64,000 nucleotides of DNA, taken from an uncultured Dehalococcoidia bacterium (GTDB taxonomy: Bacteria > Chloroflexota > Dehalococcoidia > Lucifugimonadales > Australimonadaceae). A model generated the notes under the pieces. That model searched no databases. It was given only the letters and a program-made list of their open reading frames with translations, and was not told the origin of the DNA. The position numbers were made by a program, and so were the translations under genes. The DNA is taken from contig OY282355.1 of the NCBI GenBank assembly GCA_958295525.1, forward strand, positions 719,504-783,503, read 5' to 3'. Of the stretch, positions 1 to 64,000 are shown one piece after another. Every line of letters begins with the position of its first letter. Position 1 is the first letter of the stretch.

Positions 1-100
1 CAAGACGACAGGGCAAGACGAGACCAGGGCCGGCGGCATACGAGCGGGACGCCTTCGCCGTCCGCTCCTGCGCTTCTCTTGCGCCAGGCGGGCTTTGCCT

Positions 101-934
101 ATGACTGGAAGAACGGAACTGCACCTCCTAACGGACGGCTCCATCCGTCTCGACGGGGGCGTGCTCTTCGGCCAGGTGCCCAAGAGCCAGTGGCAGGACT
201 GGATGTCGGCGGACAGGCGCAACCGCGTCAAGCTCAGCCTCAACTGCCTGCTCGTGCGCGTCGGGCAGCGCAATTTCCTCATCGACACCGGCGTCGGGCC
301 GAAGCGCTCCAAAGAGGAGCGCGACCAATTCGGCCTCTCGACGAGCCAACTGCTCTCCGACCTGCGCTCGCACGGCCTCAACCCCGGCGACGTCCACGGC
401 GTCGTCCTCACCAGCCTGCACTTCGAGCACACCGGCGGCTGCACCCGCGTCAACCGGCGCGGGGAGCACATCCCCACCTTTCCCAACGCCACCTACTACG
501 CGCAGCGCGAGGCGCTCGAGGAGGCGACCTCCCCCACCGACCGCCACGTCAACGGGTACGTCCCTAACGACTATATGCCGCTTTACGAGAGCGGCAAGTT
601 GCAACTCGTGGACGGCGAGGAGACCATCGTCCCGGGGCTGCAGGCGCGGCGCGCCAGCGGGCCCTACCAGGGCCATCAGATCGTCGTCATCACGCACGGA
701 GGCGAGCGCATCGCCTTCCTGGGCGACCTCGTTCCGACCCACTACCACCTCCTCCCCGAGTGCATCGCCGCCAGCGACTTGCACCCGGAGGAAACGCTGC
801 AAACGAAGAGCGGCGTGCTGGACGAGGCCGTGCGGGACGGCTGGCTCCTCGTCTTCTCGCACGAAACGGAAAAGCCGTCCGGCTACATTCAGGAGCGCGG
901 AGGCCGACGCTCGCTGCGGCCCATCGCGCTTTGA
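101..934 (+). CDS. MBL-fold metallo-hydrolase with altered metal motif
   Basis: Metallo-beta-lactamase-fold hydrolase of about 277 residues. The early FLIDTGVGP segment, the loop VLTSLHFEHTGG (around residues 102-113) and the later FLGDLVPTHYH are the usual landmarks of the fold, where two metal ions sit in the active site. The loop normally reads THLHFDH. Here the first His is Ser and the Asp is Glu, so one metal site may be weakened or altered. The ATG at 101 is preferred over a TTG two codons upstream. Substrate unknown: lactonase-like and other small-molecule hydrolases share this layout. It lies 52 bases before the GH15 gene on the same strand, with no obvious functional link. Confidence 0.85.
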   Translation: MTGRTELHLLTDGSIRLDGGVLFGQVPKSQWQDWMSADRRNRVKLSLNCLLVRVGQRNFLIDTGVGPKRSKEERDQFGLSTSQLLSDLRSHGLNPGDVHGVVLTSLHFEHTGGCTRVNRRGEHIPTFPNATYYAQREALEEATSPTDRHVNGYVPNDYMPLYESGKLQLVDGEETIVPGLQARRASGPYQGHQIVVITHGGERIAFLGDLVPTHYHLLPECIAASDLHPEETLQTKSGVLDEAVRDGWLLVFSHETEKPSGYIQERGGRRSLRPIAL

Positions 935-986
935 CGCCCCCGGTGGCGCCTGCCGGGCCGCGCTAACGCAAAACGAGGCCATCGCC

Positions 987-2816
987 GTGCCCTACACGCC
1001 CATCCACAACTACGGCGTCATCGGCGATATGAACTCGTGCGCGCTCATCAGCGACCGAGGCTCCATTGACTGGGCGTGCTTCCCCCGCTTCGACTCCCCA
1101 AGCGTCTTCGCCGCCATCCTGGACGACGCCATAGGCGGCTACTGCTCCCTCAGGGCGCAAGGCGCGCCCGCCGTGACGCAGCGCTACGTTCAGGACGCCA
1201 CGGTCTTGGAGACGGTCCATCAGACGGACGGCGGCGAGGCGGTCGTCTCCGACTTTATGACGCATCCGCCCGCCCGCAACCCCGTCGCGCCCCACGAAAT
1301 CGTCCGCGCCGTTCGGGGCGTCAGAGGAAGCGTGACGATGCGCCTCGAGTTTCAGCCGAGGCTAGACTACGCCCGCGGGGCGACGACGATTGCGCTCGTC
1401 CGCAACGGCGCGCTCGCCACGCACCCGGAGAGCGCGCCGCTGGCGCTCGTCTCGGGCGCGCCGCTCGTCATCGAAGCCGCGCCCGACGGCGGAGAGCGCG
1501 CCGTCGCGGAGTTCACGGTCGGCGAGGGCGAGCATGTCGAGTTCGTCATCGCTTTCGGCGTCGAGCGCCTGCCTTCCCTCCGCGCGCTGGACTGCCGGGG
1601 GAAGATGGAGCGCGTCATCCGCCGCGACCACGCATCCGTCGCCAAACTCGCCTACGACGGCTACCTGCGCGACGCTTTCGTCCGCTCCTACCTCACCGTC
1701 CGCCTCATGATTTACGAGCCCACCGGGGCGATCGTCGCCGCGCCGACCACGTCCCTGCCGGAGTCGATCGGCGGCGTCCGCAACTGGGACTACCGCTTCT
1801 CCTGGCTGCGGGACAGCGCGTGGACGCTCGGCATCCTCTACCGCATCGGCGACCCGCACGAGGGCGAGGCGTACATCGAGTGGGTCGTCGAGCACTGCCT
1901 GGGCACGTTCGAGCATATGCAGATCCTCTTCGGCATCGCCGAGGACAGCGTCCTGGCCGAGACCGAATTGGAGCATCTGGAGGGCTACGAGCGGTCGCGG
2001 CCCGTCCGCATCGGCAACGGCGCCGCGTATCACCGCCAGTTGGACGTGTTCGGAGAGGTCGCGCTGAGCCTCGCGGTGTTTCACCGCTACTCCGGCAACC
2101 TCTCCGACAACGGCTGGATTCTCCTCGAGCGCATGGCCGACCTCGCGTCGTGGACGTGGCGCCGGCCGGACAGGGGGATATGGGAGGTGCGCGGGCCGGA
2201 GCGGCACTTCGTCTACTCCAAAGTAATGTGCTGGGTGGCGCTCGACCGCGCCATCAAACTCTCGGAATCGCACGGGTTCACAGGGAACGTGGAGCACTGG
2301 CGCGAGCAGCGCGACGCGATACGCGACGAGGCGTTGGAGCGAGGCTGGTCCAACTCCAAACAGAGTTTCACGCAGGCGTACGATTCGGACGCGATAGACG
2401 CCAGCGCGCTGCTCATTCCGTTCCTCGGCTTCCTGCCCGCCGACGACCCCCGGCTGCGCTCCACCGTCCGCCGCGTGCAACAGGAACTCGCCGACGGCCC
2501 GTTCGTGCGCCGCTACCGCGTGGACGAGACGGACGACGGCTTGGAGGGCGAGGAGGGCGCGTTCTACATCCTCAGTTTTTGGCTCATCGGGGCGCTCCTC
2601 GTGATCGGCGAGACTGAAGAGGCGCTCGCGCATTTCGAGAAAGTCTACGAGACGGCGAGCCCGCTGGGGCTCTTCGCCGAAATGCACGACCCGGTCAGCG
2701 GGCGCGCGCTGGGCAACTTCCCGCAAGCGTTCAGCCACATCGGATTCGTGCACACCGTCCGCAACATCAACGAACTGCTGCGCCGCCACGAATACGAAGA
2801 GGAATTGCTGGCGTAG
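987..2816 (+). CDS. Glycoside hydrolase family 15 protein (glucoamylase/trehalase-like)
   Basis: A 609-residue GH15 enzyme of the type annotated as glucoamylase, glucodextranase or acid trehalase, acting on alpha-linked glucosides by inversion. The N-terminus (HNYGVIGDMNSCALISDRGS) is the beta-sandwich domain. The (alpha/alpha)6 barrel begins near NWDYRFSWLRDSAWTLG. Candidate catalytic glutamates lie in GIWEVRG (about residue 400) and GLFAEMHDP (about residue 565). It starts with GTG. Length and motifs are complete and no signal peptide is seen, so a cytoplasmic role, perhaps in trehalose or glycogen breakdown, is likely. Substrate cannot be fixed from sequence alone. Confidence 0.93.
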   Translation: MPYTPIHNYGVIGDMNSCALISDRGSIDWACFPRFDSPSVFAAILDDAIGGYCSLRAQGAPAVTQRYVQDATVLETVHQTDGGEAVVSDFMTHPPARNPVAPHEIVRAVRGVRGSVTMRLEFQPRLDYARGATTIALVRNGALATHPESAPLALVSGAPLVIEAAPDGGERAVAEFTVGEGEHVEFVIAFGVERLPSLRALDCRGKMERVIRRDHASVAKLAYDGYLRDAFVRSYLTVRLMIYEPTGAIVAAPTTSLPESIGGVRNWDYRFSWLRDSAWTLGILYRIGDPHEGEAYIEWVVEHCLGTFEHMQILFGIAEDSVLAETELEHLEGYERSRPVRIGNGAAYHRQLDVFGEVALSLAVFHRYSGNLSDNGWILLERMADLASWTWRRPDRGIWEVRGPERHFVYSKVMCWVALDRAIKLSESHGFTGNVEHWREQRDAIRDEALERGWSNSKQSFTQAYDSDAIDASALLIPFLGFLPADDPRLRSTVRRVQQELADGPFVRRYRVDETDDGLEGEEGAFYILSFWLIGALLVIGETEEALAHFEKVYETASPLGLFAEMHDPVSGRALGNFPQAFSHIGFVHTVRNINELLRRHEYEEELLA

Positions 2817-2860
2817 GAGGAGTGCTCCCAGTAGGGTAGTCATTCCCGCCCCCCTTGCCC

Positions 2861-2922
2861 CGTCATTCCCGCGTAGGCGGGAATCTCGCCCCTCTCCCGT
2901 CATTCCCGCGTAGGCGGGAATC
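2861..2922. repeat. Palindromic intergenic repeat, two copies
   Basis: Two full copies of the window-wide palindrome (core ATTCCCGCGTAGGCGGGAAT in this orientation, followed by C), separated by C-rich sequence, with a partial copy just before at 2839. Each can fold into a short GC-rich hairpin. The 189-base gap between the GH15 gene and the next gene holds these plus a promoter-like -10. Confidence 0.9.
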
Positions 2923-2955
2923 CAGGAATCCCTGACGGACCGCGCCCGCTCTCCC

Positions 2956-2961
2956 TATACT
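2956..2961 (+). promoter_or_regulatory. -10 promoter element TATACT
   Basis: TATACT sits 44 bases before the ATG of the Lgt-like gene. The same hexamer precedes several other genes in the window. No clear -35 is visible. Confidence 0.5.
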
Positions 2962-3005
2962 CACGGCGCTGCGCCCTGGCCGCGAAAGCGCGCCCATCCG
3001 GCGCT

Positions 3006-3812
3006 ATGGAGACGATGACCATCTCCCTCACCCCCTACGCCTTCGGATCGCCGCTGATCACGTGGGCGGGTCTGGCCACGCTCGCCGGACTGCTGATCGG
3101 CGGGGCGCTGTTCGCGCGGTCGGCGGCGCCGCTTGGAGCGAGCAGGCGCGACGCCTGCGCCATCACGCTCGCGGCGTCGCTAGGGGGAATCGCCGGAGCG
3201 CGCCTGCTGCATATCGCCGATTATCCGTCGTTCTACGCCGATGCGCCGTTTCAAGCGCTCTATCTATGGAACGGCGGTCTCTCGCTATGGGGAGCCGTTC
3301 TCGGCGGACTCGCGGCGGGACTTTGGCGGGCGGGTAGGGCGGGGCTCGCCCCTGCGGAGACGGCGGACGCCGCAGCCTTGCCCGGCCTCGCCGGCGTCGC
3401 CGTCGGATGGACAGGGAGCGCCGCTGCGGGCGACCCCGCCGGCGCCGCGTCGTCGCTCCCCTGGGCAATCGCCTACGCGCATCCCGCGTCTCCGGCGTTC
3501 GCCGACGGCGCCGCCGCGCACCCCGTCGCGGCCTACGAATTGCTGCTGACGGCGGCGGTCGCGCTTGGCGCGTGGCGTTGGGGAAGGCGCGCGCCGAGGG
3601 GAATGCTCGCGCCGCTCGCGCTCGCCGCCTGGGGAGCGGGACGTTTCCTCATCGCGTTCGTCCGGCTCGATCCGGCATGGCTTGGCCTGCAGCAGACGCA
3701 ATGGATCGGCCTCATCGCTCTCACGGCGGCCGCCTTCTGCGCGCTGCGCTCGCGCCGCAGCGGGAATCGGCGCAACAGCCGCCCGGGTAGGTTCCCGCTT
3801 TCGCGGGAATGA
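3006..3812 (+). CDS. Degenerate prolipoprotein diacylglyceryl transferase-like membrane protein
   Basis: A 268-residue multi-pass membrane protein with the Lgt fold: the N-terminal GSPLITWAGL, the central GARLLHIADYPSFY, WNGGLSLWGAVLGG, HPVAAYE, and the C-terminal GRFLIAFVRLDP followed by LQQTQWIGL. Lgt transfers diacylglycerol from phosphatidylglycerol to the lipobox Cys. The catalytic signature is damaged: the His of the usual GGMSFHGG is replaced, and the conserved GRxGNFxNGE loop reads GWTGSAAAGDP, losing the Arg and Asn known to be essential in E. coli Lgt. It may be inactive, or a divergent relative with another role. The last eight or so codons are supplied by a palindromic repeat, so the native C-terminus may have been replaced. 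Confidence 0.75.
   Translation: METMTISLTPYAFGSPLITWAGLATLAGLLIGGALFARSAAPLGASRRDACAITLAASLGGIAGARLLHIADYPSFYADAPFQALYLWNGGLSLWGAVLGGLAAGLWRAGRAGLAPAETADAAALPGLAGVAVGWTGSAAAGDPAGAASSLPWAIAYAHPASPAFADGAAAHPVAAYELLLTAAVALGAWRWGRRAPRGMLAPLALAAWGAGRFLIAFVRLDPAWLGLQQTQWIGLIALTAAAFCALRSRRSGNRRNSRPGRFPLSRE
3786..3812. repeat. Palindromic repeat overlapping the end of the Lgt-like gene
   Basis: A variant copy (TTCCCGCTTTCGCGGGAATGA) forms the last codons and stop of the Lgt-like gene. The encoded tail GRFPLSRE is therefore repeat-derived. Confidence 0.7.
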
Positions 3813-3880
3813 CGCGGCCCTGGGATGAGAATGGAGCAGCGCTTCGCGCCGCGCACAGAAATCGGCGCAACAGCCGACTT

Positions 3881-4048
3881 CTATCTCAACGCCTCAATCA
3901 AGTTCGGAATCCTAACCCCGAATATGCTAAGGGCAACGCTCAGCATAGCCAGAAGCAAGAACAACGCCGCCATAATCGTATTGAAAGCGGCGGCGCAGGA
4001 TACGATGGGGCGCAGGTATCTTCCTACGCGCTCCAGCCGCCCGCTCAC
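3881..4048 (-). CDS. Small membrane protein, 55 aa
   Basis: A 55-residue protein starting with GTG, whose start overlaps the stop of the upstream 46-residue gene (GTGA, four bases), a sign of translational coupling. A basic N-terminus (SGRLERVGRYLRP) is followed by a long hydrophobic stretch from about residue 14 to 46, enough for one or two membrane passes. No family recognised. The pairing of two tiny membrane proteins suggests a small complex, but that is inference. Confidence 0.6.
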   Translation of the reverse strand: MSGRLERVGRYLRPIVSCAAAFNTIMAALFLLLAMLSVALSIFGVRIPNLIEALR

Positions 4049-4185
4049 GCCGCCAGTTCCTGAATGAACAGCAAGAGGGCGTAGGCTCCGGCGAGAGCGA
4101 GCGCAAGCACAGCCCCGACGATCAGCAGAGGCACGGTGTCCTCCGGCAAACGCAAACGCATGCGGTTCGTCTTGCGCGTAGCCAT
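4045..4185 (-). CDS. Small single-pass membrane protein, 46 aa
   Basis: A 46-residue protein: basic N-terminal tail (MATRKTNRMRLRLPED), one transmembrane helix (about residues 17-41), and a short end FIQELAA. A strong ribosome-binding site (GGGAGGGAG) stands five bases before the ATG, which makes translation likely in spite of the size. It overlaps the downstream 55-residue gene by four bases. No family recognised. The pair is convergent with the Lgt-like gene and divergent from the Mrr-ankyrin gene. Confidence 0.62.
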   Translation of the reverse strand: MATRKTNRMRLRLPEDTVPLLIVGAVLALALAGAYALLLFIQELAA

Positions 4186-4304
4186 CGCAACTCCCTCCCG
4201 ATCCCGATTCTCGCCTCGCCGTCACTACGGGCTGTTCACTATTGAGCGTAGCCTTCGGCCCCGCGCTTGTCAAGGCGCGCAAGTCCCTAATACGCCCCTT
4301 GCCC

Positions 4305-4369
4305 CGTCATTCCCGCGCAGGCGGGAATCTCGCCCCCCTTGCCCCGTCATTCCCGCGTAGGCGGGAATC
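4305..4369. repeat. Palindromic intergenic repeat, two copies
   Basis: Two copies of the palindrome in the CGTCATTCCCGCG orientation lie between the divergent small membrane genes and the Mrr-ankyrin gene. Read as protein they would add a spurious 30-residue extension to the latter. Confidence 0.9.
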
Positions 4370-4388
4370 CCGCCCCCCAGCGCTGCGC

Positions 4389-4394
4389 TATACT
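4389..4394 (+). promoter_or_regulatory. -10 promoter element TATACT
   Basis: GCTATACT lies 34 bases before the chosen ATG of the Mrr-ankyrin gene, which also argues against a start further upstream inside the repeats. Confidence 0.55.
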
Positions 4395-4428
4395 CCCCCA
4401 ACCCCGCCGCGAAAGGAACGCCCCCCGC

Positions 4429-7239
4429 ATGGAAGGCGCCGCAGGTCAGATCTTCGCAATCCTCATCGTGCTCGTGGTCGTGGCCATCGCCGCGTTCGCT
4501 TGGCGCCGCTCCGGCGGCTGGGAGCGCGCGAACAACCGGCCGATGTCCAAGCCTGCGAACATCCCAAAGAGCAGAGTCATCGCCGCCGTTGGAGGCTCGA
4601 TGGAGGGGAAGATCACCAGCGAACTCGGCGTAACTAATCTGTGGCATCGCACTAACGAGCCCCCCGAAGTTTTCACGATCTACACGGACATTGACCAGTT
4701 CGCCCACATCCGCCGCCGCCGCGGACTCTGGGATGACCAGGGCGTCCACGGGGAGCGCGAAATCCAAGTGCGATGGCGCCGTCAGCCCGCGTCGAAACGC
4801 ATCTGGGACGCCGTGGAACTCGTCGTCCCTCCCGCCATCCGAGCGGCCTTCCGCGCGGACCCCCGTATCCGAACCGTCCGCTTCCACATCGGCAATATGG
4901 ACGTGAACGACCGCATCGCAACCTGCCGCATCAGCGTCGAGGCCAAGCGCGGCGAGCGCGAGCAGGAGTGGGACTGGCGCTATAACCGCAACGCCAAAGG
5001 CCAACTCGCCCCCGTCAATCCCCACGAGGACGCCCCCGCTCCCGTCCGCCCGCGCGGATTCGCAGCCGACCCCTACGACTTCGAAATGCAAGTCGCCCAG
5101 GCGCTGCAGGCGCGCGGACTCTCCGTTGAGGTCACCGGCGGCGCCGGCGACGAAGGCGTGGACATCATCGCCCGCGACCCAACTCCCGTCACCGGCGGAA
5201 CCTACCTCGTCCAATGCAAACGCTACGCCATTGGCCGCAAAGTCGGCGTCGGCGAGGTGCGCGAACTCTATGGCGCCTTGCAAGAGAAACGCGCCAGCAA
5301 AGGCATCCTCGTCACTACCGCCTCCTTCACAACCCCCGCCATCCGTTTCGCTGAGGACAAGCCCATCGAACTCCTCGACGGCGCGCAACTCGCCGCCTTC
5401 ATCGGCGAACCTGCCCCGGCCTCTGATTCCTTCGACACGCACGCGCAGGAAAGCGTTGAAAGAACAGGGAAGGAGACAGAAGAGCCTGTGGAGAGAGCCC
5501 GCGCAAAGGCCGAGCAGGCTGCGGAGTTGGACAACGAACTGCTCTCTGCCTCTTCCTCGGCGAACGCGGCGCGTATTGCCCTGCTTCTTGAACGGGGCGC
5601 GAACGTTCACGCTGTTGATGAACGAGGCAACACCCCGCTGCGCATGGCGGCATGGTTCAACGCAGAGCCCGCTGCCGTTGCTTTGCTTCTCGACCGTGGC
5701 GCGGATGTTGATGCAAGAGATGAGGACAACCAGACGCCCCTGCACTTGGCGGCGGGGTTCAATGCAGAGCCCGCCGTGGCCGCCGTTCTCCTTGACCGGG
5801 GTGCCGATATCGAAGCCGCAGATATCGTCGGCGCGAGTCCTCTGCACCTAGCGGCGGCGCATAACGCAGAGCCTGCCGTCGTTGCGCTCATCCTCGACCG
5901 CGGCGCGGACATCGCGGCAAGAGACGACTATGGCAGAACGCCGCTGCACTTTGCGGCGTCAGAGAACGCGGAGCCCGCCGTTGCCGCACTGCTCCTTGAC
6001 CAGGGCGCGGATATCGAGGCAAGAGACGACTATGAGGGCAGAACGCCGCTGCACTTTGCGGCGTCAGAGAACGCGGAGCCCGCCGTTGTCGCACTGCTTC
6101 TTGACCGGGGTGCGGATCTCGCCGCAAGAGCCGACGATGGCAGAACACCGCTGCGCTGTGCGGCGGCGTTCAATGCAGAGCCTGCTGTCGTCGCCCTTCT
6201 CTTGGAGCGGGGCGCGGATATCGAGGCAAGAGATGACAACGGACTTACGCCGCTGCACTCGGCGGTGCATAACGCAAACCCTGCTGTCGCCGCTCTCCTC
6301 ATTGACCGAGGAGCGGATGTTGCCGCAAAAGACAACAGCCTCGGCGTCACGCCCTTGCACACGGCGGCATGGTTCAACGCAGAGCCCGCTGCCGTTGCTT
6401 TGCTTCTCGACCGTGGCGCGGATGTTGATGCGAGAGATGAGGACAACCAGACGCCCCTGCACTACGCGGCGAAGCACAATGAAAAGCCTGCTGTTGCCGC
6501 CCTTCTCCTCGACAGGGGCGCGAATGTTGCCGCAAAAGACAACAGTCTCGGCGTCACGCCCTTGCACATGGCGGCACGGTTCAACGCAGAGCCTGCTGCC
6601 GTTGCTTTGCTTCTCGACCGTGGCGCGGATATCGACGCAAGAGATGACAACGGCCGCCGGATGCCCTTGCACTTGGCGGCGGCGTTCAACGCAGAGCCCG
6701 CTGTGGCAACCTTGCTCATCGACCACGGCGCCGATATCGAAGCCGCAGATATCGTCGGCGCGAGTCCTCTGCACCTGGCGGCGGCGAGCAACAAAGAACC
6801 TGCCGTCGCCGCCCTTCTCCTCGACTGGGGCGCGGACATCGCCGCAAGAAACGACGACGGCTGGATGCCGCTGCACCTGGCGGCGCAGAGCAACCCAGAG
6901 CCCGCTGTCGTCGCCCTCCTCCTTGACAGAGGCGCAGGCATTGCTGCAAGAACCGATGATGGCGCAACACCGATGCACGGCGCAGCGCTCAATGCAGAGC
7001 CCGCTGTCGCCGCGCTCCTCATTGACCGGGGCGCGGACATCGTCGCAAGAGACGACGACGGGTGGACGCCGCTGCACGTGACGGCGAGGTACAATGCAGA
7101 GCCTGCCGTCGTTGCGCTTCTCTTGGAACGTGGCGCAAACCCCGACGCCCTCACGCCTGACGGCGATTCGCCCTACGACCTCGCCCTCAAGCGCAAGGAG
7201 CCGAACGAGGAGATCGCGCGGTTGCTGCGGAGGCGATGA
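4429..7239 (+). CDS. Membrane-anchored Mrr-type nuclease with about 16 ankyrin repeats
   Basis: A 936-residue fusion. Residues 8-26 form one transmembrane helix. Residues 30-210 are an unassigned region. Residues about 215-330 are an Mrr-like restriction endonuclease domain of the PD-(D/E)XK fold, with GVDII (D245) and the Q-C-K of LVQCKRY (262-264) as catalytic landmarks. Then a charged linker leads into about 16 ankyrin repeats of 33-34 residues (repeat form DRGADIxARDDxGxTPLHxAA) to the C-terminus. Mrr domains cut DNA, often modified DNA; ankyrins bind proteins. The ATG at 4429 is preferred because upstream sequence is palindromic repeat. A second ankyrin protein follows. Role unknown; a defence or surveillance function is inference. 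Confidence 0.85.
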   Translation: MEGAAGQIFAILIVLVVVAIAAFAWRRSGGWERANNRPMSKPANIPKSRVIAAVGGSMEGKITSELGVTNLWHRTNEPPEVFTIYTDIDQFAHIRRRRGLWDDQGVHGEREIQVRWRRQPASKRIWDAVELVVPPAIRAAFRADPRIRTVRFHIGNMDVNDRIATCRISVEAKRGEREQEWDWRYNRNAKGQLAPVNPHEDAPAPVRPRGFAADPYDFEMQVAQALQARGLSVEVTGGAGDEGVDIIARDPTPVTGGTYLVQCKRYAIGRKVGVGEVRELYGALQEKRASKGILVTTASFTTPAIRFAEDKPIELLDGAQLAAFIGEPAPASDSFDTHAQESVERTGKETEEPVERARAKAEQAAELDNELLSASSSANAARIALLLERGANVHAVDERGNTPLRMAAWFNAEPAAVALLLDRGADVDARDEDNQTPLHLAAGFNAEPAVAAVLLDRGADIEAADIVGASPLHLAAAHNAEPAVVALILDRGADIAARDDYGRTPLHFAASENAEPAVAALLLDQGADIEARDDYEGRTPLHFAASENAEPAVVALLLDRGADLAARADDGRTPLRCAAAFNAEPAVVALLLERGADIEARDDNGLTPLHSAVHNANPAVAALLIDRGADVAAKDNSLGVTPLHTAAWFNAEPAAVALLLDRGADVDARDEDNQTPLHYAAKHNEKPAVAALLLDRGANVAAKDNSLGVTPLHMAARFNAEPAAVALLLDRGADIDARDDNGRRMPLHLAAAFNAEPAVATLLIDHGADIEAADIVGASPLHLAAASNKEPAVAALLLDWGADIAARNDDGWMPLHLAAQSNPEPAVVALLLDRGAGIAARTDDGATPMHGAALNAEPAVAALLIDRGADIVARDDDGWTPLHVTARYNAEPAVVALLLERGANPDALTPDGDSPYDLALKRKEPNEEIARLLRRR

Positions 7240-7466
7240 GGCGTTAGCAAGGGGACAACTATGTGGGACTGGAAAGGGCATACGACATGTCGGCGCCGCT
7301 CCGCCAATTTACGAATGAATGGCGTCGCCTACGGCCTCATGGCGGCGCCCGACATGCATACCACAGGCGTGAATGGGCGACAGGGGGTTGACAAAAGGGC
7401 GGTCAGGCATGATTCCCTGGAGTTGCCTAGACGCGGGATAACGCCGTGCTAGGGAAAGGGGACACG
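7240..7466 (+). other. Gap between ankyrin genes, possible small ORF
   Basis: No palindromic repeat here. A 63-codon frame (7261-7452) starts with an ATG behind AAGGGGACAACT, which resembles AAAGGGGACACG before the next ankyrin gene. Its protein resembles nothing known and lacks ankyrin motifs, so it is more likely a decayed or duplicated gene start than a gene. Confidence 0.3.
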
Positions 7467-8198
7467 ATGAGCGACTTGACCTTCTGGAGAAAAGCCTCCG
7501 CTGGGGAAGCGCGAGCTGAAATCACGCGCGAGACTAGCTTGGAGGCAGAAGACGACGGGAGGACGCCTCTCCATGAGGCAGCCGCCTACAACACGGTGGA
7601 CGTGGTCAGGCTGCTGGTGGAGCAGGGCTTGGACGTCACTGCCCAGGATGCCAACGGCGACACCGCCTTGCACTTCGCAGCAGGGTGCAACCCCGACCCT
7701 GGAGTCGTCATACTTCTGCTGGAACGCGGAGCAGACGTCAACACCAAGAACAAGCAGGGCGAAACGCCCTTGCACAAAGCGGCGGAATCCAACGACGAAC
7801 CCAGGGTCATGAAGGCGCTGCTGGAACCCGGAGCAGATGTCAACGCCAAGAACGAGCAGGGCGAAACGCCCTTGCACAAAGCGGCGGAATCCAACGACGA
7901 ACCCAGGGTCGTTAGGGTTCTGTTGGAGGGCGGCGCAGACAGAGACGCCCGAACCAACAAAGGCCACACGGCCTGCCGACTAGCGGTGTCTCGAGACGCC
8001 GACGGCGACATGCGGCTTATGCTGTGCACTTCTCACATGTCCGTAGACCAAATCATGAAGTTCCTAGACATGCGTGACAAGACGGCTGCGGCCATCAGAG
8101 CCGATACTGGCGTACCATCCAAGTCAAGAGAGTACGTGGACCAGCTCATCGCACGCGGAGGGCGCGACGCTGGAGGAAGCGCGGGAGATGGCGGTTGA
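7467..8198 (+). CDS. Ankyrin repeat protein, 243 aa
   Basis: Soluble protein starting MSDLTFWRKASAGEARAEI, with about four to five ankyrin repeats from residue 30 to 165 (TPLHEAAAYN, TALHFAAGCN, and two almost identical TPLHKAAESNDEPRV units). A non-ankyrin tail follows. AAAGGGG upstream supports the ATG at 7467. It is likely a protein-binding partner and may be cotranscribed with the Mrr-ankyrin gene 227 bases upstream. The last 20 or so codons run over a HicB-like remnant read in another frame, so the present C-terminus may have arisen by fusion into decayed sequence. Confidence 0.72.
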   Translation: MSDLTFWRKASAGEARAEITRETSLEAEDDGRTPLHEAAAYNTVDVVRLLVEQGLDVTAQDANGDTALHFAAGCNPDPGVVILLLERGADVNTKNKQGETPLHKAAESNDEPRVMKALLEPGADVNAKNEQGETPLHKAAESNDEPRVVRVLLEGGADRDARTNKGHTACRLAVSRDADGDMRLMLCTSHMSVDQIMKFLDMRDKTAAAIRADTGVPSKSREYVDQLIARGGRDAGGSAGDGG

Positions 8199-8256
8199 GG
8201 CGCTCACGCTTCACCTCGCCGTCATCGTCGTCGCGGCGCCGCCTGCGCCGTCGTAA
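8140..8256 (+). pseudogene. HicB-like antitoxin remnant
   Basis: In a frame different from the ankyrin gene end, the sequence encodes HAEGATLEEAREMAVEAL, which matches the conserved core of HicB antitoxins (GxTLEEAxxNAxEAI). No HicB start, no HicA neighbour and no DNA-binding tail are present, so this is a remnant. The match is short and the call tentative. Confidence 0.4.
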
Positions 8257-8298
8257 GAGGAAGTCGTGTCCGTCGTCGCGTAGCGCTCCGCGCCGTCC

Positions 8299-8324
8299 CG
8301 TCGTTCCCGCGTAGGCGGGAATCC
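8299..8324. repeat. Palindromic intergenic repeat, one copy
   Basis: One copy (GTTCCCGCGTAGGCGGGAAT) between the ankyrin gene and the DUF5615 toxin gene, which converge here. Confidence 0.85.
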
Positions 8325-8337
8325 AGTCGGGCGGCGG

Positions 8338-8691
8338 CTAGGGGAACGGAAGGTACTCGACGCGGTTCTCCCACTCGCCGTCGAGGCTGGCGCCGGCGGC
8401 GAGTTCCAGTTCCCGCACGGCTTCTCCGATAGGGTATGTCCAGGGCACGACGAAAATGCCGGGCGTCGTCTCGCCGTTTCGTATGCGTTGGTACGCCAAA
8501 CCGAGCAGGCTGTTGGCGTCGTGCGTCAGCAGAATTCTTCCTTCGCGCGCCGCCCACCCAATGATGTTCTCGTCCGGAGCGCTTCGCAGCCGCTGCTCTT
8601 CAGCGGTCGCTATATCAAGCAGAGGGTTGCGGCGGCGCAGTTCGGCAACGATATTCAGATTGAGGCATTCGTCGGCTGCGAACCGGAGCAT
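8338..8691 (-). CDS. DUF5615 PIN-like toxin
   Basis: A 117-residue protein with the start FAADECLN and the later RILLTHDANSLLG, typical of the DUF5615 PIN-like family, in which conserved Asp residues bind metal for RNA cleavage. It begins directly after the stop of the DUF433 gene (TAGATG), so the two are coupled. Known pairs of this type act as VapBC-like toxin-antitoxin modules with DUF433 as antitoxin. Length and motifs appear complete. Confidence 0.8.
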   Translation of the reverse strand: MLRFAADECLNLNIVAELRRRNPLLDIATAEEQRLRSAPDENIIGWAAREGRILLTHDANSLLGLAYQRIRNGETTPGIFVVPWTYPIGEAVRELELAAGASLDGEWENRVEYLPFP

Positions 8692-9090
8692 CTAGGAAGC
8701 CTGCCGCTCCTGCTGCATCGCCGCGTGGCGGGCGCGGATCCGCGCCATATGCTCATGCCTGTCGGGGTAGAGAACGTCCAACTCGGCGCGGGCGCGCTCC
8801 TCCATCTCCTTCACGCTGCGGAGGTAGTCCTCGATCTCCTCGGGATGGCGCAGGCAGTAGGCGATGACGGCGTAGACGTCGGCGAGGTCGAGGGCGGGCA
8901 GGCGGTCGACGATCTCTTCGGGGCGCATGCCCTCCTGGTGCGACCAGAGGACGAACTCGAGGTTGACGCGGGGCGCGACGCGGGCGGTTCCGTTGGCCTG
9001 CCAGCGGATGGGGACGTCCAGGGGCTCGGCGCGCCGGACGATGGTCGTGTCGGCGGGGTCCGCGCTAGGGGGGCGGGGGGCGGTCGTCAT
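8692..9090 (-). CDS. DUF433 antitoxin
   Basis: A 132-residue protein with the DUF433 helix-turn-helix region LWSHQEGMRPEEIVDRLPALDLADVYAVIAYCL reading through the middle (about residues 48-81; only part is a motif). The tail is charged and helical. It immediately precedes the DUF5615 toxin. DUF433 proteins usually bind the operator and neutralise the toxin. A TATCCT element in the extended GCTATCCT context lies about 35 bases upstream. Confidence 0.8.
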   Translation of the reverse strand: MTTAPRPPSADPADTTIVRRAEPLDVPIRWQANGTARVAPRVNLEFVLWSHQEGMRPEEIVDRLPALDLADVYAVIAYCLRHPEEIEDYLRSVKEMEERARAELDVLYPDRHEHMARIRARHAAMQQERQAS

Positions 9091-9191
9091 CGTGCTGCTC
9101 CTCTCCTCGCGTCTAGGGGCTAGGATAGCATGCGCCCTTTTATCAGCATTCCTGGAATGACGATAGGATGGGCGGCCTGTCTGGGGTTCCT

Positions 9192-9293
9192 GGATTCCCG
9201 CCTACGCGGGAAGGATGGGCAAGGGGGCGAGATTCCCGCCTACGCGGGAATGACGGGGCAAGGGGACGGGATTCCCGCCTACGCGGGAATGAC
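9192..9293. repeat. Palindromic intergenic repeat, three copies
   Basis: Three copies of ATTCCCGCCTACGCGGGAA(T/G) spaced by GGGC-rich linkers of about 15 bases, between the DUF433 promoter region and the end of the next minus-strand gene. Confidence 0.9.
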
Positions 9294-9323
9294 GCCCCCT
9301 GACGTGGCGAGGCACCGCTGCGC

Positions 9324-9575
9324 CTACAACCCCAACCCGAACCCCTCGCCCAATCCGCCCCCCTCGAGGCCGAGTTCCTCGCCCGCGAGGTACGCCTCCT
9401 CATCCTCGAACGAGGCGTTGTCGAAAGCCGGGTCGTCGTAGGGATACCAATCGGCCTTTTCGGGGTCGGCGTTTTCTTCCTCGGCAAGGGCGTCGCCGTC
9501 GCCCACCCGGGCGAGGATATTGCCGAGGAAGGCGCCGGTCAGCCCAATGCGGTCGCGGTCGTCGTTCGTGGTCAT
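9324..9575 (-). CDS. Acidic hypothetical protein, 83 aa
   Basis: Acidic protein with a Gly-Leu-rich tail (EELGLEGGGLGEGFGLGL). No family recognised. It follows the coiled-coil gene by 10 bases on the same strand, suggesting a two-gene operon. The high Asp/Glu content and lack of a hydrophobic core suggest it is largely disordered. Confidence 0.5.
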   Translation of the reverse strand: MTTNDDRDRIGLTGAFLGNILARVGDGDALAEEENADPEKADWYPYDDPAFDNASFEDEEAYLAGEELGLEGGGLGEGFGLGL

Positions 9576-9585
9576 AGTTGCGTCC

Positions 9586-9882
9586 TCACGATGCGGCGTC
9601 TAGGCGCGCGATGTCGGCCTGCATCTCGACGATGACCGCGAGCATTGCGCGGATGTTCTCGGCGCGGACGGCGTCGCCTTCGAGGAGACGGCGTATCTCT
9701 TCATCGTGTTCGCGTATGCGCTGATCGCTTTCCCGTATGCGCTGCTCCCACTCCTGCATCCGCAGTTCGTTGCGAAACCGCCTCTGCTGGTTGGCCAGTT
9801 CGGTCTCGCCCAACTGCTTCACGAGCAGGGCGAGTTGGCGAATGTTCCGCTCCATCAACGCCATACGTTCCGGCGAGGCCAT
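9586..9882 (-). CDS. Coiled-coil protein, 98 aa
   Basis: Almost entirely helical, charged protein with heptad-like pattern (IRQLALLVKQLGE, ESDQRIREHDEEIRRLLEG). It ends in a hydrophobic helix (AMLAVIVEMQADIARL). No family recognised; proteins of this kind often occur as small partners of transposases or nucleases, but nothing here supports that. Probably cotranscribed with the acidic protein 10 bases downstream. Confidence 0.55.
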   Translation of the reverse strand: MASPERMALMERNIRQLALLVKQLGETELANQQRRFRNELRMQEWEQRIRESDQRIREHDEEIRRLLEGDAVRAENIRAMLAVIVEMQADIARLDAAS

Positions 9883-9988
9883 CGGCGCATCCTCCTCAAA
9901 GCGATGCGGGAATGGTAGCGCGTCCCGCCGGAGCGAGGCAAGCGGCGGATGTCCGGCAGGCGCCGCGGAATTTGCCCGCGCCCCCGGG

Positions 9989-10741
9989 TTAGTTGAGCGC
10001 GGCGCCGCCGTCCACGATCATCGTTTGGCCGGTCATAAAGTCGCTGTCGGAGGACATAAGGAAGACGCCTGCGCCGGCGAGGTCTTCGGGGCGCTCGACG
10101 CGCTTGATGGCGCGGTCGGGGACGCGGCCCTCGTAGCGCGATTGGTCGCGCTCAGGGTCGCTGGCGGTCGAGCCTGGCGCGATGGAGTTGACGGTGATGC
10201 CGAAATCGCCGGTCTCGCGGGCGAGGGTGCGGGTCATTCCAATAACAGCGCCTTTGGACGCGACGTACTGCGTCGTGGAGCGTCCGGAGAAGAACGTGCC
10301 GGAACTGATGTTGACGATCTTGCCGTAGCCGCGCTCCTTCATATAGGGGAGGACGGCGCGGCAGCAGAGGAAGGGGCCGCGCACGTTGACGGCCATTACG
10401 CTGTCCCACTCCTCCGGCGTGATCTCCTCGACGGGGCCGACGGTCACCTGCGGGCGCTGGAAGTAGGCGGCGTTGTTGACGAGGCCGTCTATGCGCCCCC
10501 ACTTCTCGATTGCGGCGCGGGCCATCGCATCGGCGGAGTCCGCGTCGGAGACGTCGGTCACGGCGACGAGCGCCTCGCCGCCCGCCTCGCCGATCTCCGC
10601 GGCGGTCTTTTCGGATGCGGGGCCGTTGACGTCGGCGATGACGACGCGGGCGCCCTCCGCGGCGAAGCGCATAGCGAAGGCGCGGCCTATGCCTTGCGCT
10701 CCGCCGGTTACGATGATCACCCGTTCGTCCAACTTGCCCAT
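9989..10741 (-). CDS. Short-chain dehydrogenase/reductase
   Basis: A 250-residue classical SDR: NAD(P)-binding TGGAQGIG near residue 12, NNAAYF, the catalytic Ser in NISSGTFFSG, and YVASKGA with the Tyr and Lys. Asp at the end of beta-2 (VVIADVNG) suggests NAD preference. It is a close paralog of the SDR 96 bases upstream, and both share the MG(K/R)LD start. Such enzymes interconvert alcohols and ketones; the substrate is not evident. Confidence 0.9.
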   Translation of the reverse strand: MGKLDERVIIVTGGAQGIGRAFAMRFAAEGARVVIADVNGPASEKTAAEIGEAGGEALVAVTDVSDADSADAMARAAIEKWGRIDGLVNNAAYFQRPQVTVGPVEEITPEEWDSVMAVNVRGPFLCCRAVLPYMKERGYGKIVNISSGTFFSGRSTTQYVASKGAVIGMTRTLARETGDFGITVNSIAPGSTASDPERDQSRYEGRVPDRAIKRVERPEDLAGAGVFLMSSDSDFMTGQTMIVDGGAALN

Positions 10742-10770
10742 TGCGCTCCTCTGCTTCTCTGTCTCTCTCT

Positions 10771-10793
10771 GGATTCCCGCCTGCGCGGGACGG
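10771..10793. repeat. Palindromic repeat, one copy
   Basis: One copy (ATTCCCGCCTGCGCGGGA) in the gap between the two SDR paralogs. Confidence 0.75.
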
Positions 10794-10837
10794 CGATAGC
10801 CGCCTCCGCCGGGTTCCGTTCGCCGTGAGCGTCGCCG

Positions 10838-11596
10838 CTAGTGAACGGCGACGCCGCCGTCCACGACGAGCGTCTGGCCGGATATGAAGTCGCTCTCCGC
10901 CGACATAAAGAATATCCCCGCGCCGACGAGGTCTTCCGGCATCTCGATGCGCTTGATGGCGCGGTTGGGGACGCGCGCGGCGAACTCTTCGATGTCGTGC
11001 TCTTCGGTTTCGCTGGCGGTGAGCCCGGGCGCGATGGAGTTGACGCGGACGCCCGCGTCGCCGGTTTCGCGGGCGAGCACGCGGGTGAAGGCGATGACGC
11101 CGCCTTTGGACGCGACGTAGTGCACGAGGTTCTCGCGTCCGTTGAAGAAGGTGCCGGAACTGATGTTGACGATCTTGCCGTAGCCGCGCTCCTTCATAGC
11201 GGGGAGGACGGCGCGGCAGCAGAGGAACACGCCCTTGAGGTTCACGGCGAGCATCCGGTCGAACTCGTCGAGGGGGATCTCCTCGAGCGGCGCGCGGGTG
11301 TGCTTCACGCGGATGGCGATGGCGGCGTTGTTGACGAGGCCGTCCACCTTGCCGAATCCGGCGATGGTTTCGGAGGCCATCATCTCGGTTTGCGCCTGAT
11401 CGGAGACGTCGACGGTCAAAGCCATCGCCTCGCCGCCCTCGGCGCGCAATTCCGCGGCGGAGCGCTCCGCCTGCTCGCCGTTGATGTCGGCGAGGACGAC
11501 TTTCGCGCCCTCGCGGACGAAGCCGCCTGCGAAGGCGCGGCCTATGCCCGCCGCTCCGCCGGTTACGATGATGACGCGGTCGTCAAGTCTGCCCAT
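10838..11596 (-). CDS. Short-chain dehydrogenase/reductase (paralog)
   Basis: A 252-residue classical SDR with TGGAAGIG, NNAAIA, NISSGTFFNG and YVASKGG. It is clearly paralogous to the downstream SDR (same stretch AVLPAMKERGYGKIVNISSG with one change), so the pair comes from tandem duplication followed by divergence. Likely NAD-dependent with an unknown substrate. Gene order on this strand is isochorismatase-like, membrane protein, this SDR, second SDR, so a small catabolic operon is possible. Confidence 0.9.
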   Translation of the reverse strand: MGRLDDRVIIVTGGAAGIGRAFAGGFVREGAKVVLADINGEQAERSAAELRAEGGEAMALTVDVSDQAQTEMMASETIAGFGKVDGLVNNAAIAIRVKHTRAPLEEIPLDEFDRMLAVNLKGVFLCCRAVLPAMKERGYGKIVNISSGTFFNGRENLVHYVASKGGVIAFTRVLARETGDAGVRVNSIAPGLTASETEEHDIEEFAARVPNRAIKRIEMPEDLVGAGIFFMSAESDFISGQTLVVDGGVAVH

Positions 11597-11682
11597 TGCG
11601 TTTTCCCTTCGCTGTCGCGCTCGTGGTCTCCCGCACGTCGGGAGCGCCGGTTGCGCTCGGATTCACGTATCGCAGGACGTCT

Positions 11683-12558
11683 TCAGGCGGCGGCCAGCCT
11701 TTTCGCGGCGGACCAGGGGTTCGGCAAGCCCCTGACGTAGTGGTGCATCAGAACGATGGCGACGGTGGAGATGGAGAGAAGGAGCGATGCGCCGAGGACG
11801 AAGCGCAGCGGGCCGGCGTCGAGGGAGCCCCAGAGGTTCACCAGCACGAGGCCGAAGCCGATCAGTCCGAGGACAGCGTAGATAATGAGCGCGCGGGTTG
11901 GGCTGATTTTGGCCCTCGCGGCGATGAACGCAATGGCCGCGTAGACGACGAGGACGAAGCCGACATAGGCTCCGACGGCGGCGAATTGCTCGCCCGCGCG
12001 GACGCCGGAGAGCGGGTTGGCACGCCAGAGCGCCTCGATGATCTCTACGGCGAGGATGGCGGTGAGCAGATGCATCGCCCAGCGCAACGGACGGTAGGTT
12101 CGGTCGATCACGGGAAGCGAGACGAACCCTGCGTAGGTTCCGCACAGGCCGACGCCGATCAGCGAGTACATCGCCTTGAGGACTTCGTTCGGCCCGCCCT
12201 CGAAGTCAACCCACACTTGCCATACGAGCATCAGCATGCCGGCGATGGCGAGAAGCGCCCAGAGGATGGGAGTCTTGGGAAGCAGCGACGCGCCGTCCCT
12301 GCCCCCGAATCCGCCCGCGTCCATAATGAAGGCGTTGGCGATGCCGATTGCGAAGACGCCCGCGATGATCAACTGGGTGGAGAAGACGTCGTCGAGCCCG
12401 CCGCCGAGTTCGAAGCGCAGCGAGACGAGGCCGATCACGACCCACGCGGCGGCGGAGAGCGTAACCGCCCACGCGAGCGTCTTCGCGAGGATGGCCGCCG
12501 AGGTCATCGAGGCGTCTATCCGCAGGATGTTCTTCATTGCGCCGTCCAGCCGTCCCAT
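11683..12558 (-). CDS. Multi-pass membrane protein, 291 aa
   Basis: About seven or eight transmembrane helices, with hydrophobic stretches spread over the whole length, and a short soluble N-terminus (MGRLDGAMKNILRID). No transporter or enzyme signature is recognised. The start at 12558 has GGGAG at proper spacing; a longer reading frame upstream runs through non-hydrophobic, Arg-rich sequence and is rejected. The first residues MGRLD are the same as in the next SDR gene, which may be coincidence or a shared gene start. Confidence 0.75.
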   Translation of the reverse strand: MGRLDGAMKNILRIDASMTSAAILAKTLAWAVTLSAAAWVVIGLVSLRFELGGGLDDVFSTQLIIAGVFAIGIANAFIMDAGGFGGRDGASLLPKTPILWALLAIAGMLMLVWQVWVDFEGGPNEVLKAMYSLIGVGLCGTYAGFVSLPVIDRTYRPLRWAMHLLTAILAVEIIEALWRANPLSGVRAGEQFAAVGAYVGFVLVVYAAIAFIAARAKISPTRALIIYAVLGLIGFGLVLVNLWGSLDAGPLRFVLGASLLLSISTVAIVLMHHYVRGLPNPWSAAKRLAAA

Positions 12559-12620
12559 AGGAGACTCCCTCTCGCAGCCGTTCCTTCGTTCCGCCCTCCG
12601 CGAGCCGCTCCTCGCTTCGC

Positions 12621-13361
12621 TCAGGCGGGCTCGGGAGCGCCGTAGCCTTCGGGCGCGCGCCACGCCCCGATCCACTCGATGATCTCATCGAGAGGGAGGA
12701 CGTCGGCGTACTTCTGATTCATATCGAAGAGGTTGACGGCGTGCGGCGCCTCCTGCCGGTCGAAGACGCACTCCTCGGCGATGACCATGCGGTAGCGGTG
12801 GGTGCAGCCGTCCACGACGGAGGCGCGGACGCAGCCGCTGGTGCTCTCGCCCGCGACGATGATGGTGTCGGCGCCGAGCGCGGTGAGGTGGCCGGCGACC
12901 GGAGTGCCCCAGAAGGCGGACGGCGAGGTCTTCCGCAGAAACGCCTCGCCCGCGATGGGCGCGGCCTCCGGCACGATGTCGTACATACCCTCGCGCTTGG
13001 AGCCGCCGCCCATATAGCCCGCGCGCCCGGAGTCTTTGCGGCCGGACGACGCCCAGCCGATCACGCCGGAGTCGCTCTCCGGCAGGCCGGTGACGTGGAC
13101 GACGGGCACCCCTGCCTCGCGGGCGGCGGCGAGCAGGCGCTGGATGTGGGGGAGGGCGTCCCAGGCGGCGAGTCCGCAACTGCCGGGCCACTCCTTGATC
13201 GCGTCCAACAGCGGCTGGGGGCGGTCGCCGAACACCCAGCGGTAGAGGTCGATCATCAGCAGAGCCGGACGCGAGCCGAACCCTCGCGGCGTATGGCCGC
13301 TGACGGCGACGTGCTCGCGGTCGGCCTCGGAGAGGAACTTGTCCCAAACGCGCTCGGTCAT
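12621..13361 (-). CDS. Isochorismatase-like cysteine hydrolase
   Basis: A 246-residue hydrolase of the isochorismatase/N-carbamoylsarcosine amidase superfamily. The catalytic triad is visible: D38 (LLMIDLYRW), K144 (FLRKTSPSAF) and C177 (STSGCVRASVVDG). The C-x-R pattern and the insertion after residue 90 resemble N-carbamoylsarcosine amidase-like members, which cleave amide bonds. The ATG at 13361 is chosen because the upstream extension is low in structure and covers the promoter-like GCTACCCT. It is 62 bases before the membrane protein, perhaps in one transcript. Confidence 0.88.
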   Translation of the reverse strand: MTERVWDKFLSEADREHVAVSGHTPRGFGSRPALLMIDLYRWVFGDRPQPLLDAIKEWPGSCGLAAWDALPHIQRLLAAAREAGVPVVHVTGLPESDSGVIGWASSGRKDSGRAGYMGGGSKREGMYDIVPEAAPIAGEAFLRKTSPSAFWGTPVAGHLTALGADTIIVAGESTSGCVRASVVDGCTHRYRMVIAEECVFDRQEAPHAVNLFDMNQKYADVLPLDEIIEWIGAWRAPEGYGAPEPA

Positions 13362-13467
13362 TGCGTGCCTCCTCGCGGAGTGATGGCGCAAGGGTAGCAC
13401 GAAACAGGGCGCGCGGTCAGCAGGGGCTTTCCCTGGCTGCGTTCCGCCTACCGCCCGCGCCTCGGGG

Positions 13468-13473
13468 TACAAT
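13468..13473 (+). promoter_or_regulatory. -10 promoter element TACAAT
   Basis: GGTACAAT lies 50 bases before the ATG at 13524, consistent with the -10 pattern used elsewhere in the window. Confidence 0.4.
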
Positions 13474-13523
13474 CATCAAGGCGTTCGCAAGAAGCGGCGT
13501 CGCTCCGAGGAGAATGGCGGGTT

Positions 13524-13829
13524 ATGTTCGCGCGAGTTATCGAGTTCGAGGCGGAGGGCGGGGCGCAAGGGCACGACGACGCGGCGAAAGCGTTCGAGCG
13601 GCTGGCGGCGACGGAGATGCGGCGGCAGCCCGGCTACGAAGGCGCGTACGCGCTGCGGTCGGACGGCGCGCGCGGCATTCTCGTGGCGCTATGGGAGAGC
13701 GAAGCCGCGATGCTGTCGGCGGAGGCGGGCGCCGGACTGGCGCGGGCGATGGAGGACCTCGGAACGCTGCTGCGCCACTCGACGAGCGCGGCCTATGAGG
13801 TGGGCTACGCCGACCACCGGGTCAAGTAG
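13524..13829 (+). CDS. ABM-like small protein, 101 aa
   Basis: A small alpha+beta protein (MFARVIEFEAEGG start; PGYEGAYALRSDGARGILVALWESEAAM) with the strand-helix pattern of the antibiotic biosynthesis monooxygenase / dimeric alpha-beta barrel fold. In such proteins a homodimer binds a small ligand. No catalytic residue can be named. The gene stands alone, divergent from the isochorismatase-like gene and convergent with rtcB. Confidence 0.6.
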   Translation: MFARVIEFEAEGGAQGHDDAAKAFERLAATEMRRQPGYEGAYALRSDGARGILVALWESEAAMLSAEAGAGLARAMEDLGTLLRHSTSAAYEVGYADHRVK

Positions 13830-13888
13830 CGCTCCGCTGTGGACGGGCGCATCCCGTCTCCTGCATAGCCCAGGGGCGCCATTGGGGC

Positions 13889-13910
13889 GTCGTTCCCGCG
13901 AAGCGGGAAC
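13889..13910. repeat. Degenerate palindrome
   Basis: GTTCCCGCGAAGCGGGAAC, a shortened relative of the window-wide repeat. The rest of the 186-base gap to rtcB holds only further degenerate pieces. Confidence 0.55.
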
Positions 13911-14015
13911 CTATTGGGGAACCGCCTACTCCTGAAAAGCGGGGATTCGTCCTAGCCGTCTGACCGCGCAGGCGCGAATCCCCTAGAGGCGCGAATCGGG
14001 CGGCGCGAAGAGCCG

Positions 14016-15176
14016 TCAGGCGCCCTTGACGTTGAGGATTTGCTTGAGGACGTGGGTGGGGCGGACGAGCGGCTCGGCGTGGCGCATCACGATTTCGATG
14101 TCTTTGTAGGCGGAAGGAATCTCGTCGAGGAACGCCTCGCTGCGGCGGACCTCGACGCCTTCCATCTGCCGGTCGAAGTCGTCCATCGTGAACGTCTCTC
14201 TGGCCTTGCGGCGCGACATCCGGCGGCCAGCGCCGTGGGGCGCGGAGCAGTAGGAGTCCTCGTTGCCGAGCCCCTCCACGACGTAACTGCGCGCGCCCAT
14301 CGAGCCGGGGATGAGGCCGGCAGCGCCTTCCGACGCGCGGATCGCGCCCTTCCGCGTGAGGTAGAGCGTCCGCCCTGCGTATTCCTCCGGCTCCATATAG
14401 TTGTGGTGGCAGTTGACGGTCTGCAGCGTCTCGAACTCGCCCGCGTGATGCTGCAGCGCGTTCCGCATCCGCGTGAGCATTTCGCTGCGGTTCAGCGCCG
14501 CCATTTCCTGCGCCCAATGGAGGTCGGTCAGGTAGTCGTCGAACTCCTGCGTTCCCTCGTGGAAGGGCGCGAGGTCGGGGTCGGGCAAGGGAGCGCCGCC
14601 GCTCAGCGCCCTCGCTTTCTTGATGTGGGCGGAGGCGAGGCGATTGCCGACGCCGCGCGATCCGGAGTGCAGCGTGAGCCAGATGAGGCCGTCGCCGTCC
14701 TCGCAAACCTCGATGAAGTGGTTGCCTCCGCCGAGCGTGCCGACTTGCTCGCGCCAACGCTTGTCGGTTTTGTCGTAGACGTCGAGGCGGTCGCCTGCGG
14801 CGGCTTCGAGGCGCTCGACGAGAGGCTGCGCCGTCTTCTTGACTTTCGCGTTGTAGCGTCCGGCGCTCGCGGGGATTTGGGACTCGATGGACTCGCGCAG
14901 CCCTTGCAGGGAGGGGATGTCGTCTTTGCGGAGGGAGGTTTGGGCGGCGATCATGCCGCAGCCGATGTCCACGCCGACGGCGGCGGGCATCACCGCGCCC
15001 TCCGACGCGATGACGGAGCCGACGGTGGAGCCGAGCCCGAAGTGGACGTCGGGCATTACGGCGAGGCCGGCGACGAAAGGCATCTCCGCAGTGTTGCGGA
15101 GTTGCGCCTGCGCCGAGGGCTCAATTTCGTCCCAGGGCACGAAAAGGCGGATTTTGTCTGCGGGGTCGGCGCTCAT
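14016..15176 (-). CDS. rtcB: RtcB RNA ligase
   Basis: A 386-residue RNA-splicing ligase that joins 2',3'-cyclic phosphate and 5'-OH RNA ends using GTP and Mn2+. Landmarks are PDVH (about 42-45), VGVDIGCGM with the metal-binding Cys (73), LGGGNHFIEV, and SAPHGAGRRMSR with the guanylylated His. The length fits the short bacterial RtcB group. No Archease gene is nearby. A TACACT -10 sits six bases before the ATG, so the transcript is probably leaderless. It is divergent from the dioxygenase gene. Confidence 0.95.
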   Translation of the reverse strand: MSADPADKIRLFVPWDEIEPSAQAQLRNTAEMPFVAGLAVMPDVHFGLGSTVGSVIASEGAVMPAAVGVDIGCGMIAAQTSLRKDDIPSLQGLRESIESQIPASAGRYNAKVKKTAQPLVERLEAAAGDRLDVYDKTDKRWREQVGTLGGGNHFIEVCEDGDGLIWLTLHSGSRGVGNRLASAHIKKARALSGGAPLPDPDLAPFHEGTQEFDDYLTDLHWAQEMAALNRSEMLTRMRNALQHHAGEFETLQTVNCHHNYMEPEEYAGRTLYLTRKGAIRASEGAAGLIPGSMGARSYVVEGLGNEDSYCSAPHGAGRRMSRRKARETFTMDDFDRQMEGVEVRRSEAFLDEIPSAYKDIEIVMRHAEPLVRPTHVLKQILNVKGA

Positions 15177-15182
15177 GGGGGC

Positions 15183-15300
15183 AGTGTAGCACGGGAACGC
15201 GGCATAGAACGCGGAAGAGCGGGGGCGCGGAGCGCGGAAGGGCAGGGCAGGGCAGGGCGATGCGGCGCGGGTTGCGTTCCGTGCTACACTAGGGGCGCAG
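15183..15300. promoter_or_regulatory. Divergent promoter pair forming a 12-bp inverted repeat
   Basis: AGTGTAGCACGG at 15183-15194 and CCGTGCTACACT at 15289-15300 are perfect reverse complements. Each contains the -10 TACACT for one gene: the first for rtcB on the minus strand, the second for the dioxygenase on the plus strand. Confidence 0.6.
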
Positions 15301-15389
15301 CGTCGGTTGGGCGTTGCGTTGTTGGATTGCAACCTGACCCGCGCGGGCGGAGCAAGGCCCGCGCCATACGGAAAACGGAGGTCGGAGCG

Positions 15390-16469
15390 ATGGCGAAGAT
15401 CGTGCTCGGAGCCGGAACGTCCCACAGCCCGATGCTCGCGCTGAACGCGGAGCAGTGGCCGAGGTACTCGCAGGGGGACTTGCAGCATCAGGAGTTGGTG
15501 TTCCCGCCGGAAGGCTGGGCGATGCCCTACGACGAGGCGCTGGCGCGCGTTCCGGCGGCGGTGAAGGAGAAGCCGCTGACGAACGAAGTGTTCGAGGCGC
15601 AAGTGGACGCTTGCCAGCGGGGCATCGCGGAACTGGCGCGGACGTTCGACGACGTCCGGCCCGACGTGACGGTGATCATCTCGGACGACCAGGACGAGTG
15701 GTTCTTCGAGGACAACATGCCGACGTTCGCGGTGTTCTGGGGGGACTCGGTTCCGATCAAGCCCCGGACGCTCGCGGCGGGGTTCCGCGCCCCGGACATT
15801 ATGCAGTCCATCGCGGACGGCTACGGGGATACGGCGATGGACGTTCCGGTGGCGTCGGACTTGGGGCGCCACGTGATCGAGCATCTGATCGCGCACGACT
15901 TCGACGTGTCGCACTTCACGTACCTGCATGACAAGTACGGGGGCACGGTGGCGCGGCGCTACCCGAAGGAGCACGGGGAGTTGGACTCGGTGCGGAACAC
16001 TGAGCCGCGCGATCAGGGGCTGCCGCACGGATTCGCGTTCGTGGTCAAGCGTTTGTTCGACAACGAGCCCCGGACGATTCTGCCGGTGTTCGAGAACACG
16101 TGCTACCCGCCGAATCAGCCGACGGCGAAGCGCTCCTACGAGTTCGGGCGCGCGGTCGGGGCGGCGGTCCGCTCGTGGGAGAGCGACGCGACGGTGGCGA
16201 TCATCGGCTCCGGCGGCCTCAGCCACTTCGTCGTTGACGAGTGGCTCGACCGCACGGTGCTGAAGGCGCTGGAGGAGAAGGACGCGGAGACGCTGATGAC
16301 GCTTCCGCGCGAACGGCTCTACTCGGCGGCGTCGGAGACGCAGAACTGGGTCGCGGTCGGCGGCGCGATGGCGGACACCGACCTGAACTTCGAGTTGATC
16401 GAGTACGTGCCGGTGTACCGGACGCCTGCGGGCACGGGCGGGGGCTGGGCGTTCGGGAGGTGGACGTAG
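15390..16469 (+). CDS. Class III extradiol ring-cleavage dioxygenase (LigB family)
   Basis: A 359-residue protein of the LigB superfamily, which uses Fe(II) to open catechol-type rings between or beside hydroxyls. Landmarks are GAGTSHSPML with metal His12, ISDDQDEWFF, and IGSGGLSHFVVDEW near residue 275. The family includes protocatechuate 4,5-dioxygenase catalytic subunits and many uncharacterised homologs. No small (LigA) subunit is seen nearby. The -10 TACACT lies about 90 bases upstream, giving a moderate leader with GGAG before the ATG. Confidence 0.9.
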   Translation: MAKIVLGAGTSHSPMLALNAEQWPRYSQGDLQHQELVFPPEGWAMPYDEALARVPAAVKEKPLTNEVFEAQVDACQRGIAELARTFDDVRPDVTVIISDDQDEWFFEDNMPTFAVFWGDSVPIKPRTLAAGFRAPDIMQSIADGYGDTAMDVPVASDLGRHVIEHLIAHDFDVSHFTYLHDKYGGTVARRYPKEHGELDSVRNTEPRDQGLPHGFAFVVKRLFDNEPRTILPVFENTCYPPNQPTAKRSYEFGRAVGAAVRSWESDATVAIIGSGGLSHFVVDEWLDRTVLKALEEKDAETLMTLPRERLYSAASETQNWVAVGGAMADTDLNFELIEYVPVYRTPAGTGGGWAFGRWT

Positions 16470-16497
16470 CCCTTTTCCTGAAATGCGCCCGCGAAGG

Positions 16498-16806
16498 CTA
16501 GGCGCCGAGCACGGCCTGCCGGAGCGCGGCGTTCGCGCGCGTTTGCCAGCCGGGGCCGTCTTCCCGAAGGCTGGCGATGACGTCGGCGTCCAAGCGGATC
16601 GTGACGCGCGTTTTGGGGCACGCCTTCCGGGCGGCCTGCCTGCGGACGAACTCGGCGAGTCGGGGGTCAACCTCGAACGCGGGGCGCATGCGAGCGAAGC
16701 ACTCCTCTGTCAACTCGGGATTGTCCGGGTCTGCGGCGATCCCCGCGTTGATTTGAATCTCTTCCTCATGCGTCGGCCAGATCGTTCCCGGCTTGAGCGG
16801 CGGCAT
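16498..16806 (-). CDS. brnA: BrnA-type antitoxin
   Basis: A 102-residue protein whose C-terminal half (PKTRVTIRLDADVIASLRED, then GWQTRANAALRQAV) is the ribbon-helix-helix-like BrnA/DUF4415 domain that represses its operon and neutralises BrnT. The N-terminal half carries an acidic region (THEEEIQINAGIAADPDNPE) typical of the family. Its toxin partner upstream is truncated (see next entry), so it is an orphan antitoxin. Its start overlaps the BrnT remnant, as in intact brnTA operons. Confidence 0.82.
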   Translation of the reverse strand: MPPLKPGTIWPTHEEEIQINAGIAADPDNPELTEECFARMRPAFEVDPRLAEFVRRQAARKACPKTRVTIRLDADVIASLREDGPGWQTRANAALRQAVLGA

Positions 16807-16903
16807 AGCGTTTCACCTCCCTCGGGTTCGCTTTGCGCATACTAATGATGCGGATGTTATCCCCCCGCCAAGTATAGACGACGCACCTACCCGCGCCGCC
16901 CCA
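16766..16903 (-). pseudogene. Truncated BrnT toxin
   Basis: The frame just after the stop of the ABC permease encodes CVVYTWRGDNIRIISMRKAN followed by PREVKRYAA, the C-terminal strands and R-x-(A/S)-R-K-A helix of BrnT RNase toxins. The N-terminal half, including the catalytic region, is missing and no start codon remains. The reading frame is continuous with the permease across its TGA, so a deletion probably joined the two loci here. Confidence 0.7.
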
Positions 16904-18106
16904 TCAGGTGGCGGGAGCGGAGCGGAATCGCAGAAGGGCGACGGCGAGGAAGGCGGCGGCGAAGAGCGCGAGCACGGCGAGATTGGCGGCGACGTCCGCC
17001 CCCTGCGCGCCGAAGAGCATAAGTTTGTTGAAGGCGTCGTTCGCCCAGCCGTGCGGGGTGAAGAGGCCGAGCGTCTGCAGCCATTCGGGCGCGACGAACA
17101 GCGGCCACCAGCAGCCGCCGAGCGGCGCGAGCGTCAGCGAGGTGAACACGGCGGCGGACGTCGCGCTTTTCACCGAACCGACGAGCGAGGCGAGCATCAC
17201 GCCGAAGGCCGCCGCCGCGACGACCATCATCACGGATACGCCTATGACCGCGACAGGCGAGACGCCGAAGTCGATGGAGAACGCGAATATGCCCGCCGGC
17301 CAGAGAACGGCAAGTTGCAGGAATCCTCTGTAGAGGCTGGCGAGCATTTTGCCGAAGATGATCGCGGGGCGCCGGGCGCCGTTGGCGAGCAGGCGCTCGA
17401 GCGTTTGGGTCTGGCGTTCGCGGGCGATGGCCTCCGCGCTCATCGCGGCGATGAAAAAGACGAACATCGTCAGGTAGCCGGGCAGCGTGAAGTTGGAGGC
17501 GTTGAACGCTTCGCGGGAGCCGACCCGCTCGATGGAGAAGGAGATGAGCGGCGGCGCCTCGGCGAGCCGCCCGAGTTCAGCGAGATCGAGCGCGGCGGGG
17601 CCTGCGAGTTCGGCCGTCCCCTGCGCGATGAGGCTAATCGCGCCGATTCGTCCGGCGACGGCGCTTGCGAGCCCGCGCAAGGCGGCCTCCGTTTCGGGCG
17701 GGGCGCCGCCCGCGAGCATCACGCGAATCTCCGCGCCTCCGCCCGATAAGACGCGCTGCGTGAAATCGCCGGGGAAAAGAACGTAACCGTCGAGCGAGCC
17801 GTCCTCGACCGCGGCGGCGGCCTCGCCGGCGTCCCATTCCCGAACGTCGGTTTCGGGGGACGCCGCGAGCGCGTCGAGCGTCTGCCTGGAGAGGCCGCCT
17901 GCGCTTTCTTCTGCTGCGCTTTCTTCCGTTGCGACGGCGAGGCGCAGCCGCTCGTCGTCCGGGCCGACGCCGCTGAAGGCGAGCGAGAAGCCAAAGACGA
18001 ACACGAGAGGCAGGATGAGCGCGAACGCCATGCCCGGCCAGTCTCTGACGAAGACGCGCATATCCTTCGCCGAAAGGATGAAGGCTTGGCGGACGAGCAG
18101 GCGCAT
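16904..18106 (-). CDS. ABC-2 type transporter permease
   Basis: A 400-residue permease with one N-terminal transmembrane helix (about residues 20-45), a large extracytoplasmic domain (50-215), and five C-terminal helices, the usual ABC-2 layout of drug or linearmycin-type exporters (YhhJ/NatB-like). IARERQTQTLERLLANGARR is the characteristic cytoplasmic coupling segment. It overlaps the upstream permease by one base (TGATG), so the two are translationally coupled. The stop is followed in frame by a BrnT remnant. Confidence 0.87.
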   Translation of the reverse strand: MRLLVRQAFILSAKDMRVFVRDWPGMAFALILPLVFVFGFSLAFSGVGPDDERLRLAVATEESAAEESAGGLSRQTLDALAASPETDVREWDAGEAAAAVEDGSLDGYVLFPGDFTQRVLSGGGAEIRVMLAGGAPPETEAALRGLASAVAGRIGAISLIAQGTAELAGPAALDLAELGRLAEAPPLISFSIERVGSREAFNASNFTLPGYLTMFVFFIAAMSAEAIARERQTQTLERLLANGARRPAIIFGKMLASLYRGFLQLAVLWPAGIFAFSIDFGVSPVAVIGVSVMMVVAAAAFGVMLASLVGSVKSATSAAVFTSLTLAPLGGCWWPLFVAPEWLQTLGLFTPHGWANDAFNKLMLFGAQGADVAANLAVLALFAAAFLAVALLRFRSAPAT

Positions 18107-19290
18107 CACTTGCCCTCCGACGAGACGCGGAAGATGAGGCGCGCGGCGGCGAGGCCGGCTATCGCGGCGCCCCCGACGACGGCGATTTCGGCCCAGCGGT
18201 CGGCGAGCGTCGCCGCGCCGCTGATCACGCCGTCGAAGGCGTCTATCGCGTACTTGTTCAGCGTGAACCGGCTGAGGATGTTGAGCGCGCCGGAATCTCC
18301 GACGGGAAAGAACGTCCCGCCGAACACGGTCATAAACATTGTTATGAAGACGGCGATCCACGACGCCTGATCCTGGGTGCGCGCGACGGCGGCGATGATG
18401 AGCGCGAGCGCGCTGGCGGACGCCGCGACGATTGCGGCGAGCGCCGCGCTCTGGACGAACGCGAGCGGGCCTCCCACGCGCAGCACGACGAACGCGAGCC
18501 CCAGGAACACGAGCGCTTGCAGCATCCCCCGGCCCACGCCCTCCAGGAATTTGCCGGCGAAGAGTTCCCACGGACGCAGGCGGGTGGAGAGCAGACGCTC
18601 CAGCGTGCCGTTGCGCCGCTCCTCGACGATAGTCTGCGCTCCGAGCGTGATGGAGAAGAGGAGAAACATCACGATCATCCCGGGGAGCAGGCGCGAGAAG
18701 AAATCGTCCCCATCGTCCGGGTCTTCGCTGAGCGATTGCGTTTCGACGCGCACCGGAGGGTTGGCGCGCGCGTCCGTGATAAGGCGCTGAACCGCCGCGT
18801 CCACTCGCTGCGGAGGCGCGTCCGGCGCCAGAGCCGCGACGCCGTTGCGGATCCGGCTCTCCGAAGCGAGGTCGGCGGCGATGCCCTGCAGAATCGCCGT
18901 GATGATCTGCGCGGCGTCGCCTCCGTTGCCGCGCCGGAGAATCCGGACCTCCGCCGGAATCCCTGCGTCGAGGCTGGCGGTGAATCCGGCGGGCAAGACG
19001 AATCCGTTGAGGATGGCGGAGCGGTCGAGCGCGTCGTCGAGGTCGGGTTTGGCGTAGCGGCGGACGCTCACGCCGTCCACGCGCTCGAGGCGTTCGAGCA
19101 GTTCGGACGCGGCGCGCCCGCCGTCGAGGTCGGCGACGTGCGCCGTTCCGTTGAACGACGCCTCGCCGCCGAACACGCCCGTCATCAGCGCGAAGAGCGC
19201 GATGGGGAGCGCGATGCCGAAGGCGAGGTCGCCCCTGTCCGCAATGAAGCGCTTGACGCCGATGAGCGCGACGAGGAAGGCGCGGGACAT
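18106..19290 (-). CDS. ABC-2 type transporter permease
   Basis: A 394-residue permease with the same architecture as its downstream neighbour: N-terminal helix, a long outer domain, and C-terminal helices with the coupling segment VEERRNGTLERLLSTRLRPW. The two permeases probably form a heterodimer served by the ATPase encoded one base upstream. Substrate unknown; members of this group export lipophilic antibiotics or peptides, or act in lipid trafficking. Confidence 0.88.
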   Translation of the reverse strand: MSRAFLVALIGVKRFIADRGDLAFGIALPIALFALMTGVFGGEASFNGTAHVADLDGGRAASELLERLERVDGVSVRRYAKPDLDDALDRSAILNGFVLPAGFTASLDAGIPAEVRILRRGNGGDAAQIITAILQGIAADLASESRIRNGVAALAPDAPPQRVDAAVQRLITDARANPPVRVETQSLSEDPDDGDDFFSRLLPGMIVMFLLFSITLGAQTIVEERRNGTLERLLSTRLRPWELFAGKFLEGVGRGMLQALVFLGLAFVVLRVGGPLAFVQSAALAAIVAASASALALIIAAVARTQDQASWIAVFITMFMTVFGGTFFPVGDSGALNILSRFTLNKYAIDAFDGVISGAATLADRWAEIAVVGGAAIAGLAAARLIFRVSSEGK

Positions 19291-19291
19291 A

Positions 19292-20038
19292 TTAGTCGCG
19301 GAGGCTCCGTCCGGTGAAGTTCAGAAAGACTTCCTCGAGGGTGGTCGTGGCGGGGTCGCCGACCTGCGCCTTGAGTTCGGCGGGCGCGCCGAGCGCGATG
19401 AGGCGCCCGTTGTCCATCACGCCGATGCGGTCGCAGAGGCGGTCGGCCTCCTCCATATAGTGCGTCGTGTAGAGCACGGTCATTCCCTCGCCGCGCAGAG
19501 CGAGGACGGTGTCGAAGATGTGGTTGCGCGACTGCGGGTCGATGCCGACGGTGGGCTCGTCGAGGAACAGCAGTTGGGGGCGGCTCATCAGGGCGATGGC
19601 GATGTTGACGCGGCGCTTCATGCCGCCGGAGTACTTGCGGACGGCGTCTTTGGCGCGGTCGGCGAGCCCGACGCGCTCGAGCGTGTCGGCGGCGAGCGAC
19701 TTCGCCTCACGCCCGGACAGGCCGGCCATTCGCCCGAAGAAGACGAGGTTGTCGCTGGCGGAGAGTTCCGGGTAGAGGGCAAGTTCCTGCGGGCAGACGC
19801 CGATGCGCTTCCGCACCTCGTCGCTCTCCCGCGTCACGGAGTAGCCGCCGATCTCCACGTCTCCGCCGTCGGGAGCGAGCACGGTGGAGAGCATTCGTAT
19901 CGTGGTGGTCTTGCCCGCGCCGTTCGGGCCGAGCAGGCCGAATATCTCTTGCGAGCGGATGGCGAAAGAGACGGAGTCCACTGCCTGGACTCCGTCGAAC
20001 CGCTTGCTGAGGTTGTCGGCGGCGAGGAAGTCGTCCAT
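19292..20038 (-). CDS. ABC transporter ATPase
   Basis: A 248-residue ATPase: Walker A LLGPNGAGKTTT, the Q-loop CPQELALYPEL, signature YSGGMKRRV, Walker B LLFLDEPTVGID and the switch His in TTHYMEEADRLCD. It is of the DrrA/CcmA-like class that pairs with ABC-2 permeases. It is first of three genes in one operon with almost no gaps. The ATG at 20038 is chosen over a frame nine codons upstream because the -10 TATACT occupies that region. Confidence 0.93.
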   Translation of the reverse strand: MDDFLAADNLSKRFDGVQAVDSVSFAIRSQEIFGLLGPNGAGKTTTIRMLSTVLAPDGGDVEIGGYSVTRESDEVRKRIGVCPQELALYPELSASDNLVFFGRMAGLSGREAKSLAADTLERVGLADRAKDAVRKYSGGMKRRVNIAIALMSRPQLLFLDEPTVGIDPQSRNHIFDTVLALRGEGMTVLYTTHYMEEADRLCDRIGVMDNGRLIALGAPAELKAQVGDPATTTLEEVFLNFTGRSLRD

Positions 20039-20044
20039 AGCCGG

Positions 20045-20050
20045 AGTATA
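20045..20050 (-). promoter_or_regulatory. -10 promoter element, probable leaderless start
   Basis: TTTGCTATACT ends six bases before the ATG of the ABC ATPase gene. Transcription would begin at or next to the start codon. Confidence 0.6.
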
Positions 20051-20291
20051 GCAAACGCAGCGCAAGCGGCGGGCGGCGGGGAGGGGAGAGGCGGGAGGGA
20101 GCAGGGCACGCCGCCGCCCGACTCGCTCCGGCGGATCTGCGCTTGCTCATCTCCCTTGAGTCATCGGGGAGATGAGTCAGGCGAGATCCCGCCTATGGAG
20201 TCAAGACGCAAGTTACGCAAAAGGTTCCTAACGGAGAGAAGGTTTTGCGTTTGGGCTGCGTTTCCCGTTGCGTTCGCGTCGGACGGCGCGC

Positions 20292-21500
20292 CTAGTCCAC
20301 GGTAGGGGTCTGATGCTCTAGGAAAATCTCGCGGCGCTGCTGGCCGGACGTCTCCACGGCGAGCAGCAGTTCGAGCGTCGCGTTGCCCCAGCGGGCGTCG
20401 GCGGGGAGCGGACGGCCCGTCGAGACGGCGTCGTAGAACGTGTTGAGGCGCCCGTCGCGCCCGTCCTCCATCGTGACGAGCGGAATCTCCGTTCGCTCCG
20501 TGTTGCCGTAGACGACGATTCCCTGCGGGGTGAGCCGCGCGTCGGCGTCGTCGAAACTGGCGACGAACGGCCCGCCGAGGAGCCATCCGGCGCTCGCGGG
20601 GCCCGTCTCCGGCTGGATGGGATCGGCGCGGCCCATCCCGTAACGCTCGGCGCGGGCGGCTTCCTCTTCCCAGTCGGGTTCGGTCGAGGCGGCGAGTTCG
20701 CGGCGGGCGGCGGCGTGCTTCGCCGGGTCGGGGAACACGCCGTCGCGCCCCACGCCGTAGACCAACTCGCGGGAGTCCCAGTGATCGAGGCCGCTGTAGA
20801 CCGCGGTGGCGAACACGCCGTTCTCGAACTCCAGGTAGGCGGCGTGCGCGCCGGGGACACGGCGGGAGGCGTCCCAAGCGGCGGCGGTTCCCCGCACGCT
20901 GCGAACCATGCCGCCGCCGATGGTTCGGATGATGTCGAACTGATGCGGGCCTTGCCGCCAGAGGATGCCGCCGCCCGGCCCGGGGGTGAGTTCCTCTCGC
21001 GAGCGGGGGCGGTAGAGCCAGTCCTGATAGCGCCAGTGGTGGATCATTCGCAGCGCGCCCAACTCGCCTGTTCGCGCCATCTCCCGCACGCGGAGCACGC
21101 GCGGCTCGAAACTGTGTTTGACGTTCACGCCCAGCAGCACGCCGTTGCGGTCGGCGGACTCCGCGAGCGCGACGCCCTCCGCGACGTTGGTCGTCATCGG
21201 CTTTTCGATGAGGACGTGCTTGCCTTGCGCCATCGCCATTTCGCAATGCGCGGTGTGCAAGTGGTTCGGCGTGGCGATGTAGACGAGTTCGACGCTCGCG
21301 TCCTCGCAGAGGGCTTCGGCGCTGTCGTAGACCGCAGCGTCGGGGAAGTCTTGCGCGAAGCGGCTGCGTATCTCCGGATCCAGGTCGGCGGCGGCGGCGA
21401 TGCGGAAGCGGGGGTTGAACGCCATTTTGGGAATCATCGCGACCGCGGCGCCCCCCAGTCCGATGACGCCGATGCCTAGCGCAGGCGGGTTGCTCGTCAT
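20292..21500 (-). CDS. Gfo/Idh/MocA family oxidoreductase
   Basis: A 402-residue NAD(P)-dependent oxidoreductase: Rossmann motif GVIGLGGAAVAM, the strand-turn ATPNHLH, and the catalytic EKPMTTN around residue 97. The C-terminal part is the MocA-type alpha/beta dimerisation domain. The family acts on sugars, inositols and phthalate-like diols. Related copies stand at 46-49 kb. The ATG at 21500 is used; a TATCCT element 56 bases upstream could be its -10. The gap to the ABC operon (20051-20291) shows no feature beyond a degenerate short inverted repeat. Confidence 0.9.
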   Translation of the reverse strand: MTSNPPALGIGVIGLGGAAVAMIPKMAFNPRFRIAAAADLDPEIRSRFAQDFPDAAVYDSAEALCEDASVELVYIATPNHLHTAHCEMAMAQGKHVLIEKPMTTNVAEGVALAESADRNGVLLGVNVKHSFEPRVLRVREMARTGELGALRMIHHWRYQDWLYRPRSREELTPGPGGGILWRQGPHQFDIIRTIGGGMVRSVRGTAAAWDASRRVPGAHAAYLEFENGVFATAVYSGLDHWDSRELVYGVGRDGVFPDPAKHAAARRELAASTEPDWEEEAARAERYGMGRADPIQPETGPASAGWLLGGPFVASFDDADARLTPQGIVVYGNTERTEIPLVTMEDGRDGRLNTFYDAVSTGRPLPADARWGNATLELLLAVETSGQQRREIFLEHQTPTVD

Positions 21501-21620
21501 AACGCGCTCCTTCCGCCGGATGCGTCGGGCTGCCCCGCGCGTTCCGGCGGGGCGCAGGATAGCATTGCGCGGGCCTGGCGGCGCAAGGGCGAGGTTCCCG
21601 TCAGCGGACGAGGCGGCCGT

Positions 21621-21659
21621 AAGAGGAGCGCTATACTGGCTTCGTTCCGTTGTCCGCCG
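21621..21659 (+). repeat. 39-bp direct repeat, copy 1, with promoter
   Basis: A 39-base segment, perfectly repeated at 22527-22565, contains GCTATACT (-10 at 21632-21637). This copy is the promoter region of the HEPN module. The two copies flank the module exactly. Confidence 0.85.
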
Positions 21660-21682
21660 TGCTGCATCGCAGGAGACGTTCA

Positions 21683-22072
21683 ATGACGCAAGCCGCCGCT
21701 TCGACCACAGCGACCCGGCGCTCCGTTCCGCTGGAGGTGACGCCGGAGGCGCGCCCGTTGCTGACGCCGTTCCGCGAGCGGACGTTCCGCGCGATGCACG
21801 AGGCCGCGCTCGAGGACGGCGGCGCGGAGGTCATCGTCAGCGCCGCGATTGTCCTGCGTGAGTCGCCAAGCCCGGACTTCGACCCCGACCTCACGCTCTT
21901 CTGCGAGGTGGACGCCTCTTGGGAGAAAGCGTTTGAGGCGAAGCGCCGTATAATCCGGCGCGTGACGGATGTCCTCTTCCCGTCGTGGTCGGAGGCGGAG
22001 CGCAGCGATTACGCGCGATTGCTCGGCTGCAGCGTCATTCCCACTCAGGAGCGCATCATTGCGTCCGCTTGA
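21683..22072 (+). CDS. Partner protein of a HEPN module (putative antitoxin)
   Basis: A 129-residue protein of no recognised family. Layout: flexible N-terminus, a helix (LLTPFRERTFRAMHEAALED), strands (VIVSAAIVLRES and LTLFCEVDA) joined by an acidic loop, then helices. AGGAGA precedes the ATG. Its 3' end overlaps the HEPN gene by 14 bases. The same order of helix, strand, acidic loop, strand and helix appears in the first genes of the tandem HEPN modules at 42-44 kb, although identity is low. Position and size suggest an antitoxin, but it lacks the GSx10DxD motif of MNT nucleotidyltransferases. Confidence 0.6.
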   Translation: MTQAAASTTATRRSVPLEVTPEARPLLTPFRERTFRAMHEAALEDGGAEVIVSAAIVLRESPSPDFDPDLTLFCEVDASWEKAFEAKRRIIRRVTDVLFPSWSEAERSDYARLLGCSVIPTQERIIASA

Positions 22073-22493
22073 TTTCTACGACCTCGGCGTCCGTTTAGCG
22101 GAGGATGGACGAACTGAGGCGGAGCGGCGGACGGCGGTGAGCCGGATCTACTACGGATTGCTCCATGAAGCGGCCTGCCGCTATTTCAGAGAGAATCCCA
22201 ACGCTCCGCCCATTCCCAGGAACCGGCGGCATTCCACGGTGCGGGAGCGACTCGGCCAATCCGGCGTGTCCGCAGGAGTGGACGCCGCAAGTTCCTTGGG
22301 TGACCTTGCCTGGATGCGCGGAGAATGCGACTACCGCGTCGGCGCGCCGCTGCGTTACGAGAGAGCCGAAGTAACGCTGCCAGCGATGGTCAGCCGGGCG
22401 CGGGCGACAGCGGCCGATTGCCTCACGGCGCTCGACGCCTACTCTCCGGGCGAGTCCGCCGACGGATCGGAGTGGCGCGTGACCGGCGGATGA
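22059..22493 (+). CDS. HEPN domain protein
   Basis: A 144-residue helical HEPN protein. The motif SRIYYGLLHEA gives the R-x6-H pattern (R29, H36) associated with metal-independent RNase activity. The TTG at 22059 is favoured because AGGAG stands seven bases upstream and the first residues (RPLDFYDLGVRLAEDG) match HEPN helix 1. It overlaps the previous gene. HEPN proteins serve as toxins or RNA cleavers in toxin-antitoxin and abortive-infection systems; here the partner is of an unfamiliar type. Confidence 0.72.
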   Translation: MRPLDFYDLGVRLAEDGRTEAERRTAVSRIYYGLLHEAACRYFRENPNAPPIPRNRRHSTVRERLGQSGVSAGVDAASSLGDLAWMRGECDYRVGAPLRYERAEVTLPAMVSRARATAADCLTALDAYSPGESADGSEWRVTGG

Positions 22494-22526
22494 CGCGGCG
22501 CGCGTTGCGCGGTCAGAGCGCAAGGC

Positions 22527-22565
22527 AAGAGGAGCGCTATACTGGCTTCGTTCCGTTGTCCGCCG
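22527..22565 (+). repeat. 39-bp direct repeat, copy 2
   Basis: Identical to 21621-21659, including the -10 TATACT (22538-22543). No start codon with a credible gene follows: the remaining 170 bases to the next gene carry only a degenerate palindrome. It looks like the leading edge of a lost second module or a scar of duplication. Confidence 0.85.
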
Positions 22566-22733
22566 CTTCCTGCGTTGTTCGTAGGAGGCGTCCTACTACA
22601 ACATTATTCATTTCCCGTCCCCATCGCCGTTCCCGCCCCCTTGCAGTCGTTCCCGTAGGCGGAACCTCGCCCGCGCAGTGCGACACTTGGCCATTGCGCC
22701 TACCCCGGGCTCGCCTTCTAGCCTAGTAGGGCT

Positions 22734-23390
22734 ATGGACGCGCCCGGAACAAAAGACGAAAGAGCCTCGCCGCCCCCGGCCTGCGCCGGGCAGGCATGGC
22801 TCGCGGTGCTTGGCGCGGGTTTGGCGATGCTGACGGCGGCGTGCGTGAGCGCGCCCGTGACGGCGACACCGACGAGCCCGCTGCCCGCGTCGGCGCTCCC
22901 TCCGGCGACGGCGACGCCAATCTACGACCGCGAGGAGTGGGAAGGCGGAGGCTGGGCGGACATGGACGGCGATTGCCAGGACACGCGCGCCGAAACGCTG
23001 ATCATCGAGAGCCTCGCGGAGGTCGAGCAGGACGGCTGCAGAGTGGTCAGCGGCCTGTGGGTGGACCTGTGGACGGGCGAGCGGTTCCGTTTCGCCAGCG
23101 GCCTGCATATAGACCACCACGTTCCCGTGCATAACGCTCACGTATCGGGCGGCGGCGGCTGGGGCGCGCTGCAACGGACGCGCTTCTACAACGACCTCGA
23201 CAACCTCAACGCCATTGGCGCGGCGACGAATCTCGACAAAGGGGCGAAGGGGCCCGGCGAGTGGCGGCCTCCGCTGCGGGCGTCGTGGCGCAGTTACGCG
23301 GAGCAGTGGCTGTCGGTGAAGCGAAAGTACGGGCTGTCGCTCAGGGAAGAGGAACTGCGAGCGCTCAATGAGATGCTGGCCGCGCGATAA
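22734..23390 (+). CDS. Secreted HNH-type nuclease, lipoprotein
   Basis: A 218-residue protein with a hydrophobic segment and lipobox LTAAC (Cys37), so probably anchored on the outer face of the membrane. A Pro-Thr-Ala linker leads to a domain of the secreted HNH (DUF1524-like) nuclease family: YDREEWEGGGWADMDGDC, DTRAETL, VVSGLWVDLWTGE, HIDHHVPV, FYNDLDNLNAI, NLDKGAKGP, ending SYAEQWLSVKRKYGL. The H-x-D-H-H and N...K positions fit the metal-binding nuclease core. Such enzymes may digest extracellular DNA for nutrients. Confidence 0.85.
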   Translation: MDAPGTKDERASPPPACAGQAWLAVLGAGLAMLTAACVSAPVTATPTSPLPASALPPATATPIYDREEWEGGGWADMDGDCQDTRAETLIIESLAEVEQDGCRVVSGLWVDLWTGERFRFASGLHIDHHVPVHNAHVSGGGGWGALQRTRFYNDLDNLNAIGAATNLDKGAKGPGEWRPPLRASWRSYAEQWLSVKRKYGLSLREEELRALNEMLAAR

Positions 23391-23436
23391 AGAGGTCTTG
23401 CGTAACGCGAACGCGCCGACGCTGTTTCATCCGGGC

Positions 23437-23832
23437 GAGGTTCCCGCCTACGCGGGAATGACGGAAGGGAGGGCGAGGCGGGGCGCGACGGGGGCGAGAT
23501 TCCCGCCTACGCGGGAATGACGGAAAGGGGGCGAGGCCGGGCGCGACTGGGGCGAGATTCCCGCCTGCGCGGGAATGACGGAAAGGAGGGCGAGGCGAGG
23601 CGCGAGGGGCGGGATTCCCGCCTGCGCGGGAACGACTGGAAGGGGCGGGAACGACGATGCGCGGCGTGGTCAGCGAGGGCGAGATTCCCGCGTGCGCGGG
23701 AATGACGGAAAAGGGGGCGGGAACGACGATGCGAGGCAGGGCGCGACGGGGGCGAGATTCCCGCCTACGCGGGAATGACGGAAGGGGGGCGCTTGCGCGC
23801 CGACTGGATTCCCGCCTACGCGGGAATGACGG
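23437..23832. repeat. Palindromic repeat cluster, seven copies
   Basis: Seven copies of the palindrome with core ATTCCCGCCTACGCGGGAAT (variants with TG for TA in the loop) occur at 35-50 base intervals, linked by G-rich spacers (ACGGAAGGGGGCGA type). They fill the space between the convergent HNH nuclease and glycosyltransferase genes. Copies are all in one orientation. No cas genes are present. Confidence 0.92.
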
Positions 23833-23844
23833 GATAGGGGGCGC

Positions 23845-26037
23845 CTACGAAGGGAAGCGGTACACGACGGCTTCTCCGTTGAAGCGGGCGATGGTCAGGG
23901 GTTCGACGTCGGGGTAGCGCGCCTGCAGATCGCCAGCGAGGGCGCGCATCTCCGGCGCGCCTGCAGGCACGGCGATGAGGCAGCGCAGCGATTCCGGCGC
24001 GGGGAGCGGGGCGCCGGCCTGCAGGTCGGACGCTAGCAGGATGCGAACCTCCGGGCCTTCCGGGTCGTATCTCTGCAGCGCCTGCATATGCATATTCGGA
24101 GACACGAACACCGTCGCGGTCAAGTCCGATCCGCACTGATCCCGCCACGCGCCCGTTGCGATGGCCTCGTTCGTGAGCGGCGTCAAGGGCGGCGACACGA
24201 CCCAGAACTGCCGGACGTTCAACGCGAAAACCGCGAGGAGCAGCGCGCCGGTCAACGCCCACGCGAGCGTCTCGCGCGCGGAAGGCCGTGCGAGACGCGC
24301 CGCGACGTCCCAGGCGTAGCGTCCTACGACGACTCCGCCCGCGATGGCGAGCGGCGGCAGGAGCAGGAACATTCGCGTGTTCGGCACGTGGGGATGGGGC
24401 GAGAGCAGCCCGGCGAACACGAACAAAGCGGCGATCCATACGAGAAGCAGACGCGAGGAATGCTCCCGAATCGTCCCAAGCGCGTAGCCGACGCCAAGAA
24501 CGGCGGCGCCTCCGCTCAGCGTGTCCATCAGCGCGCCGGTGACGTAGTGCGATCGGTGGATGTTGTACTGAAAGGCGAACAGGTTGCGGACGTTTTCCGA
24601 AACCCGCTCGGCGAACGGGCCGCTGACCACTTCCGCGTAGCCTCCGGCCAGTTGAGGGAACAGCCAGCCGAACGTCTGCGCGCCGTTGACGATGAACGCG
24701 GGGAACGCCGCGACCGCGAATCCGGCGAAGAGGGGGCGCGACCGCGCCAGCAGCGCGGGGGAGAGCGCGAGCGCGACCAGCAGGATGGGCATCGCCGCCC
24801 GCCCGGCCAAGTGCGTGTAAAAACCCATTCCCGCCGCCGCTCCCGCGGCGTAGAGCCACAGCGGGTTGTTTCGGCGGACGCCCAGCAGGAAGAACCCCGC
24901 CGCATACGTCATCGGAAGCAGCGCGTCGAGGTTGTTGTAGGAGATGTGCGACAGCGCGAAGAGGTAGTGGCTGGACGCGAAGAGCGACGCCGCGGCGATG
25001 GCCGCCGTCCGTCCGCGCCCCGCCAGGTAAGCCGTGAGGTAGACCCCGGGGATGGCCGCCGCCGCGGTCAAGACGGACGACAGCGTCGCTCCGAAGTCGT
25101 TGTTCCCGAACACGCGCATAACGGCGGCTTTGCCCGCGAGGCTCATAACCGGATTGAATCCGTACACGCCGTCTTGACTGAACGGGCGGGCGAGCCCGTA
25201 GAGGTTGATGTTGCGGGCGAAATTCCAGAACTCGAACTCGTCGCCGATGTAGGAGTAATGCCAGTGTGCGATGTCGCGCGCGTTCAGCGCGATGAAAGCG
25301 GCGGCGATGCCCACGGCGATCAGCGCGTCCGATCTGACCGCGCGAATCGCGGCGGACGCTTTTTCGACGGCGTTGCGCGGCAGCAGCGGGACGGCGAAAG
25401 CGGCGACGGCGATGAGCCACGGCAGCAGGTCGCTCCCCGCCGTCGAGCCTCGGAATAGCCGCAGCGCAAGGTAGAGCGTGAAAGCGGCGCCCGCGCCCCA
25501 GGCCCAAAGCCTCAGATCGCGGCGCCGCTCGTCGGGCAAGGGGTCGGCCCCGTCGTTCACATCCTGTCCGCTTGCGCGCAGGCTGCGCGTATGCAAAAAA
25601 CTGCCCAGCGCGAACGCGAGCAGCCCTGCGATCAGCGCGAGGCGGCCAAGCGCCGGAGGGTCGGGCTCGTCGAAGTCCGGGCTCCAGAAGGTGAATTGGG
25701 CGAACGCGGTGAGCGCGGCTCCCGCGATGAGGAACCGCGCAGGCGCCAGCGCCGCGAGGATGGGCTCGCGCCGCCGCGCCGCCGCATCGAAGAGCGCCGC
25801 CGCGCGGCTTCCCGCGGCCGCGGCGGGGGAGAACGACGGCATACGGCGAGGAAGCGCCGCGAGGCCAATGCGGCGGGATGGCTTGCTTTCGCCAACTTGC
25901 GGCGGCGCGGGGACGGGCGCGGCGTCCGAGCCGCTCGTCCGTCCATCCGCGTGGAGCGCGAGCGCCGCGCCGCACTGCGTGCAATAGCGGTGGGAAGTTG
26001 GGTTCGGCGCTCCGCACACCGCGCAGGTTACTTGCAT
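23845..26037 (-). CDS. Zinc-ribbon fused ArnT/PMT-type glycosyltransferase
   Basis: A 730-residue membrane glycosyltransferase (GT39/GT83-like, C fold). Residues 1-25 form a zinc ribbon (CAVCGAPN, then YCTQCGAAL). After a Pro-rich linker come about 12 transmembrane helices. The first outer loop has YIGDEFEFW (acidic catalytic motif), and the region GLARPFSQDGVYGFNPV fits ArnT-type enzymes, which use polyprenyl-linked sugars. The C-terminal 110 residues are soluble and extracytoplasmic. The ATG at 26037 is supported by the zinc ribbon; a TACAAT -10 lies 65 bases upstream. Acceptor unknown. Confidence 0.85.
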   Translation of the reverse strand: MQVTCAVCGAPNPTSHRYCTQCGAALALHADGRTSGSDAAPVPAPPQVGESKPSRRIGLAALPRRMPSFSPAAAAGSRAAALFDAAARRREPILAALAPARFLIAGAALTAFAQFTFWSPDFDEPDPPALGRLALIAGLLAFALGSFLHTRSLRASGQDVNDGADPLPDERRRDLRLWAWGAGAAFTLYLALRLFRGSTAGSDLLPWLIAVAAFAVPLLPRNAVEKASAAIRAVRSDALIAVGIAAAFIALNARDIAHWHYSYIGDEFEFWNFARNINLYGLARPFSQDGVYGFNPVMSLAGKAAVMRVFGNNDFGATLSSVLTAAAAIPGVYLTAYLAGRGRTAAIAAASLFASSHYLFALSHISYNNLDALLPMTYAAGFFLLGVRRNNPLWLYAAGAAAGMGFYTHLAGRAAMPILLVALALSPALLARSRPLFAGFAVAAFPAFIVNGAQTFGWLFPQLAGGYAEVVSGPFAERVSENVRNLFAFQYNIHRSHYVTGALMDTLSGGAAVLGVGYALGTIREHSSRLLLVWIAALFVFAGLLSPHPHVPNTRMFLLLPPLAIAGGVVVGRYAWDVAARLARPSARETLAWALTGALLLAVFALNVRQFWVVSPPLTPLTNEAIATGAWRDQCGSDLTATVFVSPNMHMQALQRYDPEGPEVRILLASDLQAGAPLPAPESLRCLIAVPAGAPEMRALAGDLQARYPDVEPLTIARFNGEAVVYRFPS

Positions 26038-26244
26038 AGCGGGCGGCGCGACTCGCGGACGGCGGGCGGCGAGGGAATGATCGCGGTGGCCATATCGGGC
26101 GAATTGTAGCGCAACCGGCCCGCCGCCGCGCTGCTGAGGGCGGAGGCTGGAATGGGCGCCTCTTCTCGGGAGCCTGCGCCGCGCTGCAAGCCGCGCCTGA
26201 GGGGAGTATGCTTGCGGCGCGCGGCAAATGCGCGGAGGAGCGGA

Positions 26245-27765
26245 ATGACCGACAAGCGCTACTACGACGTCATCATCATCGGCGGAGGGTCGGCCGGGTG
26301 CACGGCAGCGGCCCGGCTCTCGGAAGACCCGAACCGCCAGGTGCTGCTCTTGGAGGCGGGGCCCGACCCGCAGCCGTTGCCGGAGATCATCGCGGACGGA
26401 CGCGGCAGCAACCGCCCCATCTTGGAGTCGGAGTACGTCGTGATGTACCCGACGAAGCGCAAAATCGACGGCAGCGAGTACTACCCCCTCAGCGGGCGCA
26501 TCCTCGGCGGCGGCTCCTCCGTCAATATGATGGGCGTCGCCCGCCCGATGCAGCACGACCTCGACAGGTGGGAGTCGCTCGGCAACCCCGGCTGGTCATA
26601 CGAGGATTGCCTGCCCATCTTGAAGCGCATCGAGAACGATGAGGACTATGGGAGCGAGGCGCACCACGGCGACAGCGGGCCGCTCACCGTCAAGCGGCGC
26701 ATCCGGTTCGACGAGCCGCTCGCGCCGCCGATGCAAGCGTTCGTCGAGCGCGCGCAGGCGCTGGGCTATCCGATCAGCAAGGACGGCAACACGCCCGAAC
26801 GCTTCGGCGTCGTCGCGTCCGCCAGCAACGTCAAGGACGGCGTGCGCCAGTCCGCCGCCGTCGCTTACCTCAACCCCGCGCGCGGCAGGCCGAATCTCAC
26901 CATCGAGGCGGACGCGCTCGTCGTTTCGCTCAAGTGCGACGGCTCCAAAGCGGAGGAGGTCGTCTACGAACGGGAGGGCGAACTTCGCTCCGCGTCCGCC
27001 GACGCGTTCATCCTCAGCGCGGGAACCTACCACAGCCCGCAGGTCTTGATGCTCTCCGGCATCGGCCCCGCCGCGCAACTGGAGCGGCTCGGCGTCCCCG
27101 TCGTCCACGCGCTCGACGGGGTAGGGGAGAACTACCAGGATCACGCGGCGGTCAATATGACGTTCGAGGGCAAGACGGACTTCACGCCCGATTGGGTGGT
27201 CGCCGGCTTCCAACTCGCCTACAAGAGCGACCCTGGGCAACCGGCGAGCAACGTGCACATCTATATGCGCGCGCCGGTCGGCGTCGAGGGGCTGAAGCCG
27301 ATGATGCCGGTGGCGATGAATCTCGTCGAGCAGCGGTCGCGCGGACGGCTCTCGCTTGTCTCGACGGATCCGCGCGAATTGCCCGTCGTTGACGACGGCA
27401 TGCTGCAGCATCCGGGCGACGTCGCGGCGATGCTCTCCGCGATGCATTTCGTCCGCGACTTTATGCAGGACGACCTTATGCGCCCGTTCTACGGCGACCT
27501 CATCCTGCCCGCCGATGGCGAGGATTGGGCGGAGTTCGCGCAATCCACCTACGACAGCCACCACCACGGCTCCGGCACGTGCAAGATGGGCCCGGCGTCC
27601 GATCCGACGGCCGTCGTGGACAGCCGCCTCAAGATGCACGGGATGGACAACCTCTACGTCGCGGACGCCTCCGTGATGCCCGTCGTCCCGCACTCCGCGA
27701 CCAACGTCTCCTGCATAATGATCGGGGAGCGCATAGCCGACTTCATCAGGGAGGCGGGCAGGTAG
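26245..27765 (+). CDS. GMC family FAD-dependent oxidoreductase
   Basis: A 506-residue flavoprotein of the glucose-methanol-choline family: FAD-binding IIIGGGSAGCTAAARL and LLLEAGPDP near the N-terminus, the GMC signature GRILGGGSSVNMMG, the second signature SAGTYHSPQVLMLSGIGP, and the C-terminal active-site HHHGSGTCKMG with Asn in SATNVSCIMIGE. It oxidises alcohols with O2 or another acceptor. GGAGGAG precedes the ATG. It is divergent from the glycosyltransferase. Choline dehydrogenase-like, but the substrate is undetermined. Confidence 0.92.
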   Translation: MTDKRYYDVIIIGGGSAGCTAAARLSEDPNRQVLLLEAGPDPQPLPEIIADGRGSNRPILESEYVVMYPTKRKIDGSEYYPLSGRILGGGSSVNMMGVARPMQHDLDRWESLGNPGWSYEDCLPILKRIENDEDYGSEAHHGDSGPLTVKRRIRFDEPLAPPMQAFVERAQALGYPISKDGNTPERFGVVASASNVKDGVRQSAAVAYLNPARGRPNLTIEADALVVSLKCDGSKAEEVVYEREGELRSASADAFILSAGTYHSPQVLMLSGIGPAAQLERLGVPVVHALDGVGENYQDHAAVNMTFEGKTDFTPDWVVAGFQLAYKSDPGQPASNVHIYMRAPVGVEGLKPMMPVAMNLVEQRSRGRLSLVSTDPRELPVVDDGMLQHPGDVAAMLSAMHFVRDFMQDDLMRPFYGDLILPADGEDWAEFAQSTYDSHHHGSGTCKMGPASDPTAVVDSRLKMHGMDNLYVADASVMPVVPHSATNVSCIMIGERIADFIREAGR

Positions 27766-27801
27766 GGGGCAACGCTCCCACGCTAGTCAAGACGCTTACG
27801 G

Positions 27802-28134
27802 ATGAAGATCAACACGCTAGAATACGTTGACGATGGAGGGATGAACTGGCACAAGCGCTGGTTCGATTCCCTCAACCCTTCTGCGCGAACAAGGGTCACA
27901 ACGGCTATATTCCGAATGCAAGGGGGTAACCTATCGAATCTCCGTAGCGTCGGGAAGGGTGTCCAAGAGTTCCGAATTCGGTATGGCCCCGGCTACCGGA
28001 TATACTTGGCGCGCGACGGCGATACCCTGATTATCCTGTTGGGCGGCGGCACGAAAGCGCGGCAGCAGCAGGACATCGAAAGAGCGCGTCGCCTCTGGGA
28101 TGAGTACAAGAGCCGCAAGCGAACGGAGGCGTAG
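27802..28134 (+). CDS. RelE/HigB-type addiction module toxin
   Basis: A 110-residue protein of the phage-derived Gp49-like/HigB group: FDSLNPSARTRVTTAIFRM, SVGKGVQEFRIRYGPGYRIYL and TLIILLGGGTKARQQQDI are the conserved segments. These toxins cleave mRNA at the ribosome. The antitoxin follows after five bases. The toxin-first order and composition (visibly lower GC than flanking genes) fit a mobile TA module. Confidence 0.88.
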   Translation: MKINTLEYVDDGGMNWHKRWFDSLNPSARTRVTTAIFRMQGGNLSNLRSVGKGVQEFRIRYGPGYRIYLARDGDTLIILLGGGTKARQQQDIERARRLWDEYKSRKRTEA

Positions 28135-28138
28135 AGTA

Positions 28139-28468
28139 ATGGCTCTCACCCACGATTTCAGCGAAACCGTCCGTGAGCATATCCAAGGCGACTCGGAATT
28201 CCGCAGCGCGTTGCTCAACGAATGCGCCGACTGCTTGCGAACCGGCGACGCCGCGACCGCCAAGAGCCTGCTGACCCACTACGTCGCCGCCACCCTCGGC
28301 TTCGACGAGGCCGCAGGCGTCGCCGGATTCAGCCCCGACGCGCTCCGCCGCGCGCTCGACCCCGAGGGAGACGCTCCCGACGCCGACGCGCTCGCCGTCA
28401 TCGCCGCGCTCCGCAAGCGCGAGGAAGAGTCGGCGGCGTTGGCCGTCCCCGTGGGAGCGCAGCCGTGA
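28139..28468 (+). CDS. HigA-like antitoxin (addiction module antidote)
   Basis: A 109-residue partner of the preceding toxin. The region FDEAAGVAGFSPDALRRALDPEG resembles the helix-turn-helix of XRE-type addiction module antidote proteins (EVARAAGLSRESLYRALSPEG form). GGAGG lies eight bases before the ATG. Its stop overlaps the start of the VOC gene by four bases, so the latter may be read from the same transcript. Confidence 0.8.
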   Translation: MALTHDFSETVREHIQGDSEFRSALLNECADCLRTGDAATAKSLLTHYVAATLGFDEAAGVAGFSPDALRRALDPEGDAPDADALAVIAALRKREEESAALAVPVGAQP

Positions 28469-28893
28469 GCGGCCAGCCGGGCGGCGTTATCCCTTGCCTC
28501 TGCTACCGCGACGCTTACGCGGCCATTGAGTGGCTGTGCGGCGTTCTCGGCTTCGAGCGGCGGCTCGTCGTGCCGGACGAACAGGGAGGCGTGGCGCACG
28601 CGCAACTCGCGCTCGGCGATGGCATGGTGATGCTCGGCACGGCGAGAGAGAACGACCCCGGTGCGATCGTGTTCCCGCCTGGCCCGGACGGAACGCTCAC
28701 GCAGGCCGTCCTTGTCGTCGCGCCGGACGTGGAGGCGCGCTACGAGCGCGCGAAGGCGGCGGGCGCCAATGTTATTATGGAACTCACGCCCCAGCATTAC
28801 GGCGGCAGCCTCTTCGCCGTCCGCGACCCGGAGGGCCAACTCTGGCATGTCGGCTCCTACGATCCGTGGGCGGAGGGAGAGCAAGAGGGATAG
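28465..28893 (+). CDS. VOC family (glyoxalase-like) protein
   Basis: A 142-residue single-domain vicinal oxygen chelate protein: IPCLCYRDAYAAIEWLCGVL, FERRLVVPDEQGGVAHAQLALGDGMVMLG and SLFAVRDPEGQLWHVGSYDPW mark two beta-alpha-beta-beta-beta repeats. The metal ligands of classic glyoxalases are not all obvious. Similar proteins are annotated as bleomycin resistance/glyoxalase superfamily. It starts with GTG overlapping the antitoxin stop, which suggests capture of a host gene into the TA operon. Confidence 0.85.
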   Translation: MSGQPGGVIPCLCYRDAYAAIEWLCGVLGFERRLVVPDEQGGVAHAQLALGDGMVMLGTARENDPGAIVFPPGPDGTLTQAVLVVAPDVEARYERAKAAGANVIMELTPQHYGGSLFAVRDPEGQLWHVGSYDPWAEGEQEG

Positions 28894-28984
28894 CGATGGC
28901 GAACGCGCTAACCCTTTACAACGCTAGGCGCCTAAGGCGATACTGGGCTGGTGTTCCTAGTCCAATCAACGTAAAGGAGCGGGT

Positions 28985-29749
28985 GTGGCGATACCGGACT
29001 ACGAAACGCTAATGCGGCCTGTGCTTGGCTTGGTTCTGTACGAACCGAAGCATTACAGGGACTGCGCAGCCGAGCTGGTCATAACCTTCAACCTCACGCA
29101 GGACGAAGTTGAGGAGTTGCTGCCCAGGGCAAGACGAACGGTGTTCGTAGACCGCGTGTACTGGGCCACCGCCTACCTGAAGGCTGCTGGGGCCATTGAG
29201 CGCCCTAAGAGGGGATTCGTCCTTGCAACCGACAGAGGGCGATATCTCCACCGAGATAACCCTGAACGCATAGACACGCAAGCGCTCATGCAATTCCCTG
29301 AGTTCGCCGAGTTCAGGCAACGCAGCTCCTCGGCGCGTGGAAGAGGGTTGCCCAGAAGAAACACGGGGACTTACGGCGAGGACATCAATGAGATGGCCAG
29401 CCAAACCCAGGAATCCATTCCTAGCGGACGGATGCCCACCCCCCGCATCCCCATCCCGCGCGACGAGATCGCGGCGTTCTGCCGGAAGTGGCGGATCATC
29501 GAACTCGCGCTGTTCGGCTCCGTGTTGCGCGACGACTTCACCCCGGAGAGCGACGTTGACGCGCTCGCGCGCTTCAGCCCAGACGCGGAGCATACGCTCT
29601 ACGACCTCTACGATATGGAGCAGGAGTTGGCCGCCGCGCTTGGCCGGAAGACGCACATCGGCTCTTGGGAGGCCGTCGAGCGCAGCAAGAATCCGTACCG
29701 CCGCAAGGACGTGCTGGGGTCGGCGCAGGTGATCTATGACGCAGCGTAG
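28985..29749 (+). CDS. Mrr N-terminal domain fused to MNT-type nucleotidyltransferase
   Basis: A 254-residue fusion. Residues 1-100 resemble the winged-helix N-terminal domain of Mrr restriction enzymes (PDYETLMRPVLGLV, AGAIERPKRGFVLATDRGR). Residues about 150-254 are an MNT (minimal nucleotidyltransferase) domain with ALFGSVLRDDFTPESDVD, the GSx10DxD pattern. The third catalytic Asp, normally in a vDLV strand, appears as His in RKTHIG. AGGAG stands five bases before the GTG start. The domain could also be translated alone from an internal ATG at 29391. It overlaps the HepT gene by 14 bases. MNT antitoxins AMPylate HepT; the Mrr part may add DNA binding. Confidence 0.75.
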   Translation: MAIPDYETLMRPVLGLVLYEPKHYRDCAAELVITFNLTQDEVEELLPRARRTVFVDRVYWATAYLKAAGAIERPKRGFVLATDRGRYLHRDNPERIDTQALMQFPEFAEFRQRSSSARGRGLPRRNTGTYGEDINEMASQTQESIPSGRMPTPRIPIPRDEIAAFCRKWRIIELALFGSVLRDDFTPESDVDALARFSPDAEHTLYDLYDMEQELAAALGRKTHIGSWEAVERSKNPYRRKDVLGSAQVIYDAA

Positions 29750-30098
29750 CGTCCAGCCTCGCGGCGACCGAACGCGCTTGGCGGATATGCGGGCGTATGC
29801 CCAGCAAGCCTGCGCGCACGTCGAGGGCATGACCTTCTCGGAGTTCGCCCAAAGCGACCTTCACCAACACGCAACCTTCTACGCGCTCGAGGTCGTCGGA
29901 GAGGCGGCTTCTCACATAGGGCAAGACGTTCAGTTGGCCAACCCTAACATTCCGTGGCGTCAAATCGTGAGCATGCGAAACCGCCTCATCCATGCGTACT
30001 ACGACATAGACGTCCGCATCGTTTGGCGGACGATCAAACAAGACCTGCCCCCGCTGATCGCGCGGCTGGAGCCGATGCTGCCGGAGCAGGGCGCGTAA
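29736..30098 (+). CDS. HepT-like HEPN RNase toxin (DUF86)
   Basis: A 120-residue HEPN protein with the motif MRNRLIHAYYDID, that is R-x4-H followed by the Tyr that MntA-type antitoxins AMPylate in characterised HepT/MntA pairs. ALEVVGEAASHIGQDV is the family helix before it. It follows and overlaps the nucleotidyltransferase fusion, the standard order for this toxin-antitoxin type. All expected residues are present, so it should be active. Confidence 0.9.
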   Translation: MTQRSVQPRGDRTRLADMRAYAQQACAHVEGMTFSEFAQSDLHQHATFYALEVVGEAASHIGQDVQLANPNIPWRQIVSMRNRLIHAYYDIDVRIVWRTIKQDLPPLIARLEPMLPEQGA

Positions 30099-30117
30099 GG
30101 GCGCGTAGCGCGTCGGC

Positions 30118-30900
30118 CTACGTCTCCTGCGGGCCGCGCTCGGACGGGAAGAGCGCGAGCAGGCCGCCGTCCACGTTGATGTTTTCGCCGGTTACGTAGG
30201 CCGCCATCGGCGACGCGAGAAAAAGGACGGCTTGCGCCTGGTCGGACGGCTCGCCCCACCTGCCGAGCGGAATGTTCTTGGGCTTCGCGGCGCGCGGAGC
30301 CGTGCTGCCGCCGGGCGTCGTCCCCCGGCTCGCGCCCGTCTGCGTAGGCGTGATGGAGTTCACTCGTATGCCGTGCGGCGCGAGTTGAATCGCCATCGTT
30401 CGGGTCATTTGCAGCACGGCGCCCTTCGAGGCGGAGTAGGCGATGAAGCCGGCCTTGCCGCGGTGGCCGGTCGTGGAGGCGGTGTTGACGACCGCGCCGC
30501 CCTCGCCTTGCGCGACCATCCGGCGCGCGGCCTGCTGGCTGCACAGCATCGTCCCGTCCATAATGACGGACTGCACCCACTTCCACTTCTCGAACTCAAT
30601 GTCCAGCAGGCCGGCCTCGTTGTTGACGGCGGCGTTGTTCACGAGGATGTCCACGCGGCCATACGCCTCGTCCGTCCGCCGGAACAGATCCTCGACTTGC
30701 TCCGGCGAGGAGATGTCGGCGCTGACGCCGATGGCGTCGCCGCCCTCCTCGCGGACGGACGCCGCCGCGACGTCGGCGCGGTCGTCGAGGAAGTCGACGC
30801 AGACGACCTTCGCGCCCTCGCGGGCGAGCGTTCTGGCGATCTCTCCGCCGATATTCGGGCCGCTTCCGGTGACGACCGCCACTTTGCCTTCGAGCATCAT
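30118..30900 (-). CDS. Short-chain dehydrogenase/reductase
   Basis: A 260-residue SDR with GSGPNIGGEIA (a slightly atypical cofactor loop), NNAAVNN, STTGHRGKAGF and YSASKGA. Asp after beta-2 (VVCVDFLDD) suggests NAD(H). Its sequence differs from the pair at 10-11.6 kb, so it is a separate lineage. It is convergent with the HepT gene. The substrate is not evident. Confidence 0.9.
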   Translation of the reverse strand: MMLEGKVAVVTGSGPNIGGEIARTLAREGAKVVCVDFLDDRADVAAASVREEGGDAIGVSADISSPEQVEDLFRRTDEAYGRVDILVNNAAVNNEAGLLDIEFEKWKWVQSVIMDGTMLCSQQAARRMVAQGEGGAVVNTASTTGHRGKAGFIAYSASKGAVLQMTRTMAIQLAPHGIRVNSITPTQTGASRGTTPGGSTAPRAAKPKNIPLGRWGEPSDQAQAVLFLASPMAAYVTGENINVDGGLLALFPSERGPQET

Positions 30901-30956
30901 CGCCGCGCCTCCTCGTTGCGCTGTTCGCGCGCCCGCATCCTATCACGCAGGGGGGC

Positions 30957-31067
30957 TCACGTCCGCAGCAGGCGCAGAATCTCCTCGTCCGGCTCCTCCC
31001 GTGCCGCCACAAGGGCGCCGCGCTCGATGGGGCGCGACGGGTGAAGAGACCTCCGGCGCTTACTCAT
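30957..31067 (-). CDS. Possible small protein, 36 aa
   Basis: A 36-codon frame starting MSKRRRSLHPSRPIERG and ending EEPDEEILRLLRT, 24 bases after the PD-(D/E)XK gene. Its start repeats ATGAGTAAGCG, the start of that upstream gene. It may be the last gene of the operon or a truncated copy of another gene start. Weak evidence. Confidence 0.3.
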   Translation of the reverse strand: MSKRRRSLHPSRPIERGALVAAREEPDEEILRLLRT

Positions 31068-31090
31068 CGCGGGAGCCCCGGCTGCATCGC

Positions 31091-31612
31091 TCACCAAGCC
31101 CCGGGCGGCAGTGTTTCCGCTGGGTCGGGAGAACGCGAGTCTGCATCCCATCGCGCAACCGCGACGCGCTTTGGCTTCTGCCGCTTGGGCCAATCGTACT
31201 CTAATACGTCGTGCCGGGCATAGGCGTTGACGAGGCTCTTGAGAGCGGAGCCGACCCCGGCGGGGGAGAGCAGCCACGCATCGGAGGGCAAGGCTACTCG
31301 GCAATACCCCAGCAGTTGCGAGAGGTGCGCCAACGACAGCGTCGCCAATTTGCACTCTACGAAGTGCAGCCGCGTCTCCTTCCCGTCCACGACGAACCCC
31401 GTCACGTCGACCTGTATCTCGAAGGTCTGCCAGGATGAGTCCGCGAATCCTGTGTGCAAAGAGTGGCGGGATATGTACTCGTTCAACCGAACGTTGTGCG
31501 TATCGGCGACCTGCACGGATGCGGATGGGAACCTGATCGTTAGTCGTTCACGGAGCCAAGCGGCGACGTCAGAGTACATCGCCGTCTCTGATGAGTAAGG
31601 ACGCTTACTCAT
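31091..31612 (-). CDS. PD-(D/E)XK nuclease-like protein of a restriction-modification operon
   Basis: A 173-residue protein. The segment FEIQVDVTGFVVDG, then LHFVECKLATLSL, gives the D...(D/E)-x-K pattern (VD and ECK) of PD-(D/E)XK nucleases, followed by the usual helix SLAHLSQLLGYCRVA. It is the third gene of an operon with a DNA methyltransferase and a LAGLIDADG-like protein. Its ATG and the previous stop share ATGAGTAA, so the two are tightly coupled. It is a good candidate for the cleaving subunit. GC content is lower than in neighbours outside the operon. Confidence 0.7.
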   Translation of the reverse strand: MSKRPYSSETAMYSDVAAWLRERLTIRFPSASVQVADTHNVRLNEYISRHSLHTGFADSSWQTFEIQVDVTGFVVDGKETRLHFVECKLATLSLAHLSQLLGYCRVALPSDAWLLSPAGVGSALKSLVNAYARHDVLEYDWPKRQKPKRVAVARWDADSRSPDPAETLPPGAW

Positions 31613-32540
31613 CGCCGCCCTCGTTTTCTTCGGGAATCAGCGCGGCCTGTTGCCTCGATTTGGGCCGCTTCGGACAGCCTAGCGCCCGGCATATCTGCCA
31701 GTAGGCGTTGAAATGCTTGCCGAGTATCGGATCCGGCAAGCGTTCGCTGTCCTTTTCTCTTTTGTCCTTTTTCTTCCTTAGGCCAACTTTCCTAGCGCCC
31801 GGGCAGCCGCTTTGCTTGTGAAGGCCGCTCGTCTCGTTGAACTCAGCGAGTTCCTTGAGCGCCTTCTGTTTGTTCTCGAAATGAAATCCGACCGCAAGGA
31901 AGTCGTCGGCGTAGATATTGATCTGATGCTCTCTCCAGTTCCTTCCCATATTGGGGTGCCCCCAAGTGATTACAGGCACGTCTACGCCCAAGTCGGTCTG
32001 CAGAAGTTGGCAGATTTTGACGGGAGTCTTCCAAGTTCCCTTTGCGTTGAGCACGTCCAACCGAACCCGATGCCGGCCAATTTGGTCACGGTTGGCGGGG
32101 CGGATGTTGCCTGCGACGTCCGCGAACCCCCTGATGAATTCCCTTTTGATCTCGAGCGGAGTGTCCGCGTGCGTTATGACGTCGGGGATTTGGAACGACC
32201 GGAACTCCCGCGCTTCGCCGAAGAGCATCTCCAAGTCTCTGAAGGCGATCGTGCGCCTCGTAAGCGTCAGCACTAAGTCTATATGCCTAGCGCTGTCCAC
32301 GATGCGGTCGTCCGCGCCGGTGAGTTCGCGCAGCCGCTCAGCGACCTTGTGCAGACTCAGCTGAATGCCGTGCTCGGCTTCCGTTTCGCTCACAGGCTCC
32401 AGCCCCTGTGCGCCGAGCAACGCTTTGCGGAAGCGGACGATCACACGGTAGTCGGCGCCTGTTGTCACCATCTCCCCCCGAGCCACGAGCATGCCCAGCA
32501 AGTAGCCGACGTCGGGGTCAATGTAGTCGAGGTCAACCAT
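31605..32540 (-). CDS. LAGLIDADG-like protein of a restriction-modification operon
   Basis: A 311-residue protein with two LAGLIDADG-like helices: GYLLGMLVARGE (residues 12-23) and EFIRGFADVAGNIR (about 138-151). In functional homing endonucleases the eighth position of this motif is acidic; here it is Arg and Ala, so metal-dependent cleavage by this protein is doubtful and a DNA-binding role is more likely. The C-terminal third is basic (KVGLRKKKDKREKD) with a small Cys-poor tail. It is coupled by TGATG to the methyltransferase and by eight bases to the PD-(D/E)XK gene. Confidence 0.72.
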   Translation of the reverse strand: MVDLDYIDPDVGYLLGMLVARGEMVTTGADYRVIVRFRKALLGAQGLEPVSETEAEHGIQLSLHKVAERLRELTGADDRIVDSARHIDLVLTLTRRTIAFRDLEMLFGEAREFRSFQIPDVITHADTPLEIKREFIRGFADVAGNIRPANRDQIGRHRVRLDVLNAKGTWKTPVKICQLLQTDLGVDVPVITWGHPNMGRNWREHQINIYADDFLAVGFHFENKQKALKELAEFNETSGLHKQSGCPGARKVGLRKKKDKREKDSERLPDPILGKHFNAYWQICRALGCPKRPKSRQQAALIPEENEGGDE

Positions 32541-33481
32541 CAGCGCGCCTCTTCCGGTTTTTGGAATATCAGCAGGAACTCATGCGCCTTGTTGATGCGG
32601 AATTTGGACGGATAGCCCAATGGCCGCATATTGTTGTATTCGTGCCGCCGATCCCAAATAATGACATCGTCGTAGACGAACCCCAACCCTTCCATCATCA
32701 CGGCGACATCCGAATGAAAGGGGTAAAACCGGCTCTTCTTTCGAATGTCCATCACAACGACGACGCAGTACGCCCCGGGTTTCATCGCTACGAACGCCTG
32801 ATGGAATATCTTGCCGAGCGCATTGATAAACGCGCCGTATTCAGGAATTTTCCCCAAGTCCTTCTCTTCTTCGCCGTAGTGCCGAATCTCTTTGCCGTCC
32901 GCCGACCGCTCTTGCAAGAGGATGTCCCAGTACGGCGGAGAGGTCAGCACGAAATCCACAGAGGAAGGGGGAACGTGCAGCAGGAGCAAGTTGGCGTCGT
33001 CAGTGTGGATAATGCGCCTGCCCTCGACTGCCGCCGCCGGCGCTCCTGAGGCGCCTGCCGTCGCTGCGGGATTGGAATCCGCCAGTCCGCCGAAGGGCGT
33101 CTCCCTGCTCCGCGCCTTCGCGGCGAACTCCTCGTTGAGTTCTATCCCGACGCCGGTCTTGCCCAGCATCTCGGCGGCGATGGGCGTCGTGCCGATGCCT
33201 GCGAACGGATCAAGCACGACGGACTCGCCGTCAGGCGTGAAACACCGAATGAGCCTCGTAGCCAGAGCCAGAGGGAACATCGCAGGGTGCCCCAGCCTCT
33301 TCTCCTCCGGGGTTTTCTTGATATCGCTCCAAATGCTGATCGAGAAGCGTTCCCACTCGCGCCCGTCGAGGCCGTTGGCGCGCTTGGCCGGGCGCGCGAG
33401 GCTCCTCTGGGCGGGGCGTTTTTCCTCGAAGCCCTCGCCATCGATCGTCAATTGCGCCGATTGAGTCATCATGCCGAGCAT
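32540..33481 (-). CDS. DNA methyltransferase (N4-cytosine or N6-adenine)
   Basis: A 313-residue methyltransferase with motif I VVLDPFAGIGTTPIAAE around residue 90 and motif IV LTSPPYWDIL around residue 185. The SPPY form is commonest in N4-cytosine enzymes. The order I then IV with a short region between resembles the small MTases of type II systems. The C-terminal KINKAHEFLLIFQK-like segment (FRINKAHEFLLIFQKP) is typical. First gene in an operon with the LAGLIDADG-like and PD-(D/E)XK proteins. Several Met codons (33481, 33472, 33469) could be the start. Confidence 0.9.
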   Translation of the reverse strand: MLGMMTQSAQLTIDGEGFEEKRPAQRSLARPAKRANGLDGREWERFSISIWSDIKKTPEEKRLGHPAMFPLALATRLIRCFTPDGESVVLDPFAGIGTTPIAAEMLGKTGVGIELNEEFAAKARSRETPFGGLADSNPAATAGASGAPAAAVEGRRIIHTDDANLLLLHVPPSSVDFVLTSPPYWDILLQERSADGKEIRHYGEEEKDLGKIPEYGAFINALGKIFHQAFVAMKPGAYCVVVVMDIRKKSRFYPFHSDVAVMMEGLGFVYDDVIIWDRRHEYNNMRPLGYPSKFRINKAHEFLLIFQKPEEAR

Positions 33482-33542
33482 GTTACACCTAACTCGCCGC
33501 TTTGCCTAGTGCCAAAGAACTTTGCGCTTGCAATGTGCATTT

Positions 33543-33568
33543 GGATTCCCGCCTACGCGGGAATGACG
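33543..33568. repeat. Palindromic repeat, one copy
   Basis: One copy of ATTCCCGCCTACGCGGGAAT in the 131-base gap before the asparaginase-like gene end. Confidence 0.85.
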
Positions 33569-33612
33569 AGGCAGGTCGGCGCTTCGCGCATATAGGAGAG
33601 CCCCTCCCCCTC

Positions 33613-35205
33613 CTAGTGCGTGTCGAATATCTCCTGGTAGCGGGCGATGGCGGCGAGGGACGCCTCGCGCTCCTGCGGCGCGGGGTTGCGCGGGTCGCGG
33701 GCTTTCGGCAAGCGCCCCAGCCGGAGCATCGCGGCGCGCAGCAGCATTCGCGCTTTCGTCGCGTCCAAGTTGCTGCCTTCGATGGTCAGATCGTTAGGAT
33801 TGGAGGGCAGGGGGCCCTCCGGGTCGCCGCGCCCGACGCGGACGACGGGCATTCCGTTGTAGGCGGCGACGGCGAGCGCTGCGGTTTGGCTTGGGAGCGC
33901 GGAGCCGGACCCGGCGGCGGCCTCGAGCACGAATCCATGGAAGCGGGGCGCGCCCGGCTCCGCCGACGCCTCTTGCGCCAGCCCGCGCTCGATCCGCGCC
34001 ATCACGTCCACCTCCGCGTCGGGGTCGGCCGCGTCCTCCTCGGCCATATAGTGGCCGTACTTGACGATATGCACGGGCGCGATGGCGTCGCCGCGCAGCG
34101 AGCCGTCGCCGTCTTTGATACGGACGCGGGCGAGGGCGGGGCTATCGCCGTATTCCTGAAACTCGACCTCGTTCGGCAGACGCGCGACCGCGAGGCCGGA
34201 CGCGCCGGTCACGCGGTAGGCGGGGCGGAACCAGACGCGCGTTTCGTCGCCCGCGCTGCCGAGCACGCCGCCGTGCCCGCCGGTGGCGCGGTAGCCGCCG
34301 GGGCGCGCGTCGCCCTTCTTGAACGTCCGCGCCGCGAATATCTGCTCGTCCACGATGCCGACCGCGCCAAGCCCCGCGCCGAGTCCCGACGCGACGTAGC
34401 GGGCCGCGTCCACGAGATTGCGGTCGCCGTCGTTGGAGAGCGCGCCGTGCGGACGCTGCGACGATACGCCTGCGAAGGGCAAGGGCGTGTCCGCCGTCAG
34501 GCTCAGCCAGTAGAGCGTCTCCTCCAAGTGCGGGCTGCCCTCCAGCCAGATGAACCCGTCGTAGCGCCCGGAGTCGATGGTTCGCTGAACGATGTTGACG
34601 GCGCGGGCCATCGCCGTGTTGGGCGGGAACTTGCCGATGGGGCGCGGGCTGTAGGGGAAGAAGTCGCGGCCAGCCGCCTCGCCCTGCTTCGTGTAGCCGC
34701 TGGGGGGCAGCACGCGCACGAAATCGTAGTCGGCGATGGCGTCCAACTCGCTCGCCGCGCCGTCGTGCGCGCGCCCGCCCAGCCCGCGGTCGATCTCCTC
34801 GAAGAGGCGCGAGGCGTCGGGGAAGAACGACTGCCTGCCGCCGTAGGCGATGGCGTCGTCGCGCAGGTCGGCCTCCTCGAACGGCGCGCCGTCGGCGGAC
34901 CCGTCGTTGCGGCGGGCGACGTAGGGGAGGAGGTACGCGCCGTCCTCCGGGCGCAACTCGACTTCGTAGTAGGGCTTGCCGTCATCGTGGTGAACCTCGG
35001 CGGCGTCGGCCTCGAGCGGATGGGCGCTGAACTTCTCGATTCGCACGCGGACGGGCTCGTGCAGGCGCTGCGGAACGAGGTGGTCGAACCGCCCCGGGAG
35101 CCTGCGCTCGCCCTCGATCCGCCCCTTATTGCCAGTCACGAGCGTAGGCGTGTTGGCGATGGTGGAGCGCGGCCCCGAAAAGACAGCGATGCGCGGCTTG
35201 GTCAT
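33613..35205 (-). CDS. Asparaginase-like domain protein with altered active site
   Basis: A 530-residue protein related to L-asparaginase/glutaminase, which is normally about 330 residues. The N-terminal strand FSGPRSTIANTPTL stands for the usual TGGTIA. The central GFIWLEGSPHLEETLYWLSL corresponds to HGTDTMEETA, but the catalytic Thr-Asp pair is Ser-Pro here. SSQRPHGALSNDGDRNLVDA matches the MRP...SADGPxNL segment. Long insertions lie between these blocks. It may be a divergent amidohydrolase or a non-catalytic relative. Cytoplasmic; no signal peptide. Confidence 0.75.
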   Translation of the reverse strand: MTKPRIAVFSGPRSTIANTPTLVTGNKGRIEGERRLPGRFDHLVPQRLHEPVRVRIEKFSAHPLEADAAEVHHDDGKPYYEVELRPEDGAYLLPYVARRNDGSADGAPFEEADLRDDAIAYGGRQSFFPDASRLFEEIDRGLGGRAHDGAASELDAIADYDFVRVLPPSGYTKQGEAAGRDFFPYSPRPIGKFPPNTAMARAVNIVQRTIDSGRYDGFIWLEGSPHLEETLYWLSLTADTPLPFAGVSSQRPHGALSNDGDRNLVDAARYVASGLGAGLGAVGIVDEQIFAARTFKKGDARPGGYRATGGHGGVLGSAGDETRVWFRPAYRVTGASGLAVARLPNEVEFQEYGDSPALARVRIKDGDGSLRGDAIAPVHIVKYGHYMAEEDAADPDAEVDVMARIERGLAQEASAEPGAPRFHGFVLEAAAGSGSALPSQTAALAVAAYNGMPVVRVGRGDPEGPLPSNPNDLTIEGSNLDATKARMLLRAAMLRLGRLPKARDPRNPAPQEREASLAAIARYQEIFDTH

Positions 35206-35294
35206 TCGTTCCGCCTCCTAGCGCGTTCGGCGCGGTCGTCATAGGGACAGCGTAGCGCCGACGGGGACGATTGCGATAGGGGAGGGGAGGGGGG

Positions 35295-36146
35295 TCATGG
35301 CGCCGGCGTTGGCGTTGGAGTCGGGGTTTGGAAGGGCGGCTGGCCGGGAACTTCACGCGCCGCAATCGTGAGGATTCGGTCGTACAGCGCTTGAGGCGGC
35401 AAAGGCGTGGGAGTAGGCGTCGCGGCGCCGGACTGACCGCTCACGCCTGCAGGAGTAGGCGTAGGCGTGGGGAACGGAGGCCAGACAAACCACGGCTGGT
35501 CTATCGTCGCTATATTGAAGCCTTGCACGCGCTCTTCTGCGCCGAGACGCCGTAAGTCGTCTTCCCTTCCAACCACTATCACGGAATAGACCACCGGACC
35601 GCCGTTGTTGACGTATTCTTGCACGCGAGTCGTATCCGTGTCGAACCGAACAAACTCCGCCATTTCGGCTCTAGCCTTTTCGGAGGTCGCTAAATCTTGA
35701 GGAGAATACTTTTCGGCCAGCCCCCTGGCCTGAAGCGTGGTCGGGTGATCCGTCAAGGCAGGCGCGAACCCTCGCATCAGTTCTCCTCGGATCGTTGCAA
35801 CAAATGTCTTGGGATCTGTCGGTTCTGATGGACTAGAAGACCCACGGTACTCGTAAACTTCGGTATGCGCCCAACGCCCTTTCACGTTGTGTTTGACGAG
35901 CAAGGCGAGCAGATCAGCGTCGTTGATAGGCGTGCTTTCGCCAAAACTGACCGCCGCGCGGTGCGTGTCCGGGGCCGGGGTAGGCGTAGGAGTAGGCGTT
36001 GGGGTAGGAGCGCCTGTCGAGGTTGGCGTGGGAGTCGGCGTCGGCGTGGGAGTAGGGGTCGCCGTAGGGGACGGCGGCGCATCCCCGCACGCGGCGAGCG
36101 CGGCGCCCACGACGGCCAGCGCCAATGCGATGCGAAGCGCGGTCAT
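35295..36146 (-). CDS. Pro-Thr-rich lipoprotein
   Basis: A 283-residue lipoprotein with signal peptide and lipobox ALAAC (Cys20), a Pro-Thr linker of about 40 residues, a globular domain (about residues 62-220), and a second Pro-Thr-rich tail ending PTPTPTPAP. No family recognised. The linker is typical of cell-surface proteins. It overlaps the upstream lipoprotein gene by four bases and shares nearly the same signal peptide, so the pair arose by duplication of at least the 5' end. Confidence 0.78.
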   Translation of the reverse strand: MTALRIALALAVVGAALAACGDAPPSPTATPTPTPTPTPTPTSTGAPTPTPTPTPTPAPDTHRAAVSFGESTPINDADLLALLVKHNVKGRWAHTEVYEYRGSSSPSEPTDPKTFVATIRGELMRGFAPALTDHPTTLQARGLAEKYSPQDLATSEKARAEMAEFVRFDTDTTRVQEYVNNGGPVVYSVIVVGREDDLRRLGAEERVQGFNIATIDQPWFVWPPFPTPTPTPAGVSGQSGAATPTPTPLPPQALYDRILTIAAREVPGQPPFQTPTPTPTPAP

Positions 36147-37021
36147 GGCGTAGCCATCGGTGTGGGGGTAAGCAGCACGGGCGCAGTGATGACGTTGGGC
36201 TCGCCGACGCCTGAGATCGTGGATCTGAACGTCGCTCTAGTTCTAGGGTAAGACTCCGTTGCCTCGAAGTCCATAACTTGCTGCGCTTGCACGAGTTGGC
36301 CGCTGGAATCCACCCAAATGTCATACGTTCTTTCTAGAATTTGAACTTGCTCCTCCTTAATCGTGAGACGAAAATGCTCGACCAATTGCCCACTAATCAT
36401 CTCTTCTCCGATTCGCGTCAACGACGGCCATTCCAAATTGGGGCAGATAAGCAAATTGCCTTCTATAGGATGTGGCGAATAGAATTGCCGCAGCGAGAAA
36501 TACTGCTTGCTCTGTTCCCATTCACCATCCTTTTCACGTTCGTAACTTGTTCCATCTTTACCAATAAACTCGATGACTATTCCTTCAGGTTTGATCAAGT
36601 TAATTTCCATGTAGTAATCCTCGCCGGATACGCGGATGTCATAAATCCAGTGCGTGTCAGGAGTAGTCGCCACAGCCGCTACGTCGTAGGAGTCTCTGTT
36701 TGGCGCGTCAACGCAGTCTAGCCTTGCGCGCGGCATAGGAGTAGGGGTGAGCGTAGGAGTAGGAACGGTCGTCGGCATAGGAGTAGACGTTGGAGTCCTC
36801 GTAGGCGTTGGAGATGGCGCAAGCGTAGCCGTCGGCATGGGGGTAGGCGTAGGCGCCTCGACGCTTATGAGAGCCGCCGTCGGCGCTGCGGTAGGCGTTG
36901 GGGTCGCCGTAGGCGACGGCGTCGCATCCCCGCATGCGGCGAGCGCGGCGCCCATGACGGCCAACGCCAATGCGATGCGGAGCGCAGCGGCGTGTCTGAC
37001 GAATGTCGTTCGCTTGCTCAT
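36143..37021 (-). CDS. Pro-Thr-rich lipoprotein
   Basis: A 292-residue lipoprotein (lipobox ALAAC, Cys30) with a linker of about 65 residues of Pro-Thr-Met-Ala, then a beta-rich domain (DTHWIYDIRVSGEDYYMEIN, LLICPNLEWPSL, QLVEHFRLTIKEEQ) resembling periplasmic lipoprotein-binding folds of the LppX/LolA kind, though the match is weak. The globular part is AT-richer than surrounding genes. The -10 TATACC lies 10 bases before the ATG. First gene of a two-gene operon. Confidence 0.78.
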   Translation of the reverse strand: MSKRTTFVRHAAALRIALALAVMGAALAACGDATPSPTATPTPTAAPTAALISVEAPTPTPMPTATLAPSPTPTRTPTSTPMPTTVPTPTLTPTPMPRARLDCVDAPNRDSYDVAAVATTPDTHWIYDIRVSGEDYYMEINLIKPEGIVIEFIGKDGTSYEREKDGEWEQSKQYFSLRQFYSPHPIEGNLLICPNLEWPSLTRIGEEMISGQLVEHFRLTIKEEQVQILERTYDIWVDSSGQLVQAQQVMDFEATESYPRTRATFRSTISGVGEPNVITAPVLLTPTPMATP

Positions 37022-37031
37022 GGCTGGTGGG

Positions 37032-37037
37032 GGTATA
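37032..37037 (-). promoter_or_regulatory. -10 promoter element TATACC
   Basis: TGCTATACC stands 10 bases upstream of the ATG at 37021. The same arrangement, with the identical downstream CAGCCATGAGCAAGCGAACG, recurs at 38329-38344. Confidence 0.5.
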
Positions 37038-37060
37038 GCAGGTTCACGGGCTCAAAGCAA

Positions 37061-37615
37061 TTACGGCGACGGCAGCTGTGATAGCCTACTATCCGCTATG
37101 AACACGAATAGGATAGATGCAATGGAACTCAGGTAGGCGAACAGGAACGGAGTTATGTGAACATATCCAGGTATTATCGGCGCAGAAGAGTTCGGCTGAA
37201 TGCGCCAGGCATTTCGATTCATGTGGATCACATGCCCCGCCGACACAATCCATACGAGAAATAGAGTGCCGCACATTTCAACCCCTCCGCCAATGAGAGC
37301 CAGGATGAATGCGAAGCCTATTGGCCCTAACAGCCAGTAGAGATACAAGACAATATACGTTGAGATTACAGCCTTTTTCGGCGGAATTTTGCCTCGAATT
37401 CGCGCAAGTAGATATATTGCTGGCATAAAAAACATCAACGAATACACACATCCCATAATCGCGTAACGCCGAGAATCCAAGCCGTTCAGAAGCGCCGAAC
37501 GCCTGCAGTAAAACGCTGCGATGGGCGCGAAGAGAAGACCCAGAGACGCCATCAGGACACCTAACCACAACACGATGAAAGGCACACTGAACAGCGCAAA
37601 CATTGTCATACCCAC
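37061..37615 (-). CDS. Membrane protein, paralog 1 of 3
   Basis: A 184-residue protein with about five transmembrane helices. It shares with its upstream neighbour the order LWLGVL, a (L/F)APxAAxYCxRSA segment, YLLARIRG(K), a polar turn and (Y/L)YWLLGPIG. No family recognised. It overlaps the upstream paralog by 10 bases. GC content is far below the window average, pointing to recent acquisition or unusual selection. Confidence 0.7.
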   Translation of the reverse strand: MGMTMFALFSVPFIVLWLGVLMASLGLLFAPIAAFYCRRSALLNGLDSRRYAIMGCVYSLMFFMPAIYLLARIRGKIPPKKAVISTYIVLYLYWLLGPIGFAFILALIGGGVEMCGTLFLVWIVSAGHVIHMNRNAWRIQPNSSAPIIPGYVHITPFLFAYLSSIASILFVFIADSRLSQLPSP

Positions 37616-38118
37616 CCCGTAGCTGCGGATAGAATAGAAAACACTGAACTCAAGTACGCAAATATGAACGGAATTAGATAAGCATACTCCGGGATTATAG
37701 AACAGTTGGCAGAACTATTCCCTTCGTTTTGACGTTTGTAGACCATATGCGACGCCGATGCAACCCATATGAAAAACAAACCGATCCACAAACCACTACC
37801 TCCAGCGCCGCTGATGTTCAGAAAAAACAACAGCCCTATTGGGCCAATAAGCCAATAGGAATACAGAACAACATAAGTAGTTGTTATAGCATTCTGCGAT
37901 AATTTTCTGCCGCGAATTCGCGCAATTAGATAGATTAATGGCGCACAAAACAAACAGGACAATATGCATCCGGCAACGGCGTACCGCACCGGACTCTGTC
38001 CAGACGAGCGTGCTGAGCGCGCACAATAGAGCGCCGCAAACGGAGCGAAGGCTGCCCCCAAAACGGCTATGAGCACACCTAACCACAGCGCAATAAAGGG
38101 CAAAGCAATGAGTATCAT
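37606..38118 (-). CDS. Membrane protein, paralog 2 of 3
   Basis: A 170-residue protein with about five transmembrane helices, closely similar to paralog 1 (PFIALWLGVLIAVLG, YLIARIRGRKL, SYWLIGPIGLL, PFIFAYLSSVFSIL). Likely a tandem duplicate. AT-rich. The small MSKRTT gene lies 28 bases upstream. Function unknown; possible roles include a channel-like assembly or a membrane-bound immunity or signalling protein. Confidence 0.7.
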   Translation of the reverse strand: MILIALPFIALWLGVLIAVLGAAFAPFAALYCARSARSSGQSPVRYAVAGCILSCLFCAPLIYLIARIRGRKLSQNAITTTYVVLYSYWLIGPIGLLFFLNISGAGGSGLWIGLFFIWVASASHMVYKRQNEGNSSANCSIIPEYAYLIPFIFAYLSSVFSILSAATGWV

Positions 38119-38146
38119 CTTCTAACGTCTCCTTGTGGAAGCAGGG

Positions 38147-38329
38147 TTAGGGGGTGTAGGCGGCGGATCGCGTGAGGTTGGCGGCGCTGACGGTGAAAGC
38201 GTCGGTCTGCGTCTCGTAGACGAGCGCGGCGAGCCTGGCGATGGCCGCATGCGGCCCGGAGGGCGTCGGAGCCCCGCGCTCCGCCCGGAGCCCGCAGGCG
38301 CGCCTGATTGCTGTCGTTCGCTTGCTCAT
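38147..38329 (-). CDS. Small protein with lipoprotein-like start, 60 aa
   Basis: A 60-residue frame beginning MSKRTTAIRRACGL, the same first residues and the same -10 spacing as the lipoprotein at 37021, but with no signal peptide afterwards. The C-terminal half (ALVYETQTDAFTVSAANLTR) is unrecognised. It may be a real small gene before paralog 2, matching the small gene that precedes paralog 3, or a lipoprotein gene start joined to other sequence. Confidence 0.42.
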   Translation of the reverse strand: MSKRTTAIRRACGLRAERGAPTPSGPHAAIARLAALVYETQTDAFTVSAANLTRSAAYTP

Positions 38330-38338
38330 GGCTGGAGG

Positions 38339-38344
38339 AGTATA
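38339..38344 (-). promoter_or_regulatory. -10 promoter element TATACT
   Basis: TTTGCTATACT ends nine bases before the ATG at 38329, giving a leader of only a few bases. Confidence 0.5.
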
Positions 38345-38378
38345 GCAAATTCACAGCGCGGCGCTTTCCTAATACCGT

Positions 38379-38948
38379 TTAATCTCGGAATAGGAACAAT
38401 AGGATGAGAATATGACCAATCCATACATATACAAACGGCATTAAGTAAGCAAGCGGGATTAGATGTGCTTGAGGGATTGACAGGCGTTTCAAGAAGAATC
38501 TCCTGTACACGAAAATGTGGACTAATGAAACTATGAGCATCGCAAAAATTATCCAGTAGAGCGTAGCATACGGTCTGTCAAGCGCAACAGATCCTCCAAG
38601 CACGTCAGGGCCAAGATTATTATAGAAATTGTTTATAGCCGCGAACATTCCAAAGGAGCATATCTGGCCAAATAGCCAGCATCCGTACAGGAACACATAG
38701 CCGGAAACAACGCAAAGAAGGTTAGGGGTTTTACCAATAATCCGCGCCATTAAGTACAACCATGGCAGGATTATCAAAGCTGAGTAAAAGGCTCCAACGA
38801 TTCCGTACGCACAGGCGTTCAACCCTTTGGATCTCGCTGCCAGCGCGGCCGTCAACCCGGCAAAAGGCGCGAGCAGTAACCCCAAGGCAGCTGTGTACAG
38901 AAGCAAAACCTCCAGTATGATGGGTATGAAAGGAATTGGGGATATCAC
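38379..38948 (-). CDS. Membrane protein, paralog 3 of 3
   Basis: A 189-residue membrane protein with about five helices and the same segment order as paralogs 1 and 2 (LLLAPFAGLTAALAARSKGL, YLMARIIGKTP, YGCWLFGQI, LIPLAYLMPFVYVWIGHIL) but more diverged. AT-rich. Its ATG overlaps the stop of the upstream 85-residue gene by four bases. No family recognised. Confidence 0.68.
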   Translation of the reverse strand: MISPIPFIPIILEVLLLYTAALGLLLAPFAGLTAALAARSKGLNACAYGIVGAFYSALIILPWLYLMARIIGKTPNLLCVVSGYVFLYGCWLFGQICSFGMFAAINNFYNNLGPDVLGGSVALDRPYATLYWIIFAMLIVSLVHIFVYRRFFLKRLSIPQAHLIPLAYLMPFVYVWIGHILILLFLFRD

Positions 38949-39202
38949 CTCACACCTACTGATGCCGACGCTTGTCCTGAGACTCCTCCCAGAGCCGCCT
39001 TCGCCGCTTGGTAGCGCGCGATTCGGGCAGCCAGGCGTTCTTCGTACCCGAGCCGCCGTTCAGGTTCCTCGCCGCCGCCATCCTGCGCGCGCGCCGCGTC
39101 AACGCTTGCGAAAAGCATCGCGCCCGCAAGCGCGATCCCTCCGCAGAACACGGCGAGCGCGATGAGTTCGGCGGCGCGCTTCCTGGCTAGGGGCGAAATC
39201 AT
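38945..39202 (-). CDS. Small membrane/secreted helical protein, 85 aa
   Basis: An 85-residue protein: basic start (MISPLARKRAAELIA), hydrophobic segment with a possible signal-peptidase site (SVDAARAQDGG), then an acidic and helical region (RRLGYEERLAARIARYQAAKAALGG). Four-base overlap with paralog 3 suggests coupled translation. No family recognised. Confidence 0.55.
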   Translation of the reverse strand: MISPLARKRAAELIALAVFCGGIALAGAMLFASVDAARAQDGGGEEPERRLGYEERLAARIARYQAAKAALGGVSGQASASVGVR

Positions 39203-39243
39203 GCGCGCAGTCTACTCTCCTCAGGGGTCGCTCGCGTCATCCC

Positions 39244-39290
39244 ACAACGGCCAGCGCCAATGCGATGCGAAGCGTGGCGATGGCGAGCGC
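39244..39290 (-). pseudogene. Remnant of a lipoprotein signal sequence
   Basis: A 28-base identity (39247-39274 with 36114-36141) encodes LRIALALAV of the lipoprotein signal peptides in the same region and then stops. It is a third, truncated copy of that 5' segment, located upstream of the small gene and paralog 3. Confidence 0.6.
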
Positions 39291-39297
39291 GTCCCTC

Positions 39298-39675
39298 CTA
39301 CGGCGCATGGGCTTGCGCCCAGTGATCATGCACGCGAGTGAGTTCGGGTATCCAAAACGCCAGTTGCTCGTCCGGGTCCTTGCTTCCGCTGTAGAGACCC
39401 AACGGATCGTGTGCGATGTTGAAGAAGCCGACCCCGGGGCGCATATCCGCCTCGTGCTGACCGGACTCCTTCAAAACCGCAACCGCCGAAATCATCGGCC
39501 TTCCCTCGGCGTGCTCAGCGACGTTGACGTCGCCCAGAATGTCGGAGAGGCGGTTCCTGTCCTTCGGGTGCGACATATCCAAGCCTATGAGGTCGCCCAG
39601 ATCCGAGTAATAGACCGTCTCACGGGCGGCGGCGACCTCCTGAAGTTTGCTCAGAATGACCTCGTGCTCGCTCAT
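39298..39675 (-). CDS. Hypothetical protein, 125 aa
   Basis: A 125-residue soluble protein. The N-terminal part (EVILSKLQEVAAARETVYYSDLGDLIGLD) resembles a winged-helix-like fold with an acidic turn. The C-terminal region has a Trp-rich end (AFWIPELTRVHDHWAQ). GGAGGA stands at proper distance upstream. No family recognised; an association with Mrr-N-like domains is possible but unproven. It precedes nothing on the same strand but the remnant. Confidence 0.6.
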   Translation of the reverse strand: MSEHEVILSKLQEVAAARETVYYSDLGDLIGLDMSHPKDRNRLSDILGDVNVAEHAEGRPMISAVAVLKESGQHEADMRPGVGFFNIAHDPLGLYSGSKDPDEQLAFWIPELTRVHDHWAQAHAP

Positions 39676-39718
39676 TGGTTCCTCCTTTTTGCGTAAGCGC
39701 AGGCGGGGCCGGGGCGCG

Positions 39719-40177
39719 TCATCCGCGCTTGGCCTTGCTTCGGGCGGATTCGTAGAAGGCGATGAAATCGTCGAGGCTCGTTCGGGCGATGGTCTCGCCG
39801 ATGACGTCGAGGGGAAGGTCGGCGAGGCGTTTGAAGCGGACGCAGGACTTGCCCATATCCAGCCGCTTGCCGCTCGCCGCGTAGGCCGCCGTGAACCACT
39901 CCAGCGTGGCCGGGTCGCCGTAGACGTTGTTGAGGTAGACGGCCATGTGGCGCTTCTGCGAGGCGAGGGCCGCGAGCGCGAGGGGCTGCTTGTTGTAGGT
40001 GTCGGGGTAGCGGCTCAGCGGCACGACGTAGCCGATCATCCCGAACGACATTTGCTCCTCGTAGCCGTCGGGGAGATTCGCCAGAATCGTCCGGCGCACC
40101 GTCTCAATCGCCTCGCGGTGCTCCGCCGGCAACTCCGCCAGATACGCCTCGACCGTCGCCGCGCCGCTCTTGACCAT
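39719..40177 (-). CDS. DUF1801 domain protein
   Basis: A 152-residue protein of the DUF1801 (YdhG-like) family: VEAYLAELPAEHREAIETVR, MSFGMIGYVVPLSRYPDTYNKQPL, HMAVYLNNVYGD, KRLDMGKSCVRFKRLADLPLDVIGE. The fold binds small molecules and is often annotated as a hypothetical iron-chaperone-like protein. GGAG stands eight bases before the ATG at 40177. It is divergent from the amidohydrolase. Confidence 0.88.
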   Translation of the reverse strand: MVKSGAATVEAYLAELPAEHREAIETVRRTILANLPDGYEEQMSFGMIGYVVPLSRYPDTYNKQPLALAALASQKRHMAVYLNNVYGDPATLEWFTAAYAASGKRLDMGKSCVRFKRLADLPLDVIGETIARTSLDDFIAFYESARSKAKRG

Positions 40178-40290
40178 TCGCTCGCTCCTTCGCACGCCGT
40201 TCCGCGCTGCGCGTCTATGCGGCAATGATACGCCGCCGCGAAAAGGCGTAACATTGCCCTGTCCGTTATCCGTTCGCGAGAGGAGCAGCG

Positions 40291-41343
40291 ATGGCCGTCA
40301 TAGACGCGGATTGCCACGTGATCGAGAGCGAGCAGACGTGGGACTACCTTGACCCGGGCGACCGCCAATACCGGCCCGTGGGCATGCCCGACCCGAACCG
40401 CCCCGAGCGCCCGATTTGGGTGATAGACGGGCAGCACAGGCAGCGCGTCTTCTTCAACGCGGGGACGGGCTCGCTCGCGGAGGAGATGTCGGGCTACGCG
40501 CGGACGTCGGTCGAGACGCGCTCGCTGGCGGACGTCGGGGCGCGGCTCGCGCATATGGACGAGTTGGGCGTGGACGTGCAGGCGCTCTATCCGACGCTGT
40601 TCCTCACCCGCGTCTCGGAGAATCCGGCGGTGGAACTCGCGCTGTCGAAATCGTACAACCGCTGGCTGGCCGACGTCTGGGCGGAGGGCAAGGGCCGCTT
40701 CCGCTGGGCGGTCGTTCCGCCGCTGGAGACGATGGACGAGGTCGCGGGGCAGTTGCGGTTCGGCAAGGAGCACGGGGCGTGCGCCGTGTTTATGCGCGGC
40801 TGGGAGGGCGGCAGGCGCCTGATCGACCCCTACTTCGATCCGTTGTACGAGGCGGCGCAGGAGTGCGACCTTCCGATTTGCGTTCACGCGGGCTGCGGCA
40901 ATCCGCCGTTCACCGACCTCACGGAGGGCGACGCCTACTCGCGCAACAAACTGCCCATCATCAGCGCGTTCCATTCGATACTCTACAAGGGGCTGCCGCA
41001 GCGCTTTCCCGCGCTGCGCTTCGCGTTCATCGAGGGCGCGGCCAACTGGGTGCCGTATTTGCTCAACGAGGTGCGCCACCGCGCCGGCCGCGAGGGGCGC
41101 GGCTACCCGGACGATATGATGGGCGAGAACCGCATGTACGTCGCCATCCAAACGAACGACGACTTGCCCCATATCTTCGCCAACGCCTCGGAGGACAACT
41201 TCGTCATCGGCTCCGACTACGGCCACTCCGACACGTCCAGCGAGTTGGAGGCGCTGCAGGCGCTCCGGGCGAGCGGCGCGCTGCCCCCGCGCGTCGTCGA
41301 CAAGACGCTGTCCGACAACCCTGCGCGCCTCTACGCGATCTGA
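40291..41343 (+). CDS. Amidohydrolase family protein (amidohydrolase 2)
   Basis: A 350-residue TIM-barrel metal-dependent hydrolase/decarboxylase of the ACMSD-like amidohydrolase 2 family. Landmarks are VIDADCHVIE (metal-binding D-x-H), LYPTLFLTR, HAGCG (barrel His), SAFHSILYKGLPQRFPALRFAFIEGAANWVP and FVIGSDYGHSD (catalytic Asp). GAGAGGAG precedes the ATG. Enzymes of this group decarboxylate or hydrolyse aromatic and related acids, which would fit the dioxygenase elsewhere in the window. Substrate unknown. Confidence 0.9.
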   Translation: MAVIDADCHVIESEQTWDYLDPGDRQYRPVGMPDPNRPERPIWVIDGQHRQRVFFNAGTGSLAEEMSGYARTSVETRSLADVGARLAHMDELGVDVQALYPTLFLTRVSENPAVELALSKSYNRWLADVWAEGKGRFRWAVVPPLETMDEVAGQLRFGKEHGACAVFMRGWEGGRRLIDPYFDPLYEAAQECDLPICVHAGCGNPPFTDLTEGDAYSRNKLPIISAFHSILYKGLPQRFPALRFAFIEGAANWVPYLLNEVRHRAGREGRGYPDDMMGENRMYVAIQTNDDLPHIFANASEDNFVIGSDYGHSDTSSELEALQALRASGALPPRVVDKTLSDNPARLYAI

Positions 41344-41373
41344 TCGGCGGCGCAAGGGCAGGGGAGCGCGCTC

Positions 41374-42249
41374 GTGAACCGCATCGTCCTCGCCGACAAT
41401 ATGGACGTCCTGCCGGCGATTCCGGACGGCGCGGCGCGCCTCATCTACATTGATCCGCCGTTCAACACCGGCAAGACGCAGCGCCGCGAGCGATTGCGGA
41501 CGGTCCGCGACGAGGCGGGCGGCGACCGCAACGGCTTCGGCGGACGGCGCTACCGCTCGATCAAACTCGGCTCGCTCTCGTTCGCCGACGTGTTCGACGA
41601 TTTCCTGGAGTTCATCGAGCCGCGCCTTGTCCAAGCGCATCGCATCCTCGCGCCCGACGGCTCGCTCTTCCTGCATCTCGACTACCGCGAGGCGCACTAC
41701 TGCAAGGTTCTGCTGGACGCGCTGTTCGGGCGCGAGTGCTTTATGAACGAGATCATCTGGGCCTACGACTACGGCGCTCGCGCCAAGAATCGCTGGCCCG
41801 CCAAGCACGACTCGATTCTCTGGCACGCGAAAGACCCCAACCGCCACGTCTTCAACTACGACGCGGTCGACCGCATCCCCTATATGGCGCCGGGCCTCGT
41901 TGGGCCGGAGAAGGCGAAGCGCGGCAAGACGCCAACCGACGTTTGGTGGCATACCATCGTCGCCACGAACGGACGCGAGCGAACGGGCTACCCGACGCAG
42001 AAACCGCTCGCCATCCTCGACCGCATCGTCCGCGTCCACTCCGACCCGGGCGACCTCGTGCTCGACTTCTTCGCGGGAACGGGCACGACGGGCGAGGCCG
42101 CCGCCCACAACGGCAGACGCTATCTCCTCGTGGACGACAACCCCGAAGCCGCGAGCATAATGGCCAAGCGCCTCGCTTTCAGCAACCCGGTATGCGAAGG
42201 GTTCGCGGGGGAGCAGGTGGATACGCCCGCAGGCGCCGTCTCCGGTTAG
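41374..42249 (+). CDS. Beta-class DNA methyltransferase, orphan
   Basis: A 291-residue methyltransferase with motif IV first (LIYIDPPFNTG, about residues 25-35) and motif I late (LVLDFFAGTGTTGEAA, about 228), the permuted order of the beta class (CcrM, M.HinfI-like). The DPPFNTG form usually indicates N6-adenine methylation. No restriction gene follows; the next genes are the HEPN modules. It may be an orphan regulatory methyltransferase or a protective component. GTG start, 30 bases after the amidohydrolase. Confidence 0.9.
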   Translation: MNRIVLADNMDVLPAIPDGAARLIYIDPPFNTGKTQRRERLRTVRDEAGGDRNGFGGRRYRSIKLGSLSFADVFDDFLEFIEPRLVQAHRILAPDGSLFLHLDYREAHYCKVLLDALFGRECFMNEIIWAYDYGARAKNRWPAKHDSILWHAKDPNRHVFNYDAVDRIPYMAPGLVGPEKAKRGKTPTDVWWHTIVATNGRERTGYPTQKPLAILDRIVRVHSDPGDLVLDFFAGTGTTGEAAAHNGRRYLLVDDNPEAASIMAKRLAFSNPVCEGFAGEQVDTPAGAVSG

Positions 42250-42268
42250 GCGCAGCATCGCGCTGTGC

Positions 42269-42274
42269 TAGAAT
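42269..42274 (+). promoter_or_regulatory. -10 promoter element TAGAAT
   Basis: TGCTAGAAT lies 21 bases before the first gene of unit 1; the identical element at 43119-43124 serves unit 2. GAGGAG follows as ribosome-binding site. Confidence 0.55.
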
Positions 42275-42295
42275 CGGGGGCGAGGAGCGTGTGCA

Positions 42296-42679
42296 ATGGC
42301 GAAAGCGCGCAGCCAGACAATCGAGCGTCCGCAGGCCGGGGCGGAGTTGGACGACAGCAGCGAGCATCCGGCGCTGACGCCGCTGATGCGGCGGCTCGCC
42401 CGCCAATACTGGGAGATCGTCAAGGCGAAGGCGGAAGCGCAGGGAATTCCCATCGTCGCGGCGTGGCTCAGCCCGTTCTTCGATAGGGAAGAGGGTTCGG
42501 TGGTTTTCCTCGCCGTGCACATGGTCTGTTCGCCGGAGCAGGCCGACGCTTTCCACCACAGCCTCAACCCCGACTACGACCTCTGGAAGTCCCGACTCGA
42601 CGCCGAAGAAGACGAGGTTGCGGCGGACCTCGCGCTCGTTCCTGTCGGCGTCGCCAGGCCGCCTGCCAATGGCGCTTGA
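42296..42679 (+). CDS. HEPN module partner protein, copy 1
   Basis: A 127-residue protein of no recognised family. N-terminal 33 residues and the region MRRLAR are identical to copy 2. A helix (RQYWEIVKAKAEAQG) is followed by a strand (IPIVAAWLSPFF), an acidic loop (DREEGS), a strand (VVFLAVHMV) and a helix, then SLNPDYDLWKSRLDAEE. The strands and acidic loop recall small antitoxin folds, but the MNT motif is absent. Its stop overlaps the HEPN gene by 11 bases. Likely antitoxin by position. Confidence 0.65.
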   Translation: MAKARSQTIERPQAGAELDDSSEHPALTPLMRRLARQYWEIVKAKAEAQGIPIVAAWLSPFFDREEGSVVFLAVHMVCSPEQADAFHHSLNPDYDLWKSRLDAEEDEVAADLALVPVGVARPPANGA

Positions 42680-43085
42680 TCCTGCGGACTTCCTTGCCCA
42701 AGCCCCGGCGCTGATGGAGACGGGCAGGGAAGCCGGTTATCGCTCCGCGATCAATCGCGCCTACTACGCCTGTCACTTGATGGCGCGCGACCGCTTGTTC
42801 GGGCTCGACGCCGCGCGATGGGATCCGCCGCCGAGGAGGCCGTCGCATCGCGCCGTCATCAGAGCGCTTCGGCGGCGTCTGTCAACAGGCGATGCAGCCC
42901 AGACTCTCGAATGGCTGCGGCAGACACGAGAGATTGCGGATTATGTCCGCGGCGACGCGCACCCGGAAGCGCAGGCCATATTTCGGCTGCATGGCGTGTC
43001 CGGTTGGCGGGAGTTGGCGCAAGTCTCGCTCGTCCGCGCCCGCGAGGTGTTCGCCGCGTTGCAGCGGCTGCCTCCTGAGGCGTGA
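42669..43085 (+). CDS. HEPN domain protein, copy 1
   Basis: A 138-residue HEPN protein. AINRAYYACHLMARDRLFG gives the R-x5-H motif (R30, H36) placed in the second helix, as in many HEPN RNases of the archaeal-type/abortive group. A basic segment (DPPPRRPSHRAVIRALRRR) follows, then REIADYVRGDAHPEAQA. It starts with ATG within the end of the partner gene. A toxin role is inferred from the HEPN motif and gene pairing. Confidence 0.75.
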   Translation: MALDPADFLAQAPALMETGREAGYRSAINRAYYACHLMARDRLFGLDAARWDPPPRRPSHRAVIRALRRRLSTGDAAQTLEWLRQTREIADYVRGDAHPEAQAIFRLHGVSGWRELAQVSLVRAREVFAALQRLPPEA

Positions 43086-43145
43086 CGCATAGTGATTCTG
43101 CCGCAAGTCGCTCCATGCTAGAATCGGGGGCGAGGAGCGTGTGCG

Positions 43146-43529
43146 ATGGCGAAAGCGCGCAGCCAGACAATCGAGCGTCCGCAGGCCGGGGCGGAGTTGG
43201 ACGACAGCAGCGAGCATCCGGCGCTGACGCCGCTGATGCGGCGGCTTGCCCGTGAGCACTGGGAGATCGTCAAGGCGAAGGCGGAAGCGCAGGGGCTTCC
43301 GATCGTCAAGGCGTGGCTTAGCCCGCGCTGGGATATGGAGGACGGCCCGGTGGTCACCCTGGCCGTGCACCTGGACTGCTCGCGGGAGCAGGCGTCCGTG
43401 TTCCACCACAGTCTCAACCCCGACTACGACCTCTGGAAGTCCCAACTTGACGACGAGGAGTTGGAGGCCGCAGTGTGGATTCCGTTGAGCCCCGAAGGCG
43501 TCGCCAAGTCTCCCGCCAATGGCGCTTGA
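43146..43529 (+). CDS. HEPN module partner protein, copy 2
   Basis: A 127-residue paralog of the protein at 42296. The first 40 residues are nearly identical. Changes cluster in the strand-loop-strand core (AWLSPRWDMEDGPVVTLAVHLDCSREQ) and the C-terminus (DDEELEAAVWIPLSPEG), which suggests altered partner specificity after duplication. Overlaps its HEPN gene by 11 bases. Confidence 0.65.
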   Translation: MAKARSQTIERPQAGAELDDSSEHPALTPLMRRLAREHWEIVKAKAEAQGLPIVKAWLSPRWDMEDGPVVTLAVHLDCSREQASVFHHSLNPDYDLWKSQLDDEELEAAVWIPLSPEGVAKSPANGA

Positions 43530-43935
43530 TCCTGCGGACTTCCTTGCCCAAACCCCGGCACTGATGGAGACGGGCGGGGAAGCCGGTTACCGTTCCGCGA
43601 TCAATCGCGCCTACTACGCTTGCCACTTGATGGCGCGCGACCGCTTGTTCGGACTCGACGCCGCGCGATGGGAGCCGCCGCCGAGGAGGCCGTCGCATCG
43701 CGCCGTCGTCAGAGCGCTCTGGCGGCGCCCTTCAACAGCCGCCGCAGCTCAAAATCTCGAACGCCTGCGGCAGGCGCGCGAGGTTGCGGATTATGTCCGC
43801 GGCGACGCGCACCCGGAAGCGCAGGCCGTGTTTCGGCTGCATGGCGTGTCCGGTTGGCGGGAATTGGCGCAAGTCTCGCTCGTCCGCGCCCGCGAGGTGT
43901 TCGCCACGTTGCAGCGGCTGCCGCCTGGTGCGTGA
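43519..43935 (+). CDS. HEPN domain protein, copy 2
   Basis: A 138-residue paralog of the HEPN protein at 42669 with the same AINRAYYACH motif (R30, H36). It differs mainly in the middle, where RRRLSTGDAAQTLEW is RRPSTAAAAQNLER. Both copies keep the putative catalytic residues, so both may be active. It converges with the SnoaL-like gene after nine bases. Confidence 0.75.
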   Translation: MALDPADFLAQTPALMETGGEAGYRSAINRAYYACHLMARDRLFGLDAARWEPPPRRPSHRAVVRALWRRPSTAAAAQNLERLRQAREVADYVRGDAHPEAQAVFRLHGVSGWRELAQVSLVRAREVFATLQRLPPGA

Positions 43936-43944
43936 CGCTCCGCC

Positions 43945-44643
43945 CTACAGCCGACCGAACTCGCGCGGGGTGGGGCGCGGGTCGTTGAACGCGGGCACGG
44001 CGACGCCCAAACGCTGCAGCATCGTGAAGTCGTCGCGGTCGCCCCACTGCTCCACGATCCGTCCGTTGACGATGCGGTAGACGTCGATCCGCCGCCACCA
44101 CGACAGATTCGCCCGGGGCGACGTCCCCATCCCAACGCCCTGGAACGCGCCGGTGAACGAGATGCACGCCGCCACGCGGTCTTCCGCCGCAATGAGGTCG
44201 TCCACGGTCACGCGAATGGAAGGGAACGCCATGCGCGTCATCGCAACCAGTTGCTTGATCGGCTCCGGCCCGAACGGGTCTTCGAGGATGCCCGCGATAT
44301 GCAACTCGACGTCCGGCGCGTACAACTCATCGATGAGCGCGAGGTCGCCCTTGTTGTAGACTTCTTCGTAGAGCCTTCGCGCGAACGCCTTGTTCTCTTC
44401 CGCTTGCGAACGAACAGGCGATGCGGGCTCCACGCTGATGTCCGCGCGCTTCACGCACTCGCCAAGAAAGGCCGGGTCCAACTCGGGAAGCCCCAAGTCC
44501 TGCTTCACGGCCTCATTCCACTCGGCTACGGTCATCCCGTCGCGCAAGACGCGCCACATGTTCCGCCTGTTGTTTGACGTGACGACTGCGGGGACTTGCT
44601 CCCGCAACTTCCGCACTACTCGCGTTTTGTTCTCTTCCGACAT
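43945..44643 (-). CDS. SnoaL-like polyketide cyclase domain protein
   Basis: A 232-residue protein. The C-terminal 140 residues are a SnoaL-like (NTF2-type) domain: NKAFARRLYEEVYNKGDLAL, IDELYAPDVELHI, DRVAACISFTGAFQG, DVYRIVNGRIVEQWGDRD, with the usual acidic and Trp residues. SnoaL-like proteins catalyse ring closures or act as small-molecule isomerases; many are of unknown role. The N-terminal 90 residues are unrecognised. GGAGGG supports the ATG at 44643; an upstream extension is rejected. Confidence 0.82.
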   Translation of the reverse strand: MSEENKTRVVRKLREQVPAVVTSNNRRNMWRVLRDGMTVAEWNEAVKQDLGLPELDPAFLGECVKRADISVEPASPVRSQAEENKAFARRLYEEVYNKGDLALIDELYAPDVELHIAGILEDPFGPEPIKQLVAMTRMAFPSIRVTVDDLIAAEDRVAACISFTGAFQGVGMGTSPRANLSWWRRIDVYRIVNGRIVEQWGDRDDFTMLQRLGVAVPAFNDPRPTPREFGRL

Positions 44644-44837
44644 CGCCGCCCTCCGTTTCTCCGTCGCCGTTTGCCGCCCCGCCATTCTTGCCCGCCGCGC
44701 CTTCCGCGTCAAGCGCAAGGGCTTGTCCAATACGCAGGCGGCCGCGAGAAAAGCGCTCATTTGCGCTCATTTCGTTCGTTCGGGCGGGTCGGCGGAGGGC
44801 GCATTTGGAGTCAGGGTAGCAGGGTAGGGCGGCGGGC

Positions 44838-45018
44838 GAGGTTCCCGCCTACGCGGAAATGACGGGACAAGGGGCGGGATTCCCGCCTACGCGGGAATGA
44901 CGGGACAGAGGGGCGGGATTCCCGGCCTACGCGGGAATGACGAGACAGGGGTGAGGTTCCCGGCCTACGCGGGAACGACGAGGCAAGGGGCTAGGTTCCC
45001 GCCTACGCGGGAATGACG
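44838..45018. repeat. Palindromic repeat cluster, five copies
   Basis: Five copies at 36-40 base spacing, two with an extra G (TTCCCGGCCTACGCGGGAA), with GA(G/T)(A)-rich linkers. They fill the 460-base gap between the SnoaL-like gene start and the end of the beta-propeller gene; no other feature is seen there except the hairpin beside them. Confidence 0.92.
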
Positions 45019-45026
45019 GGGCAGAA

Positions 45027-45065
45027 AGAGCCGCCCCCGGCGCATTTGGCGCCGAGGGCGGCTCT
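45027..45065 (-). terminator. Hairpin terminator of the beta-propeller operon
   Basis: AGAGCCGCCC and GGGCGGCTCT form a perfect 10-bp stem, extended by GGCGC/GCGCC around an ATTTG loop. It lies 40 bases after the stop of the minus-strand propeller gene and is followed on that strand by TTTCTG, a weak T-run. Likely a rho-independent terminator, possibly bidirectional. Confidence 0.65.
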
Positions 45066-45104
45066 GCGTTTCCTATGTTCCGGGCCGTTGGCCTAGCGGT
45101 CGGC

Positions 45105-46187
45105 CTAGCGGCGCGGGTCGGACGCGAAGGCGTGGTAGTGGTTGCCTTTGGAGACGGCGGGCATACCGCGAACCGCGACTTCCCACGTCTCGCCGCCGTC
45201 CTCCGACCAGAGCAGTTCGCCGTGCGAGGTGGCCGCGAAGACTTGCGCGGCGCCGCCGGCCTCCTCGAGCGTCATCGCCTCGACGCTCGCCGCGAACTTG
45301 TCGTCGAGGCCCGGGGCGGAGACGACCTCCCACGATTCGCCGGCGTCGCGGCTGCGGGAGATGCGCGTCTCCGCCGTGCCGTTGCGATGCCACGCGCCAG
45401 GGCTTTCCTGTCCCGACGTGACCAGCATAAAGGAGGGGTCGCTGGGCTTGTAGACGAGTTGGTCGGGGTAGCCGCCGAACGCGCTGCCCCTCGAAAACAC
45501 GTTGTCCCACGTTCCGCCGTCGTCGCGGGAGAGCCAGAGTCCCATCCCGCCGGTCACGAACATTCGCTCCGGCTGCGCGGGGTTGGAGATAAGCCGGTGC
45601 ACGTCGTTGTACATCCCGGGAATCTCCGCGAATGTCTCGCCGCCGTCCGTCGAGCGGTAGAGGCCGCCTTGCTCGATGCTCGCGTAGACGACGCGCGGGT
45701 CGTCCGGGTGAAAACTGATGTGCTTGAGGTGCGCGACGTGGGGCGGGGCGGGGAAGCGCCACTCGTCCGTCTCTTGCGCGTGGAGCGAGGGCTTCTCCGT
45801 CCACGTCAGCCCGAGGTCGGCGGACACGAAGAGATGCGCGGGCTCCGTTCCCGCGTACACGAGCGTCGCGCCGTCCGCTTCGGCGACGGAGATGCTGTAG
45901 ACGTTCCGCTCCGCGAGGCCGAAGTCGCGCTTCTCCCACGTATGGCCGTCGTCCTCGCTGGCGTAGACGCCGCCGTGCTCGGCGCCGCAGAACCAGACGC
46001 CGCTGCGCGGGTCTTGCGCGAGCGCGTGGACGTGCATGCCCTCCAGCGTCCGCTCCGCCGCCGTCCATCCCGCGGCGCCGCGAACGACGCGGACGACGCC
46101 GTCGACCGTGCCGATCAGCGCTTCTTCGCTCGGCGCGTCCGCCGTGAGAACGGTCGCGCCCCCGCCATGCGACACTGCGATTGTCAT
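45105..46187 (-). CDS. Beta-propeller (BNR/sialidase-like) protein
   Basis: A 360-residue protein built of Asp-box repeats: SEDDGHTWEK, SADLGLTWTE, STDGGETFAE, SRDDGGTWDN, SRDAGESWEV, SEDGGETWEV. Such repeats form a six- or seven-bladed propeller like sialidases and the YCF48/VPS10 group. No signal peptide is seen and no sialidase catalytic residues can be named, so it may bind or process a small glycoside or act as a scaffold. It is 47 bases downstream of a MocA-type oxidoreductase and likely in its operon. Confidence 0.82.
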   Translation of the reverse strand: MTIAVSHGGGATVLTADAPSEEALIGTVDGVVRVVRGAAGWTAAERTLEGMHVHALAQDPRSGVWFCGAEHGGVYASEDDGHTWEKRDFGLAERNVYSISVAEADGATLVYAGTEPAHLFVSADLGLTWTEKPSLHAQETDEWRFPAPPHVAHLKHISFHPDDPRVVYASIEQGGLYRSTDGGETFAEIPGMYNDVHRLISNPAQPERMFVTGGMGLWLSRDDGGTWDNVFSRGSAFGGYPDQLVYKPSDPSFMLVTSGQESPGAWHRNGTAETRISRSRDAGESWEVVSAPGLDDKFAASVEAMTLEEAGGAAQVFAATSHGELLWSEDGGETWEVAVRGMPAVSKGNHYHAFASDPRR

Positions 46188-46234
46188 TGCGTTCCTCCTA
46201 TGCGTCCGGGTTCGCGTCTTGCGCTCCGGCGCCG

Positions 46235-47494
46235 CTAGTGGTCGATCCGCCGCTCTTCCAAGACCTCGACCGCGTACTCGGTGTCGTACTCGGCGGGCAT
46301 TGGGACTTGGCGGGTGAGTTCGATGTTCTTGCCCGTGCGGGTGGACTCGTTGATCGCGAGGCCGACCTCCAGCGTCGCCATGCCCCAGGCGCCGCTGTGG
46401 TAGACGGGCTTGCCGAGGCGGACGGCGTTGTAGAGTTCCTCCAGTTCCTGGTCGCGGTGCAGGGGGTCGGAGTCGACGATGAGTTCGACGAGGCCGTCGT
46501 CCGTGTACTTGTAGAGGCCGTCCGGCCCTTGGCGGAGTTCGCCGCGCTCGCAACTCACGAGAACGATGCCCAAGTCGTTGGGCTTCCACTTTTCGGGGCC
46601 GCGCTCGCTGCGGAATATGCGGCGCTCCGCCTCGCCGCCGATGCGGAGCGAGAGTTTCTCTTCGTCCTCCGGGCGCGTGCCCGCCGCCATCGCCTTGCGG
46701 ATTTCGTTCCGCTCGCTTGGCGTGTAGCGCGTGTTGGCGTCGCCCCACGCCACGAGTTCGGACGCGACGAAGTAGCCGTAGCCGTTGTGGATGGCGACGC
46801 CGGTGGCGCCGTTGTGGAAGTCCAAGAAGGCCGCGTAGTAGCCGGGGATGGAGCGGTATTTCATCCACTGGCCGTAGGCGCCCCGAACGCTCCGCGCCAT
46901 GCCTCCGGCGATCAGGCGAATCGTGTCTATCTGGTGCGGCGTTTGGCGGTAGACGAGGCCGCCGCCTTGCTCCGGGTCGAGTTCGTCCGCCGTGCGCGGG
47001 CGTATCACCCAGTCGGTGTAGGCGATGGCGTTGACGGCGCCGAGGTCCCCCATCTCGCCGGAGGCGACGATCTGCCGCATCAGGCGGACGTGGGGCATAA
47101 AACTCTGCGTGTGGCCGGCGACGAGTTTCACGCCGTTGCGCTCGCACGCCTCGACCATCTCCTCCGCCTCGCGCATGTTGAGCGCCATCGGCTTCTCGAC
47201 CACGACGTGCTTGCCGTGGTTGGCCGCGAGCACGGTCATCGGCGAATGGAAGCGGTTCGGCGTGGAGATCCAGACCGCCTCGACGTCGGGGTCGGCGACG
47301 AGCGCCTCCGCGCTGTCGTAGACGCGGGCCTCCTCGTAGCGCGCTTGGAAGCGCCGCCGGACGTCCGGGTCGACGTCGGCGCCCGCGAACAGATCAATGT
47401 ACGGCGCGCGCTCCATCGGGGGCAGCATCTCCGCCGCGCCCACCCCGACGCCGATCACGCCCAACTTCAGCGATTTGGCCTCTGCCGTCGTCAT
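46235..47494 (-). CDS. Gfo/Idh/MocA family oxidoreductase
   Basis: A 419-residue oxidoreductase: GVIGVGVGAAEML, STPNRFH, EKPMALNMREAEEM. The C-terminal domain includes YTDWVIRPRTADELDPEQGGG, shared with the neighbouring paralog. Family members oxidise or reduce hydroxyls of sugars, inositols or sugar acids with NAD(P). It lies between a paralog (87 bases upstream) and the propeller gene, so the three may form a glycoside-processing operon. Confidence 0.9.
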   Translation of the reverse strand: MTTAEAKSLKLGVIGVGVGAAEMLPPMERAPYIDLFAGADVDPDVRRRFQARYEEARVYDSAEALVADPDVEAVWISTPNRFHSPMTVLAANHGKHVVVEKPMALNMREAEEMVEACERNGVKLVAGHTQSFMPHVRLMRQIVASGEMGDLGAVNAIAYTDWVIRPRTADELDPEQGGGLVYRQTPHQIDTIRLIAGGMARSVRGAYGQWMKYRSIPGYYAAFLDFHNGATGVAIHNGYGYFVASELVAWGDANTRYTPSERNEIRKAMAAGTRPEDEEKLSLRIGGEAERRIFRSERGPEKWKPNDLGIVLVSCERGELRQGPDGLYKYTDDGLVELIVDSDPLHRDQELEELYNAVRLGKPVYHSGAWGMATLEVGLAINESTRTGKNIELTRQVPMPAEYDTEYAVEVLEERRIDH

Positions 47495-47581
47495 TCGCTT
47501 TCCTCCTTGTTCAACCCTCGCCCTAACCCGCTCGCGTCCGATGCCGCCCCGACCGCGCAGGCGAGGGGGAGCAGGGGCAGG

Positions 47582-48826
47582 TTACACCATCACGGGCGAG
47601 AAGTTGCGCGCCTCGCCGTAGCGCTCGTGCACGGGAACCTGCAACTCCATTGCAATCTCCCGGCCTTCCGCGCCGGAGCGGATGATGCCCAGCACGACCT
47701 CCAGCGTCGCCAGCCCCCACTCGCCGGTGTGAAAGATCGGGCGGTCCTCCACGACCGCGTCGTACAACTCCTCGAGTTCGGCGCGCCGGTAGCCGGGCCC
47801 CATATCGCGGTCGACCTCCAAGTCTATGCGATGCGTTCCGCGGTCGTCGTAGAGGATGAGCCCTTGCGGGCCGTGCCGGACGTCGCCGCGCTCGCACGAG
47901 ACGACGAGCAGGCCGAGGTCTTCGGGAACCCAGACGTCCTCGTTCTCCGCCTTGAACACCTCGCGCTCTTGCAGCCCGCCGATGCGGAGCGCCTGCTTGT
48001 CCTCCGTCTCGTCGCGGACGCCTTCCCGCATTTGACGGCGCACCTCGACGCGCTCCTCGGCGGTGTAGCGCTGGCGGTCGTGCCCCCACGTCACGAACTC
48101 CGCGCCCATCGCGTAGCCGTACCCGTTGTGGCAGACGAGCGAGGTCGTGCCGTCCTCGAACTCGAGGAACGCGGCGTAGTAGCCGGGGATGGGGCGCTCC
48201 GCCATCCACTGGCCGGTCGCGCCGCGCACGCTCTTCACCATGCCGCCGCCGATGAGCCGCACGCTGTCTATCTGATGGGGGAGTTGGCGCATTGGGAGGC
48301 CGCCGCCTTGCTCCATATCCAACTCTTCCCACGTGCGCGGGCGGAGCATCCAGTCGGTGTAGGCGAAAGCGTTGACGGCGCGCGCGCGGCCAATCACGCC
48401 TGACTGCGCGATCTTCCACATCGTGCGGACGGGCGGCGTGAAACTGCGCGTGTGTCCCGCGAGGAACTTCACGCCCGTGCGGTTGGCCGTCTCCACCATC
48501 CGCTTGGCGTCGTCCAGGTTGAGCGCCATCGGCTTCTCGACGACGACGTGCTTGCCCGCCTCCATCGCCCGGATGGAGTGCTCCGCGTGAAAGCGGTTGG
48601 GCGTCGAGACCCAAACCGCCTCGACGTCGGGGTCGGCGAGCATCTCGTCGTAGTCGCCGTAGCCTTTGGCGCCGTAGCGCTCGGCGAAGCGGCCCAGCGT
48701 GTCCTCGTTGACGTCGCACCCGGCGACGAGCCGCAACTCCGGCATCGCCTCCATCGCGGGGAGCATCTCCGTTCCGCCGACGCCGATGCCGACCATCGCG
48801 AGGCCCAACTGCCTCTTGCTCGCCAT
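47582..48826 (-). CDS. Gfo/Idh/MocA family oxidoreductase (paralog)
   Basis: A 414-residue paralog of the next gene: GIGVGGTEMLPAMEAM, STPNRFH, EKPMALNLDDAKRM, and the shared C-terminal block. The pair is diverged enough for different substrates. AAAGGAGATTGCGT precedes the ATG at 48826, a good ribosome-binding site. First gene of the probable three-gene operon. Confidence 0.9.
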   Translation of the reverse strand: MASKRQLGLAMVGIGVGGTEMLPAMEAMPELRLVAGCDVNEDTLGRFAERYGAKGYGDYDEMLADPDVEAVWVSTPNRFHAEHSIRAMEAGKHVVVEKPMALNLDDAKRMVETANRTGVKFLAGHTRSFTPPVRTMWKIAQSGVIGRARAVNAFAYTDWMLRPRTWEELDMEQGGGLPMRQLPHQIDSVRLIGGGMVKSVRGATGQWMAERPIPGYYAAFLEFEDGTTSLVCHNGYGYAMGAEFVTWGHDRQRYTAEERVEVRRQMREGVRDETEDKQALRIGGLQEREVFKAENEDVWVPEDLGLLVVSCERGDVRHGPQGLILYDDRGTHRIDLEVDRDMGPGYRRAELEELYDAVVEDRPIFHTGEWGLATLEVVLGIIRSGAEGREIAMELQVPVHERYGEARNFSPVMV

Positions 48827-49095
48827 ACGCAATCTCCTTTACGGGGGCTAACTCGCTTGTGGGGACTAACTCGCCGCCGCGGCGCCTGCGTCCGCCGGAC
48901 GGCTACGCCGCAACCCTACACGAATCGCGCGCCGCGCTCAACAGGGGAGGGTAGGGGGGGCAGTCTAGAGTCGCGCGGATGGCGGGCAGGGCGTGGCAGG
49001 GGTGCGAGGTTCCCGCCTACGCGATTGACTTGCGCCGCCGCGCCGCCTATGGTTGCGCTATGCGAAAGCGGGTCTGTCGTTAGGGAGAGGATCTG

Positions 49096-49299
49096 ATGGC
49101 CCTTGTCATACGAATGCACGCGCTGGCGGGTCGCGTTGCGCTGGTTGGGGCGCTCGCTTGCGCCTCTCCTACGCGGACGCCTGCGCCCGCCTCCGCCCCT
49201 GCGCCGCCGCCTTCCGACGGGATGGAGCCCGATTGCTCGCCACACCCGTTTGACATAATGGCGGTTAGCGTGTTGCGCCAAACTGAGGTTGGCCCGTGA
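49096..49299 (+). CDS. Small lipoprotein-like protein, 67 aa
   Basis: A 67-residue protein with a short signal-like segment and a lipobox-like GALAC, then a Pro-Ala-rich stretch and a Cys (PDCSPHPFD). Its TGA overlaps the GTG start of the next gene (GTGA), so the two appear coupled. No family recognised; it may serve as leader or partner of the next protein. The 270 bases before it hold only a partial palindrome near 49010. Confidence 0.5.
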   Translation: MALVIRMHALAGRVALVGALACASPTRTPAPASAPAPPPSDGMEPDCSPHPFDIMAVSVLRQTEVGP

Positions 49300-50483
49300 T
49301 TGGCCGTCCTTCGCAATTCTCCGTGCTGTGGTTGCTGGCGTTGCTCGCCTTGACGCCGCTTTTGATGGCGAGTGACTGCCAGCGCTTCATCTGGTCTTTC
49401 CCTACGACAGACACCCCTCCTATCTGGTCCTTGGACCAGAGCAAAATCCTCATCCATTCGGATTTCGGCTCACTGTTACGCCGAATGCATGTCGTTGATT
49501 CCGATGGCTCCAACGTATTCTCTTTCCCGCATAATAGCGGAGAATACACGACCGGAGTTTCTCCTGAGGGAGTTATCGTATTTACGTCGCTTGACAAATC
49601 CGATCGTGGTCTGTTCGGGCTGAGTGATCCTCATTACGAAATACACACTGCGATGCTTGATGGGTCAGGCCGCCGCCGTCTTACGAGAGGGCAAGACTCC
49701 CACTACGCTGTTTGGTCGCCCGATGGCGAGGCAATTGCCTTTTCGAGCAGCAGCGGCATATATCTCATGAAAAAGAACGGCAACGGGAAAAAGAGAATCG
49801 CGAACAGAGACATGCTCCAGGAACACTTTCCTGTTGCGGGTCTACCATTTACTGCTCCAGTTTCATGGTCTCCTGATGGCAGTAAACTGGCCTTTTTGGT
49901 AGGAGAGGATGACGAATTAGGCGCTCCTCCCAGAGCCATCTATATTGCTAGCGTTGACGAACCAAACTTTATTCGCCTGCCTCCTACGCCGAATATCGTG
50001 AGTTTCCCTGCATGGTCTCCCGACGGCAACCGTATTGCTTTTATGAACAATGACTCTGGCTTCCGGATTCGCAGCGCTGGTGATGTTTCAACAATTTACA
50101 CGATAGATTCCAATGGAGGCAATTTGCAAGAAGTAGCCTCGTTCGCTGATGAGATACGGCTAGGAGACCAACTAGGAAAACTCTCTTGGTCCAAAGATGG
50201 CTCTCAGATCCGCCGCCATCGCTATCCTTTCGTTACGGTCAATGTTGATGGGTCGCGTTTGCGTATAATGGCTGATTGCGGCTTCCTTGCCGAATGGTCT
50301 CCCGATGAATCATTGATAGCGGTTCAATATGGAGACTCGTTGTTGACAATGAAGCCTGACGGCTCAGACATACGCTTGCTGGCGAAAGTGTCACGTGATG
50401 GCCTAGGGTTGGCGGCCGGAGGCGTTCCTTCGACCAACCATTATGTCCTAGAGCGATGCAAATGGACGGAGGTTTCCCAATGA
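49296..50483 (+). CDS. TolB-like beta-propeller protein, exported
   Basis: A 395-residue protein with an N-terminal signal-like helix (VLWLLALLALTPLLMASDC) and repeats of the WD40-like PD40 kind: AVWSPDGEAIAFSSSSG, VSWSPDGSKLAFL, PAWSPDGNRIAFM, LSWSKDGSQ, AEWSPDESLIAVQ. These propellers resemble TolB and serve in binding or signalling at the cell surface. The gene is clearly lower in GC than its surroundings. Coupled to the small gene before it. Confidence 0.8.
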   Translation: MIGRPSQFSVLWLLALLALTPLLMASDCQRFIWSFPTTDTPPIWSLDQSKILIHSDFGSLLRRMHVVDSDGSNVFSFPHNSGEYTTGVSPEGVIVFTSLDKSDRGLFGLSDPHYEIHTAMLDGSGRRRLTRGQDSHYAVWSPDGEAIAFSSSSGIYLMKKNGNGKKRIANRDMLQEHFPVAGLPFTAPVSWSPDGSKLAFLVGEDDELGAPPRAIYIASVDEPNFIRLPPTPNIVSFPAWSPDGNRIAFMNNDSGFRIRSAGDVSTIYTIDSNGGNLQEVASFADEIRLGDQLGKLSWSKDGSQIRRHRYPFVTVNVDGSRLRIMADCGFLAEWSPDESLIAVQYGDSLLTMKPDGSDIRLLAKVSRDGLGLAAGGVPSTNHYVLERCKWTEVSQ

Positions 50484-50552
50484 GCATCAGCGCAATTCGG
50501 TGTATGCGGGCAGCGGCGGCGGGAGCGCTTCGATTGCTAGGGTAGGGGACGA

Positions 50553-50577
50553 GATTCCCGCCTACGCGGGAATGACG
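50553..50577. repeat. Palindromic repeat, one copy
   Basis: One copy of ATTCCCGCCTACGCGGGAAT in the 140-base gap between convergent genes. Confidence 0.88.
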
Positions 50578-50623
50578 GGCAGGGGGCGGGGAACGATGGA
50601 GTAGGAGAGTAGGGAGCCGCCCG

Positions 50624-52183
50624 TCATTCAGGCGGGGCGCTCTCCGGCTGCGCCAAGCCTCGCGCCGAGCGCGCCAGGTAGGAATGGAGCGCGAGGGCGG
50701 CCAAGCCTACGAAAAGCAAGGCGAACAGGTCGGCGAAACGCAACTGCAAATTCACCTGCAGCCATAGCATAAACGCCAGCAGCACAAGCAAGAGCATGCC
50801 GGCCATCGCGGCAATCCCGGCCAACGCCTGCCGCCAGTTGGGGTGGTTAGCCCCAATTCCTGAGACGGCGATGATCAATGCGACGAACCCGATAGATGCT
50901 TTCCAAAAGTTCGGGCCAATTTCCGGACCGTCATAACCAGTAATTTCATCAGTGGGGTAGAGTCCGGCAGTCAGTATGATAAACGAGCAGATAACGGATG
51001 GAACGGCCATGAGACAAAGGGAGATCCCATACTCATCCGTTCCTCGATGACGCTCCAGCAATGCTGGAGCCATGCCAAGGCAGATGAATGACACCGCAAG
51101 CGAAAAGGCAAGCCACAGGAATGGCCGGTCGAGAAGCGATCGCAGTTTATTGGTGAACGAGAAGTCGGTTGGCCCAAAACGTCCTATGGCGATCTTGCGC
51201 CAAGTTCCATCCAGAGCGCCCACCACGACGCCCTGCGTCCCCATCGCTAGCACAACGTTGCCGCTCGCGTTGTCATAGGCGATGGCGCGCGGCGCGCTCG
51301 TGAGGATTCGGGAGCCGTGCTCTCGAGTGTGACGGGCTTGCGCCCACAAGTTTGGGTGTTGCTCAAGATAGGCGGCGGAGTAGACGATCTCGCGCCCGCC
51401 GTCGCCCGTGCGGACGACGTCCGACCCCGCAATCGCGTAATAAGCCCCCGACGGCGTCTGCGCTCTGACCGGCGGTTCATCTGGAATGGAACTGCCCCAG
51501 CCCCCTAGCGTCCAGGTAAGCCCTCCGTCCCTGCTCTCATAATAGCCTGACCGGCCCCAGCCTCCGCGCACAAAGGCGCTCACCTTCCCTTCGCCATCCG
51601 CTCGCACATTTGTTACGCCTTCAATCGGTGGAGACTGGGATGTCGCCACGGTTGCGAGCGCCGCGACCGCCATCGTCAAGAGCGCAAGCCGCGCCCTGAC
51701 GGCGTGCGGATTCGCCGGAGGCCGCCGCCACGCCCAAAGCGCGGCCGCCATCGCAAACGGGATGACCGCCGAGTCCGTCGCGTCCAGCGGAGAGCCGGGG
51801 TACGATCCGCCGACGAGCGCGAGTCCGCGCAACACCGCGTTGTGCGCCGCCTCGAACGTATTGAAAGCGGCGTAGAGCAGCGGCAAGCCCAAGTAGGCGA
51901 TTCCGAATCCGGCGCGCTCGCCAAACGCGCTTCTCCCGAGGAAGAACGACAGCGCGTAGGCCAGGAGCGGCGGCGCGAAAATCATCCACGCCAGGTCGCT
52001 CAGTTTGCCCATCGCCCAGGCGTCGGGCCACGCGCGCTTCAACGCGACGTCGTTGATCAGCAGCGCACCGAGCGCGGCCAGCGTCAGAGGATGCGTCAAG
52101 GCCGCCGCAGCGCGCCGTCGGAAAGAGCCTTGCTCCGAACGGAGGGAGCGGCGCTCTGTGGGGCGTTGTGGGGCGGTCACCAT
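50624..52183 (-). CDS. Membrane protein with Asp-box outer domain
   Basis: A 519-residue membrane protein: about four helices (residues 30-175), a soluble domain with one Asp-box (SRDGGLTWTL) and propeller-like strands (about 180-310), then about six more helices. No family recognised. The first 15 residues (TAPQRPTERRS) match those of the HEPN-like gene 115 bases upstream, and the promoter segments match as well, so a shared 5' cassette was copied. TATACT lies 29 bases before the ATG. Confidence 0.72.
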   Translation of the reverse strand: MVTAPQRPTERRSLRSEQGSFRRRAAAALTHPLTLAALGALLINDVALKRAWPDAWAMGKLSDLAWMIFAPPLLAYALSFFLGRSAFGERAGFGIAYLGLPLLYAAFNTFEAAHNAVLRGLALVGGSYPGSPLDATDSAVIPFAMAAALWAWRRPPANPHAVRARLALLTMAVAALATVATSQSPPIEGVTNVRADGEGKVSAFVRGGWGRSGYYESRDGGLTWTLGGWGSSIPDEPPVRAQTPSGAYYAIAGSDVVRTGDGGREIVYSAAYLEQHPNLWAQARHTREHGSRILTSAPRAIAYDNASGNVVLAMGTQGVVVGALDGTWRKIAIGRFGPTDFSFTNKLRSLLDRPFLWLAFSLAVSFICLGMAPALLERHRGTDEYGISLCLMAVPSVICSFIILTAGLYPTDEITGYDGPEIGPNFWKASIGFVALIIAVSGIGANHPNWRQALAGIAAMAGMLLLVLLAFMLWLQVNLQLRFADLFALLFVGLAALALHSYLARSARGLAQPESAPPE

Positions 52184-52211
52184 CGGGGCGCTCCTGCTCC
52201 TTGCACGGATG

Positions 52212-52217
52212 AGTATA
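52212..52217 (-). promoter_or_regulatory. -10 promoter element TATACT
   Basis: TGCTATACT, followed by a leader with AGGAGCAGGAG before the ATG at 52183. Confidence 0.5.
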
Positions 52218-52265
52218 GCAGGGCGAGCGTCATATCTAGGGTTGCGGAACTTCCCATGCCCCAGC

Positions 52266-52291
52266 AGGTTCCCGCCTACGCGGGAACGACG
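52266..52291. repeat. Palindromic repeat, one copy
   Basis: One copy (TTCCCGCCTACGCGGGAAC) just after the stop of the HEPN-like gene at 52298. Confidence 0.82.
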
Positions 52292-52297
52292 ATTGCG

Positions 52298-52723
52298 CTA
52301 CGCGCCTCGCGCGCGGCGGTTGTAGGAAGGCGCGGGCGGGTTCGGCCCAATCGCGTTGGCGGCGTCGGCGACGTGGCGGAGCAAGTCCTCCGCCGCCGCT
52401 AAGAAACGGCGCAATTCGGTTTCGGGTTTCAGGTCGTCGTAGTAATTGATGTGGAGTGCCTCCATCGCCGAATAGAGAATGTAGATCATGTCGTCGCTCG
52501 CCAGATCCGACAGATGCGCGGCGACTGCGTTGTTGTGCGCGTGCGTCCGATGCCGCCAGCCGTAGCGTTGCGAGACGGCCTTGAGCGCGTGCGCGACCGC
52601 GCCCCAGCATTTCTCCGACGCCTGCAGGCGGTCGCCACGCTCGAGGCGCTCCCAAGCGTGGCGCATCAGCCGCTCGGAATGGACGGAGCGGCGCTCTATG
52701 GGGCGTTGCGGGGCTGTGGCCAT
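52298..52723 (-). CDS. HEPN-like helical protein (PaREP1-type)
   Basis: A 141-residue helical protein. GDRLQASEKCWGAVAHALKAVSQRYGW is the hallmark of the PaREP1/HEPN-like family (about residues 30-56); NYYDDLKPETELRRFLAAAEDLLRHV follows. A second member begins at 63784, with the same GAVxHAxxA segment. The role of such proteins is not established; some occur in abortive-infection or TA-like loci. No antitoxin partner is seen. Its first codons match those of the membrane protein gene downstream. Confidence 0.75.
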   Translation of the reverse strand: MATAPQRPIERRSVHSERLMRHAWERLERGDRLQASEKCWGAVAHALKAVSQRYGWRHRTHAHNNAVAAHLSDLASDDMIYILYSAMEALHINYYDDLKPETELRRFLAAAEDLLRHVADAANAIGPNPPAPSYNRRARGA

Positions 52724-52793
52724 CGGGGCGCTCCTGCTGTTTGCGCGGACGAGTAGACCGTCGCCATAACGCCGTCTCCTTGCGAAAAGCCTC

Positions 52794-53216
52794 TCACGCG
52801 CCCAGCGTGTTGGTGACCTCGAGCGCGGCGAGGGCGGCGGCGATGAGCGCCGTTAGCGAAAGGATCAGCGCGAGTTCGCGCTTGAGGCTGCCGGCGGGAG
52901 CCATCACGCCGGAGGCGCGCTCGCGGCGGATGGGCGCGGCGTCCCGCGCGGGAGAAGCCGCTTGCGGAGCCGGACGCCTGGCGGGAGAAGCCGCCTGCGG
53001 AGCCGGACGCCTGGCGGGGGAGGGCGCATCCGCCGCGGCGAGCGCCGTTTCCGAATCGCCCGCGGCCTCCGGCTGATCCGCCTGGTCGTCCTCGGCGGGG
53101 GGCGCATAGGCCGCCTGCGCGATAGCCGGGCCGCCCACGCGGGCTCTGCGCCGCGCGCGCTCCCGCGCCTTCGCTTGCCCCGCCGCCGCTCTGCTGCCTG
53201 CCTTCTTGTTCGCCAT
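52794..53216 (-). CDS. Basic, Ala-Pro-rich membrane-anchored protein, 140 aa
   Basis: A 140-residue protein: basic N-terminus (RAAAGQAKARERARRRARVGG), a Pro-Ala linker with a repeated unit RRPAPQAASPA, and one C-terminal transmembrane helix (ELALILSLTALIAAALAALEV). The C-terminal anchor implies the basic part faces the cytoplasm. No family recognised; it could bind nucleic acid or a membrane complex. It follows the kinase-like gene by 24 bases and may be its operon partner. Confidence 0.6.
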   Translation of the reverse strand: MANKKAGSRAAAGQAKARERARRRARVGGPAIAQAAYAPPAEDDQADQPEAAGDSETALAAADAPSPARRPAPQAASPARRPAPQAASPARDAAPIRRERASGVMAPAGSLKRELALILSLTALIAAALAALEVTNTLGA

Positions 53217-53240
53217 AACGCTAAACGCTCCCTGTTCCGC

Positions 53241-53936
53241 CTAGTCCAGCGCGCGGGACGAGGCGATGATGATGTCGGTCGCCTGATCTATAGTCAGGAG
53301 GTCGGTGTTGAGCGACTGATGGTAGTGCGCCACGTCCTGCGGGTCTATGTCGAAGAAGCGCTTGAAGTAGGCGAGGCGCGCGCGGTCGTTCTCCTGCACG
53401 TACTTCTCGGCCTCTTCCGTCAACAGCCGCTCGCGCTCCGCGATGCGTTTGACGCGCGCGTCGAACGACGCGATGAGCGCGACGTGCAGCGTGTTCGGCA
53501 CGTCGCGCAGCAGCACGTTGGAGCCGCGCCCCGCGATGACGACGTTCCCCGACGCCGCGATTTCGTGGATGACGGCGGAGGTGACCTTGAGCAGATTCTC
53601 GTCGTCCAGCGCGCCGGAGCCGTGGCTCTCCTCGGGGAAGTCGCGGTACTCGCGCACGAGCAGCGCGTCCACCCCGCCCCCGAAGTAGGGGTCGGCCCCG
53701 CCTCCCGCGAGCGCGGAGCGCTCCAACACGTTCTTCACGAATCCGGCCACGCGGTCGCCGAGCCCGGGCGGGCGCTCCGTGCGCTCCGCGACGTCCTGCT
53801 CCGTGACGCCGATCTTCCGCGCCGCCTCCGCGAGCACCGTCCGGTCGACGTGGTCTATGCCGAGTTTGTCGGAGAGCCGGGGGCCGACCTCGATCACGCC
53901 GCTGCCTATCAGTCCGGTCACGGTGATGACGGGCAT
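53241..53936 (-). CDS. Cytidylate kinase-like family protein
   Basis: A 231-residue protein of the cytidylate kinase-like family (PF13189 type): VTGLIGSGVIEVGPRLSDKLG in place of the P-loop, DHVDRTVLAEAARK, VIAGRGSNVLLRDVPNTLHVALIASFDARVKRI. The usual Lys of GSGK is Val, as in other members that vary at this site (often GSGG). It may be a nucleotide-binding protein without classical kinase activity. It is four bases from the rpiB gene. Confidence 0.8.
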   Translation of the reverse strand: MPVITVTGLIGSGVIEVGPRLSDKLGIDHVDRTVLAEAARKIGVTEQDVAERTERPPGLGDRVAGFVKNVLERSALAGGGADPYFGGGVDALLVREYRDFPEESHGSGALDDENLLKVTSAVIHEIAASGNVVIAGRGSNVLLRDVPNTLHVALIASFDARVKRIAERERLLTEEAEKYVQENDRARLAYFKRFFDIDPQDVAHYHQSLNTDLLTIDQATDIIIASSRALD

Positions 53937-53940
53937 CGCG

Positions 53941-54414
53941 TCACTCCTCCTGCGCCTCAAGCGGCGGCGCCGCGCGGCGGGCGTCCATCTCCCGCGTCAT
54001 TGCAATCATTCTAGCGTCATTCGCGTCGCCGGGGGGAGCGTCGAACCAAGCGTCCAGTATTTCGTCCGCCTCCGCGGGCGATGTGGAGCGCAGGCTGAGC
54101 GCGAGCGCGTTGGCGTCGTTCCAGCGTCGGGCGCCCGCCGCGGTCTGAGCGTCGGCGCAAAGCGCGGCGCGGACGCCGGGGACTTTGTTCGCCGCGATGC
54201 TCACGCCCGTGCCCGTGTGGCAGAAGACGACGCCCTGGTCGCAGCCGCCGTCCGCGACCGCCTCGCCGACCTCGCGGCCCACGCTCGGCCAGCGGTCGTC
54301 TCCGCCCTCGGCGAGCGCGCCGAAGAGGCGCAAGGCGTGGCCGCGCCTGCGGAGTTCCGCCGTAACGTAATCGGTGAGATGCGTTGCCTCGTCGCTGCCG
54401 ACGGCTATTTTCAT
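53941..54414 (-). CDS. rpiB: Ribose-5-phosphate isomerase B (RpiB/LacAB)
   Basis: A 157-residue sugar isomerase of the RpiB/LacA family: KIAVGSDEA, GVVFCHTGTGVSIAANKVPGVRAALCAD, with catalytic Cys65 and the phosphate-binding His/Arg later (AGARRWNDANALALS). It interconverts ribose 5-phosphate and ribulose 5-phosphate in the pentose phosphate pathway. The N-terminal half is slightly divergent (EATHLTDYV), so a different aldose phosphate is possible. It lies between the Xer recombinase and the kinase-like gene. Confidence 0.85.
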   Translation of the reverse strand: MKIAVGSDEATHLTDYVTAELRRRGHALRLFGALAEGGDDRWPSVGREVGEAVADGGCDQGVVFCHTGTGVSIAANKVPGVRAALCADAQTAAGARRWNDANALALSLRSTSPAEADEILDAWFDAPPGDANDARMIAMTREMDARRAAPPLEAQEE

Positions 54415-54430
54415 CGTTCGCTATGCGCGG

Positions 54431-55462
54431 CTATGCGCGGGGATGAGCGTGCTCGAACGCCTCGCGCACTTGCCGCCCCGTAAGGTGCGTGTAGATCTGC
54501 GTCGTTGCGATGTTAGCATGCCCGAGCAGTTCCTGAACGTGCCGCAGCGACGCGCCCCCGTGCAGCAGGTGCGTGGCGAAACTATGCCGGAGCGTGTGCG
54601 GCGTGAGTTTGCGCTCGATGCCCGCCCGCGCCCCGGCCTGCTTGAGCGTCAGCCAGTAGCCTTGCCGCGTCATCGGGCGGCCGTTCGCGTTGAGGAACAG
54701 CGCCGTCGCGACCGGGCCGCGCCGCTTGGAGCGCGCGAGCAATTCCGCCCGCGGCCCCGCAACGTATCGCGCGAGTTGGCGGACGATCCCGGGGTAGACG
54801 GGAGCGAGCCGCTCTTTCGCGCCCTTGCCGCGCACGCGAACCCAGCCGTCGTCCAGGCTGAGCGCCGACAGGTCCAGCCCTTGCGGGCCGACGACCTCCG
54901 ACACGCGCAGACCGGCGGCGTAGGTCAACTCCAGCATCACGCGGTCGCGGACGCCCTCCGGCCCCGGACGCTCCGACGCCGCTCGCAGCAACGCGGCGAC
55001 CTCGCGCTCGGCGAGCACGTTGGGCAGCAGCCGCGACGGCTTGCGCGCCTGCAAACGCTCCGCCGGATTCTCGTCTATCACGCCTTCCTCGTGGAGAAAG
55101 CGAAAGAACGAGCGGGCGGCGGCCAGTTTCCGCGCCAGGCTCGCCCCGGAATATCCTCTCTCCCCCAGCGAAAGCCGCGCGTCCTCGACGTCGCGCTGCA
55201 GCGTGTCTTCCCAGCGGACGCCGCCTCGCGCCTGGGGGGTGGGGGCGTCTCCGCCGCGCCTTTGCGCCGCCGGGCGCCCGCAGCCGCTCTCCTCGAGCGC
55301 GCGCTGCAACTGCAGCAGATCGCTCCGGTACGCGGCCACGGTGTTCGCGGAAAGTCCGCGCTCCGCCCGCAGATGGCTCAGGAACGCCTCGACCTGCTGA
55401 TCGGCCTCGCGCCGCCGCCCAGTCTCGCGCCGCTGATCGCTCTCTCGCGCAGACGTAACCAT
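54431..55462 (-). CDS. Tyrosine recombinase XerC/D family
   Basis: A 343-residue recombinase. The N-terminal SAM-like domain (QVEAFLSHLRAERGLSANTV) is interrupted by about 30 residues (GRPAAQRRGGDAPTPQARGG) absent from standard Xer proteins. The catalytic domain has the Arg in GLRVSEV, Lys in RGKGAKERL, HTLRHSF (H-x-x-R), LGHANIATTQIY with the nucleophilic Tyr. Likely the chromosome dimer resolving recombinase, and no dif site is visible nearby. TAGAAT lies nine bases before the ATG. Confidence 0.92.
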   Translation of the reverse strand: MVTSARESDQRRETGRRREADQQVEAFLSHLRAERGLSANTVAAYRSDLLQLQRALEESGCGRPAAQRRGGDAPTPQARGGVRWEDTLQRDVEDARLSLGERGYSGASLARKLAAARSFFRFLHEEGVIDENPAERLQARKPSRLLPNVLAEREVAALLRAASERPGPEGVRDRVMLELTYAAGLRVSEVVGPQGLDLSALSLDDGWVRVRGKGAKERLAPVYPGIVRQLARYVAGPRAELLARSKRRGPVATALFLNANGRPMTRQGYWLTLKQAGARAGIERKLTPHTLRHSFATHLLHGGASLRHVQELLGHANIATTQIYTHLTGRQVREAFEHAHPRA

Positions 55463-55471
55463 AGCGGCGCA

Positions 55472-55477
55472 ATTCTA
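55472..55477 (-). promoter_or_regulatory. -10 promoter element TAGAAT
   Basis: CTCTAGAATTGCG before the recombinase start gives a leader of only a few bases. Confidence 0.45.
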
Positions 55478-55536
55478 GAGGCGCGAGGCGTCTAAACGAC
55501 CGCAGTTTCGCCTGCGGATAAGGCCCCGTTCGGAAG

Positions 55537-55748
55537 CGTCATTCCCGCGTAGGCGGGAATAACGAATGGGGGGCGAGGTTCCCGCCTGCGCGGGAATGAC
55601 GATGGGGGGCGAGGTTTGCCGCCTCCGCGGGAACGACGGGTAGGGGGCGAGGTTCCCGCCTACGCGGGAATGACGGCAAGGGAGCGAGGTTCCCGCCTAT
55701 GCGGGAACGACGGATAAGGGGCGAGATTCCCGCCTACGCGGGAACGAC
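55537..55748. repeat. Palindromic repeat cluster, six copies
   Basis: Six copies with varied loops (TGC, CTCC, TATG), the first in the opposite orientation, with G-rich linkers. They fill the gap between the recombinase start and the tRNA gene; no other feature is seen there. Confidence 0.92.
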
Positions 55749-55880
55749 AGGGGCAAGGGGGCGCGCCCTCTTACCGCCTACCGTCCTCGGCGCGTGAACC
55801 CGAATCTCGGTGGGGAGGGCCAACGGCGGCGCCTGCGGTGGCGTCGGCGCGAAGCAGGCTGCCCAAACCCCAAATAATGG

Positions 55881-55952
55881 AGCGGGAGACGGGATTCGAA
55901 CCCGCGACATCTTGCTTGGAAGGCAAGAGCTCTACCACTGAGCTACTCCCGC
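55881..55952 (-). tRNA. tRNA-Gly (anticodon UCC)
   Basis: Reads GCGGGAGTAGCTCAGTGGTA at the 5' end, anticodon stem-loop CTTGCCTTCCAAGCAAG with anticodon TCC, T-arm CGGGTTCGAATCCCG, and acceptor end CTCCCGCT. Every stem pairs (acceptor GCGGGAG/CTCCCGC), and no CCA is encoded. TCC decodes glycine. A palindrome remnant and birA lie on its other side. Confidence 0.95.
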
Positions 55953-56078
55953 TCGAATAAAACTGACCGCCCCGACCGCGAAAGCGGAAAACCACAGGGC
56001 AGACCGAGCGCCCCGACCCCTGCGTAGACGGGAGCCCCAACCCTCTCTGATAGTCTACCACGCGGAGCATTGCCGCCG

Positions 56079-56843
56079 ATGAGCGAGGGCGAAGAGCAGG
56101 CGAAGGCGATTGGGGCGCAAGTCTTGCGCTTCCGGCGCGTCGCGTCCACGATGGACGCGGCATGGCGCCTCGCGGACGCGGGAGCCGCGCACGGCGTCGT
56201 AGTCGCGGCAGGGGAGCAGACGGCGGGCCGGGGACGCTTCTCGAGGCGTTGGGAGTCCGGCGACGGCGATTGCTTGCTGGCGTCCGCGCTGTTGCGCCCA
56301 ACGCTGGACGCCGCGCGTCTGCTGAGCGTCGCCGGAGCGCTCGCGGCTGCGGACGCGGCGGAGCGCGCGGCGGGCGTCGCCTGCGCGTTCAAGTGGCCGA
56401 ACGACGCGCTCGCCGGCGGGCGAAAGTTGTGCGGCGTTCTGGTGGAGACGCGGGCGGACACGAACGGGAGCGTTGCGTCCGTGCTGGGCGTCGGCCTGAA
56501 CGTAAATTTGCGTCCGGCGGAGCATCCGCGAATCGCGGAGAGCGCCACGAGCCTGGCGGCGGAGACAGGGCGGGAGTTCGCGGCGGAGGCCGTCGAACGC
56601 GCCTATATCGCCGCGCTCCGCGAGCGCTACGCCCAATGCATAGACGCTCCGCGAACGCTCGTCGCCGACTGGTCGGCGCGCCTTTCGACGCTGGGGCGCG
56701 AGGTGAGCGTCCGCCTCCGCGACGGCGCGCTGCGCGGCCTAGCCGAAAGCGTCGACGCTGAGGGGCGCCTCATCCTCCGTCTCGCCTCCGGCGAGCGCAA
56801 GACGCTGGCCGAAGGGGAAGTCACGCTGTTTCCTCCTGCGTAG
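56079..56843 (+). CDS. birA: Biotin-acetyl-CoA-carboxylase ligase
   Basis: A 254-residue biotin protein ligase without the N-terminal repressor domain (single-function class). Landmarks are STMDAAWRLA, GEQTAGRGRFSRRWES (biotinyl-AMP binding GRGR), KWPNDALAGGRKLCGVLVE and GVGLNVNLRP, plus a C-terminal SH3-like domain. It joins biotin to the lysine of carboxylase carrier proteins. The last codons and the stop TAG come from a palindromic repeat that begins at 56834. ATG at 56079. Confidence 0.92.
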   Translation: MSEGEEQAKAIGAQVLRFRRVASTMDAAWRLADAGAAHGVVVAAGEQTAGRGRFSRRWESGDGDCLLASALLRPTLDAARLLSVAGALAAADAAERAAGVACAFKWPNDALAGGRKLCGVLVETRADTNGSVASVLGVGLNVNLRPAEHPRIAESATSLAAETGREFAAEAVERAYIAALRERYAQCIDAPRTLVADWSARLSTLGREVSVRLRDGALRGLAESVDAEGRLILRLASGERKTLAEGEVTLFPPA

Positions 56844-57097
56844 GCGGGAATGACGGGGCAGGGGGCGAGGGCGGGGCGAGGGGGGCGAGATTCCCGCCTA
56901 CGCGGGAATGACGATGCACCCAGTAGGTTCCCGCTTTCGCGGGGAGGGCGAGGCGCATGGGGTGATTTGGAGACGATGCGCGTAGCGCATCGTCCGGCGC
57001 TTGCGCGCCGACTGGATTCCCGCCTACGCGGGAATGACGGAATTTTTGAGGGGGACAGGGACAGGGGGCGAGATTCCCGCCTACGCGGGAATGACGA
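56834..57097. repeat. Palindromic repeat cluster, four to five copies
   Basis: A half copy at the birA end (GCGTAGGCGGGAATGACGG), then full copies near 56891, 57015 and 57071 and a variant (TTCCCGCTTTCGCGGGG) near 56930, with G-rich linkers. Confidence 0.88.
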
Positions 57098-57152
57098 TTA
57101 CATGGGGGGCGATGCAGGAGAGGAATGACGGGGGAGGGGGCGAGGCGGAGCC

Positions 57153-58892
57153 CTAGGGGTAGGAGACGATGCCTTCTATGACGTGAACGGGCTCGCGGTA
57201 GTGGACGACGCGCGGGTCTTCGACGGTTTGGGCGAGCGAGGCGCCGGGCGGCACCATCGGGTAGACGTTCTCCTCCGGCGAGACGCGGAAGTCGAGGAGG
57301 TACGGGCCGCGGTGATGAGCGGCGGTGGCGAGCGCGAAGCCCACGTCGTCTTTCTCGTCCACGCGCTTCCCGGGAATGCCGTAGGCGGCGGCGAGTTGGA
57401 CGTAGTCGGGCCCGCTCATCGAGACGGATTTGTAGTGGTGGTCGTAGAACAACTCTTGCCACTGGCGCACCATGCCGAGGTAGCCGTTGTTCATAATGCA
57501 GATCTTGACGGGCAAATGCTCCTGCGAGATCGTCGCCAGTTCCTGCAGCGTCATCTGAAAGCCGCCGTCGCCGCAGATTCCCCAGACGGTGGAGTCGGGG
57601 CGGGCGACTTGCGCGCCGATGAGCGCCGGGACTTCGAACCCCATCACGCCGAGCCCGCCGGACGACACGAACGAGTTGGCGTTCGGCAGGAAGAGGAACT
57701 GCGCCGCCCACATCTGATGCTGGCCGACGCCGGTGACGACCACCGGGTCGGCGTCGTGCTCCACGAGTTTGTTGAGTTCGCGGAGAACGTATTGCGGGGT
57801 CATCACGTCGCTGTCCGGCACGTCCAGGCTGGGGTGCTCCAGTTCCAGGTCGCGCATGCGCTCCAGCCAGGGCGTTCGGGCGTTGCGCCGCAGGAGGGGG
57901 AGGAGCGCCTCCAGCGCCGTTTTCACGTCGCCCACGAGCGCCACGTCGGCCTTGACGTTCTTGTTGATCTGCGACGGCTCGATGTCTATGTGGATGATGC
58001 GGGCGTTGGGGCCGAAGGTGCCCGGCCTGCCGATGACGCGGTCGTCGAAGCGCATCCCCACGCCGACGATGAGGTCGGACTCGGTGGTGGCGGCGTTGCT
58101 CCAATACATACCGTGCATACCGATCATTCCGTAGCCGAGCCGGTGGTGGCGGGGGAAGGCGGAGGTTCCGTGCAAGGTGTTCAGCGTCGGAGCGTTGATC
58201 TTCTCCGCGACGCAGCGCAGCGCGTCCCACGCGCCGGAGACGTGGACGCCGTGCCCTGCGATGAGCAGGGGGCGCTCCGCCTCGTTGATGAGCCGGGCGG
58301 CTTCGCGGACGCTTTCGGGGTCCGGAGCGGGGCGCGTTCCGCCGACGCTGCCGTCCGGGACGTATTCGGATGAGTACTCGAAGTCGAGCGCCTCGGCCTG
58401 CACGTCTTTGGGGATGTCTATGAGCACGGGGCCGGGGCGGCCTTGCCTGGCGACGCGGAAGGCTTCCTGCAGGATGGGGCCGATGTCGTCGGGGTCCATC
58501 ACGAGGTAGGACTTTTTGACGGCGGGGGCGGCCATCGCGCAGGTGTCGCACTCTTGGAACGCTTCGGTGCCGATGAAGGGGCGGGCGACCTGGCCGGTGA
58601 TGGCGAGCAGGGGGGTGGAGTCCATTTTGGCGGCGGCGAGGCCGGTCATCAGGTTCGTCGCGCCGGGGCCGGAGGTTGCGACGCAGACGCCGACGCCGCC
58701 GGTGAGTCGGGAGTACGCTTCGGCGGCGTGGGCGGCGGCCTGTTCGTGGCGCATCAGCACGTGGCGAATGCCGGGATAATGCCAAAGGGCGTCGTAGAAC
58801 GGGAGAATCGCTCCGCCCGGATGGCCGAATATGACATCGACGCCTTCTTTCAGCAAGGCGTCGCAAACGGCGCTGGCTCCGATCATTCGCAT
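57153..58892 (-). CDS. ilvB: Acetolactate synthase large subunit-like
   Basis: A 579-residue thiamine diphosphate enzyme: HPGGAILPFYDAL, RHEQAAAHAAEAYSR with the TPP-activating Glu50, TSGPGATNLMTGLA, the FAD-binding-domain region, and the TPP motif CGDGGFQMTLQELATISQEH ending with NN near residue 444. It condenses two pyruvates to acetolactate in branched-chain amino acid synthesis. No regulatory subunit (ilvN) or other ilv gene is nearby, so an ilvB-like relative with another role is possible, but motif match is strong. ATG at 58892. Confidence 0.9.
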   Translation of the reverse strand: MRMIGASAVCDALLKEGVDVIFGHPGGAILPFYDALWHYPGIRHVLMRHEQAAAHAAEAYSRLTGGVGVCVATSGPGATNLMTGLAAAKMDSTPLLAITGQVARPFIGTEAFQECDTCAMAAPAVKKSYLVMDPDDIGPILQEAFRVARQGRPGPVLIDIPKDVQAEALDFEYSSEYVPDGSVGGTRPAPDPESVREAARLINEAERPLLIAGHGVHVSGAWDALRCVAEKINAPTLNTLHGTSAFPRHHRLGYGMIGMHGMYWSNAATTESDLIVGVGMRFDDRVIGRPGTFGPNARIIHIDIEPSQINKNVKADVALVGDVKTALEALLPLLRRNARTPWLERMRDLELEHPSLDVPDSDVMTPQYVLRELNKLVEHDADPVVVTGVGQHQMWAAQFLFLPNANSFVSSGGLGVMGFEVPALIGAQVARPDSTVWGICGDGGFQMTLQELATISQEHLPVKICIMNNGYLGMVRQWQELFYDHHYKSVSMSGPDYVQLAAAYGIPGKRVDEKDDVGFALATAAHHRGPYLLDFRVSPEENVYPMVPPGASLAQTVEDPRVVHYREPVHVIEGIVSYP

Positions 58893-59029
58893 CGTCGCAT
58901 AGTCCTCGGGCGGCGCGCCGCTATGGCGCTGCGCGCTTTCGTTAATCGTATCAGCGCGCTTCCGCGAGCGTCAACGAGGTTCGGCGCGGGGTGGGGGCGC
59001 TTGCCGAACCGGACGGCGCCCTCGCGCGC

Positions 59030-59093
59030 CCAGTCGTTCCCGCGCAGCCGGGACCTCGCCCCTTGCCCCCGTCCTTCCCGCGTAGGCGAGAAG
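59030..59093. repeat. Degenerate palindromic repeats, two copies
   Basis: GTTCCCGCGCAGCCGGGACC and CTTCCCGCGTAGGCGAGAAGG are decayed copies in the 315-base gap upstream of the methyltransferase operon; the gap also carries a TATGAT promoter. Confidence 0.6.
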
Positions 59094-59173
59094 GATGCCC
59101 CCGGACGAGGCGCGTAGCGCCCCGCCGCGGGGCGCACGGAATCGCCATGTATCCCATGGCGGCCATGCTGCGC

Positions 59174-59179
59174 TATGAT
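59174..59179 (+). promoter_or_regulatory. -10 promoter element TATGAT
   Basis: TGCGCTATGAT precedes the GTG at 59208 by 28 bases. An ATG inside this hexamer (59175) could be read as a longer start for the methyltransferase, but GGGAG before the GTG favours the latter. Confidence 0.5.
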
Positions 59180-59207
59180 TCCCTCACCACCAATTCAGGG
59201 AGTTCGC

Positions 59208-60095
59208 GTGACCACGACCGCCCGCCGCCCCGCCCAGGTCAACGACCTCGATCTGGCCAACTGGCAGCAGTACGACGACATCCTCACGGACAGCCTGTGG
59301 GTGTTGGACGCGCGCGACTCCAGCGGGGCGCATCAGGCCGACTACCACGGCAACTTCATCCCGCAGATTCCCCATCAGATGCTCCGCCGGTTCACCAAGG
59401 CGGGCGACGCCGTGCTCGACCCGTTCATCGGCAGCGGCACGACCGCGATAGAGGCGGCGCGCCTCGGGCGGGAATGCGTCGGCGTCGAACTCTCGCCCCG
59501 GGTCGCGCAGGTCGCCCGCGAGCGCATCCGGCAAGACCGGCTCGCCCTCGACGGCGCCCTTCCGATCCGCCCGCCCGGCTCCGCCCCGCCGCCGGACGAT
59601 GGCGGCATCATCGTCGGCGACAGCAGCGCGCCGGAGACGCGGGAGGCGATCGCCGAGCGTTTGGACGCGCTGGGGAAGCGCGGCGCGCAGATGCTCATTA
59701 TGCATCCGCCGTATCACAACATCATTCATTTCAGCGACCATCCGCTGGATTTGAGCAACTGCCCCGACGCGGGGCATTTCATCAGGCGTTTCTTGGAGGT
59801 GTACGCGAATGTCGGGCGCTTTCTAGACGCAGGGCGCCACTTGGCGGTGGTCATCGGAGACATCTACGCCAACGCCGAATGGCTGCCGCTGCAGAACCTC
59901 GTGACCAACGCGCTGCTCGGAACCGGCGAGTTGCGCCTCAAGAGCATCATCGTCAAAAACATGGTCAACAACCGCGCCAAGCGCAACCAGGAGCATCTCT
60001 GGCGCTACCGCGCGCTCGCCAACGGCTTCTACATCTTCAAGCACGAGTACGTCCTGCTGTTTCAGAAGCGTCACTCCACAGGAGGCGCAGCGTGA
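59208..60095 (+). CDS. Type II DNA methyltransferase
   Basis: A 295-residue methyltransferase. Motif I is AVLDPFIGSGTTAIEAARLG (about 72-92), and the catalytic motif IV is MHPPYHNIIHF, of the PPY group. Order I then IV with a short spacer (about 75 residues) differs from the beta class at 41 kb. LNLDLANWQQY-like start and KHEYVLLFQK end (FKHEYVLLFQK) are typical of N4/N6 MTases. GTG start chosen by AGGGAG six bases upstream. One-base overlap (TGATG) with the restriction gene. Confidence 0.92.
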   Translation: MTTTARRPAQVNDLDLANWQQYDDILTDSLWVLDARDSSGAHQADYHGNFIPQIPHQMLRRFTKAGDAVLDPFIGSGTTAIEAARLGRECVGVELSPRVAQVARERIRQDRLALDGALPIRPPGSAPPPDDGGIIVGDSSAPETREAIAERLDALGKRGAQMLIMHPPYHNIIHFSDHPLDLSNCPDAGHFIRRFLEVYANVGRFLDAGRHLAVVIGDIYANAEWLPLQNLVTNALLGTGELRLKSIIVKNMVNNRAKRNQEHLWRYRALANGFYIFKHEYVLLFQKRHSTGGAA

Positions 60096-60961
60096 TGGGA
60101 ACGGTCAGCCTCACAAACCAGAAACTGCGTTCGATCCCGAAGCCTGACCTCGACGAACTGGCCAAGAAATTGGAACGAGGCGGAAAAGGAACGGCCGCCG
60201 ACGTGATCATGCGGCTGCTCAACCCGAAGCTGCCCGGCATAGACACAGCGGCCGTCGACAAATTCATCAAAGCCAAATACGCCGAAAAAGTCCGGCGCCG
60301 CCGGGAGACCGTCATCTCCGACGAGGATCTGCTCGCCGAGTTGCAGAAGGTGAAGGGGGTGGACTGGGGCGTCGAACAGGGGCAGTTGGACAGCAAGATC
60401 CAGCGGGAATACGTTCGGAAGTTCGCCCGGTACGACGACTTGGTGCGGGGCGTGGCCGGCAAACTGCACGACGAAATCACCGGTTACGTCGTCGCGTCGT
60501 GGTACAACCACTGGACAACCGAGCTGATCGAGGATCACATCAGCCAGCACTCGAACGTCGTGCCTACCATCAAGGACATCGCAGGCGTTGACTTGTTCTT
60601 CAGAGACGCTCTCTTCGACCTAAAGGTCACGGGATTGCCCAAGACCTGGATGCCGAGAGCAGAAGAGGCGATTGCGAACCCCACGGAACTTGCAAGGTGG
60701 TTGTACGAGAACCAAGGACAGCAGCGGTTCGGCGACAATGCCCGTCTCTATGTCGTGCTCATAGACAGGGAGGACGTCTCCCAAAGTTGGCGGTTGAAGC
60801 GTGAAACAGACATCGTCTACCCGCAGATAGACGCCTTCCTTGACACGGCGACGGTGGACGATTCGGATGTGTTGCCATTCTCTTTCCGAAAACGCCCCTA
60901 CACGGCAACATGCAAGATACTCTTGGTCACCAAGCAGCGCAGCGTAGAGGAGACGGCGTGA
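60095..60961 (+). CDS. Type II restriction endonuclease-like protein
   Basis: A 288-residue protein translationally coupled to the methyltransferase. DIAGVDLFFRDALFDLKVTG (about residues 163-182) gives a PD-(D/E)XK site: the D of GVD and the D-x-K of FDLK. An N-terminal helical region (RSIPKPDLDELAKKLER) is common in such enzymes. No family name can be given, but its position and motif make it the restriction partner. It has lower GC than the next gene. TGATG overlap with ccdA. Confidence 0.82.
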   Translation: MGTVSLTNQKLRSIPKPDLDELAKKLERGGKGTAADVIMRLLNPKLPGIDTAAVDKFIKAKYAEKVRRRRETVISDEDLLAELQKVKGVDWGVEQGQLDSKIQREYVRKFARYDDLVRGVAGKLHDEITGYVVASWYNHWTTELIEDHISQHSNVVPTIKDIAGVDLFFRDALFDLKVTGLPKTWMPRAEEAIANPTELARWLYENQGQQRFGDNARLYVVLIDREDVSQSWRLKRETDIVYPQIDAFLDTATVDDSDVLPFSFRKRPYTATCKILLVTKQRSVEETA

Positions 60962-61917
60962 TGCAAGAGACGGCGGAGGGGAGTCGCATACGGCAGGCGG
61001 CCGTTCTGGTCGCGGCGTTCGCGGGGGCGATGGCGGTCGCCGTCGTGGGGGCGGTGGTCACCGGGAGCGGGGAGATCGGCGGAGTCACGGGGGGGGTCGA
61101 GGGCGCCGCGGCGCGCGTGGGCAACTTCCTGGGGAGCGTCGGCGACTACTTCTCGTTCGGGTACGCGTTCGGCGCGGGGATGGCGTCGGCGGTCAACCCG
61201 TGCGGGTTCGCAATGCTTCCGGCGTACTTGGGGCTGTATATGAGCGAGCGGGAGGCGAAGCCGCGCGGGTCGGACGAGCACGAGCGGTATGTCGGGGTGT
61301 ACTGGGGCCGGAGCCGGAGCGCGGGGATGGATATGGCGGCGCGGCTGCTGCGCGCGCTCGTGGTGGGGCTGACGGTCACGATGGGGTTCGTCGTGCTGTT
61401 CGCGGCGGTGGGCGTTCCGATTGGGCTTGGCGCGCGGGGCATCGCCGACGCCTTCCCGTGGATCGGGCTGCTGATCGGCGTATTGCTCACGGGGGCGGGC
61501 GCGTACCTGCTGGCGGGCGGGAAGTTGTACAGCGCGCTCGCGGCGCGGATGTCGGCGCGGTTCGGGAACTCCGGGGACACGGGCATACGGAGTTATTTTA
61601 CGTTCGGCGTGGCCTACGGGATAGCGTCGTTGAGTTGCACGCTGCCGATCTTCCTTGCGGTGATCGGCGGGACGTTCACGGCGGAGACGTTTTGGGAGTC
61701 GGCGCTGCAGTTCACGCTGTACGGGCTTGGGATGGGGTCGGTGATCCTTGCGCTGACGCTTGGGATGGCGCTGTTCAAGGGGGCGGTCGCGTCGGGGCTG
61801 CGCCGGGCGCTGCCGTATGCGGGCCCGATCAGCGCGGCGATGCTGCTGCTCGCGGGGACGTTCATCGTCTACTACTGGCTGACGCTGGGCGAGTTGCTGG
61901 GGCGCATTCGGGGCTAG
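60961..61917 (+). CDS. ccdA: CcdA/DsbD-like thiol-disulfide membrane protein
   Basis: A 318-residue protein with about seven transmembrane helices. The hallmark Cys residues are in AVNPCGFAMLPAYL (C81) and ASLSCTLPIFLAV (about C226), placed in helices 1 and 4 of the CcdA core, which carries reducing power across the membrane to cytochrome c maturation or other exported thiol proteins. It has an extra N-terminal helix. Its ATG overlaps the restriction gene stop, so it is probably read from the restriction-modification transcript, although the function is unrelated. Confidence 0.87.
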   Translation: MQETAEGSRIRQAAVLVAAFAGAMAVAVVGAVVTGSGEIGGVTGGVEGAAARVGNFLGSVGDYFSFGYAFGAGMASAVNPCGFAMLPAYLGLYMSEREAKPRGSDEHERYVGVYWGRSRSAGMDMAARLLRALVVGLTVTMGFVVLFAAVGVPIGLGARGIADAFPWIGLLIGVLLTGAGAYLLAGGKLYSALAARMSARFGNSGDTGIRSYFTFGVAYGIASLSCTLPIFLAVIGGTFTAETFWESALQFTLYGLGMGSVILALTLGMALFKGAVASGLRRALPYAGPISAAMLLLAGTFIVYYWLTLGELLGRIRG

Positions 61918-61923
61918 CGTAGG

Positions 61924-62208
61924 CGAGGTTCCCGCCTGCGCGGGCGGAGATGACGAATCAAGGGGCGAGGTTCCCGTCTGCGCGGGAATGACGGGGCAGA
62001 GGGGGGCGAGCGCGCTTCGCGCCGCCATGTTGGTTCCGCTTACGCGAGCGCAGCAGGCCGCCTACTATAAGCGCATCCGCGCAAGCGCGGATGCGCTCCC
62101 CATTACCCCCGGGGCCACGTCATTCCCGCGAAAGCGGGATCCTACCTGCCACTGCCCTCGACAGCGGGGCCGTCCGGGGGCGAGATTCCCGCCTGCGCGG
62201 GAATGACG
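61924..62208. repeat. Palindromic repeat cluster, four copies
   Basis: Copies near 61927 (loop CTGC, with extra GC), 61969 (TCTG loop), 62121 (variant with AAA loop, TTCCCGCGAAAGCGGGAT) and 62185. The remaining bases of this 324-base gap hold an inverted run (GCGCATCCGCGCAAGCGCGGATGCGC near 62076 folds on itself). Confidence 0.85.
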
Positions 62209-62228
62209 AATCAGGGGGACGGGTGGGC

Positions 62229-62234
62229 TAGACT
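62229..62234 (+). promoter_or_regulatory. -10 promoter element TAGACT
   Basis: GGCTAGACT ends seven bases before the GTG at 62242, so the endonuclease Q-like gene is probably transcribed without a leader. Confidence 0.55.
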
Positions 62235-62241
62235 GCGGGGC

Positions 62242-63615
62242 GTGAGTTTCACGGCGGACCTGCATTTGCATTCTCCTTACGCGATGGGCGTGAGCCGCGC
62301 TATTTCGCTGGAGACGCTCGCGTGGTGGGCGGGCGTGAAAGGGCTGGACGCGCTCGCGTGCGGCGACTTCACGCATCCCGCGTGGCTGGCGGAACTGCGG
62401 CGCAAGTTGCGCCCCGCCGAGGATGGCCTGTTCGCGCTGCGCGAAGGGGAGGTCTCGAGCGCACCCGGACGGCTGCCCGCCGAGGAAGGGCGAGACGGGG
62501 TTCTCTCTCCTGCGGAGAGGCGGGACGGGACTCCCTTTCCTGCGGCGGGCGCCGGAAGCGGGACGCGGTTCGTTCTGGGGACGGAGGCGAGTTGCGTCTA
62601 TCCGCAGGGCGGGCGGACGCGGCGAGCGCATCTGCTCGTGCTCGCGCCCGACTTCGCGGCGGTGGACGGCCTTTGCAAGGCGTTCGCTCCGTTCGGCGCG
62701 CTGGAGTCCGACGGACGCCCGACGCTGCGGCTGTCGGGGCGCGACGTCGTGGAGGCGGCGTTGACGGTCAGCCCGCTCTGCGAGGTGATTCCGGCGCACG
62801 TTTGGACGCCCTGGTACGGCGTCTACGGCTCCAAAGGCGGTTTCGACGCGCTCGATGAGTGCTTCGGCGATATGACGCCGCATATCCACGCCGTCGAGAC
62901 CGGCCTGTCGAGCGACCCCGCAATGAATTGGCGAGCGCCGGAGTTGGACGGACGGACGCTCGTGTCGTTCTCGGACGCGCACTCCGCGCCGCGCCTGGGG
63001 CGGGAGTTCACCGTTTTCGCGGGCGCGTCCGGCTACGGGGCGATCATCGAGGGACTGCGGACGGGAGGGGTTGAGTGGACGGGCGAGTTCCATCCGCAGG
63101 AAGGGAAGTACTACTACGACGGCCATCGCAAGTGCGGTGTAAGCGCCGCGCCGGAAGAAGCGGGCGACGGGCGGTGTCCGGCGTGCGGACGCCCGATGAC
63201 GCGGGGCGTGCTTGGGCGCGTGAACTCGGTTGCAAGCCGCGCCGCGCCGTATGGGAACGGAGAACGAGACGCGAGCGGGGAGCGGCGCGGGCAGGGCAGG
63301 GCGGAGGGGGCGCGTCCGCCGTTCCGCCGGCTCGTTCCGCTGGAGGAGATCATCGCCGAAGCGCGGGGGCGCAAAGTCGGGAGCAAGGGGGTCCGCGAGG
63401 CGTACTTCCGGCTGATCGAGCGCGCCGGGCCGGAGTTGCGCGTCCTTACGGAGGCGGACGCGGCGGAGATCAAGGCCGCGTCGGACGGGCGAATTGCGGA
63501 GGGGGTTCTGCGAGCGCGGACGGGCGCGCTGTCGGTCGAGCCGGGGTTCGACGGGCAGTACGGCGTGGTTCGCATCTGGGGCTCGGACGGCGCGCCGTCC
63601 GTTGGCGGACAATAG
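62242..63615 (+). CDS. Endonuclease Q-like PHP-domain protein
   Basis: A 457-residue protein with the endonuclease Q layout. PHP metal site: TADLHLHSPYAMGVSR (H8, H10), TEASCVYPQGG, HVWTPWYGVYGSKGGFDAL, VETGLSSDPAMNWRAPELDG and FSDAHSAPRLGRE. Then a Cys-rich zinc-binding region (HRKCG, RCPACGRPM) and a basic, low-complexity linker before the end. Endonuclease Q nicks DNA 5' of deaminated bases (uracil, hypoxanthine). Two insertions (about residues 72-107 and 340-375, Arg-Gly-rich) are unusual. GTG start is favoured by the -10 seven bases upstream. Confidence 0.85.
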   Translation: MSFTADLHLHSPYAMGVSRAISLETLAWWAGVKGLDALACGDFTHPAWLAELRRKLRPAEDGLFALREGEVSSAPGRLPAEEGRDGVLSPAERRDGTPFPAAGAGSGTRFVLGTEASCVYPQGGRTRRAHLLVLAPDFAAVDGLCKAFAPFGALESDGRPTLRLSGRDVVEAALTVSPLCEVIPAHVWTPWYGVYGSKGGFDALDECFGDMTPHIHAVETGLSSDPAMNWRAPELDGRTLVSFSDAHSAPRLGREFTVFAGASGYGAIIEGLRTGGVEWTGEFHPQEGKYYYDGHRKCGVSAAPEEAGDGRCPACGRPMTRGVLGRVNSVASRAAPYGNGERDASGERRGQGRAEGARPPFRRLVPLEEIIAEARGRKVGSKGVREAYFRLIERAGPELRVLTEADAAEIKAASDGRIAEGVLRARTGALSVEPGFDGQYGVVRIWGSDGAPSVGGQ

Positions 63616-63746
63616 GCCGTTGACAGCGGGGCGGGGCGGGATTGAGCATAAGGGCGGCGCGCGGCTCTCCGTCCCTATAGGCTCTGCCTGCACGGTCGGG
63701 ATGCGGGTTACGCAAAGGTCTCCTCTTGCGGAGCGCCCGCGCGGGG

Positions 63747-63752
63747 TAGAAT
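63747..63752 (+). promoter_or_regulatory. -10 promoter element TAGAAT
   Basis: GGTAGAAT lies 31 bases before the ATG at 63784, in the same form as at 42269 and 43119. Confidence 0.5.
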
Positions 63753-63783
63753 GGCGTAGACTCGCCGACGAGAGGCGCGGACG

Positions 63784-64000
63784 ATGACGATGGAAACCAG
63801 AGACCCCATAGCCTTCCACGAGGCTCACCGCGACAAGTTGCTCGACCACGCGGCTCTTATGTTGGAAGACGACGACCGCCTTCAGGCGTCGGAGAAAATC
63901 TGGGGCGCCGTCTCTCACGCCATCACCGCTATTGCGAAGAAGAGGAATTGGCCGCACAGCGCCTACGCCGACAAGAGAGACATCGCCCGCTACATCGCGG
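63784..64000 (+). CDS. HEPN-like helical protein (PaREP1-type), cut by the window edge
   Basis: The first 72 residues are present, with no stop before the window end. DDRLQASEKIWGAVSHAITA followed by IAKKRNWPHSAYADK matches the HEPN-like protein at 52298, so it belongs to the same family. A TAGAAT promoter supports the start; a second ATG at 63790 is equally possible. Whether a partner gene follows cannot be seen. Confidence 0.75.
   Translation, partial: MTMETRDPIAFHEAHRDKLLDHAALMLEDDDRLQASEKIWGAVSHAITAIAKKRNWPHSAYADKRDIARYIA

Follow-up and report, generated by a model that had tools for sequence, protein, structure and literature searches.

A three-gene restriction-modification-like operon in which a LAGLIDADG protein without canonical catalytic acids is a likely DNA-reading partner of a small PD-(D/E)XK nuclease

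The window, meaning the whole stretch of 64,000 nucleotides that was analysed, contains an operon of three genes encoding a DNA methyltransferase, a LAGLIDADG protein and a PD-(D/E)XK nuclease (Table 1). The first-pass annotation had described a methyltransferase, a two-motif LAGLIDADG-like protein and a PD-(D/E)XK protein overlapping head to tail, and the ORFs and coordinates agree with this description. The methyltransferase and LAGLIDADG ORFs overlap by 1 nt (TGATG) and the LAGLIDADG and nuclease ORFs by 8 nt; the three genes are translationally coupled. The operon has a GC content of 0.597, compared with 0.687 and 0.714 for its neighbours. Four genomes of the same genus show synteny for the SDR and asparaginase-like genes on either side, which are separated there by 1.5-1.9 kb of other sequence; the LAGLIDADG gene was found in none of five same-genus genomes. 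The operon was probably acquired horizontally. Close to it, at 28985-29749 and 29736-30098 of the window, one ORF with Mrr N-terminal and MNT-type nucleotidyltransferase domains lies beside a HepT ribonuclease gene, and the two make up a toxin-antitoxin pair. At the equivalent of region 30900-33613 in L110, L117 and L124-L127, the flanks are kept and other sequence replaces the operon; an amidohydrolase-like ORF occupies its place in at least two same-genus genomes.

Table 1. Features of the operon, in window coordinates.
Feature	Position	Strand	Details and basis
Three-gene operon	33481-31091	-	methyltransferase, then LAGLIDADG protein, then PD-(D/E)XK nuclease, head to tail
DNA methyltransferase, 313 aa, first gene	32540..33481	-	PF01555, E 6.5e-31; PADLOC MTase_II
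Methyltransferase motif I, DPFAGIGTT	33185..33211	-	translation
Methyltransferase motif IV, TSPPYW	32927..32944	-	translation
LAGLIDADG-fold protein (putative DNA reader), 311 aa	31605..32540	-	AlphaFold2 and structure matches
LAGLIDADG motif 1, YLLGMLVARGEM	32469..32504	-	position 8 = Arg21, codon 32478-32480
LAGLIDADG motif 2, EFIRGFADVAGNI	32103..32141	-	position 8 = Ala143, codon 32112-32114
Second-half sheet	31917..32102	-	invariant R147, N150, R158, H195, N197, E204, H205, Q206 (64-sequence alignment)
Small PD-(D/E)XK nuclease (putative cutter), 173 aa	31091..31612	-	AlphaFold2 and structure matches
Nuclease active-site Asp69	31406..31408	-	D in 68/68 homologs
Nuclease active-site E86-C-K88 (E-x-K)	31349..31357	-	E and K in 68/68 homologs
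QLLGY, Q99-xxx-Y103 motif	31304..31318	-	Q and Y in 68/68 homologs

The LAGLIDADG protein gave no significant match in Pfam, NCBIfam, PADLOC, PHROGs or the PDB sequences, and weak matches to Hom_end or LAGLIDADG_3 were obtained for a few family members only. A Pfam search with family members at full length revealed no convincing domain in any of them. Because of the lack of a significant family match, the LAGLIDADG call could be made only from the motifs, and it is the AlphaFold2 model that settles the assignment. The model, based on an alignment of 64 homologs (pLDDT 90.2, pTM 0.89), revealed a repeated helix-strand-strand-helix-strand-strand-helix arrangement. All of the 50 best matches listed by VIA are LAGLIDADG structures, and Foldseek likewise returned LAGLIDADG proteins throughout. 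Structural comparison by VIA-align 2 yielded Z values of 14.9 for the TliVMA intein, the best match, 14.3 for PI-SceI, 13.6 for I-DmoI and 11-13.5 for WhiA. The predicted structure confirms that the product of the second gene is a LAGLIDADG-fold protein, and the motif is present in it twice.

In homing endonucleases of this fold, position 8 of the motif holds an acidic residue that binds metal, and this residue is missing from every aligned LAGLIDADG homolog. In the window protein the two positions are occupied by Arg21 and Ala143, a replacement already pointed out in the first-pass annotation and borne out by the translation. Position 8 of motif 1 is Asn in 33, Arg in 23, Lys in five and His in two of the 63 homologs, and that of motif 2 is Thr in 44, Ala in 18 and Gly in two of 64, with an acidic residue in none of them. 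As position 8 is non-acidic in all homologs, the loss is old and fixed, and the window protein is not a degenerate copy.

The nuclease also lacks a significant family match in Pfam, PADLOC, NCBIfam and PHROGs. Its AlphaFold2 model (pLDDT 96.1, pTM 0.91) is best matched by the cutting domain of PaqCI (Foldseek E 6.6e-4, VIA Z 8.4), with further matches to FokI, MspJI, BamHI, EcoRI and the small subunit of R.BspD6I (2p14, Z 6.9). Most of the structures matched are restriction enzymes or related nucleases, at moderate Z values. The ECK triplet that had been noticed at first reading is indeed retained, at residues 86-88, and a QxxxY motif, typical of RecB/Cas4-type PD-(D/E)XK nucleases, follows it. 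Despite the moderate Z values, the invariance of Asp69, Glu86-x-Lys88 and Gln99-xxx-Tyr103 makes the assignment firm: the third protein belongs to the PD-(D/E)XK superfamily and has a complete predicted active site.

The window methyltransferase is a single amino-methyltransferase whose motifs run in the order X-I-IV, and a target-recognition domain is not obvious in it. The sequence TSPPYW is present in all 35 beta-type (N4/N6) partners examined, and SPPY or TSPPYW is the usual signature of N4-cytosine enzymes.

Scanning of genome contigs with a five-sequence alignment yielded 146 related loci. The set analysed here comprises the best 80 of these together with viral, plasmid and phage loci, of which the viral contigs added three. 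A scan of viral contigs with a single sequence gave no matches, and weak single-sequence matches in other Chloroflexota genomes disappeared under profile search. This gene order recurs in about 90 loci, which excludes a chance arrangement. The LAGLIDADG-nuclease family is common to bacteria, archaea, phages and plasmids. Among the best 80 of the 146 loci and the additions, the carriers include Chloroflexota, Poribacteria, Acidobacteriota, Armatimonadota, Bacteroidota, Ignavibacteriota, Bacillota, Spirochaetota, Patescibacteria and several archaeal lineages, and individual placements may be wrong, because many carriers are metagenome bins. A second Chloroflexota genome has the same three genes, with identities of 56% for the methyltransferase, 48% for the LAGLIDADG protein and 42% for the nuclease, and remote relatives occur on two Lactiplantibacillus plasmids and in two gut phages. 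In these phages (L018 and L019, Ca. Heliusvirales) the complete system lies near the genome end, and in L019 an excisionase adjoins it.

The LAGLIDADG ORF is present in 92 loci, counting a few places more than once. The nuclease ORF adjoins it in all but L070, and in 72 of 82 loci it starts before the LAGLIDADG ORF has ended. A methyltransferase lies upstream of the pair in every locus uncut by a contig end, and nearly all complete loci keep the order methyltransferase(s), LAGLIDADG protein, nuclease, the few exceptions being truncated or decayed. Loci with a single methyltransferase (class A below) consist of the three genes with unrelated genes on both sides, and no translocating ATPase of the kind found in Types I and III was seen as a common element at the loci inspected. 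The LAGLIDADG profile detected two of 400 Chloroflexota genomes, and the nuclease profile detected the same two and one contig-end fragment; in plasmids and phages the nuclease matched only system loci already found. Apart from that fragment, these 400 genomes, plasmids and phages thus contain no homolog of the third gene outside the LAGLIDADG context, in keeping with the association drawn in the first-pass annotation. Over 52 dereplicated loci, the distances of the LAGLIDADG protein and the nuclease have a correlation of 0.93, against a permutation maximum of 0.20, and they correlate within each methyltransferase class as well; since the permutation ignores shared ancestry, this correlation shows co-inheritance and not contact. 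Possibly decayed copies are seen at L033:5938-6444, where the nuclease gene is split, at L050:4998-5729, where the LAGLIDADG ORF is shortened, and from L070:5870 onward, where the nuclease gene is missing.

Five combinations of methyltransferases, designated A to E, were found beside the LAGLIDADG-nuclease pair. Class A (about 20 loci and the window) has a single N4/N6 enzyme, class B a fusion of D12 adenine and N4/N6 enzymes, class C (38 loci) EcoRI-type adenine and m5C enzymes, fused or separate, class D an Eco57I-type adenine enzyme with an N4/N6 enzyme, and class E (L099) an Eco57I-type with an m5C enzyme. An adenine-type enzyme is paired with a cytosine-type enzyme in every class but A, as expected for an asymmetric site, and Type IIT systems with asymmetric sites have two methyltransferases, separate or fused (PMC4081073). 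Eight class changes were counted on the tree, two of them from weak labels: L032, labelled D through a weak match of its single methyltransferase, actually belongs to class A, and L047 is cut off by a contig end. The methyltransferase class switches while the LAGLIDADG-nuclease pair stays constant, which argues that the pair is the restriction enzyme.

The two halves of the LAGLIDADG protein differ in variability, with a mean strand entropy of 2.08 bits in the first half and 0.97 bits in the second, which is nearly fixed. The conservation of H195-N197 (HPN) and E204-Q206 (EHQ) in the second half is partly ascertained, because these residues were part of the search patterns, and the bias-free invariant residues are only R147, N150 and R158. 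The invariance of the second half could reflect a common target core, a new active site or an interface with the nuclease. Residues of the first half differ by methyltransferase class, but the classes are clades, so that specificity is not proven by this difference. Tracking of the methyltransferase class by the first-half sheet beyond ancestry was unconvincing, as L057 and L071 group with their sub-clade in every part of the protein. In one sub-clade, residue 194 is Ala in L059, L064, L074, L089, L096, L100 and L101, which have N4/N6-type cytosine methyltransferases, and Gly in L057, L071 and L099, which have m5C methyltransferases; only two switches are involved, and Gly is also the residue of class A.

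Based on these observations, we propose that the LAGLIDADG protein and the nuclease are likely to form a split Type II restriction enzyme, IIS- or IIT-like, made up of a catalytically dead LAGLIDADG reader and a PD-(D/E)XK cutter. The first-pass annotation had already suggested this division of labour, and neither finding that it named as contradicting evidence was obtained, whether acidic residues at position 8 of homologs or third-gene homologs confined to other contexts. A cognate methyltransferase encoded with the nuclease, which marks a Type II system, is present in all loci uncut by contig ends. Carriage by plasmids and phages, together with the low GC of the window operon and its absence from the equivalent place in sister genomes, is in line with such a DNA-cutting defence system. 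The LAGLIDADG protein would bind a short, probably asymmetric target through its two pseudo-symmetric halves. Since both metal-binding acids are lost, the canonical site plays no part in cutting; the LAGLIDADG protein would recruit the small PD-(D/E)XK protein into a complex, and this partner would cut with its complete active site. The methyltransferase, one gene here and usually two activities elsewhere, would shield the host copies of the target. A point against the proposal is that class A, the class of the window, has a single methyltransferase, which could protect only one strand of an asymmetric target; a symmetric site or a flexible enzyme would remove this difficulty. We also consider, tentatively and with more doubt than confidence, a modular form of the domesticated LAGLIDADG reader, in which the invariant second half reads a common core, the variable first half reads a class-specific part and the separate cutter is guided to the site. 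Engineered meganuclease-nuclease fusions would have a natural equivalent in such a modular reader.

The invariant polar cluster of the second half could instead be a new active site, and this would count against the split-enzyme reading. The LAGLIDADG protein would then read the target and nick one strand through the new site, with the PD-(D/E)XK protein nicking the other, as a Type IIT enzyme with two sites. In BsrDI, BtsI and BspD6I the large subunit both reads and cuts one strand (PMC4081073), and the nuclease model resembles 2p14, the small subunit of R.BspD6I (Z 6.9), which is consistent with such an arrangement. The residues R147, N150, R158, H195, N197, E204, H205 and Q206 are invariant in the 64 sequences, but this cluster was partly selected by the search patterns, and both canonical acids are absent from every homolog. 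We know of no LAGLIDADG enzyme that cuts with residues like these, and regard the two-site enzyme as unlikely.

Two further roles for the LAGLIDADG protein were weighed. As a specificity subunit common to methyltransferase and nuclease, like HsdS in Type I, it would account for a window-type methyltransferase of about 255-317 aa, with the order X-I-IV and no obvious recognition domain, that stays with the pair in class A. Elsewhere, however, the pair accompanies EcoRI-type and m5C methyltransferases of full size, which normally recognise DNA unaided, making a shared subunit quite improbable. The protein could also be a transcription factor for the operon, leaving the PD-(D/E)XK protein as the sole restriction enzyme. 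WhiA, a transcriptional regulator, is a LAGLIDADG protein whose catalytic residues have been lost (PMC3781837), and its chains align with the model at Z 11-13.5. However, DNA binding by WhiA uses an added helix-turn-helix domain. In addition, a nuclease of 165-173 aa is small for a stand-alone sequence-specific enzyme, and the tight coupling and co-inheritance of the two proteins indicate a partner, so that we give a regulatory role very little credence.

In the split-enzyme reading, the system resembles R.BspD6I, BsrDI and BtsI of Type IIT, which have a large reading subunit, a small PD-(D/E)XK subunit whose fold (2p14) matches the nuclease model, and operon-encoded methyltransferases, frequently two of them, either separate or fused (PMC4081073). 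Their large subunit cuts one strand, whereas here it would be replaced by a LAGLIDADG fold without canonical acids, and a sequence relation between these enzymes and the window system is undetectable. Similar to I-DmoI, PI-SceI and the TliVMA intein, the protein has a two-fold pseudo-symmetric LAGLIDADG fold (best Z 14.9), but unlike homing endonucleases it has lost the position-8 acids in all homologs and is fixed beside a methyltransferase and a nuclease, outside any intron or intein. WhiA is likewise a domesticated LAGLIDADG fold with lost catalytic residues (PMC3781837), but is a helix-turn-helix transcription factor without a methyltransferase or nuclease partner. The Type IIS enzymes PaqCI and FokI also separate reading from cutting modules, and the nuclease model matches the PaqCI cutting domain, but here the modules are separate proteins and the reader has a LAGLIDADG fold. 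Two candidate relatives were rejected: LAGLIDADG motifs formerly claimed for GmrSD were not found in a later analysis (PMC4619093), and the fused-methyltransferase system MhoVII has a different nuclease (PMC12898733).

A review of Type II enzymes groups them by PD-(D/E)XK, HNH, GIY-YIG and phospholipase D sites, and a LAGLIDADG reader is absent from it (PMC4081073). No restriction enzyme with such a reader was found in our search of mainly open-access literature, and the LAGLIDADG-nuclease system is undescribed in Pfam, NCBIfam, PADLOC and PHROGs. We therefore regard the system as previously unannotated, its novelty being provisional. As the two restriction proteins are unnamed in the libraries searched, the loci are likely to have been counted as lone methyltransferases. 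If the proposal is correct, these loci would provide natural readers with a separate cutter and target-revealing methyltransferases, and LAGLIDADG specificity could be read from methylomes.

Small neighbour families were also observed at the related loci. A protein family of about 115 aa, without a Pfam match, is a repeated neighbour of the system in classes B, C, D and E (L042:4603-4974, L064:4039-4383, L074:4651-4989, L089:4660-5001, L099:4117-4491 and seven more loci), often between the methyltransferase and LAGLIDADG genes, and is possibly an accessory or immunity protein. Another accessory family, about 155 aa long and with a RAEDI motif, flanks the system at L059:4497-4982, L064:4513-4989, L099:4520-4984, L100:5199-5645 and L101:6374-6820, and in L057, L071 and L079 the same place is taken by a related protein of 358 aa that has a NOV_C domain.
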